A stretch of DNA of 64,000 bases from Asterella californica (Eukaryota > Streptophyta > Marchantiopsida > Marchantiales > Aytoniaceae). The notes under the pieces are model-generated. The model searched no databases, was not told the origin of the DNA, and saw nothing but the letters and a program-made list of their open reading frames with translations. The translations under genes and the position numbers were made by a program. Positions 1-64,000 of the stretch are shown here, in pieces. How positions within the stretch are numbered: the stretch's first letter is position 1; each line of letters opens with the position of its first letter. Where the stretch lies: positions 9,486,001-9,550,000 of the forward strand of contig JAYKYS010000011.1 of the NCBI GenBank assembly GCA_036924285.1, given 5' to 3'.

Positions 1-1787
1 TGATCTGATCTTCCCTTTGATACTTGAGAGCAGTAACCAGCAATCTCATCTTCCTCATCCTCCGACAGTTTGGTCCCTAGAGAGTTAAGTGTAGCTGCTT
101 CACCCAAAATCTGACGTTTTCTCTTGATGATATCTATGATAACCTCATGGAACTCACGCTTTGCAATCCCAATAATCTCACCCAAAGTAAACTCAACTTT
201 CCCATTCAAGATACGGTTCTCTAACACCTGCTTCAAGTCTGTAGCAATCTCAATGTCAGACTGAAGTTTGTATGCAGGCATCTTACCCTTCTCCTTGCTT
301 TTCTCTTTCTCCTTTGGTGTTGTAGATGGTAGATCCTCCATAGTCTCCTCCCGAGTAGGTGTTGTCTCCTGTCTTGCATCTGGTCTAGCCCTTTCACTCC
401 TTGTAGCAGGTCGTTTGGCGGTAGAAGCCTCACCTGCATCCTCCCTCCTGCGTTTTTCTTCTAGTAGAGCTTCATGCTGACTTCTTGCAACATAAGCATG
501 CACTGACATAGTATCCACAGGGTCATTCCATCCTGTAGTTTCTCTAATTGAGTTGCCAACCCTTCGTAGCACATCCTTGTCTAGCTCTGTTCTAGCTACG
601 GACCGCACTACATCTGACCACAACCCAGTAGTCCCTTTCTCTCTCTCCATTTCCACTTTCACTCCACACGTAGCAGCATTCACAAGAGAAACAGCATGTG
701 ATGCTGATATATCATTCACAAGTCTCTTCATACCACCCTTGCCAAAGTTGGTTCCCAGCATCATCCCAGTCTCTCTCAAATGGATCTTACCATCTTTGAA
801 GAAGATAAGATCCTTCCTCAATGCATCTGAAAACTCTCCACAATCTCTTCTTACATGGTCTAGGCTATCGCACCATATACAACGATGAACAAAGCCTTCC
901 CTCATCTGAGGTCTCTGCATAGCAGGCTGTACATTCTGCTCCTTCTCTTTTAACCTAGTGAGCTTAAGCTTAAGCTCCTTCATACCCTTAATCAACTCAT
1001 CAAGCGGTGAGTCTTCCTCTCTAGCAATTACCAAAGCAGGCTTAGTAGGCAACTGCTTGACAGGAATTATCAGAGGTGCTGCTTCACTTACCACCACCTT
1101 GTCCCTTCTTCTCTGTCTCTTGGTCAGCAAAGAAACAGCCTCTTCAACCTCCTTCCAATCAGTCTTCAATCCTCTCTCCTCACTCTTGTCTTCCAGCAAC
1201 AGCTCAAGCTTCTCCTGAATAGTCACGTCCGCTGCTTGTAGGAAAAGCTCGGTCTTCTCAACCTCTAGTGTAAGCTTCTCTGTCCTAGAAAGCTGAGCAT
1301 ATTGACGATCAAACTCCCTTAACAACTCATTTACAGACAAACCTTTGTTAGGCTTCACCACCCACTCCAAGAATGTTCTCTTGGTCACCCTCTCTGAGTC
1401 TTCAGTGTAGTACTCCTCCTTAAAAGCTCGCATAAAGCTCTCCCAACTCTGTCCTTGCTGCTGCTTGAGCTCCTTCACACGCCCACGAATCTCATGGACA
1501 ACTGCAAGTTCAAAGTTCTCCACCATCTCCTTCTCAGGTACCTTGTTTACCTCCATCTCCCTAGCATAGTATCGCACATACTTGGAAATATCTGTACCCT
1601 TGAACTGGTCCATCAGATGCACCACAGATTGCAACGCCTTGGTTGCTAATACTTCCTTCCTCTCTGTGCTCTGCTGCTGCTGCATAAACATGGAAAAAGC
1701 TCGGAACATCTTCATTGTAGCAGCATCCAACTGAACAGGTTGCTGAGCAGCAGCAGCAGCTCCACTTGATGATCCTTGGTTGGCCAT
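1..1787 (-). CDS. Gag polyprotein of gypsy element C (partial, open at window edge)
   Basis: From an ATG at 1787 the minus strand reads without a stop to base 1, about 595 codons. Seen: an N-terminus starting MANQGSSSG with an alanine/glutamine run, a long charged capsid-like region, then a zinc knuckle CIWCDSLDHVRRDC (CX2CX4HX4C) encoded near 875, followed by a K/E-rich linker and a helical block that aligns with gag of A and D (LKQVLENRILN near 230; HEVIIDIIKRKRQ near 130). The knuckle is expected to bind element RNA during particle assembly, as in retrotransposon gags generally. Short plus-strand ORFs in this interval are shadows. The intact frame suggests recent activity or recent insertion. 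Confidence 0.85.
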   Translation of the reverse strand, partial: MANQGSSSGAAAAAQQPVQLDAATMKMFRAFSMFMQQQQSTERKEVLATKALQSVVHLMDQFKGTDISKYVRYYAREMEVNKVPEKEMVENFELAVVHEIRGRVKELKQQQGQSWESFMRAFKEEYYTEDSERVTKRTFLEWVVKPNKGLSVNELLREFDRQYAQLSRTEKLTLEVEKTELFLQAADVTIQEKLELLLEDKSEERGLKTDWKEVEEAVSLLTKRQRRRDKVVVSEAAPLIIPVKQLPTKPALVIAREEDSPLDELIKGMKELKLKLTRLKEKEQNVQPAMQRPQMREGFVHRCIWCDSLDHVRRDCGEFSDALRKDLIFFKDGKIHLRETGMMLGTNFGKGGMKRLVNDISASHAVSLVNAATCGVKVEMEREKGTTGLWSDVVRSVARTELDKDVLRRVGNSIRETTGWNDPVDTMSVHAYVARSQHEALLEEKRRREDAGEASTAKRPATRSERARPDARQETTPTREETMEDLPSTTPKEKEKSKEKGKMPAYKLQSDIEIATDLKQVLENRILNGKVEFTLGEIIGIAKREFHEVIIDIIKRKRQILGEAATLNSLGTKLSEDEEDEIAGYCSQVSKGRSD

Positions 1788-1831
1788 GATATCTGATCCT
1801 GTAACACTCTCAAGAAAACTCCCACCCTAGG

Positions 1832-3145
1832 TGTTTCACGTCGAGTTCACCAAAAGAAAGTATGTCGGAGTGTAATCCGCCTACCTAGGAAAGCGTCGGG
1901 CTTCTGGCTGTGGTTGTTCACTCAAGAGGTTGGCTTTCAGGTTACAGCAGGGGCTATAAACACTCACACAGATGTGTAAGATCTAGTAATATACCCAGAA
2001 GACGAAATTCAGGTCTAGCCGGCAGTAACAGGATCCGGCGGTGAACTTTGACACTCACGGAGAGGAAAACTATGAAGGTTTAGACCTCTAAACTTCCCCT
2101 GCATGCAAATGAGGTACTACTGAACTCACAGACGAAATTTCAGCCTGAGATCAAATTCTGACACGGAGATATGAACAGAAAAGTTTTGAGCAAGAAAACT
2201 ACGGCAATTTCTGGTACCTAGCTGGCTATTTCAACCTATAACAGGAGTTTGGCTCGATCAATTTCGAAGTTTCTTACAGGATTTGCAGTCTACAGGGTGG
2301 TGAACATCCCTGTGAAGTTGGGACTCCTGAATGTACACAGAACTGCAGATCTCCTCCTCTGAAGTCGCTGCTCTAGATTAAGAGCTTTTCAGACCCCCTC
2401 AACTTCAGCGGCCGCCCTGAATTACTCAGTTGCTCAATCGATATGAAACTTTTTGTGAAATCGTAGCCCTGCTGGCAGAGAACACAACCTCGAAGTTTTG
2501 AAGCAATTTCCTCAAATCTGCTGCGAGTGACACTGAAAACCCTAAATCCAACAAAAGTGATTCAATTCTAGCACAATTCGAACTTCAATTGCTCATAACT
2601 CCGTCTTTATTGACTCAAATCGATCGAAATTTTCACTGGAAGTGCTTGGCATGACGAGCCCTCTCTCCCTGTGCTCTCAATTTTCGAAGATCCCTCACCA
2701 AATGCTCGAACTCCACTCTAGAGCTCTGTTTCTAAATTTAGAGTTTAACAAAAGACAAAAACGGACCAATGGGAGTTCATAGCTCCACTTGGTTGTCCTT
2801 TAGTACCCTAAACCACGTGGCAACTTAGTTTTACTCATAGGCTACCACGTCAAGCCCCCTAGAGTGCCAGCGTAAAACTTAAATTACTTAAAACGACACG
2901 CAGCCCCGAAAAATAACTTAAATCAGCTAGAAAGCGTGCATGGGCGACATGCAAATACAACCCATGAGCTTAAGCCCTATCAACATGGTAATCAACCTAC
3001 TAAGACTCAAAATAGTATTAACACCGTATGCAAAAGTGTCAAACATATACATAAACGACTAGAAGTAATATAAGCTAACTTCTAGAACTACTAAACTCAA
3101 GCGTCGGAGTAGAAATATAACATGTAGCCGCCAAGTAGCACGACA
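1832..3145 (-). repeat. 5' LTR of element C
   Basis: About 1314 bp, close to the 1328 bp of each element-A LTR. In plus orientation it begins TGTTTCACG and ends CACGACA, with TG..CA borders. Blocks shared with A's LTRs include CTTCTGGCTGTG near the left end, the CACTCAC block near 1965, the ACTCC.TCTTTATTG block near 2600 and the GGGCGACATG block near 2942. It should contain the element's promoter and polyadenylation signals, but I could not identify a specific TATA or poly(A) site. Divergence from A's LTRs is clearly larger than between A's own two LTRs. Confidence 0.8.
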
Positions 3146-3165
3146 CCGGAAGACAGGATGTCTTC

Positions 3166-3570
3166 TGGAAGACAGGAAGAAGAACCGTCTTCCCAGGTAT
3201 TCCGCATGGAGGAAGCGACTTCCTCGAACCCTTATGAGGTCGCCATGGTCCCTAATACCGAACCAATGCTCTAGAAGAGCGAGGAAGCACCACTCGACTC
3301 CGCTTTCCAGAAGACACTTCCGTCTTCCGAAGCAGAAGCCGAGGAAGAAGCAGCAGCAGCGACAGCAAGGCCAGCAAAGAACGATGAGGAGGAAGCCACC
3401 TTAGTGTTACCCGAGGTGTTCGCAAGGCTTTCTAGCTTATCAGAAGCCGCGTTAGGAGCTCCGATAGAGACAGATCAGGTAGATATTGCCACCAAGCAAT
3501 CAGAGTAGGCAGCAAGCACCGCAGACAAGTTAATCTTGTCCCAATTTAGTAGGAACCGAACATGCTATCT
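3166..3570 (+). pseudogene. Degenerate C-terminal coding tail of element B (left copy)
   Basis: This stretch matches 15318-15735 nearly base for base: the same E/A/S-rich coding string with a GAAGCAGAAGCCGAGG block and a KNDEE-like end. It contains in-frame TAG codons (for example near 3270 and 3508) and small indels relative to the right copy. It is therefore the decayed tail of a second copy of B's ORF, not a host gene. Confidence 0.6.
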
Positions 3571-5012
3571 TAAGGATGACAGTTTTCAATGTAAAATTAG
3601 TTAGGCAGCCATGTGACAGAATAGGAAACTGAAGAACAGGAAGGGGAACCGTTTGCATGTGGAGGGGTAGCTTTTCTCTCCCTGGTGGTGGTTCCTTTTG
3701 TTTCCTTGTGGTAGATGCATAAGTAGGATCGAAGAGTAAGAAATCTAGTTAGTTACACACACACTACACCCGATGTTAGAGACATACGAATAGACTTGGA
3801 GTACACATGAGGGTTCTGTATGCTCGTACCAGCAATGGTTCGAAGATGTAGGTAGAGGTAGTGGACAGTTTAGGAACAGGGAACAGCATCCTCGTGCAGT
3901 CCTGTTGGCTAGACTGTTGTGTCGAGGAGTAGGCGCAGGAAGTAGAGGGAGTGAGCTTCCCAATGCCAATGTGACTTCTTCTCGGAGAATGGATTGCGGG
4001 TTTGAGTGCAAAAGCTTTGTCCATGTATTCTGGGTGGTGGGTTTTCTTGGATTCACTCCCGATTGTGCATGGGAAGCGTTCTTCTTGAGTGGCGGTGACT
4101 GTCAGCAGTTGTGGAATTGCAGTTTGGCTCGTCCAGTAGAGCACTTAGGATCTACGTACGGACGGTCTTATGGGTAAGAGATCCCAGAAGACAGAGTAGT
4201 CGGAGCAGCGAAGAGAAGAAGAAAGAAGCCTCTTCTCACAGCAGAAGACGACATCCTCAAGTAGAAGACGGTGCAACTGTACGCACATTTGTTGTCTTCC
4301 TCCCCAAACTATTACAAGCAGGGATGGCTTGTTAGTCAGGATCCGGACTAGAAGCCTGTCGGAATCTTAATTTCTCCTTTTCATCTTGTTTTTCTCTTGT
4401 TTGGATTTTCCTTTCTTCTCCATCTTCTCTCATCTTTCTCATCTTCTTACCTTCTTCTAGTGAGCTTCATAGACTTCTATTGAGCTTCCATGAAGGTGAA
4501 TGTCGTTGTAGTGCTACAGGAAGATCATTTCCGTAGGCAAAAGCCTGGGAAGGCTACAAGGGGCATACACCCTGTGATTAATCTAACCCGTTGGAATGTG
4601 AGAGTGAGCAAGGTGTAACAGCCGTGCTAGTCGACTTCTGCGAAGCAGGAGCAGTCTTCTGGAGGTGTGAGAAGCCGAGTTGAACCCCCTGAAGCCGAGA
4701 ATTGCTTCGGGAAGATGGCACTGAGAAGACCGGAAGAAGTGACCTGGAAGCAGGAAGCGCGTCTTCCCGAGCTTCTCTGTGAATAGTTGTGTGATATTTT
4801 AGTTAGTAGTTGTTTGTTTAGGTTGAGAGCACCTTTTGGCGAGTCTGGAAGACGCGTGGTTTTGTGAGAAGACGGGACTTCTAGGCAAAACCAATGTGTT
4901 TGTGTGTTTGAATAGATCTTAGAACTTAGAGCAGCGTTACTTGTGCAAATCTTCTATGGGAACGATATCTTGTATACTAAATGAGCAAAAGGAGTAATCC
5001 TGCGACACTACA
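3571..5012 (+). repeat. Left LTR-like repeat of element B
   Basis: Homologous to about 15740-17308. From about 3920 to 5012 the two copies run in the same orientation: the GAGGAGTAGGCG block, CTTCCCAATGCCAATG near 3956, the TTCTTCCTCGG-like CT tract near 4370-4460 and the common ACACTACA end. From about 3594 to 3905 this copy is the reverse complement of about 15755-16215. The outer LTR boundary falls in or near that inverted part and could not be fixed. Confidence 0.6.
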
Positions 5013-5309
5013 CAAGGTCTTCTGGAGGAAGTTTGGGCAGCACTACCACCTCGCAACCGTGTACCTGCGAAGGCAAGAGTAGCTCGAGGAAGATCATCTT
5101 CATGGACTGAAGATTGGTGGCGCAGGGTCTTCCACAGGTCAGAATCCGAGGACCAAGGTTATTGGCTCGAGAAGAAGATCTTACCTGGGATCGTGAGTGA
5201 GTGACATGTGCCGGGAAGCACAACTTGTCTCTTCATGGAGGACAGACAGGGAAGGAACGGATAGAAGGTAGAGTCTTACCGAGAGCCGAAGAAGCGACTT
5301 CTGACGAAG

Positions 5310-5987
5310 TTGTTTATGCATCTCTTTCCCAAGGGGAAAGCGCAGAAGACGAGGTACCTTGGAGATCAGGACGTGGAGTTCCTAGAAGCAGTGTGCGATG
5401 AAGGAGTGCCCGTCAACTGGGGCGCATTCTTCCTCGTATATGTACAGGCGGAGCTAGGGTACTTAGGTACCCCGGCAGGAGGACACTTGACACCTTTCCT
5501 CTGTTACTTGTACGTAGCCATGAGGGATCTCACGGAAGATCAGTTGGTGAAGTATGGGTCAACAAGACAACATGAGACGAAGGAGGAGACCTCGGAGGAA
5601 GACGATCGAGCAGCAGCCGCAACTCCCCCCTCCCACTCTGATGCCGTAGCTGAGGCCCGGCTCTCATCAGAAGACGCTTCTGGTGACGGAAGACGACTCC
5701 AGTGGGTCGTCACGCCTCCGAGGAAGATAGGTCCTAGAAGTGTACCTAGGAAGACCACCTCCCTCATTCATTCGGGATCGGAGTCTGACTCGCAAGAAGA
5801 GCCGCTGAGTACCCGACCGGAGCAGAAGACCGCCTCTGCCACACCAGGGAGTCTTTCGAAGACTCCAGAAGACAAAGGATGGATGGATACTCCTACTGCG
5901 ATGGGAGGAAGAGCAGTAAAGAGGACCGCTTCTACCATGGGGAGCGATCTTCCACCCCGGAAGATGAGAAGAGTAGCTTCTTCCCGT
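5310..5987 (+). pseudogene. Element B ORF, N-terminal part (split by element A)
   Basis: Frame with about 226 residues before element A begins. Seen: an N-terminal block (VNWGAFFLVYVQAELG, then HLTPFLCYLYVAMRDLTED) resembling the gag-like 'putative plant transposon protein' domains of plant LARD elements, followed by a long hydrophilic S/T/E/K-rich region with basic RK patches. A reads across this frame at codon CGT (5985-5987), after which the frame runs into LTR sequence and stops at 6035. On the other side of A, 14484 continues in the same phase. No enzymatic motif was found. The domain assignment is family-level inference. Confidence 0.55.
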
Positions 5988-7315
5988 TGTCGAGTTGAGA
6001 GTTTTCCTGGGAAGGGCGGAACCTTCTGGCTGTGATAGATCTTGAAGGCTGTGTTTAGTCTACTCAAGGAAGCGTTGGACTTCAGGCTAAGGTTTCTTAC
6101 CATACAGAGGTAGGCTTCAGATCAAAAGGGAACAATATAAACACTCACTCATGTCGAATGGACCCTCCGGTATATTCAGGAAGTGAAAATCAGATCAAAC
6201 TAGTAGTAATAAGGTCAGACAGTAAACTTTAACAGTCTAGAATCAGAAACATATGATGGTTCAGACTTCAGAACTCCTCCTACATGTAAGTGAGGCCCTA
6301 CTGACCATACACACGAAGTTTCAGCTTGAGATCAAATCAGAGTGTCGAGATATGGGCATAAATGTTCCGAGCAGAGAAATTATGGCAATTTCTGGTACCC
6401 AAACAGCTATTTCGACCTAGAACAGTGAATTGGCTCGATCACTTTCGAAGATTCTTACAGGATTTACAGTACACAGCTTGCTGAACACTCCTGTGAAGTT
6501 GAGCCTCCTGATTGTACACAGAACTCCAGATCTCGCTCTCTGAACTTGATGTTCTAGATTGAGAGCTTTTCGGACCCCCTCTACTTCAGTAGTCGTCTCG
6601 AATTACTCATTCACTCAATCGACATGAAAATTTTGGGACAGTCGTAACCCTACTGGCAGTGAACGTGACCACGAAGGTTTGAAGCGATTTTCTCAAATCT
6701 ACTGCGATTGACACCGAAAACCCCAAAATCAACAGAAGTGCTGCAATTCTGACACAAATCGAACTTCAATCAGCCATAACTCCTTCTTTATTGCTCCAAA
6801 TCGATCAAAAATTTTGCTGACAGTGCTTGGCAAGACGAACCCTATCTCCCTGTGCTCTCAGATTTCGAAGTCCCCTCACCAAATGCTCGAACTCCTCTTA
6901 AGACCTCTACTACTAAGTTTAGCAGTACACAAAGATAAAATTGGACCAATGGGAGTTCATAGCTTCACTCCCCTGTCCTTTTGTGTCCCAACCCACATGG
7001 TGACTTAATTTTGCACATAGGCTACCACGTCAAGCCCCTAAAGTGTCAGCGTAACCCCTAAACTACATGCGAAGACATGTAAAACGGCACGTAATCCCGA
7101 AAGATAACCTAACCTCGCTAGGAAGCATGCATGGGCGACATGTAATTACAACCCATGACCTTAACTCCATCTACATGGTAATCAACCTACTAAGACTCAA
7201 AAATATATAACATCCTCCAGTGTCGACTTCTCTGAGGAGCTAATTTCACTAAGAGAGACTAACGCTTGACAGAGAGGTGAATTATTTACAATGTAAAATG
7301 ATTCACATCACGACA
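5988..7315 (-). repeat. 3' LTR of element A
   Basis: 1328 bp, collinear with 13152-14479. The plus-strand border ACGACA at 7315 is followed directly by a pyrimidine run (7316-7332), which is the polypurine tract of the minus-strand element. This fixes the LTR end. Differences from the other LTR are scattered substitutions, for example near 6012, 6047 and 6100. Confidence 0.9.
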
Positions 7316-7332
7316 TCCACCCCCTCCAAACC
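7316..7332 (-). promoter_or_regulatory. Polypurine tract of element A
   Basis: On the minus strand this reads GGTTTGGAGGGGGTGGA, immediately followed by the 3' LTR. It is the expected position and composition of the plus-strand DNA synthesis primer in a Ty3/gypsy element. Confidence 0.8.
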
Positions 7333-7499
7333 TACACATCCTCCGGCATGTGCCAACCTCTTCAGTCTTCCGACTGTTCTTCTTCATCGTCACTCTCCTC
7401 CGCCTCAGCCACTTCAGTAGCCAAGTCGTCTTCGTCTCTTGGCATCCTCTGCTCAGACTTCAAGAAACTGAACAAATCTACTGGTCCTCCACGTTGTTT

Positions 7500-10400
7500 G
7501 AACAACTTCACTCATTTGCCAGCCACAGATAGTTTCAAAGGAGTACCATCCAGCTCACGTAAACTATAAGTGGCATTCTCATAAACATCTAGCACAACAT
7601 AAGGCCCGAACCATCTTCGTGAGAACTTACGAAGTGTAGAGTGCTGGTTCTCCAGCGTGCTATCATACACTAGAACCTAATCACCAACACGTATTGGCTT
7701 CGGTCGTAGTCGATGAGTCTTGTCAAAACGCTCTTTGTTTTTGACTCGAGCCACCTTCAGCTTTTCTTGCGTTTCAGCAAGCTCCTCCTCCCTTCGCTCC
7801 AACTGCCTAGTTCGTAAAGCAAGGAGTGAAGTATGATCTATACCATCTTCCCACGGTAGCGTAGCCCACGTAGGAAAGTCTTCCTCAGCAGGCATGATCG
7901 GCTTCTGCCCCAACATAAGCTCAACTGGCATATAGCCAGTCGTGGTACAGTGTGTAGTTCTATCAGCCCATAAAGAAAATGGAAGCAGTCTCGGCCATTC
8001 TCTAGGCCTACCATCACATGCTTTCACTAAAGCGTGAATGATAGAAGGGTGTCCTCGTTCACTCTTACCAATCCCTACTTATTCATGGCAGTAGTAAGTC
8101 GAAGCTTTACTCCATAACGAGCAAAGAACTCCTTCGCTTCTGCACCTCTCAGCTCGCCTCTATCTGCTCGTAATCTTCCAACAGATCCATAACGACAGAT
8201 AATATCTTCCAGCACGAATCTACATATGTTCTCTGTAGTCTTCGTTCGTAGTGCTCGTCCCTCCACGTAGTTGGAGAGATCTTCCCGAGCTAACACCAAG
8301 TAGCGCATCCCTCATAGTCCCGGCGGCATCATCACAAGATAAAGGACCCACGAAAAATGAATACTAGGTGGGTAGGTAGGTATAAGTCCATCTCTGTAAC
8401 GGACTTTAGAGTAGAACTGGCAGTGCAAACACGACCCAACAAAATCCACTACGTCTTGATACAAACCCTTCCACCAGTATCGCTCCTTCATCTTCGTGTA
8501 TGTAGCCCAAACTCCACGGTGTCCAGCCCACAAGGTGTCATGAAACTCGTTCAGCAGATTCAGCTTTGTCGGTTGATCATCCACCACTCTAGCCAGCATC
8601 CCATCTCTTCTCTTCGGACGTTTCCACAAATAACCTTCACGTAGAAGGTAACCGTACGCTTTTCTTCTAATCTCCTTAAACTCTACATCACTCCAACCTT
8701 CTCGTCTACATAATAAACTCAGATAGAATCCGATGTCACGGAACCTTTCAGTGTAGAACTCCTCGTAGAACGGTAGTGGTTCCAAGTCTGAAGTCTGCTG
8801 ACCAACTTGGCACCAAACGTCTCTCTTCTCTTCATCTTCAACTTCTGCAAACATTTCTTCTTCATCTGTATAACGAGCCCTAGATAACATGTCTGCAACA
8901 GGATTATCCTTTCCTGCTATATGCTTCAGCTCAGGGTTCATACTCCGGATATAAGCAATCCATCGTAGCATTGCTATGTCTGGAGTATTACAGTTTGCTA
9001 TCATTCCTAACAAAGGCAAACAGTCTGTTTCTAGTATCACACGAGCTCCTATCAAGAACTCTCGATCTACCTTCATAGCAGTAACAGCTCCCCACAACTC
9101 TCGCTTCACTTGAGGATAATTACGTTACCTATCTGTTAAGATTCGAGCTCCAAATCTAGAAACAAACCGCACACCATCTGCATCTTCTTGACCAACTGCC
9201 CATCCAATCGCTTTTGGATCGTATCAACAGTTAGTACCACAGGTCTCCCGCTCTTGTAGCTAAGCCTCCTTAGTATAGATGGAGACTTCAGAATCTCTTT
9301 CAGCTGCTCCATCGTCTCGTGATGTTCTCGCTGCCAAGTAAACCTCTTCCCTTTTCTCAGAAGTGCATACAGAGGCTCGGCAATATGTGCATAATGCGGA
9401 ATACTCACACGAAAGAACACACAAGCTCCCAAGAATCGTCGAACCTCAGTGATGTTGGTACAGTCTGCTATCCTTGTTATAGCATCTACCTTCTCTAGGT
9501 TCGGCCGTCTTCCAAAAGTACCGCATAAGTGACCCACCACCACGATCTCTGACATTCCAAAACGAGATTTGGTACTTGACAGAGTGAGGTGTACCTCTTC
9601 CAAGCGCATGAGAATCTTCTCCACATCTCGGATGTGGTCTGCAACGAACTTTCTACAACCATCAGCAGTCATAGTTTCGTCTTTGTCCTCCACCGGACAG
9701 CCTTTCATGGGTATATCATCAAGAAATGGGATAGTAACCTCAGGTACAAACTCTCGTAACACCTTATGCATCGCGTTTTGCATATGAGCTACTGAGTTTG
9801 TCGCACCCTGAGGAAGAGTACACATCCGCATCAACCCCAAAGGTGTACGCATGGTAGTCAAGTCTCTACTCTCCAAAGCAAGCTGAAACTGATCGTAATC
9901 CGAAAACAGATCTCCAATAGAATAGATAGATCTTCCAGCAAATGCCTCGTCTACTTCATCCACCACAGGTCCTGTCCCAACATTTCGAATCGTGATGTTG
10001 TTGGCAGGCTGCAAGTCTTGGATGAAGCGTAAGGCTCTTGTCTTCTTAGGTACTGTGAACCATCGGCTAGAGTACGGAGCCATAGATGGTTCAAGAATAC
10101 CCATCCGCATCCTCTCCTTCAATAACTCAATAACCTTCGGTAGCAAGGTACGAGGGACTGGAATCGGCTTCAAGTCCCAAGGTATGTGAGGAACAGTGAA
10201 GATAACCATCGGAGCTATCACACTAGGATCCACACAACCAATCTCTCCAGCTGAGAAAGAAAATGCCTTACCATGGCTAACTATCATCTGCTCAAAAGCT
10301 CGTTTCTCCACTTCAGTCAAGAAGCCACCCCCTCCTATCAGGAGCTGCTCGAGTGTCTCTTGAGTAAACTCGTGTCCTATCTGTTTAGGATCTCTCAGTA

Positions 10401-10785
10401 CAGGCTCAGTGGCTGCTAACTCCATCTGCTGTCGTGAATCAACAGGTAACTGGGTCGCCACTGGTTTCACCTTCTTCGCTACAGTTTTGTATTTGGTGTG
10501 AACCTCTGCTTCTTCACGAGAGCCACACCAGCAGATTGCATCCTTCCATCCACTCTCTAGTCTCGGATGAGGATGAGATTGCAAACACGAGACAACCTCC
10601 TCATAGACTTTACGAGAGTGGATAGGGATCACCACCCTCCCTCCCATCTGCTCCATCAACTTATCTACATCATCCAGCCAACGAACAAAAGACTGTACAC
10701 CTACAAACTCCTCGTAAACACCAGAAATCATCTCATCTTCACTCAGAACTCTTGTACAGCATAGATTTGCTGCACACGTCTCCAT
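7500..10785 (-). pseudogene. Pol of element A: RT, RNase H, integrase (broken)
   Basis: Frames 10785-9136, 9109-8312, 8308-8075 and 8027-7677 join end to end when aligned to pol of element D. Seen in order: a linker ending VKPVATQLP; RT with SSRWFTVPKK, DLFSDYDQFQLA and the catalytic FLDDIPMKGC; RNase H (VVLTVDT, ELWGAVTAMK, ETDCLPLLGM); integrase zinc-binding HDTLWAGHRG..CLHC; and part of the DDE core (DRGEL). A stop at about 7677 (VGD, stop, then VLVYDST) replaces the tryptophan of D, after which the C-terminal RKFSRRWFGPY region still reads in frame. The shifts near 9110-9136, 8310 and 8028-8075 make it non-functional. Confidence 0.88.
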
Positions 10786-10851
10786 CTGCCTAAGAAGCAG
10801 AAGACTGCACGAAGAAGTGTTGATCTACTTCCACATCACCTAGCTTCACCC

Positions 10852-13115
10852 TCACGTTAGGACAAGCGCCGTATAACTCACCCTTCTGGTTGTTTGCCGC
10901 TCGTAGCACCCAACCATGGTTAAGTTCGATAGACCACTGACCTCTTTCGTACACCTCTCATGACATGATGTTGACTCTGAACCGTGATCAACCAAAGCAG
11001 CAACAGGTTCCAAACTCCCAAGGCGAACTCGTGTAGCAGTCGTAGCACGAGCCCAGTGTCTCTTTCTGAAGTCGCTATCAGTAGTTGGACTCTCGTCGCC
11101 AGCTTCTTCATCATCAAACTCTGCAGTGTTGGTACCAGCAACCAACGCTTCTTGCTGATACTCTGTATCAACAACCTCCTGAAAATGCACCTTTCCGAAC
11201 TCTACATCATTCATAGAAGCTCCTACCACATCTATCATTTGGCTTTCTACCTGCTCGGACATCACCTGTCTCTTGCGCTTGATGATGTCGATGATCAGTT
11301 CGTGAAACTCCCTCTTTGCAATACCAAGAACTTTCCAGAGAGAAAACTCGATTCGTGCATCCAGTATCCTCTGCTCCAAGATGCTCTTCAGATCAGTAGA
11401 AGTTTCAATATCAGCTGCCAACTTGTAAGCCGGTCCCTTCTCTTTTTCTTGGGCAGTAAACCGCCTACCAGCAGTCGTTGGCTCCTGCTGGGATCTCTGC
11501 ACGTCCTCCATCGGACCTGGTGCAGATGGAGGAGCCGCAGAAGTAGAAGAGATGTCTTCGGGAGGAGCTGCTCACCTCCTTGTGACCCTCCGTCTATCTC
11601 CAGTCTCTTCTGGAACTCCAGTATCAAATTCAGAGGCTTCTCGCCGCCTCTTCTCCTCCACAGAAGCATCCTGCCAGTGAACGTGTCGATCCACGTCCAA
11701 GGATGCTTTGATAGACGTAGCATCAACAGGATCTCCCCACCCTGTGACCCTACGGATAGTTTCTGCTCCTCTCTTCAGTACTTCAGAAGGAACTTGGACA
11801 GGTCTCTTCTCAGCAGTCCTATCTAGCAACGTAGGACTAGAAGAAACTTCAATGTGACCGGCATATACATCAGGATTTACCGGTGATGTCATCAATGCAT
11901 GTACAGTTGCAGCAGCTGTAATCTGAGGTAGACTCCTCATGCCTCCTCGTCCAAACTGCGTGCTTAGCGGCTCTCCAGTAGAAGAAAGGTGCAGCCTACC
12001 GTTCTGGTAGCGAACCACACCATCTCGCAGAGCAGCCGTGAGCTCTTGACAATCTCCTCGGAAATGATCTTGACTGTCACACCAGATACATCTACGAACA
12101 GGAGCACCTCCTGGACGTGCAGCAGCAGACGCCGGCAGCTGCTCTCTCTGCAATCCAGCTAGCTCCACCTTCAGTTCTCTTATCTGCCGAATCAGGTCTT
12201 CGATCTGGTTCTGCTATCCATGGTTCTCCGCAGGTCTCTGAATCGGTGCCCTCTGTGCTGGAACTGGCACAACTGACATCAAAGGAATTGCAGCCGGGAC
12301 AACAGGTCTAGGAGCCGGAGCAAGAGCCGGAGGTTGTTGTACTTGAGGAGCAGTGCGAGGTTGAGTGGTTATTTCTACAAGCGGACGTCCTCCCACAGCC
12401 ACTCTTCCCCTCCTCTGCCTCGTTAGTACGGCAACAGCATCCTCGACTCTTCTCCAATCAGTAGTAACTCCTCCTTCAGCAGATCGATCGGTCAACATAA
12501 AGCACAACCGATCTACCGTAGCATCATCGGTAGCTTGCAAGAAAAGCTCGATTTTCCTAGCATCTAAGGTTATCCTCTCAAGAGTTGAGAGTTGTCGGTA
12601 TCTTCGATCAAACTCTCTCAGCATCTCATTCAGATTCATCATACGACCAGGTTGCTGCTCAACCCAGTCTAAGAACGTCCTCCTAGTAACTCTCTTTGAA
12701 TCTTCTTCGAGAAACTCTTCTCGAAGAGATCGCTCGAAACTCATCCAGACACTTAGATTTCTTCTTTGTACATCCCTAACTTGGTCCCGCAACTCAGGAA
12801 TGACAGCTAACTCAACTCATACTCACGCAGATATCTAGAAATATCTCTACCTTCAAATCTACCGCATCTATTCATAATTGCTTGCAAAGCCTTAGTAGAC
12901 TTCAACTCACCCCCTCCAATGATCGGATGTTGTTGGACCAGGGCCGCAAGTGTCTTCAGAATCTCAGCCGTATCCAGACCAGGTGCAGATGTCGTTGTAG
13001 CCGCTAGTACTACAGAAGAAGCTGTAGTAGACGCAGATGCAGCATCCGTAGAAGTAGCAGCAGTAGCGCCCTTGCGATCCATCTCTTCTTCTTGAAGTAA
13101 ACTCAACCTTCTCAA
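10852..13115 (-). pseudogene. Gag-protease of element A (broken)
   Basis: Frames 13115-12807, 12792-12214, 12168-11572 and 11511-10852 together align with the gag-protease of D. The N-terminus is alanine/threonine rich. A deletion joins LREYE directly to the block that in D reads LAVIPEIR and shifts the frame near 12800. The zinc knuckle CIWCDSQDHFRGDC is at about 12097-12056. A stop near 12214 and another shift near 11572 follow. The protease region shows ALVDHGSES, where D has ALVDHGSEI, and then runs into altered sequence (CHERCTKEV). The pattern is neutral decay after insertion. Confidence 0.85.
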
Positions 13116-13130
13116 TCAATCACCCCAAGA

Positions 13131-13149
13131 GCTCTCAGTGGAAGCACCA
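13131..13149 (-). promoter_or_regulatory. Primer-binding-site candidate of element A
   Basis: Just inside the 5' LTR the minus strand reads TGGTGCTTCCACTGAGAGC. The same 19 bases stand just inside the LTR end of element D (57021-57039). TGG at the start fits pairing with a tRNA CCA end. I cannot name the tRNA. Confidence 0.6.
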
Positions 13150-13151
13150 GA

Positions 13152-14479
13152 TGTCGAGTTGAGAGTTTTCTTGGGAAGGGTGGAACCTTCTGGCTGTGAT
13201 AGATCTTGAAGGATGTGTTTAGTCTACTCAGGGAAGCGTTGGACTTCAGGCTACGGTTTCTTACTATACATAGATAGGCTTCAGATCAAAAGGGAACAAT
13301 ATAAACACTCACTCAGGTCGAATGGACCCTCCAGTATGTTCAGGAAGTGAAAATCATATCAGACTAGTAGTAATAAGGTCAGACAGTAAACTTTAACAGT
13401 CTAGAATCAGAAACATATGATGGTTCAGACTTCAGAACTCCTCCTACATGTAAGTGAGGCCCTACTGACCATACACACGAAGTTTCAGCTTGAGATCAAA
13501 TCAGAGTGTCGAGATATGGGCATAAATGTTCCGAGCAGAGAAATTACAGCAATTTCTGGTACCCAAACAGCTATTTCGACCTAGAACAGAGAATTGGCTC
13601 GATCACTTTCGAAGATTCTTATAGGATTTATAGTACACAGCTTGTTGAACACTCCTGTGAAGTTGAGCCTCCTGATTGTACACAGAACTCCAGATCTCGC
13701 TCTCTGAACTTGATGTTCTAGATTGAGAGCTTTTCGGACCTCCTCTACTTCAGCAGTCGTCTCGAATTACTCATTCACTCAATCGACATGACAATTTTGG
13801 GACAGTCGTAGCCCTACTGGAAGTGAACGTGGCCACGAAGGTTTGAAGCGATTTTCTCAAATCTACTGCGATTGACACCGAAAACCCCAAAATCAACAGA
13901 AGTGCTGCAATTCTGGCACAAATCGAACTTCAATCAGCCATAACTCCTTCTTTATTGCTCCAAATCGATCAAAAATTTCGCTGACAGTTCTTGGCACGAC
14001 GAACCCTATCTCCCTGTGCTCTCAGATTTCGAAGTCCCCTCACCAAATGCTCGAACTCCTCTTAAGACCCCTACTACTAAGTTTAGCAGTACACAAAGAT
14101 AAAATTGGACCAATGGGAGTTCATAGCTTCACTCCCCTGTCCTTTTGTGTCCCAAACCACGTGGTGACTTAATTTTGCACATAGGCTACCACATCAAGCC
14201 CCTAAAGTGCCAGCATAACCCCTAAACTACATGCGAAGACATGTAAAACGGCACGTAATCTCAAAAGATAACCTAACCTCGCTAGGAAGCATGCATGGGC
14301 GACATGTAATTACAACCCATGACCTTAACTCCATCTACATGGTAATCAACCTACTAAGACTCAAAAATATATAACATCCTCCAGTGTCGACTTCTCTGAG
14401 GTCCTAATTTCACTCAGAGGGACTAACGCTTGACAGAGAGATGAATTATTTACAATGTAAAATGATTCACATCACGACA
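13152..14479 (-). repeat. 5' LTR of element A
   Basis: 1328 bp, the same length and ends as 5988-7315. The minus strand ends AACTCGACA before the primer site. On the other side, ACGACA at 14479 is followed by CCGT, the duplicated target. It drives gag-pol transcription leftward. No specific promoter element was identified. Confidence 0.9.
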
Positions 14480-14483
14480 CCGT

Positions 14484-14870
14484 GTGCAGAAGCTGAAGAC
14501 CATAGTGGTGGAAGAGGCATCCTTGCCTCTAGAAGACAAGGTCGCCACCTCCGATCGAATCGTGGAGATGAACTTGTCTTCCGCAGGAAGAAGATTGGAA
14601 GAGTTCAGTGCCTTCTTCCACTCAGAGATCCAGCCAGCTATGGAGTTGCTGGAGAGGAGAGCAAAGGCTCAGGAGAAGCCCTTACAGCCTGGATTCGATC
14701 TGCGCACCCTGATGCGTCAGGAAGAAGACCAGAAGAAGGCAGAAGCGCTGGAAGCTAGTCTCCGCACCACGGAGAAGCTCGCAGCGAGATACAAGACGGA
14801 AGCAGCCGCTTCTGCCAAGGAGCTGACCCAACTGAAGAAGAGCAACCAGGAGTTGCAGGCGCGTTTATAG
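14484..14870 (+). pseudogene. Element B ORF, C-terminal coiled-coil part
   Basis: Continues in phase from 5987 once element A and one CCGT copy are removed. About 128 residues, predicted largely helical: heptad-like runs of L/A with E/K/R/Q (LEASLRTTEKLAARYK, then KELTQLKKSNQELQARL), typical of a coiled coil, ending at TAG 14868-14870. Beyond the stop, more coding-like E/A/R-rich sequence continues to about 15010 in the same style, suggesting that the stop or a shift is secondary. No known catalytic motif. It may be a structural, gag-like protein. Confidence 0.55.
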
Positions 14871-15317
14871 CCGCGCGACCAAGAGGTTTTCCGAGTGCAG
14901 AGAAAGATCACCGTCCTCGTAGAGGAGAAGACAACATGGAAGACGCAGCGGGAAGTCGCAGAAGCGCGAGTTGCAGCTGAGAAGATGCAGCGAGAAGCAG
15001 CTGAAGCTCGTGCGTAGGAGATACTAGCTTGGGAAGAAGTTCAACTTCACCGCGGGTAGGAAGTTGCTTACCTTGGCTAGAGAGTGGGACGATGAGTCCA
15101 AGGCGATGTTGGTAGAGTGCAAGGAGAGTATGTTCCGGTACTTGGATAGGCAGATAGAGGGGGTGAAGACACTCTATGGACTTTCTTCGACTCCACCACC
15201 GGTAACTAGATCTTCCTAAGCCCTAGTACCATCGATCGGTGCCGACATGGAGAAGGAGGAGTTCGACCTCGTTGTGCACTTGGTAGTGACAGCGTTGGAA
15301 GCCGAGAAAACTCCGGA

Positions 15318-15735
15318 AGAAGCCTCGGAAGACAGGAAGAAGAACCGTCTTCCCAAGTATTCCGCGTGGAGGAAGCGACTTCTCCGGACCCTTATGAGGT
15401 CGCCATGATCCCTAGTACCGAACTAATGCTCCAGAAGAGCGAGGAAGCACCAGTCGACTCCGCTTCCCAGAAGACGCTTCCGTCTTCCGAAGCAGAAGCC
15501 GAAGCCGAAGCCGAGGAAGAAGCAGCATCAGCGACAGCAGGGCCAGCAAAGAACGATGAGGAGGGAGGCCATATCAGTGTTACCCGAGGTGTTCGTAGGG
15601 CTTTCTAGCTTATCAGAAGCCGAGTTAGGAGCTCCGATAGAGGTAGAACATGTAGAGATTGCCACCGAGCAATCAGAATAGGCAAAAAGCACCGCAGACA
15701 AGTTAATCTTGTCCCAACTTAGTAGGACCGAACAT
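15318..15735 (+). pseudogene. Element B C-terminal coding tail (right copy)
   Basis: Contains an 80-codon open stretch (15366-15608) rich in E, A and S, with an EAEAEAEEEAASA run. It is homologous to the left copy at 3166-3570 but with fewer lesions. It ends just before the LTR-like repeat. Function unknown. It probably formed the tail of the same B polyprotein. Confidence 0.5.
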
Positions 15736-17308
15736 GCTATCTTAAGGATGGCAGCTCCAGTCTAGCCAACAGGACTGCACGAGGATGCCGTTCCCTGTTC
15801 CTAAACTGTCCACTACCTCTATCTACATCTTTGAACCACTGTTGGTAACGAGCATGCAGACCCCTCCTGTGTACTACAAGTCTATTCGTATGTCTCTAAC
15901 ATCGGGTACAGTTTCCAGCTCCAATCTAGACCTTGTCGCCTTTTCACCTCGACAGGCAGGAAGCACACCAGCGTGCGTTCGCGCGTTTCCCCACCCCTTG
16001 TGTGAACTGTGCGTAATGTATATCATGTGTCTCAAATCCTACTCTTCGATCCTACTTATGCCTTCTACCACGAGAAAACAAAGGAGACGACCACTAGGGA
16101 GAGATGGGCGCTGTCAGAAGGCTGCCACTCCACATGCAAGCTGTTTCTCTTTCCCGGATTAGCCATCTACCTTGTTGTTCCTACGCTACCTATGCTGTCA
16201 CATGATATCTTAACTAATTCGAGGAGTAGGCGTAGGAAGTAGAGGGAGTGAGCTTCCCAATGCCAATGTGACTTCTTCTCGGGGAATGGATTGCTGATTT
16301 GAGTGTAGAAGCTTAATCCGTGTCTTCTGGGTGGTGCGTTCCTTGAATTCGCTCCCGATTGTGCATGAGAAGTGTTTTTCTTGAGTGGCGATGACTGTCA
16401 GAAGTTGTGGAATTGCAGCTTGGCTCGTCGAGTAGAGCACTTAAGATCTACGTACGGACGGTCTTATGGGTAAGGGATCCCAGAAGATAGAGTAGTCGGA
16501 GCAGCGAAGAAAAGAAGAAAGAAGCCTTATTCTCACAGCAGAAGACGACATCCTCAAGTAGAAGACGGTGCAACTGTACGCACGTTTGTTGTCTTCCTCC
16601 CCAAACTATTACAAGCAGGGATGGCTTGTTAGCCAGGATCCGGACTAGAAGCCTGTCAGAATCTTAATTTCTCCTTTTCTTCTTGTTTTTCTCTTGTTTG
16701 GATTTTCTCTTCTTCCCCATCTTCTCTCATCTTCCTCATCTTCTTACCTTCTTCTAGTGAGCTTCCGAGACTTCTATTGAGCTTCCATGAAGGTGAATGT
16801 CGTTGTAGTGCTGCAAGAAGATCATTTCCGTAGGCAGAAGCTTGGGAAGGCTACATGGGGCATACACCCTGTGATTAATCTAACCCGTTGGAATGTGAGA
16901 GTGAGTAAGGTGTAACAACCGTTGCTAGTCGACTTTTACGAGGCATGAGCAGTCTTCTGGAGGTGTGAGAAGCCGAGGTGAACCTCCAGAAGCCGAGAAT
17001 TGCTTCGGGAAGACGGTATCGAGAAGATCGGAAGAAGTGACCTGGAAGCAGGAAGTGTCTTCCCGAGCTTGTCTATGAATAGTTGTGTGATATTTTAGTT
17101 AGTAGTTGTTTGTTTAGGTCCAGAGCACCTTTTGGCGAGTCTGGAAGACGCGTGGTTTTGTGAGAAGACGGGATTTCTAGGCAAAACCCGTGTGTTTGTG
17201 CGTTTGAACAGATCTTAGAACTTAGAGCAACGTTACTTGTGCAAATCCTCTGTGGGAACGATATCTTGTATACTAAATGGACAAAGGGAGTAATCATGGG
17301 ACACTACA
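15736..17308 (+). repeat. Right LTR-like repeat of element B
   Basis: Pairs with 3571-5012. From about 16220 to 17308 it is collinear with 3920-5012 and ends ACACTACA at 17308. About 15755-16215 matches the left copy only in reverse complement (3594-3905). It also carries extra sequence near 15905-16010 not found in the left copy. Right after 17308 the sequence switches to an LTR fragment of the A/C family. Confidence 0.6.
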
Positions 17309-17849
17309 ATAACTCTCTCTTTATTGCTCCAAATCAATCAAACATTTCACTGACAGCGACTGACACGAGGAGCCCTATCTTCCTGTGTCCTTAGATTTCA
17401 TAATGTCCCTATCAAATGCTCGAACTCCTCTTAAGACCCCTACTTCTAAGTTTAGAGTAACACAAAGGACAAAAATGAACCAATGGGATTCATAGCTTAA
17501 CTTCCCTGTCCTTTTGTGTCTCAAACCACGTGGTGACTTAATTTCACACATAGGCTATCACGTCAAGCTCTTAAAGTGCCAGCATAAACTTTAAACTACA
17601 TGCGGAGATATGTAAAATGACACGTAATATTGAAAGATAACTTTAACAAGCTAGAAAGCATGCATGAGTGCCATGTAAGTACGACCCATGAGCTTAAACT
17701 CTATCAACATGGTAAACAACCTACTAGGACTCAAAATATATAACATCCTCCAGAATCGACTTTTCTTAGGTCTTAACTTCACTTAGAAAGACTAACTCCT
17801 AACAGAGAGGTGAATTAATTTACTATGTGAAATGATTCACATCACGACA
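17309..17849 (-). repeat. Truncated LTR of the A/C family
   Basis: Matches the last part of element A's LTR (about 13935-14479): the ATAACTC..CTTTATTGCTCC block, the ACCAATGGGA block near 17478, CATGGTAA near 17708 and the ATCACGACA end at 17849. The first 780 bp or so of the LTR is missing at 17308/17309, exactly where element B ends. B therefore inserted into this LTR or replaced its start. Confidence 0.75.
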
Positions 17850-18380
17850 ACGCTTCAAGACTTCAATTTCGCATTCAGTGTCTTCGTCTTACCTCGATCC
17901 TTCTACCTCCAACCTCGAGCTGCTGCAATTCTACTTCCACAATCGAGCTCAATCTACTGCAATTTGAAGCTTCTACTCTCAATTTTCTCCTCGACCTTCA
18001 ATTTCTAATCTTCTAGTCTTGTGGGGATTCCCAACTCTTCTACCTTAAGTGCGCTTCCTGCTGGAAGACGTCCTCTCTTACTTGCTCACTGTAATTTTGC
18101 TCCTACGTGCTTCCAATGTCCTCTTCAATTCTTAAATCGAGGAACAAAAAAGAGCTATGATGCGGATGCGCCTCTGCTTCCTTGTCTTCTCTTCGCGATT
18201 AGGTAATGGCTCGACTATCCTAGACCTACCTACTACGATGGTGGCTTCAAAAGAAGTCGACTTCTTCCCATGAATTCACCTTAAGATCATCTTCCTGTTA
18301 AGCATGGTGTAATCTTAAGTAATAAGATTACTTCAATTATATTAAACTTAAAATTTTCAAAAAAATCTCCAATCTTGCAA
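17850..18380. other. Unassigned pyrimidine-rich spacer
   Basis: CT-rich sequence with repeated CTTCTA/CCTCGA-like words between the truncated LTR and the pol relic. No convincing ORF, no LTR border. Probably the remains of an older element's leader or untranslated part. Confidence 0.35.
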
Positions 18381-19200
18381 ATTGTGGGCACCACAACTTT
18401 CTATGATTGAGCAAAAAGATGAGGAGCAAGTGGTGGAAGTACACTCTAAAAAGCTCTATACATCTATAGAGTCATTCTTAGATCCCAAAGTTAGAGTTGA
18501 GACTAGGTATAAAACGATGGACAAGAAAGTAAAACTTGTTGCTCAACCATTACCTAGTGATTCTAACTAGCAAGTCCAACAATATTCAAAGGAAAAAAGC
18601 TTGAGAGATCTTAGCCGGGTTGTTCACAAGTTCATAGAAGCTACTCTAAATGAGTTGAAGGTTGGTTCTTAAGGAGAATATGTTTAGTGAAGCGTTAACT
18701 AGGCATAAGAAAGCTATTGTTTTTTAAGTTTTAGAAATTGGATGTGTAGATCAAAGCATTGTGGCGTCGATGTTCATATTCACCATTTTACATACTCTTT
18801 GGGACTTGAGGTCAATTTTTATACATATGGAAACTCATAGAGCTCTTGAAGGAGAAAATGCAGATGAAGATATAAGAACCATCATTTGCATCATATTCTA
18901 GTTGTTGGTTTAATGTACCAAATAAGAGTGGTGCATTACAATTCATCCAAGATATATAGCATGTGAACCAACTGACCATCAAAAATACATGTATGAAGAT
19001 TAATCTTATCATATGAGAGTTTTTTAGACGTTTGCTAGAAGGACTATTTACTCTACAAGAGATCTTTACTATAGATACGGTCAATTTCAACTTGTTGAAC
19101 ATAGTAGAAATATCACCACCATGAGGACACCGCTGAGATTGTTCAGAATGTGCATGCTACTACAAGGAGCAACAATCTCGGTAGCACACATGATGAATTG
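18380..19200 (+). pseudogene. Relic of gypsy pol (linker to RT), plus strand
   Basis: In broken frames it encodes the same order of segments as pol of element D: the TRYKTMDKKVKLVAQPLP linker, a LRDLSRVVHKF-like block, TILHTLWDLR, then FNVPNKSGALQFIQD-like and TTMRTPLRLFRMC near 19115-19155, ending at LLQGATISVAHM (about 19195). Many stops and A/T-rich substitutions show long decay. It ends where element F begins. Confidence 0.75.
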
Positions 19201-20185
19201 TCAACCCTCCGTGTTCATATCCCTCGATCTCTCAACCTCCATGAAAGTCATCAATCAATCTACAACATGTCTGGTCTATCTCCCACTCAAGTATCACCTC
19301 TAATGACTTTGATAAAAGTACACCATTAAGTTGAAAAAAAATGCTAAGTTCAATCTTAAAAAAACCCATAAAACTCATAAATTAAATTTCTCCATTCTAA
19401 CAATTTCTCTCAATTTCTCACATTTTGAAATTTCACATTCTCTTTCTATATTGCTCAAATGTTATACAACGATGTGAAACAAGGACGAAGAGCTCTTCTC
19501 TACTCTTTATTTATACATTTTAAGTTTTTATTTAAGTATCTTTTGATAATTCAGTGGTAACTGTTTTTATCGAATTTTACTAAGATATTATTTAAGATAA
19601 AAGCATTAATCACATGAGCTTCTTATTTTTCAGATGGGTTTATTCTTTCAAAGTCAACAACTTCTGGAATATTCTCAGAATATTCTTGAACAATCTTGAA
19701 TCTCCACCCTCTCTACACTATGACCTACTAAAAATGTGACATGTGGAATATCTTCTTGTATTTAATACACACAAAATCAATAACTTAAATCTCACCGCTA
19801 ATATCAATTCAAAAAGAGATAAATTGATATTTTCCACCTCCTTTCTATTTTTTAAACAAGATGACAAGATAATAGTGCTTACTAATTAAGAAATATTTGA
19901 TTCTAACCAAAAGTACAACTAAGTTTAATCATAACTAACTTTAACTAGTCATGACTAACTTGATATTTGCTTAAAGTATTTGGACAACAAATAAACATTC
20001 TCCACACTTAGTTATAACTAAACATCTTATTAATAAACAAATTTACCCTCGGACTAAATTTTTGCTCTGTCCTCAGAACGAAGAAAAAACTTTCGTCGAT
20101 GAAACAACTTCAACTTGTCATGATTGATCCGATTGAATCTCTTTCCTCCAACTCTTGAAGGTCATACGTGAAATTGGACCACACC

Positions 20186-20440
20186 TTATCTAAAACAGAA
20201 AAGACCAAAATATCTAAGAAGAAATTTCTTCTTAGCTCTCTTAAATCTGATAGCATCATACAACATTATCCAATCTCTGACTTGAAAAAGTTTTATCTCC
20301 CTCTTGTCCAATCGTTTGTCATAACTCTTCTTTTGATATGCTTGAGCTTTTCCATCCGCGTAATTGTTATCGCTCTCTTTCAACTCCATGAGTTTCTCCC
20401 TCCTTGATCTTACGATGTCTTCTCTCTTTGATCTCTTCAA
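20186..20440 (-). pseudogene. Element F integrase C-terminal region
   Basis: About 84 residues, rich in K/R, with a KAQAYQKKSYDKRLDKREIKLF-like string. The part reading QVRDWIMLYDA matches the 'GD-V-LYD' region that follows the integrase core in gypsy elements (compare D, where the same position reads EGDWVIVYDNS). Broken on both sides. Confidence 0.55.
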
Positions 20441-20967
20441 CTATTATTGAATAGTTTAAAAAGTAGCAAATTCGAATTAGATCAACTTGGACTCCACCCC
20501 ATAAACAAGTCAAAATGAAGAATATCCAATAGACATCTTTGTTGTCATTCGATACTCTCATAAGATGACATGTAATCTCTTATCCTAAGTATGTTTGGCA
20601 GTCTTAACACTAACGTCTTTGGCGAGCATCATACAAAGTGTAGGATTGGTCTTCTTTGCAACTCCATTAGCATTTGGTTTGGATGAAGTCGTTATTCGTG
20701 GCTTGATAGAAAAGTGTTGTAGCATAGTAGTAGTCATGCTCTCGACAAACTCTCCTTCCTTATATGAGACTAACTCTAACGGACATCCAAATTTGTGATG
20801 ATCATCTCTTACAGGAATCTACCCACTTCTGTTTCATTAGTCTTCCTCAAAGGTCTAGCCTCTACCCATTTGATATAATAGTCAGTAGCGACTACTATAT
20901 ATTTACTGTCTTGATGTGTCTTATTAAGAGGACTTACAAAGTCAATATCTCACTTTTCAAATGTTCT

Positions 20968-21150
20968 TTACACTAGAATTGGTCTTAACAGAAGTGTTCT
21001 ACTAGACTTCAGAGCAAATGCTTGACGTACGTCGCAAGTTTTGCAATAGTCTAAACACTCTTTAAAAATAGCTCTCCAATGATAACCCGCATCCATAATC
21101 TTGAAGATTATGGATGCGGGTAAAGTGACCTCCGCAAACAATGCCGTCAT
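20968..21150 (-). pseudogene. Element F integrase zinc-binding (H2C2) fragment
   Basis: Encodes KIMDAGYHWRAIFKEC followed by LDYCKTCDVRQ, the second half of the HHCC zinc-binding domain that precedes the integrase core (the CX2C pair is C-K-T-C). The upstream histidines are lost where an 18-bp inverted duplication occurs (21085-21121). Confidence 0.65.
21085..21121. repeat. 18-bp perfect inverted repeat, 1-nt loop
   Basis: Arms 21085-21102 and 21104-21121 are exact reverse complements around one G. It lies inside the integrase fragment and replaces expected coding sequence, so it is a local inverted duplication rather than a conserved structure. Confidence 0.85.
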
Positions 21151-21669
21151 GAAACTCGTGCATTAGCTTGAAAGCCTCTTTTTAACCAACTACTCTCATT
21201 AGTAAACCATCCGCTCTTTGATGAAATAGAATTCCCTCCACCATGGTATAAGGTTTGCATCTCTTGATCAATGCTTTACGTTCTCAATTATGCATATCTT
21301 CTAAGAAAAAATCATCTACAAGGATTTTCTTATACTCGTCCGTTATCTCATGAATGCTTGTGATGGTCATCACTTGCTCGTCTAGAATCATCAAACGGTT
21401 CTACTCTCTTATCATCATAAGCCTCCACAAGAGATATGCATTTGCATGTTTTTTCTTAGTCTACCGTCAATCACGTAATCATATTCTGTTCAAAATATTT
21501 TCCAATGAGCAATACGACCTTCAACATGCTTGTTAAAGATATACTTTAAAGCTTTGTGATTTGACTACTGAAAATTTTCTTGCTAGCAAGTAATGTCCAT
21601 ATTTCTTCAATACAAAAACCACAACTAATCCTTCTCATTTAGTCAGGTTTTGCATGAAGGTTGTCTAAG

Positions 21670-23320
21670 AAAATGTGAGGTTCTTGGCTGTGAAAATATC
21701 GTGTGTTGAACAAAGACAAGAAAGAGAAAAACAACTACGAGAATAAGCTTCGTAAAATATATCAACTCCCATTTTATATGCACTCTTGTTTTTTTTTCTC
21801 TAATAACTCAAAACTGAGAAACAAGCTTGAGTTGTCTGTTATCTACACCCAACCTCCTACAACAAGTTTATGAATCTCAACCTAGACCCAAATCTACAGA
21901 AGCATAGCTCAAAGCAAAAGAAACACTCCTTTGCTAACAAAAAGCTTTACATCATATCACACTATTCAAACCCAAGTCCAAAAAACATCCATATATAGTC
22001 CTTAGCTAAACCTAGCTACCACATGTTGTATATAACCAACTTGAACTCTACGAATCACAATAAGAAAAAACCATAGCGAAGAACAAAAAAGACCTACATG
22101 AGAACTGTTTCTTTCGTAAATGATCTTTATAAATTGATAGGGTCTTCCTCTTTGACTCTGTTGGCTCCATGAACTTTCAGATCCGACTCTCGACAGCCGA
22201 GAAGTCTCTAATTTTCAATCGCTGATGATCGAATCTTCAAAAATTCCTCCCTGCAATTTAAAACCATGTACGTCTGTAAAACGGACCGCTTGAAGTAAGA
22301 TCCGTCCTCTCTAGTAGATAGACTTGACTACTATAAACTCAACGAGACTCCAAACAAACCGTTTGGAAAATTCCTCTCACAAAACCATGCAAGAATTTTG
22401 GTTGCAATAAGCAAAAGAATTCACGTAAATCGTTCTTTTACTGCTCAATTTCACTCACCATGCACAACACAACAATTCGATCTACGAACGATATTATTCT
22501 ATGCATAGATAAAGACTCCATGGTCGCATAGGCACCAAGAACGAAGAGCTTAGCTCATCGATCACGAAGAACAACCCAACTTCAAGTCACGGACGAACAA
22601 AAATCTAACATAAGCGTCTCCTTGCGGATCAATTTCCCTCACATCTCCCAAATCGCTTGATGAAATTTGTATCGTCTTCAGTTCTTTGAAGAACTCGATG
22701 TTCTGATCTCGATAGATCCAAGGACAACAATATTAGACTTTGATCCAACTCTCTTTCGTAGATCAATTAAGCACTCCAAATCTCTTTCCATGTGTCCCAA
22801 TTTCTTCCAAAACACACTATGATCTGTCTCTTCACGAACCATCTTAACTAGTACATAGCCTGCACATATCTGACCCAATGACGTCTTGTGTGCTTGCATT
22901 GGACCTTCTAATCTCTCAAACCGTCTGTCGACAGATACAAGTTAACCCTTTAAGTTGCCCCTTTATGTCAATTCACATACATGAGATTTTTCCAGATAAT
23001 GGCCAAGCAGCCCCTTGCACGCTTAGTACAGCACAAGAACCACAAATACCCAGTCAACATCGATAAGCTAGAGCCTAACTTGATTTTCTCATCTTTCAAA
23101 ACTCATACCGTCACCGTTATGCATCAAAATGAAACAAATGAAATGCTCTTAGGAACCTAACAATGAGCTCTACCACTTGATTCAATAAAATTCAAGATTT
23201 GAAATAGATAAAGAAGTCATTATTTCTCTCCATTAGCGTCAATGGAGCAAAAATATAAAACCCCAAAATATGATTTTCAGGTAAGAGTAGATCCACAACA
23301 CAACAATGTAGTTTAGAAAG
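21670..23320. mobile_element. Unclassified insertion inside element F pol
   Basis: This AT-rich stretch separates F's RNase H remains (23363-23557) from integrase (20968-21150) and shows no pol-like coding on either strand. The only longer frames are 60-75 codons and match nothing I recognise. It could be a solo LTR or a non-coding element. Clear terminal repeats or target duplications were not found, so limits are approximate. Confidence 0.35.
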
Positions 23321-23321
23321 A

Positions 23322-23361
23322 GATGGACATGATCATAAGCTATAAGATGATCATGTCCATC
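23322..23361. repeat. 15-bp perfect inverted repeat, 10-nt loop
   Basis: Arms 23322-23336 (GATGGACATGATCAT) and 23347-23361 pair exactly. It stands at the junction between the unclassified insertion and F's RNase H remains and may mark an insertion or repair border. Confidence 0.85.
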
Positions 23362-23362
23362 T

Positions 23363-24048
23363 TCATCTAAGACTTAAGGTACATCCGACTGTTACATTAT
23401 AGACATCAGTACACATAATAAATGCTTTACTCCATTCAGGTTTAACAAGTATAAGAGTTGTCATCAATGTCTTTTCTAGCTCCTCAAATGCTTCATTTGT
23501 CTTCCGATCATGTACTATCAAGTCAAAATCAACTCCCTGTTTCATGTACATAGTCAAAGCTATTGCTTTGTTCGAGAGTGAAAAGACAAACCTTATCCAA
23601 CCATACCAAAAACTATCTCAACTTTGTCAAGTTGATAAGAAATCACTGCAAAACTTTGATCACGTGATCAAAGTGGTCGGTCCTTTCTTCCGAAAAATGC
23701 AAAAATCATCAATAAAATCACGAACAAATTTCTCTACGAATGGTTCAAATACTTTGTTCATGAATCTTTGAAATGTGATCGGAGCATTACATAATCCAAG
23801 GACATCACTTGACATGCAAATGTTTCTTGAAGAGTAGTGAATATAGTCAACTTTTGGTACTCTTATGCTATCTTGATATGTTTATACCCACTATAACCAT
23901 CACCAAAGTTGTACAATTCATGACCAGCAACTTTTTTCAAAATCTTATCTATAAATAGCAAAGAATAATAATCCTTCTTGGTAATTACATTCAGCTTTTT
24001 ATAGTATATGCACACTCGCAACTTACCATCTTTTTTCTTAACAATCAC
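23363..24048 (-). pseudogene. Element F reverse transcriptase and RNase H remains
   Basis: 24048-23863 encodes IVKKKDGKLRVCIYYKKLN and then FGDGYSGY, the RT fingers/palm start. 23557-23363 encodes the RNase H lead-in (EELEKTLMTTLILVKPEW, then CTDV where an active-site D is expected). Between them the frame is shifted several times. The FxDD-containing stretch near 23700 is too altered to read with confidence. Confidence 0.75.
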
Positions 24049-26686
24049 AATGGGTGAAACCCATTCTCATTGATGAAACCACCTCTTTCAACTTGTCTAT
24101 CTCCTCCTTGACCATCATTGTTGTTGTAGGATTTACTCTTCTTTGCTTTTTTTCAAACTTTACGTTCTTCATTAATTTGAATCGATGAGTCTTTAGAGTC
24201 ACCTCCTTCAAATCATTGTAATTGAGAGTAAATATATGGATATATTTCCAAATCTATTTAAGAATATATTTCTGTCATCTTGAGTGACATTTATACAAAA
24301 CTTTATGATAGAGACTTCTCACAATCTATGTCTCACTCAACTCTTCTTTCTCAAGATTTTTTTCCATTGTTGGTCGGAGCAACAAGTCAATAGCACCAAG
24401 TTGATATAATGATTCATCTTGACCAAATCCTTCATCATCAAACGAGGATTTTTTATCGTAAGAATCTCCAGTATTTATCTCTCAGACACTCTGATCGTCC
24501 TTTGTATCAGATTCCTAGTATTCACTAGTGGATCTATCAGAGTCGATAGTCACAACTCCAACACCCGAGAGTGATACTATCACTCTGTGATCTCTAGGTC
24601 TAATCCGTAAATATCTCTTGTGCCACCTATCTATGGTGTGCACAACTCTCAACCAAAACCTATCTTAGAACAAGTCATAACTATAGTCTTTTAACACTTG
24701 AAATGACGTCAATGTTTGAACTCTAATCACAAACACAACCACCTTCTCTAACACACAAAGTTTATTCTTCTTGCTTCTCTTATAACAAGAGTTGACGTTG
24801 AAGCGATCACCAGTTGTGATTGTGCAAATACTATCGTTGGGACTACACCAAGAGTATGAATCGACACTAGAGCGGCATGATGAGGTTGGATGAGATCTTC
24901 TTCATCCAAACTCTCGTCCATATTTCTCGCAATTTTGATGACCTACGCTTTGGTTGCTAGCTTCTCGTACCTCACTTTGGGTTTGAATTGAAAGTCTTAA
25001 CCCTCCCATCAAGTTCTTGGGCAGCACTACTCAATCCTTGTCATCGTTAGCTTCATGTTGTCTCCACTCTTCTGTAGGATCGTCTACAGTTGTTGCTCTA
25101 ACTTATCCACTCTTTTAACATATTGTTGAACTTTCTCGTCGTCTTGTTGCTTCAAATGAATGAGCTCCATCATGAGCTTCTCATAACTCTCTTATGAACA
25201 AAACTCTTCAATGAGTGTGTTATTCAACGTCTCTCATTGCATCATATGTCTTGCTCTTCACTCGGTCTTCATACCATGTAAGAGCAAAATCTTTAAAAAA
25301 CTCTAGCAATAACAACACCCACTCTTCTTTCTTTCTCATATTATTTTCGATGCAACCTCTCTTGAAGTTTCAAACAAACAGCTCTACATCTTCATCTCCA
25401 TCTTGTAACTACTCTGTCTAACGACTCGCTAAAAGAGTACAAACATCATCAATTTCATTCGAGAATAATTTATCATAGATAAAATGAAAAGAAATGATTG
25501 TAACAACACCTCTTGTGCCATTTCTTCTCCTAAAATAATCATGAGCTTGAGTTGCATTACCACTTTCTCCATCATCTGAATGACGATCTCCATCACAACT
25601 CAACTAAATCCTCTTTTGAAGTCGACAACTTCTCAGTCTCATCTCTTTGATTCTCGTCAACTTCTCGACTATTGATGTAAGTAGAGCGGCCACATCTATG
25701 CACTTGTGTCTTCCTGGCAGATTGTCCACTCCATAACTTGGATAATGATTATTTCTTAGAAGATAAATTGACATTGATTAAGATGTACCCACTCGGAGAC
25801 TCAAATTAGTAAACTCTCGTTTCTTTGACTCTCTCTACTCTGATTCTGGTTAGACAATTCACTATTGTATGCTCTAACTCTCTACATAAATAACACCATA
25901 AGTCTAGTTCTACTCTTTTCCTTAATTATACTTTAGTTTTTGCACTAGTGTCTTCAAACTCAGCGGTACTCTCTCTCGAGCTCTCTCTTACACTACTATG
26001 ATATCTAAACCAGATATATTTCTAAGTCTAACTTTCTTGTCTTTTCAACTTCCACTCATGTTGTTGAACCTTCTCAACCATTGAATGGATAATATACCTA
26101 TGAAGAAAATAAATCCACATTATTTACTTAACTCTTTCAAGCTTTATATCATAAAATAGTGTATTATACATGTTATATACGAAACTAAATTCAACATAAA
26201 ATCAGTTGTATACGATAATAATCTCATGATCATCGTCATTACTAATCACAACAGCAACTTAAAGTCACTCTTGTTGAGATCTAACTCTACTTTACCAGAA
26301 GCATTTGTGGGCTCCATAATGAATGATGCTTGAAACTCCACCTTCTTCACATATACTCCAATGGTATCAGAAGCTTCTCGATATAAGACGAAAATGTCAC
26401 CTCAAGTGCTATAGATTCACGTTCGTAACTCATGTATACTTAACTTTCGCTTCTCCGTCTTCGGTCGAACTTCTAAATGTCTCTTCTTCTCTCTCAACAT
26501 CCAAATTGGATTCTTTATGAAATATCTTCAAGATCCCATTGTGTGCCTAAACGTATATCTCTTGGTCAGTTAGAGATCTCTTCAAGATTTTTATGACCTC
26601 TGATAGCTCAACCTCCAAGTTAGTAACTCATGAATTTTGAACAAAAACTTCTCTAATCAGAAGAAATTATGCTCACTATACAAATT

Positions 26687-27110
26687 TATAGAGAACTGAA
26701 TTTTATATGTTTTGACTTCACTCACGAATATCAACCCCTTAAATTTATAAAATTATATATATCTCTCTAGTCCTCTTCTTCTCATAATTTTTGTTGTTAC
26801 TAATAGCTTATCAGCCAAACTATAATCCTATAAATTTTCACAAAGCATAAAAGACATAGAAAAGCTAACAATTACTGTAAAATTTTTTTAGAGAGCATAA
26901 TTTCTAAACTCTCATGAATATACCTCCTCAACTTTGAAATATTATATCTCTCTTTCTAAACAATCTTTTCTTATGATTTTTGTTGTCGTTGATAGCTTAT
27001 TAGCCAAGCTATCATCTTGAAAATTTTCATAAAGAAATAAATAACACATAAAATATGATAACAATTGTACAAATTTTCCCAATACAGAATTCATAAACTC
27101 TCTATTTTTC
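26687..27110. repeat. Diverged tandem repeat, about 205-bp unit
   Basis: Unit 1 (about 26687-26890) and unit 2 (about 26891-27085) share the order AGAGA.., ATATCTCTCT.., ATTTTTGTTGTYR, ATAGCTTATYAGCCAA and AATTTTCAYAAAG; a third unit starts near 27086. Probably internal repeats of a decayed LTR at the right side of element F. Confidence 0.6.
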
Positions 27111-27470
27111 ATCCTCTAATAACTTTTTCTCCTCCTTTCTCTAAAACTCTTGTTGCATCCATTCTTAACTCTCCTTATACTGTTTCTAAGAAAACAAGAT
27201 ATAAAGAATGACCTCTAACTTGTCATAGATCATTACGAGATACACGAAAGTTTCTAAAGTTGTTAACATCGTGTTAGCTCTCTCTTCTCTTAACGTCCTC
27301 TCCGTGTGCTCTTCCATGGTCTCCTTTTGTTGAATGTAGAATTGCACTCTAAACATTCTTCAACGATCTCTTCAAATGAGGTCTTGATAACGAAAGCAGA
27401 AATGTAAACCCTATGCAGTCCTATCGATCAACTACTCCTCGATCTCTCAACCTCCATGATAGTCATCGAT

Positions 27471-28960
27471 CATTCTGTAACATGTCGGGCATGTCTCGTT
27501 CATTTGGTGAATGATATTGTATTTAAATTTAAATGTTTGACAATAATTTTGAAGATCACTGCATAAGCTTTACAATACAAATTTACCTCTACTCTAGAAA
27601 GATTTGCATGTTGTCGTCAATGTCCTTAATGTCATGGGAACGTTTTCTTATTTACACTGCAAATACCATTGTCTATCATACATGAGAGTGTTCACTTACG
27701 AAACTGTAATGACAAAACGTCCATAAGGTAATTTTTATGCTGCTAAAGGGACAAGATAATATTTAATGTGTCACATGACTGCAATAGAATCAACTCCGAT
27801 AGTGCAGAACCGAAATGATAGCCAGAATCGAGAAATACGAACAACTAATTTTTGATCATGAACTCAACTGTAAACCGTGAAGATGAATATGCATGCAACC
27901 TCCAACTTTTGAAAGATAAGGAGAACGAACAAGTGTGCGATTACGAAAACATCTCATTGAGTAATTCATGAAACAGCTTGTGTATAAACCAAATGTGGAA
28001 AAATGTTTTTGCTATTTCATGATAAACATTAACAGAGGAGAAGCAATATCCCAATGACACGATTGACTTTATTTTTAACATAAACTTATATATAAATCAG
28101 TAGACAACGTCAAGTTGAATAGCTAGCGAGGTCTGTAATTAGACATCACAAAAGATAAAAGAGGAATGCTTGTAGCAATGTTCTCTTCTCTATTGCAGAT
28201 CCATACGATAAGTTACAAAAGATCATAGAACTACAAACATTCTGGTTATACTGGGCCAACATTGCATCACCTGAATATGCATGCAACATGAGTTTTTGCC
28301 ATAAAAGAAGGGAAAAAGAAGAGTAAAATATAGTTACATAATTGGACTGGAGAGTGCAGTGGGACCTTATCAAACTTCTGGAATTATTAATAACTGTTTA
28401 TGAGTTGTTAGTTGTAGTATGTAAATGCTAAACGGTAAATATAAAGTAACTCTAAAAATAAAATATATTTACAAAATAAATTTTATATTATATGCATATA
28501 CATACCAAAACCTAAAAAAATCTAGAAACCATGTATGTTGAAGTGCGCCCCAAGAACCATAAGACAGACTTCTTGTCATATCCAAAAATAAATTTTATTT
28601 TAAACCGCTTTGCGTTATTCCCTTTTCCGAAGATGGAAGAGGTGATCATGTAATGCAGAGAAGTATGAGATTACACAAAAATCGTTCAGATTTCAGCTGC
28701 TCTTTAACTTCGATTACTACACCGACGTTAACAAGGAATCGCGTATGATTCTCATTAAGTTCAAAACAGATTAAGAAGACCAAAAAAATACATTTTTCAG
28801 CAGTCAACCTGTTTCACTAAAAGTCTGGAATATAGCATCGCTGGAGTTAGAATTGCTTTATGGATAAACACATAAGTGATACCTCTTTTGAGATCAAGAA
28901 GATAATTTGCTAAGGTAATGCCGATTTAAGTTAATCCTAAGTTAGCCTAACCGATAAACT
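27471..28960. other. AT-rich intergenic DNA without recognisable genes
   Basis: Only short frames with no recognisable protein. One weak trace of the hairpin family occurs near 28620-28645 (GAAGATGGAAGAGGTGA). I see no gene, LTR or RNA here. Confidence 0.4.
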
Positions 28961-28975
28961 TTAGAGTAACAGGGT

Positions 28976-29005
28976 CCGCACCACCTGCTGAAACAGGTGG
29001 TGTGG
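28976..29005. repeat. 12-bp-arm hairpin
   Basis: CCGCACCACCTG (28976-28987), six-base loop, then a pairing arm at 28994-29005 with one mismatch. Similar size to other hairpins of the AT-rich block. Function unknown. Confidence 0.7.
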
Positions 29006-29680
29006 TTCGGTAGGCTCATTAGACTGTTTATTTTCCATCAAAGAGGAAAATAAGCATGCTTACTGAAACATAGACAGGTGACTTAAAGTCTATAACTGAA
29101 ACAAGCCAACACTACCTTGGCAGTTACATCCAGTGACGATATTAGACGTCACTTGACCTTAGCTGCAAACGCATCAAGTGTTTGGGTGTCTATCCATTTC
29201 TTTAAAAATGTATAAGTGTTAATTGTGTAAACACTTTTTAATCGATTCAACTTCAACTTAGAAACCGAAATGTAAGTGCAAGTCTTTTTGAAAATTTCGG
29301 CTTAGCTAGTATTTTGCATCAATCTTGCCATGTCGTGTGGCAATCTTGAAACATACTTGGTAAATTTATAATATGAACGTGCAGTTGACAATATCTAGTA
29401 GCTTCCCCAGTAAAATGCCGTTCTCGATTCTCCTTCGGGAGCTTCTTCCATCATGTGGAAGACAGTCTCGTCACGGTGGAAAGTTCCTTTTCCTTGTTTA
29501 GTGTTCCATGTGCAAAAGCATGTTTTCCTTTTTACTACGGCGGTGGTGTAGTTTCTTGCTTGTTGTCCTCAAGTGATATGACTGATCTTTGATTCCTCCT
29601 CTAACTTTGTCTCTTGTCAGTTCGTAGGCTTATCTCTTCCTTTTTTATTAGTGACTTCCGACATGTCTAGAAGGCAAGCC

Positions 29681-30110
29681 TGCATAATAACCGCCTTCTC
29701 CATATGAAGATGGAGAAGGTAACAAGCTTAATTTATTATCGAAAGGAATTTATCATGTAATAAATTACTTTGATCATAAATTAATGATGATTTCAGAGCG
29801 AGATCCTGGTTTTATGGTTTCGGTACTGCGTGATAAGATTCTATACTTATGGGTTTTCTCCATACTCATGGTAGCTTGTGGTTATGATAATATTTAATAT
29901 ATTTTTATAGCATATAAATTTTTTCTATAACCTAAACAAAAATATCACTAGCACACATGAAAAAAACAAATAGAAGAATATCAAAATAGTCTTTGAGTCC
30001 ATCTCAGTTTCAAAAACCAATCCATTGTTTTTATTTTCTCCTTCATACCCTGCTTGTCCCTTTCTCGAATATCATTGGCTAAGTCATTTGGGATACATAT
30101 TTTCATAATA
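29681..30110. repeat. Dispersed hairpin repeat, copy 1
   Basis: Starts with a double hairpin: CCTTCTCCAT pairing with ATGGAGAAGG (29694-29719), then TAATTTATTA pairing with TAATAAATTA (29729-29767). About 340 bp follow that are shared with copy 2 at 31205-31680 in the same order (CCATACTCA, TTGTGRTTATGATAA, AAAYAAAAATATCACTA, GAGTCCATCTCA, GGCTARGTCATTTGGGAT). No ORF is conserved between the copies, so it is probably a non-autonomous mobile repeat. Confidence 0.7.
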
Positions 30111-30179
30111 TAATATACTAGGTATGCATATTTACTCTTTTTTGAGTTTAAAATAAATAAAATATGCATGTCATTTAAT

Positions 30180-30232
30180 TTATTACCTAATCTTTCCGTT
30201 GAGAAAGATTAAATAATGAATTAAATCTTCGA
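30180..30232. repeat. Hairpin of the ATTACCTAATCTTTCC type
   Basis: AATCTTT pairs with its reverse complement around a seven-base loop, with further imperfect pairing of the flanking AATTTATT/AATGAATT. It corresponds to the second hairpin of the copy at 31205 with a different arm sequence but the same fold. Confidence 0.55.
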
Positions 30233-31204
30233 CTATTTCTCAGTTATTTGCTCATAACCTCTCGGATATATTCGGTTGGAAGTGCATTTGCCTCTACTCA
30301 TTTTTATGTCGATGCATGTCTGACTTCCTTGCATTATCACATCTTCCAAATTCAGAAGAGAGGATAATGCATGTACGTTTAATATAATACCTATGTCGGA
30401 AAGGTTAAGTATTATATTAAACGCGTCAGTAAAGTGTGTATTCATGAGTATAGTAGCCCGGACTTGTACATTCTGAAGCTCGATGATCCATTCAACGCTT
30501 ATGAGTTTTTTCTTGCTCTCCCCGTGTTTCCAGGTATGGGCTAACAAATAATGTTTATGAAATAATTTAATTATTCATATATACTTAATATATATTCTTA
30601 TTTAATAGTTATATAATTCTCTAATAACAAAAAGAGAACAAAAGAAAAAGGAGCCCATGTACAGCGTCCCCTTCCTTGAAATGCATGCGTGCATCGGTCG
30701 TCCATTTTGAAAAAAAGATCTAATCTCTCTCTACGCACAGCCCACCAACCGAAAACCAACCGCACTCGCCGCTTGGCGTTATCCCGCCCCCGCCCGGAAG
30801 TGCACTTTGGCTGCATATCGTTCGGCACTTCAGGTTCACCTAATGTTTAATATTTATAGTTATTTAACTATTATTTCTAACTTAGGATAACATATACTTA
30901 ACATAGATATAGTTCACATAACAAAAAATGAACAACAGTTCCCTAGAAGTTTATGTTGCATGCATATTTTATTGACTTTCTACTTTCTCAACGGTTTCTT
31001 TTCATTCAATTTTTTGGTTTCGATAATTATATTGTACATTTTCGTTCCTTTGACAAGAGAAGGTCGTTAAGCGACAAACAACTTTATTCTGAAGAGGGAA
31101 CCTACCGTCACCGGTACACACAGGATTTCACTCGTTGTATGATGATAATCTATCCCGGATTTACAGACTTAAAGTGTTATCTCACCTGGGAATTTATTTG
31201 CACC

Positions 31205-31680
31205 CGTTCTATTAGGTAGGCAAGCCTGCATTGTCACCTTCTCCATCTTCATATGGAGAAGGTGGCAGGCTTAATTTATTACCTAACCCTTCCGACCCTT
31301 CCGATGGGAAGGGTTAGGTAAATAAATTAATCATCCATAGTTGAATGATTATCAAGTACTAGACTCACGGTCACGTGTTAATTTCTGGGTTCTTTCCATA
31401 CTCACAGCAGCTTGTGATTATGATAACGTTTAATATATAAAAACAAAATAAAACAAAATTCAGTTTTATTATAAAATATTTATCTAACACATAGGATTTT
31501 TTCATAATTTAAACAAAAATATCACTAACAAAAATAAAAAACAAATCTAAAGAATAAAAAAATAATCATTGAGTCCATCTCATCCTCCGGAACCAATCCA
31601 TTTTTTTAATTTTCTTTTTCAATACCTTGTTTTTCTCTTTTTCTCTATCCTTGGCTAGGTCATTTGGGATGCATATTCAT
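31205..31680. repeat. Dispersed hairpin repeat, copy 2
   Basis: Two consecutive hairpins: arms 31235-31246 and 31253-31264 (with outer AAGCCTG/CAGGCTT at 31222-31228 and 31266-31272), then arms of more than 20 bp between about 31271 and 31330. The following 350 bp align with copy 1 (29768-30110). The arms differ from copy 1 but still pair. Confidence 0.75.
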
Positions 31681-31899
31681 TCGTTTGTACTTCGTTTATC
31701 TAACAAATGGAGTAATCAAACTCTATAACCAAAAATATAATCAAAGTTATTTTACACATTATCTGCACTTTGTCTATGAGACATATGAGTGCTTGATGGT
31801 CCACGTAAACTGCTATTTTCTTTCTCAAACGCGAGTATTAGAATTTTGTCACATATTTACCATGACTATTGTGGCACTCGTGCATATTTCACCTCCTCC

Positions 31900-32175
31900 A
31901 TCTACCATTTAACGGTTTAATTTATTGCCTAATCTTTCAGCCAGGAAAGGTAAGATAATAAATAATTTATTTATCAACTATATTTTTTCATCATCAGATG
32001 ATCGTACTTATACTTTTTGAATCGAGTGAGTCTACATCTCCTTTATACATTATATCTGGATTTTCCTGCATTTCCAAGTCCGGCTAACATTTAAAATTTC
32101 TTAATTTAATATATAATTATTACTTAATATTTATGTCTTCTCCGTTAACACCAAGGGAACAACTTTTACCATGAC
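31900..32175. repeat. Hairpin repeat fragment, copy 3
   Basis: CACCTCCTCCATCT near 31890 without its partner arm is followed by TTTATTGCCTAATCTTTC and a pairing AGGAAAGGTAAGATAATAAA (about 31922-31970). Later it shares the end block (TTCCAAGTCYGG, then TTAATATATA, then GGGAACAACTTTT) with copies near 30530-30650, 30830-30970 and 51748-51915. Confidence 0.5.
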
Positions 32176-32644
32176 TAATTTTTTGAGTTTTACCATCTAT
32201 ATCGTAGTGTTCTGTCGCGTTGAGATCTTACTGGCCTATAATTTAGGCTTGGTTCATATAGTAGAGTCAATGCGACCCGCTTAGTCGGTTTCGATGTGTA
32301 GAGTATGATAAGGTAATTTGAATAGTTAAAGTAAGTGTCTCAGGTAGAGTTTGGAAAGATCTCGCACATCCTTCAGTTCAGAGGAAATGGTACTTCATCC
32401 TTATTGAGTCAGTTAGCAAATCCATGTAGAGATATCCAGTAATTGGAAGCCACAACATACAAACTTTGGTAGTGTTGTTCAGTCATTATAACTTTTGCAT
32501 GCAGCTTGTTTGAGGGAAGGAAGAGGACAAGCCTAGAGGGAGGAAGCTAAATGAGGAGGTGCAATAAACAGGGTTGGGTCTTATTTTTTATAGAAAATAA
32601 ATGATTAACTCTGTATATTAATTATTTGCAATAAGTTTATTGGA

Positions 32645-32676
32645 TAATAATAATAATACTACTACTACTACTACTG
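32645..32676. repeat. AAT/ACT trinucleotide microsatellite
   Basis: About four AAT units followed by six ACT units. Ordinary simple repeat in intergenic DNA. Confidence 0.85.
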
Positions 32677-33239
32677 CTGGCTACATTAAAACAAGAAATA
32701 AAATTTCATAATTATCATTTATTATCTAAAGTAGAGGTGGAGTTTCAGAAATAACCCATAAGATAATTGCACTCATATACGCTTCAAAATATACAAGCTG
32801 GGGATTTGATGTAAATCAAATCAAATCAAATAATTAATTTTGTATATATAACCTTTATTGATAGAAAATTAAATAAAAGTTAATACATTATCCCCACTCT
32901 CGCCCGAAGATGGAAAAGGTGACAATTCAAAGAGATTACACTGCTGCAAAATCTTCTTCGTTACTTGGAGGGGATTCCTTAATTCATGATGCATTCATTG
33001 TTCCACAGACATGAGCCGCACAAACTTTCTACCTCTCAAAGGCCATGTCATTTTCTTGATGGTGGGTATGGATCGACCGTAAATGCATCATGGCATTGTG
33101 AAAATACTTGCTGATACGGCACATAAGGTAAGGTGGGAAGTAAATCAAGCTGAAGATTATGAACGTTCCTGAAGGGAGGAGTAGTATACTTGACTTACGC
33201 AGCAAGTTAGACAACGAAGCAATGCGAAATGTGAAGAGG

Positions 33240-34027
33240 AGAAAATCACCGGATCACCGGCTTCTCGGAGGCAGTTGCCGCCAACTACTTATTTTCACAC
33301 GCGCACGCCGACGTCCATAACCGTCCATTCCCAGTCATCTGTACGAGAGAGTGAAGCTCAGTACGCCCGGCCGGTTCTCTGTCAGAGCACGCTTGAATGC
33401 AGAGGAAATCGGGCCCGTGATGAGGGGACAGCGAAGGCGATGAAATGAGGCGTAATCTCGATCGACTTCAGCAACTGACATCGCATTGACTCGGTTGCAA
33501 GTGCACATCTGATACCACCCGTGAATCCACATTTTCGGCTGGGTCGAAGTGAAGGGAACCTGCAAGAAAAGTCTGCCGCACTTCCACTGCTTCTTTTCTT
33601 CTCTAGGGCTCCCCCGCCCAACCCCTCCTCTCCTCTCTTCTCTTCTCTCCTTCTCTCCTCTTTCCTTTTCTCGGCCCGCTTACGGGCACCACATCGATTC
33701 GTGGTCTCCTCCCTGTTGCCCCGGAGGAACCCTGAACAACACCTGCAGCGATTGATTCTTTCTTTCTTTCTTTCTGGACAAATTGCAAATCTGTTCCGGC
33801 CTTCATTTTTTACAACGATTTTTTGGCACCAACATTGACTTGGTGCTCTTAGGGAGCGAGGGAGAGAGCGGAGGGAGGAAGGCAGGCAGACTGGGCAAGA
33901 CTAGCGATTAGGGTTGGTTGGAATCGATTGAGAATTTGTGGATAGATTGCTGAAGACAGGTGTGGAGGAGTGACGACGAGGAGAGATTGGTATCTGATGC
34001 AGGCAGGGGAGAGGATTAAGACCTCCT
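33240..34027 (+). promoter_or_regulatory. Promoter and 5' leader of the MOS1-like gene
   Basis: Composition changes sharply from AT-rich repeats to GC/CT-rich unique sequence at about 33240. A long CT tract (33595-33670) and a TTTC run (about 33757-33775) precede the start codon, typical of plant 5' leaders. An ATG at 33997 opens a frame that overlaps the main start in another phase (to 34227). The transcription start and any leader intron cannot be placed from sequence alone. Short frames here are not conserved proteins. Confidence 0.55.
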
Positions 34028-37000
34028 ATGGCTCGCGCGTCCAGCAGCAGCACCAAATTTGCTTCTGTGAACCTCAACAAATCCTATGGCAAACCGGCAT
34101 CACAAGGAGCGCAGCTGCCGAGTTCGGGTTCTTCAAGGTCTCGGATTGCAACCCATGGGGGTATGCTGTTGCTCACCCGTCCGGTGCGCTCGCAGCCAGC
34201 AGCCGCTGCAGTGCAGAAGGGCGCTAAGTTGACAGTGCCACGGCCCGTTAATCTCCCTTCTTTGCGAAGAGAGCACGCGGGAAACGACCCGACTATAGCT
34301 TTGGTTGGGGGCACAGGAGCTTCGGGTTGGACGAAGCAACAACTGAAAGAGGCTGAGGAAGCCACTGTAAGCCCATTGCCTGGAGACAGCAACGTTGTAG
34401 TCGCAAGATCAACTCCAGCTCTGAGTGCGGGATCAACTTGGGGAACTTCTCAACCTCCTCCAGGTGGGCAGACTGTAGTGAATCCTCCCTATTTTGCTCC
34501 CGTTAATGGTGACTTGCGGCCCTCATCATCGCCACAAACGGTTGTAAGATCTGGGGTTTACACACCACCCAGGGCCAGAACAGCGCAAGCTAGTGCGTCC
34601 CCTGCTCCAGGTCCACCAGCGATCGCAAAAGCTGTGGTGTTGAGAGGAGAAGATTTTCCAACACTTCAAGCAGCTCTTCCACCACCTCCAGCTCCCCCGC
34701 AGAATCGGCAGAAGGAGCTTCAGCACAAACAGCGGGCTAAGCAACAGGAGCTCAAAGATCAACACGAGAAACTGCAACAACTTTCCCAGAAGCACCCGGG
34801 AGACGAGCCATTGCAACCGCAAGTAGCTGGCCCTCAGCTGCAGCCATCACAACCCGTATCGTTGCAGCCCAAGCGGGAGCAACCCGTGCAGAACTTGCCT
34901 AAAGAAGCTGCTCCGTTCTCTGAACCTCAGCCTGTGGGACAAGTGGGAAGTAGGCTAGGATTAAAGTCAGACGGTCCTTCTTTGTATGGGCCAGTCCTTC
35001 CGAATCGGGTGAATCAAAGATCAAACTGGACGGATGACGAGCGAGAACCTGCACAGAATCTTAGGCCTCAGGGGGGCTCTGGACCATACTCTGAATGGCC
35101 TGATCGGTCCGATAGAGAGCGACCCGATAGGGAGCATTTTATCGAGGATTCACGGCGTGGTAGTCGCACTGAGGACTATGGGTTTGGGCGGCAATCGACT
35201 CAGAGGGAGATGCAATCTTCCTTCGGCCCAGGCGGTCGAGAGGGTGCCTACAATAGGGAAGGCGAGGGGATCAGAGAAAGTGCATTCGTTTCTGATGGTG
35301 GCTTCGCAAGAGAAGGTAATTTCAATTCTAATCTCAGTTTCGATAACAATAACAGAGAAGCTGCGTATAGTAGGGAGGGAATGGGTAGCAGGGATGGCTT
35401 CATGGGAAGGGATGGAGGCATTCCTAGAGAAAGAAGTCATGGGAAGGATGGCGGTTATGGTAGGGAGTCTGGCGTGACAAGAGATGGAGGATTTGGGCGG
35501 GAAGGAGGATTCGGCAGACATGGAGCTTTTGGGAGGGATGGAAGCGGGAGAGAGTTTGGGTCTGGCAAAGATAGAAATTTGGACAGAGATGGCTTCGGCA
35601 GGCCGAAGAGTGGGGGTAGGGACTTCAGTGACCGTGAAGGGTTCTCTTTTAGGGAAGGATTTGGTAAGGATACTGGACCCAGAGATGCATTCAACAGGGA
35701 TGCTAGCTACGGGCGTGATATTCCTAGTCGAGACGGTCCTTATATTAGAGATGTTAGACGGCCACCAGCTGGAGAGTATGAAGGAGGCCGTGGCAGATAT
35801 GGAGGAGAAAGATTTGGTAGAGGTGCATCAAGCAGATACGACGGAGTTCCAGATTATGGAAGCAATAAAGCCAGCCATTTTGCCTCTGGGCGAGGAATCA
35901 TGGCACTTGATGCTGGTCTGGATTTCAGCAGGGATAAACGCTTCGGGGTGCCGTATAGTGAAGACTCGTTTGCAAGGGATTTTCCTGATCTTCCTAGTCT
36001 GGATTTTAGGGCTTCCTCAGGTCTTGGTATTGAAGCTCTTGGTTTAGGTCTGGAAGGCAAGCTTGGACGGAGGAAGAAGGAGGAGTCCAGGGATAATGAC
36101 TTCCGTGATCCCGAGAGAGAGTCATTTGAAGCGGAGTTGGAGAGGGTTCAAAAGGCCCAAGAGCAAGAGCGCCTCAGGAAAATTGAAGAGAAGGAGAGAG
36201 CCGTTGAAATGGCAAGGAAGGAGCAAGAGGAGCAAGAGCGTCTGGCAAGGGAGGAAGAAGAGCGGCAGCTCAGACTAGAAGAAGAAGCGATAGCTGCAGC
36301 AAACCGAGTAGAACAAGAAGCCCTTGAGGCAGCTCGAAAATTTGAGGAAGAGCGTAGAGCTCGGGAAGAGGAGAAGAGGCAGATACAGTTGGAGGAAGAG
36401 AGGAGAAAGGAGAACGCTCGACGCAAGCTTCTGGAGTTGGAAGAGCGAATAGCAAAGCGGGAAGCCGAGAAGAAAAAGCAGGACGCGGAGCCTTCTCCCT
36501 TTTCCGAAGATGAGATTTTTCGTGGCCAGAGAGCAGAGGAGGAGGAAGCTGCTATCAGCAGAGATGATGCAGCCAGGGAGGAAGAGGAGCGCATGGTCGC
36601 CAGTATAACAGAGGCTGATCAGGATGACGACGATCGAGCGCCTCTTAGACCATCTCGGCGTCCACCTTCTCCATTCATGCCTAGATCCTCACAAGAGGAA
36701 TATCCTTCTCGTGTTAAGTCCCCTGATGTGCCGCTTCCTTTACCTGCACGGCGCATGCCTGATCTCAGAGGTGGAAATGCGTTTGAACATGATCGGTCGA
36801 GGTCCTTCATGTCGTGGAGAAGAGATTCGATGGAGAATGGAAGCGGTCCTTCGCAGTCTTCTCTTTCTGGTCGTGAAGAAGGAAGTGAGTTTGCGTCCAG
36901 CATGATCAGAGATCGTATGTATGGTGCGAGAAACTACGGAGAACGGGAGACGTTTTATGGGAGTCCGAACATGGGTTTAACGTCAGAAACAGGACCCGGA

Positions 37001-40000
37001 GATTTCCCTTTGCGGAAAGAACGCACTCCGGGCTACCAAGAGCGAAGATGGGTGTCGGAGGAAGCCGGTTCATCGAATAAGCGGTCTGCATCGCCCCGAG
37101 CTACAACTCCTGAAAGAGACGGAGGTTATTCTGAGAGTTCTTACGACAGAGACGGAGATCGGCATTGGGGCCGTGATAAAATAGACCGCCGGCGCCTTAG
37201 AGATGGACAGCGCGTCTCCCCTCCTCCTCCTTCATATTTTCAAGGGTCTGATGCACTGGAGTCTTCTTCTTATGGTGGCCGGTTACGACACTCTTTTGCC
37301 AAGCAGCCACGAGTACCCCCGCCATTAAGGGCACCTCTTCTCAGACCTCCTCTGAAGGCCCAGAGGGATCAGTCCAACAGTTCCCCCTCTCCTTTATTGC
37401 ATCCCGTTGGTGATGATGATAGGGCTTCATGGGACCAGGACCAGGGACAGGACACCCAGCGTGGCTATTCTGGTCACCCTCTGTCTAGATCGCAGCAGGC
37501 GGAAAGATCTCTCATCCAACCGGAGCCTGGGCATGGAGGAAGTCCTTATAGCGCTGAAATGTTTGAAGGAAAGTCCTGGCAGGGACCCTCGTCGGCCTCT
37601 CTGAGGCCCCAGCGTGGTCAATCTCAGCCTTCGAAACTGCAAACGGAGTCGCAGGATGAAAAGTCAGACGAGCCGTCTGGTAGCATGGAGCAGGAGCCGT
37701 CATCTGCTGAAGATGATTCTTCTGTAGCTCCTGGATCTCCAGGAAGCCATCATGATGGAGATGATGAGGTAAGTGGAGAGGAAGCCTTGCCTTCAGGCGA
37801 GAGGGTTGAAGAGGGAAAGTCAGGAGAGGAAGGAGTCGCCTACAGAGAAGATGACGAGGATGCGGAAGATGAAGGAGAAGATGAGGAGGACCAAGAAGAA
37901 GGCTTCGACGATGAAGAAGAGTATACTGCTGGTGGGTGGGAGGAGGATGCGGACCAAGAGGTTGAGAAATCTGAGGTTATCAACGATGACGGAGGAACTG
38001 TAGACTTCGATAGTGAGGAATATGAGTCAGGTCCTCAAGAAGGTAAAGTAGAGAGTGATAGCGAAGTGGATTCTCGTGACTACGGGGAGAAATCCCCGGG
38101 GGGAGCGGAAGAGTCTGTAAGTACCGTAAAACAAGGGTTTAATACAGCCAGTGAGCAGAAGGAGCCACCAAGAGATGAAGCAGCCGATGAAAGGCTCCAA
38201 CACGATGGGTTACAACAGTCAGTGGCGCAGCCATACCTGCAGCAGGCTACCCTTCCATCTGCTTCCACACCCTTGACTCCAGCGATAGCGGTGAATGTTG
38301 CGTCTGGTGAAAGCTTTGACAAGAGACAATCTATCCTATCACAGCTGCAGCAACCATTGTCTTTTATGGCTTTGTCGTTGCCACCTTCCCACGCTGCAGT
38401 TGCCCCAACTCAGGTACCTTCGGCGGTCCTGACCTCCTTGCCAGTACTTCACAATGCACATGAGGGACCTGTTAGCCTCCAGTTTGGACTCCTGCCGAGC
38501 ACATCCCTTGTGCCGACATCAGTACCAGCCATTCAGATTGGGTCCATTCAAATGCCCCTACATGTGCATCCGCAGGCTGGACCTCAGTTTACACCGCTAC
38601 ATGGACCTCCAACTCCACTGTTTCAGTTTGGGCAGCTGGGCCATCAAACATCGGTACCCTCGTTTGTTCACCCTTCTCCTGTTTCTCAGTCCTTGGTGCA
38701 ATCACAGATTGGACAACTTGCAGAAACACAGTCTAATGGTCCCTCAACTCAAGGAGCACCATCAGCGTCTTCTCAAGAGAAGGACCAAGTTGTTGCTGTC
38801 CAGGCTGAGATTCATGGGTCGGTTCCTTCCGCAGATGCACAATGGTCCGGCCAGACTAGTAAAAATGCAGCCGGGGGATTCAAGTCCAGTGAACTAGGTA
38901 CTAACGAAAGCAGAAGTGGCGGAGGGAGTGCACTGCGTCCAGAGCGGAGAGGTCGTGAGAGGGGTCCTCGAGAGGTGATTCCCCAGGGGGTTCAGTCAAG
39001 TAATTCTCAAGCTAAAGCTGTACAACTTGTAGGTTCAGAGGGTGCTTTGGAATCATCATCCTCAGAAAATAGTGTTGTTGCAACTGTGGAGCATAACGTG
39101 GAGAGCAGTCAAGGTGGCGATAATCCATGGCAAAGACCATATTCAGGTGGGAGAGGTAGAGGTAATTCTACAAGGTGGGGAGGCTCGGCCGCCAGAGGTA
39201 GAGGTAGAGGTAGAGGAGCACCTCATGGTAATTCAGAAGGTTATGGTATAGCCGCGAGTAATCACGCACAAGATACAGGAGTTGACGGAGGGCTGCTTCG
39301 AGCAAGGTCCGGACGTCGGAATTCGTTTCGACGCACAGAATTCAAAGTGCGAGAGTCATCCTTGCAAGGTTTTCCAGAAGGCACAGGATCAGCAAAGCCT
39401 GCTGTGAGAGATAAGTATGCGCAGGTGTCTGGTTGGTCTGATGGATCAGTGCCTTCTGCTAACTTCAGTGATGGTACTGCTAATAGGGATAATTATCGGG
39501 ACTCATCTTCGCATATTCACGACAAGTACTATGGGGAAGGTGTAAGCCGCCAGTCACAAAGTGCTTTGGGGAAACTCGAGAGTTCTGGGAGCAATGAAGG
39601 ACTTCAAAAGCATGGAAGAGGCTCAGGGTATTCTGTATCTCGTCCTGCAGAAGGCGTGCTGGGTAAGTATAGTCCGGAGGTGGGTTCTGAATCCTCCCTA
39701 CAAAGTGGCGTAGGCCAACCTTATGAGCAGTCAGGAGCAGAAGCTCCTAGTGATGAGGATGACTTTATTGAGGTCCGTTCCAAACGCCAGATGCTGAATG
39801 ACCGACGAGAGCAGAAGGAGAAGGAGATGAAAGCAAAGACAAAGGATCTGAAGGTACATCAGTTTGAACTTTTTCTATGAACCGAAATTTATTTCCTTGT
39901 TTTTCTGCTGAAACCGGCTCGGAAACTTTTACTCTCAGTATTTCTTTGTCAACCATGTAATTTCCAAGATTCTGTCTCAGGCTAAGGAGCAGGCTGCAAG

Positions 40001-43000
40001 AAAGCAAAGACCGTCAATTAAATCAGGCTTTCAAGGAGAGTCTGGTGCTCTTGGAGGAAGCAAAGGAACCAGTTTGTCAGGTGCAATTGAGAAAAGATCA
40101 GCGCCTCAGTCCGGATCCTTGGATTCAAGTAACAACAGCAACTCTCGACTTATTACACCTGGAAACGCCGCGGTTGCATCCTCCTCCTTACCTTCGTCTA
40201 TTACCTCATCACAACTGCAACCACCTATTGGCACTCCGGCTGGAGTACCGACCGACGTTGCTTATGACAAAAGGCCCAAAAATACCAAGTAAGTGAGGGT
40301 TACTATTACCCGTGTGGTCTACGTCGTCTGTTAAAGTGGTTAGTTTTTACGCAGTTACCTGAAACTGTTTCTTATTCCTTGACTGTCTCAAACAGGCCTA
40401 CTCGTATGAGTCCGACTCCAGGTGTAAATCTTCCCGCAAACGATGCCACGTTAACAAATTCAGCTTCCTATGACAATCAAGAAAATCTTGCCAGCAGCAC
40501 GCTTGCATGGGGTGGAACTCGCTCCACGCTTCAGGTACCAAGTTAAATGATCCTTTTCAAAGTCTTGCACAGTTCTAGCGAAGTGAGACCGTGATCCAGT
40601 ATCTGTTCTCGGTTGGATAGTACACTAAACCTGGTTGCAAGACTCTACTCATTTGAGTATGGGCTTGTGGTCCGGTAGCTGTTGCATTCCATTTGTTACC
40701 ATCCCCATGAATTTGTCCCATTGGGAGCTTATCTTTTGTGTTTCAGGTGGTCAGTTTGACACAGATTCAACTCGAGGAAGCTATGAAGCCTGTACGTTTT
40801 GAAGCTCCAGTACCGCAGCAGCTTCCACTTGGTGAGCGCAGTAGTCTTGTTTTAGAGCCTGGAACGTCAGTGTCATCTGTGACATCGAAGGAAAAGACTT
40901 CCGCGTCTGTATCTGGACCTATTGGTTCACTTTTGGCTGGGGAGAAGATCCAGTTCGGTACGTTGGTCGATCTATCACTGGTTTATGGTGGAATTGTTGT
41001 CTTTCTTGGTTGGTCGATGTATCACTGGCGTGTCGTTTAATTGTTGTGCTTCTTGCTAGATTGTAAAGCATGAAAAGTCGTCAGCTGAGATACTCCGAGG
41101 TAAGAGTGGGAGGTACTAGCAGCAGTTTGTTTAGAAACAACAAGGTTCAAGAGCAAATACGAACCTTTTCTCCTTTTGACTTCACGGATCGAAGATGAGA
41201 AACAGTGTGGAGCAAAATGATCCAAATGATTCTTTCTCTCTCTATCGTACGGACACAACGATGTAGGACCGGAATAGTGGGGAGCGGAACGTACCGGATA
41301 ATTTTCCTTGGTTTTATCTACGGGCACAGAAGACCGTAGGGTTACTCACTGGTGTCACTTATACGTGTCTGGCCTGCCTAACATCTGTTAAGAACTGTCC
41401 TAAACACTGTAGTTCACAGAAGACATCAACACGACTCTCTACATCTTGGATCAGCGTGAGAAGATGAAGAAAATTTCAAAACTTATAGAAATGACTACTA
41501 CCACGGTGCAGTCAACTTAAAATTAGGATCGACCTCCTGTGAAAGAAGATCGCAAATATTGGTACACCAACATGGAGATATCTTCTGTTTAATATCTTTA
41601 TAAGCCAATGGTGATTCTTCTAGCGGTGAATTAGCGCCGTCAAGCCAGGGCGTGGGTATACGGCATGCAATTCTTAAGGAGTAGATCTTCTAGATCAACT
41701 TCGTCTACGTGGATGACTTAGGAATTTTTAGTTAGAGATTTACCCTTGGAGAGAGCGACGTTGTTTCCCGTCGCCTGTTGCGTATGGGTGAGTGGAGCAA
41801 CGCGTAGTCTACAAAGGGACTTTACTAGAGAATTTCTCATACGAGTTCTTGAAAGGCGGTAATTCACGATCCAGGATGTGAAGATGTGTCCACACCACTG
41901 TGTGGGCGTGGTCCGATCTGCCATTCCATGTGCGAGTAGATACCTTCGTTCTTGCTCTATTAATTTATTCTTTCTCCTTCCATTTTCCAGCACTTCAGTA
42001 GTGCCGGGCACAAAATTTCACCTGTTTGACGGCGATCTTAATGTGCACCGGGTGGTGGGAAAAACCAGCTATCCTCCTGGATCTCTTCATCCTCATTATA
42101 TGCAGAGAACGGATCTGTGAACAGGAGTGATACCTTCAGTGTTGATAATTACCTTCAATGGGATCGGCGCCGATCGTGCCGTATCATTTTACGTCCATTA
42201 CTTACGTAGATAGAGTGCTGTAGTCTATTTCTCTGCTTGTTTGGTTCTCAGTTGGTTTAGAACCTAGATTTGCGTTGTGAGTTCCTCAAGAATGCATAAA
42301 ATAGCGTCGTGGTTTAGTTCTGAAGTTCTTGATAATTGGCACCATTTCGGTGAAGGTTTGGTTGATGTTTGAACAGTCACATTCTCATTGTCACTGTTGT
42401 TTCACTGTTAATTGTGAAAACAACAGCACCTGTAACGAAGTGAATGTGTTTATTCGGGCTTGTTCAAAAGAAAAACTTGCGTCTTTACTCAGCTATATTG
42501 TGTCCTCTTTCCAGGAGCTGTTACATCACCTCCGATTCCCCTCACGAACAGTCGACCACTTACACCAGGCCTCAATGCCGTTGTAGGATCGTCCCTAGGT
42601 TCCAGGCCAGACGGGTCATCTGATGAGAATGACTTGAAGAGCAAGGCCATACGGTTACCGGGAGGTGAGAGTGAAGTTGGGTCATTTGCCGGTAAGGGTA
42701 AGCGAACCAGAGGGGAGGATGAAAGGAGCGGGGATGGAGTGGACCCTGAGGCCGAGGCCGAAGCTGCCGCATCGGCTGTTGCCGTCGCAGCAATTTCCAG
42801 TGACGAGTCTGTGGGTAGTTCCTTGCATGGGGATGTACAGAAAATGCCTATACGGGGAGTTGGATTACCAGGTTCAGGAAGTAAAAATGCCTATGGGAGT
42901 TCATCAGTCACAAGTTTGCACAGTGAGTATTGGCCAGCTGATACGGGTGTGTATATAAGAATTAGAGCTTTTATACTTAGAGCTGATGAACTTTGGTAGT

Positions 43001-44921
43001 GCGTGGACCATCGTCGTTTTTCCTCTTGAATGCTTCTTGGCTTTTCCTTCGGGGTCTCTGTGGCGTCTCTCACTGCTGACATGTTATCGGTGGCTCTATG
43101 CTATAAAGTAATCAAGGACCTTCTGCTTGTTTATGTATCACAGCCATAACGATGGGAGATGCAACCACTAGCTCAGTTATGATGCAAACTTCTGGGCTTG
43201 AAGAGTCTATGACAGTTGCCCTTCCTGCTGACCTGTCCGTCGAGCCAACATCAATGTCGCTGCGGGGCCCTGTCCCCAATTCGTCAGGATTGCTGCTACC
43301 GTCTATGCCCGGAGGCCCGTTACCTTTCAGAGGTCTGGAGATGGGAATGTTGGGCGGGCCAATGTTTGGCTTTGGTACTAGTAAAGATGCACCTCAGGGT
43401 CCTCAAGGATCCACATCGGGCTCTGTACACGAACAAGGCATCACCACCGCAGGGCCGGGCACTGGAGGATGGCAACCGCAGCACTCAGGTGGGGTAGATT
43501 CCTATTATGCAGGTCCTCCTCCTTCGGGCTTTGCAGGACCGTTCATTAATCCAACGGGAGGAATTCCTAGTATACAAGGGCCTCCGCACATGTTGGTCTA
43601 TACCAATCCTTTTGCATCTGTCAGTCAGTTTGGCCAACTAGGGGTGAGCTTTATGGGTCCCCAACAATATTTGCCTTCTGGGAAACAACCGGACTGGAAG
43701 CATACACCAGTATCAACCTCAGGTCCAGGAGTTGTGGGTATGAGTGGTAATGAGGTTGGGGGAGGCTTAGGTGGCATAATCTCCGGTCAGCGCAGCTCGG
43801 GGGTGGCAACTAATGCACAGAGAATGGCTCCTGGTCCTTCGGTTATGCCTACACCAGGTCCATTCGACCTGAATCTCTCGGCCCCGTTTCAAGTAAGTCT
43901 CCCGACCTCAGTACAATTTCGCTACGTTTTTTCAGAATTATCAACTTCTTTGTTGTGTACCTTTATCCGTGTCGGCTGTAATAAACTGTATCCCGCTTGA
44001 CAACTCTGTACGCTTGTCGTTTGATACATGTTCCAGATACCTGGCGTTGACGTTTCAATGCAGTCACAGTGGTCCCACGTTCCTGGGCCACCATTGCATA
44101 CCGTTCCTATATCGGGTCCACTTATGGGCTTCACCATGCAGACAAGACATTCCCGGGGGCCTTCTCATTTAGGGCACCTTCCGCATATGATGGAGACCAC
44201 CAGTGGCTTCAGTATAGTCCCAGCATCAAATTCTGGTAGCTCTGGTTTATTTCAATCCGTTGATCCCGCTTCTCAGTTTCCAGATGAACTTGGTCTAGGG
44301 GATTCTTCGTCATCTGGGACCAACGCAAGCTCTTCGTTCAGGGGTCAACGACCATCCAACAGAGCACCCCCAGTCAGTAGTAGCATAGGTACCCCGACAG
44401 GAGGTTCCGGAGCGGGAGCCAATAATAATAAGTTGCGAAGTGGGCGCCGCGCATCAAGAGTTGCCAGGGGTGGTGGCTCCTTAGGAGCAGGTGGTAACGG
44501 AAGTGGTAGCATTCCAGCTGTGGGAATGGGTTCTAGTTCTGGGCCGAGCGCCCCAGGAGCTAATGGATCACGTGTACAATCACCTCACCATCCACCCTCC
44601 TCGCATATGCCACCCATGTCGATGGGCCAACATTCCCATTCAAATCAATATTCTGATCAAAGGGGTGTACCGCAGCAAGGCCTTCCAAGGGTAGGAATTC
44701 AAGGTGGGTGGTCTGGCCAAGGTAGAAAGGGTGGAGGGCCCGGGAGGCCTCCAGTTGCCGAGCGTGGATCTTCGGGTGAGAAACCTTATGTGTCTTCTTC
44801 ATCTAAACTGAAGCAGGTGTACGTTGTCAAGCCTTCGTCTTCCCCTCGAAGGAATATCGGAGAAGCGGCTTCCAACTTATTTAGTGGGTCAGATGTGGGT
44901 CAAACAACAGTTGGTCACTGA
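34028..44921 (+). CDS. MOS1: MOS1-like (PRRC2/BAT2-N domain) protein, 7 coding exons
   Basis: Coding exons 34028-39853, 39981-40288, 40396-40534, 40747-40957, 42515-42922, 43144-43892 and 44037-44921. All introns are GT..AG and all phases agree, giving about 2841 aa. Order: BAT2-N region (residues 1-110, KLTVPRPVNLPSLRREHAG); Q/P-rich; G/R/D/F repeats (about 420-640, GREGGFGR type); E/R coiled coil (about 687-857); acidic run (about 1270-1300); AIQIGSIQMPLH and FQFGQLG block (about 1495-1540); RGRGRGRG (about 1720); DDFIEVRSKRQMLNDRREQ (about 1912); then GEKIQFG joined across an intron to AVTSPPIPL, and QWSHVPGPPLHTVP near the end. These blocks match plant MODIFIER OF SNC1 1. In Arabidopsis MOS1 controls expression of the immune receptor gene SNC1 and affects cell cycle and flowering; the same role here is inference. 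Confidence 0.9.
40958..42514 (+). other. Long intron 4 of the MOS1-like gene
   Basis: 1557 bp, by far the longest intron (the others are 107-221 bp). Donor GTACGT at 40958, acceptor TTTCCAG ending at 42514. It separates GEKIQFG from AVTSPP. Frames inside it (for example 41718-42011 minus) are not recognisable. No transposon border was seen. Confidence 0.8.
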
Positions 44922-45800
44922 AAGCCTGTTGTACCAATTTACGGTCTTCACGTACTGATCTGTTTCCTGGCTACAGCCTACTGGACGCGCCGGCTAGAGA
45001 AGATCACCATGTTGGAGAGTATTATGTTCTGAGTTGCGTGGATTGCATTGGTGTCATAGCTATTTTTTTCTAGTTTTGACACGGGTCCTTAATGCCTCCC
45101 TTCATAGGGGAGAAGGTAGAAGCTAAAGGGGGAGGGAGAAACGGAGCACTCACTATCCGATTGTAACAGTGGACTAATGTTTTTCGAGTCAGCTCTATTG
45201 CGGAATGATTCCTTTTTGGACACTGGAGGGGTATGTTTTGGAGATGGGTAGGTCTCTTCTTCCACGGGTGATCTTCGATATTGCGCTCTGTGGAATTCGA
45301 TATCCGCTACTGTTGAATTATATGGGTCAGGCCGTCGGCTCTTAATCTGGGCAAATGCAGCATGCGCTCAATGGAATCGTGAGTGAAGCTGTGAGCCCTT
45401 GCTACCGAAACTGCCTAAAGCACTTTGCGGGCATGGTATCTTGAGTGCGCATAGATATATTATCTATGCCTCAGCAGATGACGGCAGTGGCGGGTAGCAT
45501 GAGTTATGTACTTCAGATTTTGTTTATGTTTATTTGTGGATCTGGGTTTCAGTGTCTTCTACTGTGTGGACAATGAATCAATTCCAATTTAGGTTACCAA
45601 ATTTGAGGAGGTTCCTCTTTCACAAGTCAATGTAACTTTTATTTCCTTACATTTTTCTCCTTGGTTTCCACAGTTTGCCTTTCTGGGGAAAATATATTGC
45701 TGTATGTTATTTCAGTAAGCTGGATATTGCGGTGACTTGGCACTTTCGTAGTGTATGTAGGGAAGCTTAAATAGCCCTTGCCCACGCTTTTTGATATTTT
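44922..45800 (+). other. Probable 3' UTR and downstream region of the MOS1-like gene
   Basis: Sequence after the TGA keeps the composition of the gene's introns and UTR. No clear AATAAA-type signal could be singled out, so the transcript end is unknown. No further coding exon was found. Confidence 0.4.
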
Positions 45801-45847
45801 AGCCTACAACATGAAAATTTAGCCTACATCTTTTCATGTTGTAGGCT
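45801..45847. repeat. 17-bp perfect inverted repeat
   Basis: AGCCTACAACATGAAAA (45801-45817) pairs with 45831-45847 around a 13-base loop that itself repeats TAGCCTACAT. Could be a small foldback insertion or a terminator-like hairpin downstream of the MOS1-like gene. Confidence 0.8.
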
Positions 45848-47788
45848 CGAAAGATCTGTGTTTCTGTCATCGCGGTTGTTGCGTAATCTGTGGTGGAGAT
45901 TATTAAGGTGAAATGGTATCTTCTGCTGTCTTCTGCATCTTGTGCAAGTAGTTGGGACAAGATCTGAGATGTGAGAAGATGGTATTTTCCAGAAGGGTGG
46001 GCAAGTCGTGTTTGTGCTGTGGGAAGCAGCAATTTTCAGCCTTTCCTGTCAAGGATCGGAAATACTACGCAGACCGAAAGTGCGGTTGTAATTTCGAGTG
46101 TCTGGTTCTCATGCGGTGTAGTCGAAAATTCAGACTAATGAAGTCAGTTCATACTTGATGCAAGTACCACAGTCGAGGGATTTCGATCATAGAATCGTGG
46201 ATTTTGAAGATCTGTATTTTGAAGATTCGAAGGAAGGATATATATCTGTGTTTTGCATCTCGCTGCAGTAATGTTTGTCTAATCTAACGAACGCAAAGTC
46301 TATTTTACCTGCTGTCTTTGGGTGTGTGCGCGATGAATTTTTTCATCGTTGTATCAAATAAGAGGATTTCCAAGATAATCAAAATTTCTAAATTTCATCG
46401 ATGTTTTGACAGGATGCATGGGTTGATTCTTGCCATGTGTTGTTCCAAGAGAGTTGAGGAGTGTATGCAAGCTCATGTGCCCTGGACTGTCGGTGACGAT
46501 TGAATCTGTCAAGCACGAATTACGCTAGTCAATCTGGCCTAGGAGGTTCGGAGCAGATGCAAGAGAACTGATCGGAGACTGACGCGGCATAGCCTTCATT
46601 GGTTTTCTTCACTTTTATCTTTTTTGATTGTCTCTCCGCCAGGCGCCGAGATATAATACTGTAGACTGAAGTAAGGAGACCTAGCAGCGTAGGCCTCCCT
46701 TGCTTGAGCTAGTTGATGTCTGCAAGTGGAGTGAACTTCCTTAGTTTCCATCACTGGATAGGCAAGGAGCAATAGTTTTCATCAGTGGATGGGCAAGGAT
46801 CAATACGGTAACTTGTAGTGTGCATGCATCGAAAGGATTTCTGGAGTCCATTTCGTGTTAACTCTAGAGCAGGTTGCAGAGTAGTACATGGGAAGAAGCG
46901 GCGGCTTGCTGGACGCAGTACTGTACTACGAGTAGATTCTCATCAGCATAAATTCCGGAAGTTGTTTGTGCTCGACTAGCTTCACACTGTTGTGTTACGC
47001 TGACGCACAGTTGCCGAACCCAGTTGTGTTTGGACTATATCACTCTGTTATAGTTGTTCTAGTTTCAGTCCCTTCTTGTGCGTACGTAGAAGCAAACATA
47101 TTTCTAACGTTATCTGGGTCTAAAGTGAATCGAATGAGAATCCTATGCAAGTGCGGTAAAGTTGACTGACAGTTGACGAAGCAGAAACTCTGTGGCGGGT
47201 TGCTACGGATTGAATGGTTTTCATTGGGTTCGGCTCTGGTCTCATCAGTCCGATGAAGTGGATAAGTACTTTTGATCGCAGTAAACAGCCTGATCGAGCT
47301 CTAGCACAGTTATACGACATTAACTACAACAGTTACAAAAGCATGACAGAGAATGTAACGTGCAGACATTGTTTTCTTGAAATCGATTTTCTAGTCTGCT
47401 ATACATGTTGGAAAGAAAAGCATTCTTGATTGATTGTCTTAAATAATGTGTAATCACTCTTCTCCTGTCAAGCTGATCGGAGAGGATAGTGGTGCAGAAA
47501 AGAATATAAGAACCAAGCTTGGCCGTTGTCGGTTTCTAGATTATGATCAGGGAGGAGCTTTTGATCTTTTGGTTCAGTATCCTCCTTTATTTGATCTGTA
47601 TTTGGTCATACCAAAAGTGAAAAGAAGGGTTCAAGGACTTAGATGGTCCGTGGCAGCGAAATGGATAAGATAGTCTTTATATAACCTTTTCTAACGAAGA
47701 TCCTTTCCATTTTGCTGCCTCTCGTCTTCAAGAGTTTTTCTTGCCCGTGAGCGGACTAGTGAAAATGCCCAGAAATCTAGCATCATGT
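45848..47788. other. Intergenic DNA with no recognised gene
   Basis: Frames of 60-80 codons only, none resembling a known protein. One short tandem repeat (about 46745-46805, 31-bp unit with TGGGCAAGGA-like core) is present. Nothing else is supported. Confidence 0.4.
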
Positions 47789-47881
47789 GCTGAGCTGCCT
47801 GCTGGTCCTAAACTGCACTGCGCCCTGTTTGAGATTAACGGGGCAGGGCGCAGTGCAGTTTAGGACCAATGGCAGCTCAGC
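47789..47881. repeat. Large near-perfect hairpin (38-39 bp arms)
   Basis: The arm 47789-47827 pairs with 47844-47881 with only a small bulge/mismatch near the middle (CAGCAGGC against CAATGGC); the loop is about 16 nt. A 93-nt foldback of this quality fits either a small TIR foldback element or a young plant small-RNA precursor. The sequence does not decide. Confidence 0.85.
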
Positions 47882-48057
47882 GAGAGACCGCACATGTCAT
47901 ATATGCTATATGACATAGGTTCACATTTATGGGTAGCTTTATCATCCACACATCTATCTTAAATATTACTTTGAAAAGAGAGTGGATCGGGCTCTTGTTG
48001 TAATTGATGATTCATATGGATCTCATTCAGCTTTAGAGACAAAGGATTAATTACTAA

Positions 48058-48189
48058 TATACGAGTCAAATACATATGACTTGTATTTGAAGTCAAATAC
48101 ATATGACTTGTATCAATCACGTCAATCACGTCACGATTGACGTGATTGATACAAGTCAAATACAAGAGGTATAGATTATACACCTCTTG
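48058..48189. repeat. Palindrome cluster left of the Rep island
   Basis: Two direct copies of AGTCAAATACATATGACTTG-type sequence (48064-48112), a 23-bp perfect hairpin (48105-48127 with 48135-48157, loop 7) and another AAGAGGT..ACCTCTT hairpin (about 48164-48188), stacked without spacing. It is adjacent to the 53-bp repeat at 48228. Confidence 0.8.
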
Positions 48190-48227
48190 TCAATTATTAC
48201 AGGAAAGAGAGCAACTAGTACGCCACT

Positions 48228-48280
48228 TGTTGAACATGGTTCATGCATACTAGTTATAAATAAATAATAGTGGATATTCA
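48228..48280 (+). repeat. 53-bp direct repeat, left copy
   Basis: Starts TGTTGAACATGG and ends GGATATTCA. It matches 51481-51533 at 51 of 53 positions by eye. It could be the element's terminal repeat or part of a surrounding repeat family. Confidence 0.85.
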
Positions 48281-48296
48281 GAGCACCTGCATATTC

Positions 48297-48324
48297 ACCT
48301 CCTCCATCTTGCGATGGAGGAGGT
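48297..48324. repeat. Subterminal hairpin of the Rep island
   Basis: ACCTCCTCCAT (48297-48307) pairs perfectly with 48314-48324. Preceded by GCATATTC. The same wording occurs in the hairpins near 51594 and, shorter, at 31235. Confidence 0.85.
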
Positions 48325-48348
48325 CGGCCAGATTAATTATTTTTTCCT

Positions 48349-48447
48349 CTTTATTTACTGCCTTCTGCTTCCTAGGGCCACGTCTCCGGATTTAAACGTC
48401 TCTATTTACTGCCTTCTGCTCCCAAGGGCCACGTCTCAGGTTTTCTT
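48349..48447. repeat. 57-bp tandem repeat, two units
   Basis: Units at 48349-48390 and 48406-48447 share CTATTTACTGCCTTCTGC followed by GGGCCACGTCTC. A third, weaker start (CCATTTACTGCG) is near 48526. It lies between the left hairpin and the 3' end of the Rep gene. Confidence 0.75.
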
Positions 48448-48887
48448 TACTCCTTCCCTCCTGATTCATTTATTCAATTACTCCGTTCCGTTTGCAGGGG
48501 CCCCATCTTAGCATTCATTCCCCTTCCATTTACTGCGTAAGGGTTCCAGTCGCTTCATCGCGGGACTAAACTTAATACCCAGAAGGAGCTACCTCCTGCG
48601 ATTAAAACAGAGACCGTCTTGCTGAGCTGCCGTCTCGTCTCCGACTACTTCCGAAACAGCAGTAGATAATTTTCTCGCTTGACGCTGAGTACAGTTTCAG
48701 AGTTTAACAATTGGCAGAAAAAAGGCCACGGTGGACCACAAACTTTATTTCCACACGAAAATATTTACATTTCTGCAGAAACATCGACAGACTCCTACTG
48801 CAAGATCTTCGACGCACTGCAGTTATTATGCACTAGTCTTCAAAACTGTTTACATGTACTATCTGTCCTAGCTGAACACAACACACA

Positions 48888-50514
48888 TCAAACTAAAATC
48901 GGCTCCTCTACTTCGAACGTCCGCCCTGCATCCATACGCCTCAAGAAGGCACCCAGCAGCGGTATATATTCCGTTGGTTCGGTGCCGGCAGTCCCCATGC
49001 CAGTGTCTCCATCAGCAGAAGCATGGATGTCTGCAAAAGGTACCTCCCGATGCTGTTCAGCAACTGCAACAGGCGGATCAGTCCAACTATCCCCCTCGGT
49101 GTACCTCCTTCTACACTGCCCACAACGCCTATTGTCCTGCCAAAAGAAGATGTTCTGAACATCTTCTGCAGTGACTTCAGCAGGGTGCAAAAATGATTTC
49201 CACAGAGAATCCAGCCTTCGTTCCTGCATCCCACCCTGAATGAGCCAACGAGGAGAAGCGCTGTACTTCCCAGAAGTTAGCATGGTCCTCAAACAAGTAC
49301 GGATTGTAGTAGACAACGGATGAGAGTTCCTGTACTTATTAAACTGGAGGGCCCTGGCAAGTACATTCGCATAAGTCAACTCAACACGATTTTTCGTATC
49401 CCCAGCGCCTAAAAGAACATACATATCCTTGCCATCAGTCAGCATGCTCTCAGAAACGTTCTTCATCGTCACATGGTGATACTCCTCCTTCTGATCCTTC
49501 ATACAGTAACCGAGCATGCCAACATAGGTGTGCAAGCCACGATTTGTTAACGACTTCACACAAACCTCAGCACCCAAAGGTTTCTCATGCTGCCAACCCA
49601 AAACTGCCACAAGCCACTTCTTAACCTGCGGACAGTTTTTCGCATGGATGCACACTACCCCTTGAAAGTGCAGATGAAGTAGAGCGCCCCCCCGCTCGAC
49701 AGAAAACAAACCCGAAACACAGTGCTTGTCCAAAAAAACAGCCAACAGCGAGAAAAGTTCCAAGTCCAAATCCCCTCCTGTCCTGCAGACAGTAATTGAC
49801 ACCTCAAGACTTTTCTCAGGAATCGACGCATTGGTCTTCCTCGCTCTTGCCTCCCTTCGTAGAAACATTCAGACGAGATGCGTGAGGGAAGTGAGGGCAA
49901 ATGTACCTAAAGGTCGACGGGTCCAGCACAACACACACACAAGGCAAAGTACGCAGTCTATAAATCGCCCGTACTGTAGGTTTGAACAAGTTCGCGCTAT
50001 AACAATCAATGAAACTACTAGGGTAGGTAAACATCTGCAGGTCTGGACCTTGTAGCACAAGCCAATATGTATCCTCTGTGGTGCCTAAGTACATGAAAGG
50101 CCCGGATGTAGCCGCAAAGACACGAGCTACTTTGACAAAATCGCCGTCAAGAAGGAAGCGTGGAATATGGTCAGAGAACTGAAGATCTAAGTACACATAG
50201 AAGCGGTGTGCTTCTAACCTCCGATCATCAAATCCTTGGTGGACGACCTCATCCAACGTAGGAAAGATAGGAGGGCAACCTAAGGGTATGTACAGATAAT
50301 CTTCCTCGAACCCGGACGAATCGGTAACAGATATCTGAGGACTGACAGCACGAACAGGAGCCTCAGGGCTAGAAGAAAGAAGAGGACTTGCTTGTGCAGT
50401 GGAACCAGGAAGAGCAGTAACTCCGGAAACAACAGTTGTTTCACGAGCAGCAGCGTTATCAACGGTCTCGAACGTACTCATCATCGAGCCAAACAACACA
50501 ACAGTAGAAAGCAC
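48888..50514 (-). CDS. Rep protein with HUH/Y1 endonuclease domain (two predicted exons)
   Basis: Two frames, 50514-49816 and 49868-48888, overlap in different phases. A 52-nt GT..AG intron at 49906-49855 joins them exactly in frame, giving about 524 aa. The first exon (about 203 aa) has an S/T/V-rich start and an unrecognised domain (YLYIPLGCPPIFPTLDEV). The second has a strand ending SITVCRTG (HUH motif-1 position), HLHFQG (H-hydrophobic-H metal site, residues 65-67 of the second frame) and YVGMLGYCMKDQ (catalytic YxxK, Y121/K124), then a helical region and a CGQC pair (C249/C252). HUH proteins nick one DNA strand and stay bound through the tyrosine. No SF1/SF3 helicase motif was seen. The start codon could be at 50514 or 50484. 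Confidence 0.75.
49855..49906 (-). other. Predicted 52-nt intron in the Rep gene
   Basis: Minus strand begins GTACATTTG at 49906 and ends ACGAAG at 49855. Removal joins TTT-AG to G-GAG-GCA and so links the two long frames. GTCTGAATG could serve as branch site. Alternative explanation: a +1 frameshift mutation. Confidence 0.55.
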
Positions 50515-50559
50515 GAAAAAAGAAAAGGATACGAGTCCAGTATGTGTACCTGTACACGG

Positions 50560-51300
50560 CGAAACTGCTTACTTACAGGTGCCAGAAGTGAAGGTGAAAA
50601 CACGCAACAAAATGACAAGACATGACAGCGGCAACCTGTAATGCCACCCGGACGACGAAGGGTATGTTCGTCTGCACCGCAAACGCGAAGACCACGGCCT
50701 GCAGTCCACAGCCAGCATGACCGCCATAACCCACCACCTCGCTGCCGCACACAGAGCATGCATGGCCAAGAGTCGAAATAGAATTCCGAACAGCGGCAAC
50801 AAAGCACGTTCTCAATTCCGTCACAGCACGCCTGGAATTCGGCTGCAGGACCAAACGGATAAGCAGCGGCAGCACGCTTCCAATTCGCCCGCACGTCCTA
50901 GCAAGAACAGAAGGAAGCTGCGGCACCAACACGAGCAAGCAAACCGAGGTTTCCAATTCGCCCGCACCGAAGCCTATCCCAACATCAGCAAACCAAGAAG
51001 AGAACCAAGTAAACCGAGCAGCGGCAGCACGTTTCCACGAGCGAACCTGCCGTGATCAGTACAGCGAGCCAAAACACCCAAGCAGCAGCAGCAAATTCCC
51101 AAGAACACGACCACGAACAACAAAGCCGCGGCAGCGAAGAACGCAGACTCAACAGCAAGACCGCCACGAAGTGCCGGGCAGTGAACGGCAGTGAACGGCA
51201 CTGAACGGAGGCGGGATGAAGCAATGGTCACACGAACGACAGCGAACGGCGGCAGAAAGCAGAAACGGCCAGGGCGCCGTAATAAACTCCCCGAGCCTTT
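50560..51300. repeat. GC-rich upstream region of Rep with scattered direct repeats
   Basis: TTCCAATTCGCCCGCAC occurs at 50878-50894 and 50951-50967. An AGCAGCGGCAGCACG word occurs at about 50862 and 51018. A GTGAACGGCA 10-bp unit is repeated in tandem around 51181-51208. Frames on both strands here (for example 50894-50481 minus) look random. Probably the 5' regulatory region or binding-site array of the Rep element. Confidence 0.6.
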
Positions 51301-51440
51301 AATGCAACTTGTCCTTTTGAATAAAACGTTTCTCGTTTACCACTACTCCCTCTTACCTCTACCGGACCCAATGAAAGCTGTTAATTTCCACCCGCAACCG
51401 CCGGTTGTCTCTTTCCTCGGGCTGCCGCGGCAGTCCATCA

Positions 51441-51645
51441 GCATGCATATTCATCCTTTTCTAAGTTCGGATATTGTGCATGTTGAACATGGTTCATGCA
51501 TACTAGTTATAAATGAATAATAGTGAATATTCATCTTTTTCCAAGTTCGGATATTGTGGTGGTTCAGCACTTTGAGGATATTGTGGTGGTTGAGCATGCA
51601 TATATTCACTTCCTCCGTTTTTCATGGAGGAGATGAATATGCATG
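51441..51645. repeat. Right end repeats of the Rep island
   Basis: Contains the 53-bp direct repeat (51481-51533). A second-order repeat (ATATTCAT, then CTAAGTTCGG or CCAAGTTCGG, then ATATTGTG) begins at 51447 and 51526, a GGATATTGTGGTGGTT pair sits at 51549-51590, and an imperfect hairpin runs from GCATGCATATATTCA to TGAATATGCATG (51594-51645). Confidence 0.75.
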
Positions 51646-53090
51646 AGTTTAAATTAAAGTAATTGTGAATAAATGTATAAACAGTATCAGGTTATCTGAC
51701 TTGTACCTTGGTTAGCATGGTTGTGTACTCATGCTTTATGGTTTATATCATGTTTCCAGGTATGGTTTAATAATCAATATCTATAAAAGATTTTAATTAT
51801 TTTCATCCGTTTGATATATAAATTTTATTTAACATCTATTTGTCTTTCGGTGTCATTAAAAGAACAAAAGTTCCCCAAAAATTATATCATGCATATCATA
51901 TTAGTTATGCATATCATATTAGTTACAAATAAAGGTTGTTCTTTCAAACCTTGATTATGATTCCTACAGTTAGGAAGAATAAAGAGGAGCATGTAGAGCA
52001 ACTTTGGCAATACTTCTCAAGATATTCATTTTATCGTCAGATATAAACCCTAGAACAGTAAGACAGCTCAAATAACACAAAGGACTCAGTTAATGCAGAT
52101 AATAATAAAAAAGAGTACGAGGTTAGGAAAAATGATGATTAGTTTGTCTCCTGGAGAAACTGGAAGCAAAACGAGATAAGAGATAACTGATAATAAAAAG
52201 ACTGTGTTAAAAAGAAAGATTGGTTCTCGATCAAGGTGTTCATTGGGTCTTAGCTCTTCAAGTTATTTCGGTTTGAAAGGGATTTAGGAATATGTTCACC
52301 AACATATGATACACTAACCTTACTAGTAAGTGTTACAATTTGAACATAAGATATTCGATGGTAGATTGTATCAACTGAGACCAAAGAATATTCTCAAGTA
52401 TTGGGTAGTCCATAACATTCCATTGATTAGGCACTACATATTCACCTCTTTTGTAAATACGTGAATATGCACGGGAAAGATTGGTTACAACTCAAATCGT
52501 AAATATAAAAATGGGAACTATTTATTCACTAGCCATCACTAGTTTATGCTAGAGTCGAGGTGCTCCAAGTGTAAGACATCGCAGCGATTGAATCCTGATT
52601 TTCTTGTATGGGGGCTTGTAAACTTCTCCATGCCATGAGAAGAGAAGAATACCGGAAACTGAAGAATTTCTGTCCGAGACATGAAAGTGGCGTTGTAATA
52701 ATTATAGAGTTTGTTTCTAGTAGCTACAGGGTTATGTATAAATCTCTGAAGGGAGTGTGCTATATCATTTAAACCCTATCCTTCAGTGGTACATGCACCA
52801 TGTATACAATTTTCTGAATGTTAACGTATTTCTTATCAGTTAAACTTTTTATCTAAATAGTGGTATATTAATGTTTCGAGGCTAAACAACTGCACATCAA
52901 TTTCTAAACCTAAAAAAAATATAGAATGTGGCTTATCAATTTTCCAAACCTAGACAATGGTGGAGGAGAAAAGATTGATGGTTAATCTAATATAATGAAC
53001 AAATCTAATGAACTATTGAAAGTGCAAAAAGGGGAACAAATTTTATTCAACATTAATTACATGTTCTGTTTGTATAGCAGTTATTTACTT
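51646..53090. other. AT-rich repeat DNA right of the Rep island
   Basis: 51748-51915 matches the end block of the hairpin repeat family (TTTCCAGGTATGG, TTAAT.., AAGAACAAAAGTTCCC, ATCATGCATAT), also seen near 30530, 30830 and 32070. A worn ATATTCACCTC..GTGAATATGC hairpin is at about 52437-52472. No gene recognised. Confidence 0.5.
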
Positions 53091-53099
53091 TCCGGCTCC

Positions 53100-53600
53100 A
53101 TGTGCTATAAATTTTGCTTGACAAGACTCGTGTGCCAAAAGATGACATTGAAAAGATTTGTATCGGCTACAGACTGATCACCAAAGTTTCTCACTTCACT
53201 AGACTTCAGATGTGAGAGACCCGATTTCACTCATCGCTGCACATCTTATCGAATGTGCAATGCAAAAAATTACTCCAAAATTGCTTCTCATCAGACTTGG
53301 TGCACCAAACATACCGATAAACCTATGCGATTTCCAGATCAGCCGCCTAAACCCAAACACATTCCAGATCATATACACTACATGTATGTCAGACATGCAC
53401 TCTTTGCCATGCATTTCTGTGGCAAGTAAAAGATCTTCCCAAGATAATCTTTTGGCGCACGAATCTTGTCCTTTATCACGCATGTGAAATAAATAACTGA
53501 AAACTTTTTGTGGAAAATAAAAGATCTTCTCAAGGTTATCTTTTGACGCACGAATCTTGTCAAGTAAAATTTATCACGCATCTGAAATAAATAACTAATG
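53100..53600. repeat. Foldback element with duplicated right arm
   Basis: 53100-53160 reads TATAAATTTTGCTTGACAAG and onward. Its reverse complement occurs twice, at about 53420-53485 and 53520-53585, as a tandem unit of about 95 bp (AAGATCTTC..CTTTTGRCGCACGAATCTTGTC). The 260 bp between the arms shows no conserved coding. Size and structure fit a MITE-like foldback transposon. Confidence 0.65.
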
Positions 53601-53626
53601 TGGCGGGATGGGCTTATTATCCATGG

Positions 53627-56600
53627 AGGAAACTGCTCCGGCAGCCTCTTTGGGTAGTTGGGCCCTTGACTCTCCTGTCGTTTCCTCGTGCGAGATAGAC
53701 TTATTCTGGAGAGCTACGTGACAGAGGTGGAGGATGGTTTTTATCTGCTACAGTTGCGTCTCCGTGAGACAAGAGATAGTTTGACTCTTGAGGCACGTGA
53801 GACACACCTTCGATTCGATACCCTAGCTTCCGATGGATCTCACGATCTACAATCCTCTCTGACGGGACACCACTTCCAGCAGGTTTTCCATGCGCTCTTA
53901 CTGCACTCTTCCATCTCACGAGATACTAGAGCTCGACTCCGCTCTTATTCGGACAAGGGCGCAGGCTCTTGACTCATAGCTCGACTTTGCATTAGAGCGT
54001 TCCGACTCGCACCGATGAGGTTCATCCTAGGCTTGGTCCAGCCTATTGCATCGGCACTGTCCACTTGCGAGTGAGAGGTCTCGCTCGACACCTCGGATCG
54101 ACACTTTGCTCGTTGTCCTCACGGTGGAGAGCGGATAGCCACCCATGATGTCATCAAGGATGTCACGTTCGTCTTAGCACGGGAGAGCGATTACATGACG
54201 TAGAGAGAGCGTTGGTATGTCTTTCAGACGGGACGATCAGTGAGAGCTGACCTATACATGATGAAGGAGGATCAGGTCTCAGTGGCAGATGTGGTTGTCA
54301 CGGATCCGACACTGGACTCAGTAGCGACACAAGTGATCATCCATCCCCCAGGATGGGCTGCAGGCGTGGCGGCAGCAGTGAAGGTGACCAAGTATAGAGG
54401 TATGCAGGTGAGACATCGCTTCATCTCTTTAGCCTTGGAGATATACGGATCGACAGCTTCGGAGCTCGACGTCTTCCTTCGAGATTGTGCTAGAGCCTAC
54501 CATGAGAGGCGCCAAGGATATCACTTTTTCTTTCTTTTTGTACTATATTTTTAGACAGAGAGTTTCTATTGCTCTTCAAAGAGCTTTAGCAGGAGCAACC
54601 CATCGGAGAGCAATTGCAGTAGACGATGCTACTTCATGTGCACCTGTTGTTTGTAAGACCACTTACTTATCTGTTTTTGATATTATAGGGACCGTAGACG
54701 ATCTTAGAGCTACTGATAGCGGGGTTTAGCCCCGATGTTCTTCTCTTCGGGGTGTTAGTTGCTTAACCCTTCGAGTCCTTCTTTCTCGTGTAAGGCTTGA
54801 TGGGGTCTTTCCATCTGTTGGCTATTCATTGCGTCGCGTGTTTTCTCTGTTGGAGGACTTCCACCATAGACCGTGCCCTTGCTGCCGAGTGTGTGCGACA
54901 GCAAAGCCGACAATCACATGTGGTTGCACTTTTATAGCGCCATCGCGAGAGACAAGACTAGAGGGTCCGTAACACAATCCGGTGTCCTGTTGTGGGACCA
55001 GTTAGTATGTAAATTACGCGTATAAGTGCGTTTTGCACATAATTGTAGAAGTTGTGGTGTAATGGGATCTAAAACATTGCTCTTATGAGCTTAGAATGCA
55101 CTATTATCTGCTGGGGGTCTCCATGGGGCAGAAAAGGACAAGGTTGAGTCCTTTAGCTTCCCATTGGTCCACCCAAAAGTGAAGATAACTTGTCTTCTAC
55201 CTAAGTGTGCGCTCTGGGAGGTTCGGGGCACTTTGACGAGGGATTTTGAAGGCATCAGAGGGCATGCGCGGAGAGCTCTCGACGGGAGGAGCAATCTGAC
55301 CACAAATTTCACTCGATTTGGAGGTCCAGGGCATACGTTATGGCGATTTGAAGTTCATAGAGTGATGAGAGTACAAGAGTTTCTCTTCCGATTGTAAGAT
55401 TAAGGGGTTTGAGTGATTGAACCGTCAGATTGAGACAAGATTTCATGGGCTTGTAGTCTGTCAGCTGCTGAAGCTCTGACCACAAATTTCACCACCGGAT
55501 GTTGTGCGGATTGAGCGCAATGGCGATTTGAAGGCGACGGGGTGCAGAAAGCTGTCAATCTGAAGCAACGAGTTTGCAGATTTATGGAGAACGATCAGAA
55601 CGGTCAAATCGGCTCAAATTTCCTGTGTAGTGAGTTTACCTTCTGAATTGATAGCACAGGAAGTTGGAGTGGAAGTGGACGGTTCATTTAGTCGAAGAAG
55701 CTTCTGTCCTGAATCTGAGATTGAAAGTGCGTGTTAGTTTCTATGGATTTGTGTTAATTGTGGGAGGAGATCTAGCCGTCAGATCTTCCTGAAATTTGAC
55801 CTGCAAGTAGAGATTTTAGTATCCTACCTACGTGGCAAGTTTGAGAGGAGACTGAGCTGTAGATCTGTACCTATCATGTGTGAAAGTTCGCTGGTTTTTC
55901 TGCCGAGTTGTATCGGCAACGATATCTACTCTAGGTCTCGAGTTGTTAGCGACAGCTGGCTGAAAAGTATCCAGTGCGACATTTGTATTGCTTTGGGGAG
56001 TATTCTAAGTAGATATGACTTTAGCGACCTACGTTGTATCCACGTCATGTGGTTGTTAGGTTCGCACTCAACGTGGCAAAGTGCGATCCTTGACCTGTAG
56101 AGTCGACTACCTGTCTAGCCTAGTCTCTGGTTTTTGGGACACGTTACGGTGCATGCATTGGAACCTTTCACCCAGAAGACCCACACGTGGATGAGTATGA
56201 CGGCACCAAACATGCGATGTGCATGTGTGCCACCTCATCGGTCCGTGAGGCTTGGGTTGCTTGGTTAGGGAGCTTGCACCTATCCTTGTTTTGTGTTCGA
56301 AACTTTTAAGCAAAGGGGAGTGACCTGTGTGGGGGCATTCGACCTGGGGAAAAATCCAAGAGATTGTTCGTGTGGAGATCGTGGTGATCCTATGAGATTG
56401 AATCAGAGTTTTATGGATCGAGATACCTTTGTAGTTGGAGTGCACATGTTGTGAGAGATGGACGAAGGACTCTACTTACCGCCCAGATTCCCTTTTCGAA
56501 ACCCTTTCTCGATTAAACTGATGTATATGGAACGAGTCCACTTTCAACAGTTTCTGATAGGATCCTTCGGGCATAACTTTATCGCGCAAGTTATGCTCTC

Positions 56601-57016
56601 GCCTGTCCCTGTGATCTTACCTGTTGTCACTTACGGCCAAGAATGGGATCTCACCGTCTTTATCCTCATCTAACGAAGGATGGATCTAAATCAGCTCCCT
56701 CCTGTAAACTTTAACACCCAGTGCGAGATAAGACACATCTGTCGACCCAAAGCCATGTACGAAGCCCTAGTAGTGAGAAACTTCGGAGAGGAATACTACC
56801 GAGAGATCATGTCATCACATATCCCGTTTGTCGTGCCCATGATCATCCAACGTTTTCGTGTAGTTATCTTGACCCTTTACTGAGAGAAAGAAAGTGCTTA
56901 GTTATCGAGGAAGTTAGAGAGAAATCTACAGGAAACTTGTCGCTCTGCTGTGCATTGATCGCTAGCCACAGCTAGAAGGTACGCCCTTGCTCAAAGGAAA
57001 GGCTCTCGCTACGACA
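53627..57016 (+). repeat. Upstream long repeat of element D (LTR and/or duplicated segment)
   Basis: 53627-54869 matches 62758-64000 with a single difference seen (G at 54462, A at 63593). The right end at 57016 (ACGACA) is followed by a primer-site candidate, as at the LTR end of element A, so at least the right part is an LTR. The left part encodes broken frames of a polymerase-type C-terminal region. Whether the whole 3.4 kb is one long LTR, or the left part is a duplicated internal segment, cannot be settled, because the matching right-hand copy runs off the window. Confidence 0.6.
53688..54730 (+). pseudogene. Broken C-terminal region of a reverse-transcriptase-type element
   Basis: Frames 53688-53972 and 54240-54554, plus sequence between them, read in order: a T-rich helical part, a CPHGG..THD zinc-like motif (about 54116-54150), ARES..RRERW, then RADLYMMKEDQ, VADVVVTDPTLD and AAVKVTKYRGMQ followed by LALEIYGS. 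This order (Cys/His, HD, RE, RPAD-like, DVxVTxP, KxxKY, E.LG) is what I know from the C-terminal endonuclease-like part of several RT-encoding elements. Stops between the pieces show it is dead. The same sequence recurs at 62819-63860. Confidence 0.5.
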
Positions 57017-57020
57017 TATT

Positions 57021-57039
57021 TGGTGCTTCCACTGAGAGC
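57021..57039 (+). promoter_or_regulatory. Primer-binding-site candidate of element D
   Basis: TGGTGCTTCCACTGAGAGC, identical to that of element A and four bases after the LTR end at 57016. TGG fits a tRNA 3' CCA. Confidence 0.6.
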
Positions 57040-57084
57040 ACGCTTTGAGGTGGTTGAGTGAGTTGTTGCCGAGGAGCGTCAAGT

Positions 57085-59403
57085 ATGAATCTTCCCGAAG
57101 CAATGGGGACGAGTGGAGGAGGAGCGGACGATCTGCTTCGAGCATTGACGATGTTGTTGAGACAACAACAAGGAGGCGATGTTGGGGAGCAGAAGTCTAC
57201 AAGAGCTCTACAAGCGGTGGTGAAGAAGTTGGGGAGGTTCGATGGAAGGAACATCACGAAGTATGTTCGGGAGTATATTTGTGAGATGGAGGTAAATCGT
57301 GTGCCTGAGGCAGAGATGATTTCTAGTTTTGAGTTGGCTGTGATACCTGAGATCCGTAGTCAAGTGACAAAGCTGAAGGATGCACGTACGAGTTCTTGGG
57401 AGGAGTATGAGCAGAGGTTGAAGAGTGAATTTTTTGATGATGATGCGGATAGAGTAACCAAGAGAACGTTCTTGGAGTGGATAGAGCAGCGTCCAGGGAA
57501 TGAGATGACGCCAAATGAGTTGCTGCGTGAGTTTGAGAAACGGTTCTGTCAACTGTCTCCATCCGAGAGGACAACGCTTGACTTAAGGAAGACAAAACTT
57601 TTTCTAGAAGCTGCTGATGGAAATCTAGAGGATAAGCTTTTCTTGATGCTAGCAGACAAGGGGGAAGAAGGAGGAGTGAGCACAGACTGGAGAAAGGTAG
57701 AGGAAGCTGTTACTATTCTCACGAAGCAGAAACGTGGAAGAGGTAGAGCTGCAACCTTGAGGTCTGATGTCTCTTTAGCTCCATTGCCCAAGCCTGCCAA
57801 TAGCAAGATTGAAGATTCTGCAATCGATGAGTTGGTCAAGGGTCTGAGAGAGTTAAGGATAGAGATGGCAGAGCTAAAGCATAGTCGAAGTCCTGGTGAT
57901 ACCAATGCATCTTCAACTAGCAGAAATTTTGTTAGAAGATGTATCTGGTGTGACAGTACTGAACACCAACGACGAGATTGTGAGGAGTTTTCCGAAGCTC
58001 TCAGAACCGGAGTCGTGAATTTTAGAGATGGAAAGATTCATCTCGCCCAAACTGGTGCGCCGTTGAATACCAACTTTGGTAAGGGAGGAATGAAGAGTTT
58101 GGTGAGAGGTCAGGTTGGTATAGCTACGGCGATACGCACAATAGAGCCAGAAACGTTTGCGATTGAAGTAGATGTACCAGTTGTAGCAGCTGTTAAGAGC
58201 GATGTAGTTGAAGTTCCACGAGAAGTAATGTTGCGAGGTGCGGAGGCAATTCGTCGCATTACTGGATGGGATGATCTTGTAGAGGCAGGGTGTGTCAAGG
58301 CTTACTTGGTGCAAGAGAAGCATGTAAGCTGGCAAGATGCGATTGTGGAAGAGAAAAGGAGACGTGATGATGATGTTGCTGATCCGGAGGAGGCTACAAG
58401 GAGAGCCAGAACCACGAAGAGGAGAGGGCAACAAGAGACATCACCGTCAGATATCCCTTCGACGTCTCAAGGAGCATCTACGTCTGAACCTATGGTTGAT
58501 GTTCCTATTTATGACACGGAGATGAGAGAGAAAGACAAAGGAGCTTCTTCAAAGGGCAAAGGTAAAGCACCGACCTACAGACTACAGTCTGATATCGAGA
58601 CCAGCACCAACTTGAAGGAGATTCTTGAAGAGAGAATTTTGGATGCAAAAATAGAATTTTCCTTGCGAGAGGCCTTAGGGATAGCTAAACGTGATTTTCA
58701 TGAGTTGATCATAGATGTGATCAAGAGAAAGAGGCAGATGACTGCGGATACAGTGATGGTGAAAGCATTGGATACTGACATCACTGGGGAAGAAGATGAA
58801 GAGTTAGGTCACGTATTTGCCCAAAAGCATGTACTACATGCGTCGAATGGAAGAGAGGCAAGAGTTTCAGACTGTGCTGCAGAACATGGCGACGAGAAGC
58901 AGCATGAGAGTCACTATTCTCGAGCATATTGGGCTCGTGCAACCACAGAGACAAGGGTCCGACTGGGTAACTTGTCAGAGGCTATAGTGGCGTTGGTGGA
59001 TCACGGTTCGGAGATTAACATCATGTCCAAAAATGTTTACGAGAAGGAGAAGTGGCCAATCGACACAGGACATGGATGGGTTCTTCGTGCTGCTAACAAC
59101 CAAAGAGGTGAACTTTTTGGTGCTTGTCCAGCTGTCAAGACTCGGATAGGAGATGTAGAGATAGAACAAAACTTTTTTGTTCAGAGTGTAGCTGCTTATC
59201 CTGTGATCCTTGGTCAACCGTACATTACTGCGTCTAGGATGGAGACGAAAGTAATGGACGATGGGTCTCATTATGCTCGTATCAGAAGTCAAGATGGTAC
59301 AAGAGCGGTACAGTTTCTTACTGTACGTACGGGTCATGAAAGGAACAGAGAGAAGCTGAGGGACAGTCCCTTAAGGACTGACAAAGAGTTTTCGGATTTT
59401 TAG
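57085..59403 (+). CDS. Gag-aspartic protease polyprotein of element D
   Basis: 772 aa from the ATG at 57085 (a GTG at 57058 is an open upstream codon but not a likely start). Order: an acidic/glycine start, capsid-like helical region (residues 60-230, with WEEYEQRLKSEFFDDD and RTFLEWIEQRPGNEM), K/E linker, zinc knuckle C286-C289-H294-C299 (CIWCDSTEHQRRDC), a second helical region, and the aspartic protease with ALVDHGSEINIMS (D639) and VILGQPYITASRMETK. The gag part forms particles and packages RNA; the protease cuts the polyprotein. DHGS instead of D(T/S)GA is normal for this lineage, since A has it too. It ends at TAG, overlapping the pol frame. Confidence 0.88.
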   Translation: MNLPEAMGTSGGGADDLLRALTMLLRQQQGGDVGEQKSTRALQAVVKKLGRFDGRNITKYVREYICEMEVNRVPEAEMISSFELAVIPEIRSQVTKLKDARTSSWEEYEQRLKSEFFDDDADRVTKRTFLEWIEQRPGNEMTPNELLREFEKRFCQLSPSERTTLDLRKTKLFLEAADGNLEDKLFLMLADKGEEGGVSTDWRKVEEAVTILTKQKRGRGRAATLRSDVSLAPLPKPANSKIEDSAIDELVKGLRELRIEMAELKHSRSPGDTNASSTSRNFVRRCIWCDSTEHQRRDCEEFSEALRTGVVNFRDGKIHLAQTGAPLNTNFGKGGMKSLVRGQVGIATAIRTIEPETFAIEVDVPVVAAVKSDVVEVPREVMLRGAEAIRRITGWDDLVEAGCVKAYLVQEKHVSWQDAIVEEKRRRDDDVADPEEATRRARTTKRRGQQETSPSDIPSTSQGASTSEPMVDVPIYDTEMREKDKGASSKGKGKAPTYRLQSDIETSTNLKEILEERILDAKIEFSLREALGIAKRDFHELIIDVIKRKRQMTADTVMVKALDTDITGEEDEELGHVFAQKHVLHASNGREARVSDCAAEHGDEKQHESHYSRAYWARATTETRVRLGNLSEAIVALVDHGSEINIMSKNVYEKEKWPIDTGHGWVLRAANNQRGELFGACPAVKTRIGDVEIEQNFFVQSVAAYPVILGQPYITASRMETKVMDDGSHYARIRSQDGTRAVQFLTVRTGHERNREKLRDSPLRTDKEFSDF

Positions 59404-59462
59404 TTAGCACTCCTGTAGAGCGGGAGTATGGGAGTGTTGATAGGAGAAAGAGCCTTCCGCTA

Positions 59463-62400
59463 GTGCCAGAAGATGAAGAAGAGATGTTTAAATGTGGATT
59501 TGCTCAGTTTTCTGAAACATGTGTAAATAGATTTCGAGTGGTAGAAGAGATGGATAGTGTACAAAGACAATGTGTGAAGAAGCAGGAAGATCTCTTCAAA
59601 ACTCAAGGAGTTCTGTTAGATCGGGAGTTCATTAACGGGGTGTATGAAGAAGAGGGCTTTGAAGATACTCTTGAGGAAGTTTTGTCGTTTATAAGCACCG
59701 ATTCTTTGGTTAATGGATTAGTCACGATCCGTTCACGTGAGTTACATGAGGAGATTACAAGATTCGTCGAGGACGGCTACAAGGTTCAGCTTCAGATGAA
59801 AGGAGATCATGAGTTGGAGTTAGAGAAGAGTAGAGCCATGAAACACCAAGAAGCGCAGGTTCATACAAAATACAAGACGGTGGCGCGTAAAGTGAAGCCG
59901 GTGGCTACTCAGCTACCTGAAGACTCTAACAAGCAAGTGGAACGAGCATCGACTGAACCAGTTCTGCGGGATTCACAGAGAGTAGGGCACAGGTTCACAG
60001 AAGAGACACTCAAACGACTACAGATTGGAGGGGGTGAGTTTCTCACTGAGGAAGAGAGAAAGCGTTTTCATGAGATGTTGAGAAGGCATGGAAAGGCTTT
60101 TGCTTTCAGTGCAGAAGAGATTGGATGTGCAGATACGAGTGTCGTAGCACCCATGGTGATCTTCACAGTACCACATGTGCCTTGGGACTTGAAGCCTATA
60201 CCAGTGCCACGAGCTATGTTGCCAAAGCTTGTGGAATTGTTGAAAGAGAAGATACGCATGGGTATTTTAGAGCCATCTATGGGACCTTACTCGAGTCGGT
60301 GGTTTACTGTACCTAAGAAGTCAGGGGCTCTTAGGTTCATCCAAGACATGCAACATGCTAACAAGGTGACTATTCGAAACATGGGAGCAGGACCCATAGT
60401 AGATGAAGTTGCAGAAGCTTTTGCTGGTCGTGCTATCTACTCGATTGGAGATTTATACTCTGGGTATGATCAGTTCCAGTTGGCAATGGAGAGCAGAGAT
60501 CTCACCACCATGCGTACTCCGCTTGGGCTTGTAAGGATGTGTACATTACCGCAAGGAGCGACAAACTCTGTTGCGCATGTGCAAAATGCAATGAATAGGA
60601 TTTTGAGAGAATTCATTCCGGAGAAGACCATACCTTTCATAGATGATATTCCTATGAAAGGGTGTGCGGTCGAAGACAAAGATGAGAAGCTGACTGAGGA
60701 TGGATGTCGAAGGTTTGTGGTTGATCATATTCACGATGTGGAGATGATCTTAACAAGGCTTGAGGAGGTAAATCTCACTCTTTCAGCAGAGAAGTCGAGC
60801 TTTGGAGTACCAGAGATTGTTGTTGTTGGTCATCTTTGTGGAGCTTTTGGTCGACGTCCAAACCCATCAAAGGTTGATGCCATTGGGAGGATGAAAGATT
60901 GTGTCAACACCACAGAGGTTAGGAGATTCTTGGGAGCTTGTTTGTTCTATCGAGTGTGGATTCCTCATTTTGGTCACATGTCTGAACCGTTGTATGAGTT
61001 GCTGAGGAAGCGAAGGAGGTTCACTTGGGGTGAGGAGCAGAGGGTCGCTATGGTGCGACTAAAAGAAGCATTGAAATCACCACCAGTTCTACGACAATTG
61101 AGCTATGATTGTGGTAGACCCATAGTCGTTACTGTTGATACTAGTCCTATCGCTATAGGTTGGGCAATAGGGCAGGATGATGGTGAGGAAAAGAGGTTTG
61201 CAACAAGATTTGGTGCTCGCATACTTTCGGATCGACAAAGGAGATACCCTCAAGTCAAACGAGAGCTATGGGGCGTTGTAACTGCAATGAAAGCTGAGAA
61301 GGAGTATCTCATTGGAGCACATGTACTACTTGAAACTGATTGCTTACCTCTGTTGGGAATGATAGCAAACTGCACAACGCCTGATATTGCTATGTTACGT
61401 TGGATAGCTTACATTAGGTCGTTGAATCCAGAGTTGAGGCACATAGCAGGGAAGATGAACTCGATGGCAGACATGTTGTCTAGAGCTAGGTACTCTCAAG
61501 AAGAAGATATGGAGGCGGAAGATATGGATGAAGATGATGCAGAGGAGGGGCAAGTTCTACAACTATCAAGCGAGGACCGGAGTCGCTTGGATGGTGTTCT
61601 TCCTTTCAGGGAAGAACTCTACTGTGGGAGGCTCAAAGAAATCGGACGCTATCTAAGCACTCTTCAGAAGTATGAAGAATGGACGGAGAAAGTCTTCAAG
61701 GAGATACGACATCAGGCCTATGGCTATCTATTACGAGATGGATATCTGTGGAAGAGGCCAAAGAGGAGAGATGGAGTACCCTTGAGAGTAGTGGATGATG
61801 CAGAGACCAAGAAACAAGTACTCGAACAATTTCATGATACCTTATGGGCAGGTCATCGAGGTACATGGGCGACCTTTACCAAGATCAAGGAGAGGTATTG
61901 GTGGAAAGGATTGTATCGAGATGTAGAGAAGTTTGTTGGGTCATGCATTGAATGTCAATTCCAATCCAAGATTCGGTATAGGGATGGATTGAGACCCACA
62001 TATCCCTTGTCCATTCATTTCCAATGGGTTTTGGATCTGGTTGCCATGCCACCAGGAATTTGGGGCATGCGTCATTTAGTTTTGGCTCGGGAAGAGCTAT
62101 CTAACTTTGTAGAAGGGAGGGCTCTACGCACCAAAGCTACTGAACCTGTCTGTCGATTCATACTAGAAGATATCGTTTCTAGATATGGAAGCGTGGGGAG
62201 AATCCGTGCAGATAGAGGAGAGTTGAATGCAGATGAAGCACGTGAGTTCTTCAACAGGTATGGAATACGATTGAAGTTGACCACTTCGATGAACCCGGAA
62301 GCGAATGGGAAAAGTGAACGAGGGCACCCACCAATCATCCAAGCATTGGTGAAAGCGTGCAAGGGGCGTCATGGGGACTGGCCTAGACTTCTTCCTTTTG

Positions 62401-62852
62401 CGTTGTGGGCTGATAGAACTACTCATAGTACTGTCACTGGTTACATGCCTACAGAACTGATGACTGGTCAAAAACCTATCATGCCAGCGGAAGGAGACGT
62501 TCCTACTTGGGTATGTCTACCTTGGGAGGATGGTTCTGATAGGGAAGGACTATTGACACTACGAATTCAGCAGCTTGAGCGACGTGAGGAGGACCTCGAA
62601 GAAGCATTGGTCAAACTCAAGGAGGCGAGGTTGAAGAACAAGGAGCGATTCGACAAGACACATCGACTGCGGAAGAAGCCGATCCGAGAAGGTGACTGGG
62701 TCATAGTATATGACAACAGTTTGGATAACCAACACAGCACTATCAAGAAGTTTGCACAGGAAACTGCTCCGGCAGCCTCTTTGGGTAGTTGGGCCCTTGA
62801 CTCTCCTGTCGTTTCCTCGTGCGAGATAGACTTATTCTGGAGAGCTACGTGA
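59463..62852 (+). CDS. Pol of element D: RT, RNase H, integrase (C-terminus replaced)
   Basis: 1129 codons, open upstream to 59382; first ATG in frame at 59484, but expression by -1 frameshift from gag is likelier. RT: SSRWFTVPKKSGALRFIQD, DLYSGYDQFQLA, LPQGATNSVAH and catalytic FIDDIPMKGC. RNase H: VTVDTSPIAIGWAIG, KRELWGVVTAMKAE, LETDCLPLLG. Integrase: FHDTLWAGHRG with CIEC (zinc), core aspartates in WVLDLVAMPPG and RADRGEL, and the E in NGKSERGHPPI. After YDNSLDNQHSTIKKFAQ the family continues RWFGPY (seen in A). Here it switches at 62757 to unrelated residues and stops at 62852, so the C-terminal integrase tail is missing. The catalytic parts look intact. Confidence 0.85.
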   Translation: MPEDEEEMFKCGFAQFSETCVNRFRVVEEMDSVQRQCVKKQEDLFKTQGVLLDREFINGVYEEEGFEDTLEEVLSFISTDSLVNGLVTIRSRELHEEITRFVEDGYKVQLQMKGDHELELEKSRAMKHQEAQVHTKYKTVARKVKPVATQLPEDSNKQVERASTEPVLRDSQRVGHRFTEETLKRLQIGGGEFLTEEERKRFHEMLRRHGKAFAFSAEEIGCADTSVVAPMVIFTVPHVPWDLKPIPVPRAMLPKLVELLKEKIRMGILEPSMGPYSSRWFTVPKKSGALRFIQDMQHANKVTIRNMGAGPIVDEVAEAFAGRAIYSIGDLYSGYDQFQLAMESRDLTTMRTPLGLVRMCTLPQGATNSVAHVQNAMNRILREFIPEKTIPFIDDIPMKGCAVEDKDEKLTEDGCRRFVVDHIHDVEMILTRLEEVNLTLSAEKSSFGVPEIVVVGHLCGAFGRRPNPSKVDAIGRMKDCVNTTEVRRFLGACLFYRVWIPHFGHMSEPLYELLRKRRRFTWGEEQRVAMVRLKEALKSPPVLRQLSYDCGRPIVVTVDTSPIAIGWAIGQDDGEEKRFATRFGARILSDRQRRYPQVKRELWGVVTAMKAEKEYLIGAHVLLETDCLPLLGMIANCTTPDIAMLRWIAYIRSLNPELRHIAGKMNSMADMLSRARYSQEEDMEAEDMDEDDAEEGQVLQLSSEDRSRLDGVLPFREELYCGRLKEIGRYLSTLQKYEEWTEKVFKEIRHQAYGYLLRDGYLWKRPKRRDGVPLRVVDDAETKKQVLEQFHDTLWAGHRGTWATFTKIKERYWWKGLYRDVEKFVGSCIECQFQSKIRYRDGLRPTYPLSIHFQWVLDLVAMPPGIWGMRHLVLAREELSNFVEGRALRTKATEPVCRFILEDIVSRYGSVGRIRADRGELNADEAREFFNRYGIRLKLTTSMNPEANGKSERGHPPIIQALVKACKGRHGDWPRLLPFALWADRTTHSTVTGYMPTELMTGQKPIMPAEGDVPTWVCLPWEDGSDREGLLTLRIQQLERREEDLEEALVKLKEARLKNKERFDKTHRLRKKPIREGDWVIVYDNSLDNQHSTIKKFAQETAPAASLGSWALDSPVVSSCEIDLFWRAT

Positions 62853-64000
62853 CAGAGGTGGAGGATGGTTTTTATCTGCTACAGTTGCGTCTCCGTGAGA
62901 CAAGAGATAGTTTGACTCTTGAGGCACGTGAGACACACCTTCGATTCGATACCCTAGCTTCCGATGGATCTCACGATCTACAATCCTCTCTGACGGGACA
63001 CCACTTCCAGCAGGTTTTCCATGCGCTCTTACTGCACTCTTCCATCTCACGAGATACTAGAGCTCGACTCCGCTCTTATTCGGACAAGGGCGCAGGCTCT
63101 TGACTCATAGCTCGACTTTGCATTAGAGCGTTCCGACTCGCACCGATGAGGTTCATCCTAGGCTTGGTCCAGCCTATTGCATCGGCACTGTCCACTTGCG
63201 AGTGAGAGGTCTCGCTCGACACCTCGGATCGACACTTTGCTCGTTGTCCTCACGGTGGAGAGCGGATAGCCACCCATGATGTCATCAAGGATGTCACGTT
63301 CGTCTTAGCACGGGAGAGCGATTACATGACGTAGAGAGAGCGTTGGTATGTCTTTCAGACGGGACGATCAGTGAGAGCTGACCTATACATGATGAAGGAG
63401 GATCAGGTCTCAGTGGCAGATGTGGTTGTCACGGATCCGACACTGGACTCAGTAGCGACACAAGTGATCATCCATCCCCCAGGATGGGCTGCAGGCGTGG
63501 CGGCAGCAGTGAAGGTGACCAAGTATAGAGGTATGCAGGTGAGACATCGCTTCATCTCTTTAGCCTTGGAGATATACGGATCGACAGCTTCGAAGCTCGA
63601 CGTCTTCCTTCGAGATTGTGCTAGAGCCTACCATGAGAGGCGCCAAGGATATCACTTTTTCTTTCTTTTTGTACTATATTTTTAGACAGAGAGTTTCTAT
63701 TGCTCTTCAAAGAGCTTTAGCAGGAGCAACCCATCGGAGAGCAATTGCAGTAGACGATGCTACTTCATGTGCACCTGTTGTTTGTAAGACCACTTACTTA
63801 TCTGTTTTTGATATTATAGGGACCGTAGACGATCTTAGAGCTACTGATAGCGGGGTTTAGCCCCGATGTTCTTCTCTTCGGGGTGTTAGTTGCTTAACCC
63901 TTCGAGTCCTTCTTTCTCGTGTAAGGCTTGATGGGGTCTTTCCATCTGTTGGCTATTCATTGCGTCGCGTGTTTTCTCTGTTGGAGGACTTCCACCATAG
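62758..64000 (+). repeat. Downstream copy of the 53627 repeat (continues past window)
   Basis: Identical to 53627-54869 except one substitution seen (63593). It begins inside the pol frame with AGGAAAC shared at both junctions. It carries the same dead RT-type C-terminal frames (62819-63103 and 63371-63685). It is either the 3' LTR of D or the start of a second tandem unit of 9131 bp. Confidence 0.85.

Follow-up and report, generated by a model that had tools for sequence, protein, structure and literature searches.

With good confidence, the 64,000-nucleotide stretch of Asterella californica DNA analysed here (the window) is read as carrying a 3,171-bp transposon of the Replitron type. Its single-tyrosine protein, ORF2 (Rep), likely moves the element by nicking and rejoining one strand, and a second conserved frame that overlaps it, ORF1, likely encodes a separate protein. 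Membership of the Replitron class is well supported. The element is likely a variant, not yet known, of that class, and not a separate class of its own. A summary of the features is shown in Table 1.

Table 1. Features of the element and of its insertion site, in window coordinates
Feature	Position	Strand	Basis
Whole element, 3,171 bp	48281..51451	-	two other copies 99.8% identical stop there
5' terminal AATATGCA	51444..51451	-	
AATATGCA near the 3' end, direct terminal repeat	48288..48295	-	
3' tail GGTGCTC	48281..48287	-	
3' subterminal hairpin, 12-bp stem, GCAA loop	48297..48324	-	fold and covariation
ORF1, 222 aa	49816..50484	-	start conserved, dN/dS, 2107 genome candidates
ORF2 (Rep), 326 aa, predicted HUH endonuclease	48888..49868	-	PF21859, E 1.1e-12
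ORF1/ORF2 overlap, 53 nt, +1 frame	49816..49868	-	
HLH metal-site motif, H65 and H67 of ORF2	49668..49676	-	
YCMK, predicted catalytic Y121 and K124 of ORF2	49497..49508	-	
TG, 3' copy of 2-bp target duplication	48279..48280	-	
TG, 5' copy of 2-bp target duplication	51452..51453	-	
Interrupted target unit, left piece (remainder 51452-51480), outside the element	48228..48280	.	
Matching part of the neighbouring intact target unit, outside the element	51481..51533	.	

Identity of the element and its copies

A Replitron-like HUH transposon had been proposed in the initial annotation, and the Pfam scan bears this out. The Rep ORF matches Replitron_HUH (PF21859) with 48.9 bits, above the cut-off of 28.5, and Replitron_C (PF21860) with 15 bits (E 0.032), below the cut-off of 27. 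The HLH and YCMK motifs are present on the minus-strand ORF in HUH-Y1 order, as had been claimed, and their residues are kept in 38 (H), 39 (H), 40 (Y) and 38 (K) of 40 loci. A profile search, with a profile made of ORF2 and two database relatives, identified 39 protein relatives, 35 of them with a precomputed PF21859 assignment; one of the 39 is from the fern Adiantum nelumboides. Helicase, RT and DDE domains, which the annotation had described as absent, were not found either in the 12 of 19 element ORFs of at least 60 aa that were scanned against Pfam. On sequence grounds, ORF2 is likely a single-tyrosine enzyme that would cut and rejoin single-stranded DNA.

The structure model of Rep is poor (mean pLDDT 43.5), with no significant match to a solved structure. 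The best-modelled part of this low-confidence model, residues 20-120, has a strand-helix order compatible with that of the HUH fold. Matches to the model are common ferredoxin-like folds, among which the HUH proteins 9pqf and 7kij are tied with unrelated folds. The same holds for 2x3g and 2ec2, which by their function are HUH proteins.

The gene is not a single-copy host gene, and many related copies were found in the 516.7-Mb assembly that contains the window. A DNA search identified 936 candidate places for the element, of which 40 were scored. PF21859 gave 1557 candidates in the same genome (all 150 that were scored exceed the cut-off) and none in 14 control genomes, and 2107 candidate places were found for ORF1, 150 of them scored. 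The 40 scored places of the element include the window itself and two copies nearly identical to it. One of these, at C1:50.23 Mb, is 99.8% identical to the window across 3,168 bp; the other, at C52:4.02 Mb, is 99.9% identical across 2,736 bp and 100% across a further 364 bp, and is without 73 bp between these two matching stretches.

Both ORF1 and ORF2 are under purifying selection. For pairs of the window with copies at dS >1, stop codons and gaps being skipped, dN/dS is 0.07-0.13 in ORF2 and 0.15-0.22 in ORF1. Close copy pairs are nearer neutral than these, with values of 1.06, 0.70 and 0.65 in ORF1. Stops or broken frames are present in one or both ORFs at most of the 40 loci, as would be seen if the window copy were a dead relic of a family that no longer moves. 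This is unlikely, however, as both ORFs are open in the window, C1 and C52 copies, which share 99.8% identity, and selection has maintained both frames; movement was thus recent. The element is likely autonomous.

Two overlapping reading frames

In the initial annotation the two frames were spliced into a single intron-split gene of 524 aa, in which the upstream frame formed an N-terminal domain of Rep of about 200 aa. Neither claim was supported: the proposed intron codes in the upstream frame, and the supposed domain makes better sense as an ORF of its own that overlaps Rep and is both conserved and maintained by purifying selection. Since frame-1 constraint runs through the proposed intron, and since both the Rep ATG and the +1 offset are kept, two overlapping ORFs are, to judge from the alignments, a better reading than one spliced gene.

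Codon variation was analysed in 30 of 41 aligned rows, the other 11 being ten decayed or indel-rich rows and L048, which duplicates the window; the counts treat related copies as separate. Third positions vary in the upstream frame as far as 49864, through the proposed intron, and in the Rep frame from 49860 onwards. Upstream of the ATG at 49868, 17 of 34 changes are synonymous in frame 1 (expected fraction 0.25, p 0.0013) and 9 of 35 in frame 2 (p 0.51), and the frame-1 excess over the whole proposed intron has a p of 0.0041. Within the overlap the frame-1 constraint does not reach significance (p 0.28 and 0.41), which leaves the position where ORF1 ends less certain. The first frame-1 stop is at 49806 in 17 rows, at 49818 in seven rows including the window, and elsewhere in six. 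The ORF2 ATG is kept in 28 of the 30 rows (one TTG, one gap); frame 1 stops ahead of it in three window-family rows, and a stop codon directly in front of it is lacking in 15 of the 30 (one gap).

All 150 listed HUH matches were compared with 65 of the listed ORF1 matches, which gave ten adjacent pairs. The +1 offset is found in nine of the ten, and in seven of the eight outside the window family; since gap length and offset express the same fact in these pairs, they count once. In the remaining pair the offset is 2; its junction looks normal, and an additional base lies deeper within the Rep frame. A stop codon stands directly before the Rep ATG in all nine junctions compared (eight outside the family, plus the window), and Rep starts there with M-F-L-(R/W)-R. 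The nine junctions belong to four sequence groups. As the eight distant ones form three near-identical groups, they are not eight independent cases.

One Rep gene with an intron of 52 nt (or 61 nt), in which ORF1 and ORF2 would be exons of a protein of about 514-524 aa, is hardly credible in the light of these data. Such a gene is suggested by AG/GTAC and AG at in-frame positions, from which a 52-nt intron yields 514 aa, and by a donor whose G is kept in 28 and whose T is kept in 30 of 30 window-family rows. The GT of the window family is, however, also explained by the conserved codons AGG TAC, and it is absent at the supposed donor in five of the seven distant relatives readable there, which come from two of three sequence groups. 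Hardly any indel separates the upstream frame from Rep in the 41 aligned rows, and the intron at first seemed to be backed because the aligned copies share their frame offset. With the constraint in frame 1 and the stop before the ATG at every junction also standing against it, the intron was rejected at either length.

The main rival is a +1 shift within a few codons at the start of Rep. Programmed ribosomal frameshifting in the overlap would produce an ORF1-Rep fusion, with ORF1 alone as a second product; frameshift fusions occur in some retrotransposons. The conserved offset, the shortness of the overlap and the sharp hand-over of codon constraint, from 49864 to 49860, are all in keeping with it. 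It is nevertheless improbable. The stop before the ATG at all nine junctions leaves room for a shift only at the ATG itself or a few codons downstream, and the ATG is retained although its T (49867) is a frame-1 third position and the surrounding sites vary. Base 49860 is free (A5 G9 C10 T6), whereas a slippery site would be fixed. The preferred reading is that of two separate frames, with Rep most likely beginning at its own ATG at 49868.

A search of ORF1 against 5.8 billion proteins gave 678 candidates, none at E 0.001. The best E value against the 39 Replitron relatives, many of which are fragments, was 0.45, and the ORF1 profile matched nothing in the PDB up to E 1. Sixteen ORF1 members had no Pfam match above cut-off, the best being to two DUFs (best E 0.024). 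These searches thus brought up no ORF1 relative beyond its own genome. The single-sequence model of ORF1 consists mostly of strands, and its low confidence (mean pLDDT 39.4) gives no basis for a function.

Ends, hairpin and target site

The matches of the two near-identical copies stop at 48284/48281 and 51451/51453. The copy limits 48284 and 51451, together with the tail GGTGCTC, place the element at 48281-51451; it begins with AATATGCATGC at the 5' end (51451) and ends with the tail at 48281. Within the edit limits applied, 34 of 40 loci have a 5' end resembling AATATGCATGC and 23 have a 3' end resembling GGAGGTGAATATGCAGGTGC. The direct terminal repeat AATATGCA is 8 bp long, and its 3' copy is located 7 bp before the 3' end. 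The tail is present in 28 of 28 short relatives fetched with a query that itself contained GGTGCTC, and L009, otherwise nearly identical to the window, differs in the tail that follows AATATGCA. The element has no terminal inverted repeats: neither end is an inverted copy of the other, and no listed inverted pair joins them. The GC-rich island described in the initial annotation is one relative to the neighbouring kilobases (G+C 0.49-0.51 in the middle 2 kb versus 0.34-0.43), but not in absolute terms, since G+C rises to 0.56 elsewhere in the window.

Direct repeats of 53 nt, 96% identical, flank the element as had been described. They were rejected as its ends, because the near-identical copies stop short of them and because a search of the same genome that skips very common words gave no match to the repeat outside the locus; they are target DNA. 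The region 51454-51640, used as a query against the genome, matched in three places: at its own location, at the left repeat and, in part, elsewhere, where the match is to the palindrome at 51595-51640. The locus formerly comprised two ~80-bp units, into the first of which the element was inserted. When the flanks of the element are joined, they align to the intact second unit with one surplus TG, so that a 2-bp duplication was made by the insertion in the window, in the context GGATG/AATATCC. In the 26 copies with both flanks no general target duplication was found; the permutation p of 0.041 is driven by L042, which alone among them has a long duplication (16 positions compared, one mismatch). 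L036 has a 13-bp duplication set back from the end.

Of the hairpins mentioned in the initial annotation, one near the 48.3-kb end is confirmed by folding (z -4.5, with 1 of 200 shuffles equally stable) and by covariation. Across 14 sequences 96.3% of the cells are paired, a level reached by 0 of 500 shuffles, and both sides have changed in nine of the 12 stem pairs, as in 2 of 500 shuffles. These 14 are from 16 hairpins, of which L020 and L047 (bulged, 8/12 paired) were left out; L012 was shifted in the alignment. The 16 were drawn from 31 regions, with L009 and L010 duplicating the window and L048 being the window itself. A hairpin of this kind is absent, at the anchor used, in 11 of the 31 loci, and three have an imperfect one only. 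The hairpins of L040 and L041 are imperfect. No Rfam family reached its gathering score anywhere in the window.

A search with the 3' end of the element gave 388 candidates, and 36 of the 40 scored match only the last ~44 bp. Eight of these short relatives were fetched at 1 kb: AATATGCATGC lies 279-341 nt before the end motif in six and at 459 nt in one, and the other has only a variant of it. Such elements are too short for Rep. The bases after the 3' end were counted at 28 of the 36 short-element places and are T20 G24 A24 A21 T14 A18, with NGAA after GGTGCTC at 19 of the 28 junctions. Genome-wide, the exact 22-mer GGAGGTGAATATGCAGGTGCTC occurs 151 times (reversed control 0), and NGAA follows in 63 cases, where about 2.4 are expected under equal bases. 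As the other 88 are without it, NGAA after the 3' end is a matter of preference or, to some extent, of a tail that was inherited. The target unit in the window itself contains AATAT, which favours a target preference. The insertions L017, L056 and probably L013 are located at the hairpin end of another copy.

Relation to known systems and proposed movement

Replitrons were reportedly defined by Craig 2023 (PNAS). A review (PMC10741241, section 3.1.7) gives them a length of 0.9-4 kb, short direct terminal repeats of 5-11 bp and a target duplication of 2-8 bp. The length of the element and its 8-bp repeat fall within the ranges given there, as does the 2-bp duplication at the window insertion, which is not general in the 26 copies. 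Also as in Replitrons, an HUH domain is present above the Pfam cut-off, and no terminal inverted repeats and no helicase were found. In contrast to Replitrons as described in that review, the element has a second conserved ORF in +1 overlap with Rep, a covarying 3' hairpin and a TGAA/AATA bias. Among the papers listed in literature searches that did not cover Craig 2023, none was on a two-ORF Replitron, and ORF1 is to that extent a candidate novelty among Replitrons.

A Helitron was considered and rejected, as no helicase domain was found (12 of 19 ORFs), the ends are AATAT...GCTC and there is one tyrosine. Helitrons have the ends 5' TC ... CTRR 3', which are not matched by an element running from AATATGC... 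to ...GGTGCTC. Many plant Helitrons carry an extra gene for a single-stranded DNA-binding protein, according to PMC4683698. As ORF1 has no Pfam match above cut-off, nothing ties it to these proteins. IS200/IS605 and other HUH-Y1 transposases have one catalytic tyrosine, the HUH motif, a subterminal hairpin and recurring target bases. The element resembles IS200/IS605 in all of these, but differs in its eukaryotic host and its two overlapping ORFs, and Rep gave no sequence match to solved HUH-Y1 transposases. Recognition of hairpins by these enzymes is described in PMC6006769.

Movement would be rolling-circle-like. ORF2 would nick before AATA at the 5' end of the element and stay bound via Y121, and the strand would be released near the 3' hairpin. 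The released 3' end would then be joined to a target starting (T)G-AATA and nicked before AATA. Such a nick-and-join model is compatible both with target duplications ranging from 0 to a few bp and with insertions nested in one another. ORF1 may help to handle or target single-stranded DNA, a guess made by analogy with the extra gene of plant Helitrons. Tentatively, and as a serious possibility more than a favoured one, the element may be a two-gene Replitron, in which ORF1, a new family, is +1-coupled to an HUH Rep. It would move by a rolling circle, cutting before AATA in TGAATA targets as well as at the 5' end of the element, and its own 3' end, GGTG-AATATGCA, would be favoured as a landing site and so give rise to nested copies.

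Splicing the ORF1 and ORF2 frames together in annotation would yield a false fusion protein. Replitrons are a recent class, and the near-identical full-length copies with mapped ends make their movement experimentally approachable; the covarying hairpin, the bias in the 3' flank and the second conserved frame likewise lead to concrete experiments on how Replitrons move.

Hairpins and inverted repeats in the window

The near-palindrome beside the target repeat (the 53-bp direct repeats that enclose the Replitron) has a z of -5.6 and resembles the hairpin at the Replitron 3' end; on the plus strand it ends in GATGAATATGCATG. Further to the right, TGAATATGYA occurs on both strands within a short inverted repeat. 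Sites resembling TGAATATGCA are enriched in the window, with 17 present versus 5 expected. Two minus-strand hairpins, followed by GTGACAATGCA and GTGATAATGCA, are possibly the 3' ends of other short elements related to the Replitron. Two longer inverted repeats lie left of the target repeat, one perfect over 25 bp with a loop of 16 nt, the other of 27 bp, 96% complementary, with arms 7 nt apart. No Rfam match was obtained at gathering scores in the window, the perfect inverted repeat included.

Features of the window outside the Replitron
Feature	Position	Strand	Content
Retrotransposon-like coding region	8312-12816	-	RT
Hairpin	~31290-31225	-	
Hairpin	~30390-30330	-	
Open frame, 1960 codons	33998-39880	+	No Pfam match
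Perfect inverted repeat	47803-47868		
Inverted repeat, 96% complementary	48101-48161		
Near-palindrome	51596-51650		
Short inverted repeat with TGAATATGYA	52435-52471		
Retrotransposon-like coding region	57058-62852	+	RT, RNase H, integrase zinc domain, DUF4100

The start of the 1960-codon frame presumably resembles plant MOS1-like proteins.

Unusual copies elsewhere in the genome

In L009, a copy nearly identical to that in the window, the 3' end carries AATATGCAAGTG twice in place of AATATGCAGGTGCTC; the 3' unit is also doubled in a second related place, L019. Sequence C81 of the same assembly (G000) holds three HUH matches of equal score on one strand, at 5937276, 5970712 and 6006610. These are spaced 33-36 kb apart and are perhaps a larger tandem duplication.

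Short relatives of the Replitron

The Replitron 3' end, together with AATATGCATGC at the 5' end, is common to elements of about 300 bp (151 places in the same genome; L049-L076). Elements of this length with the Replitron 3' end are too short to encode Rep. They are a non-autonomous (MITE-like) Replitron family.
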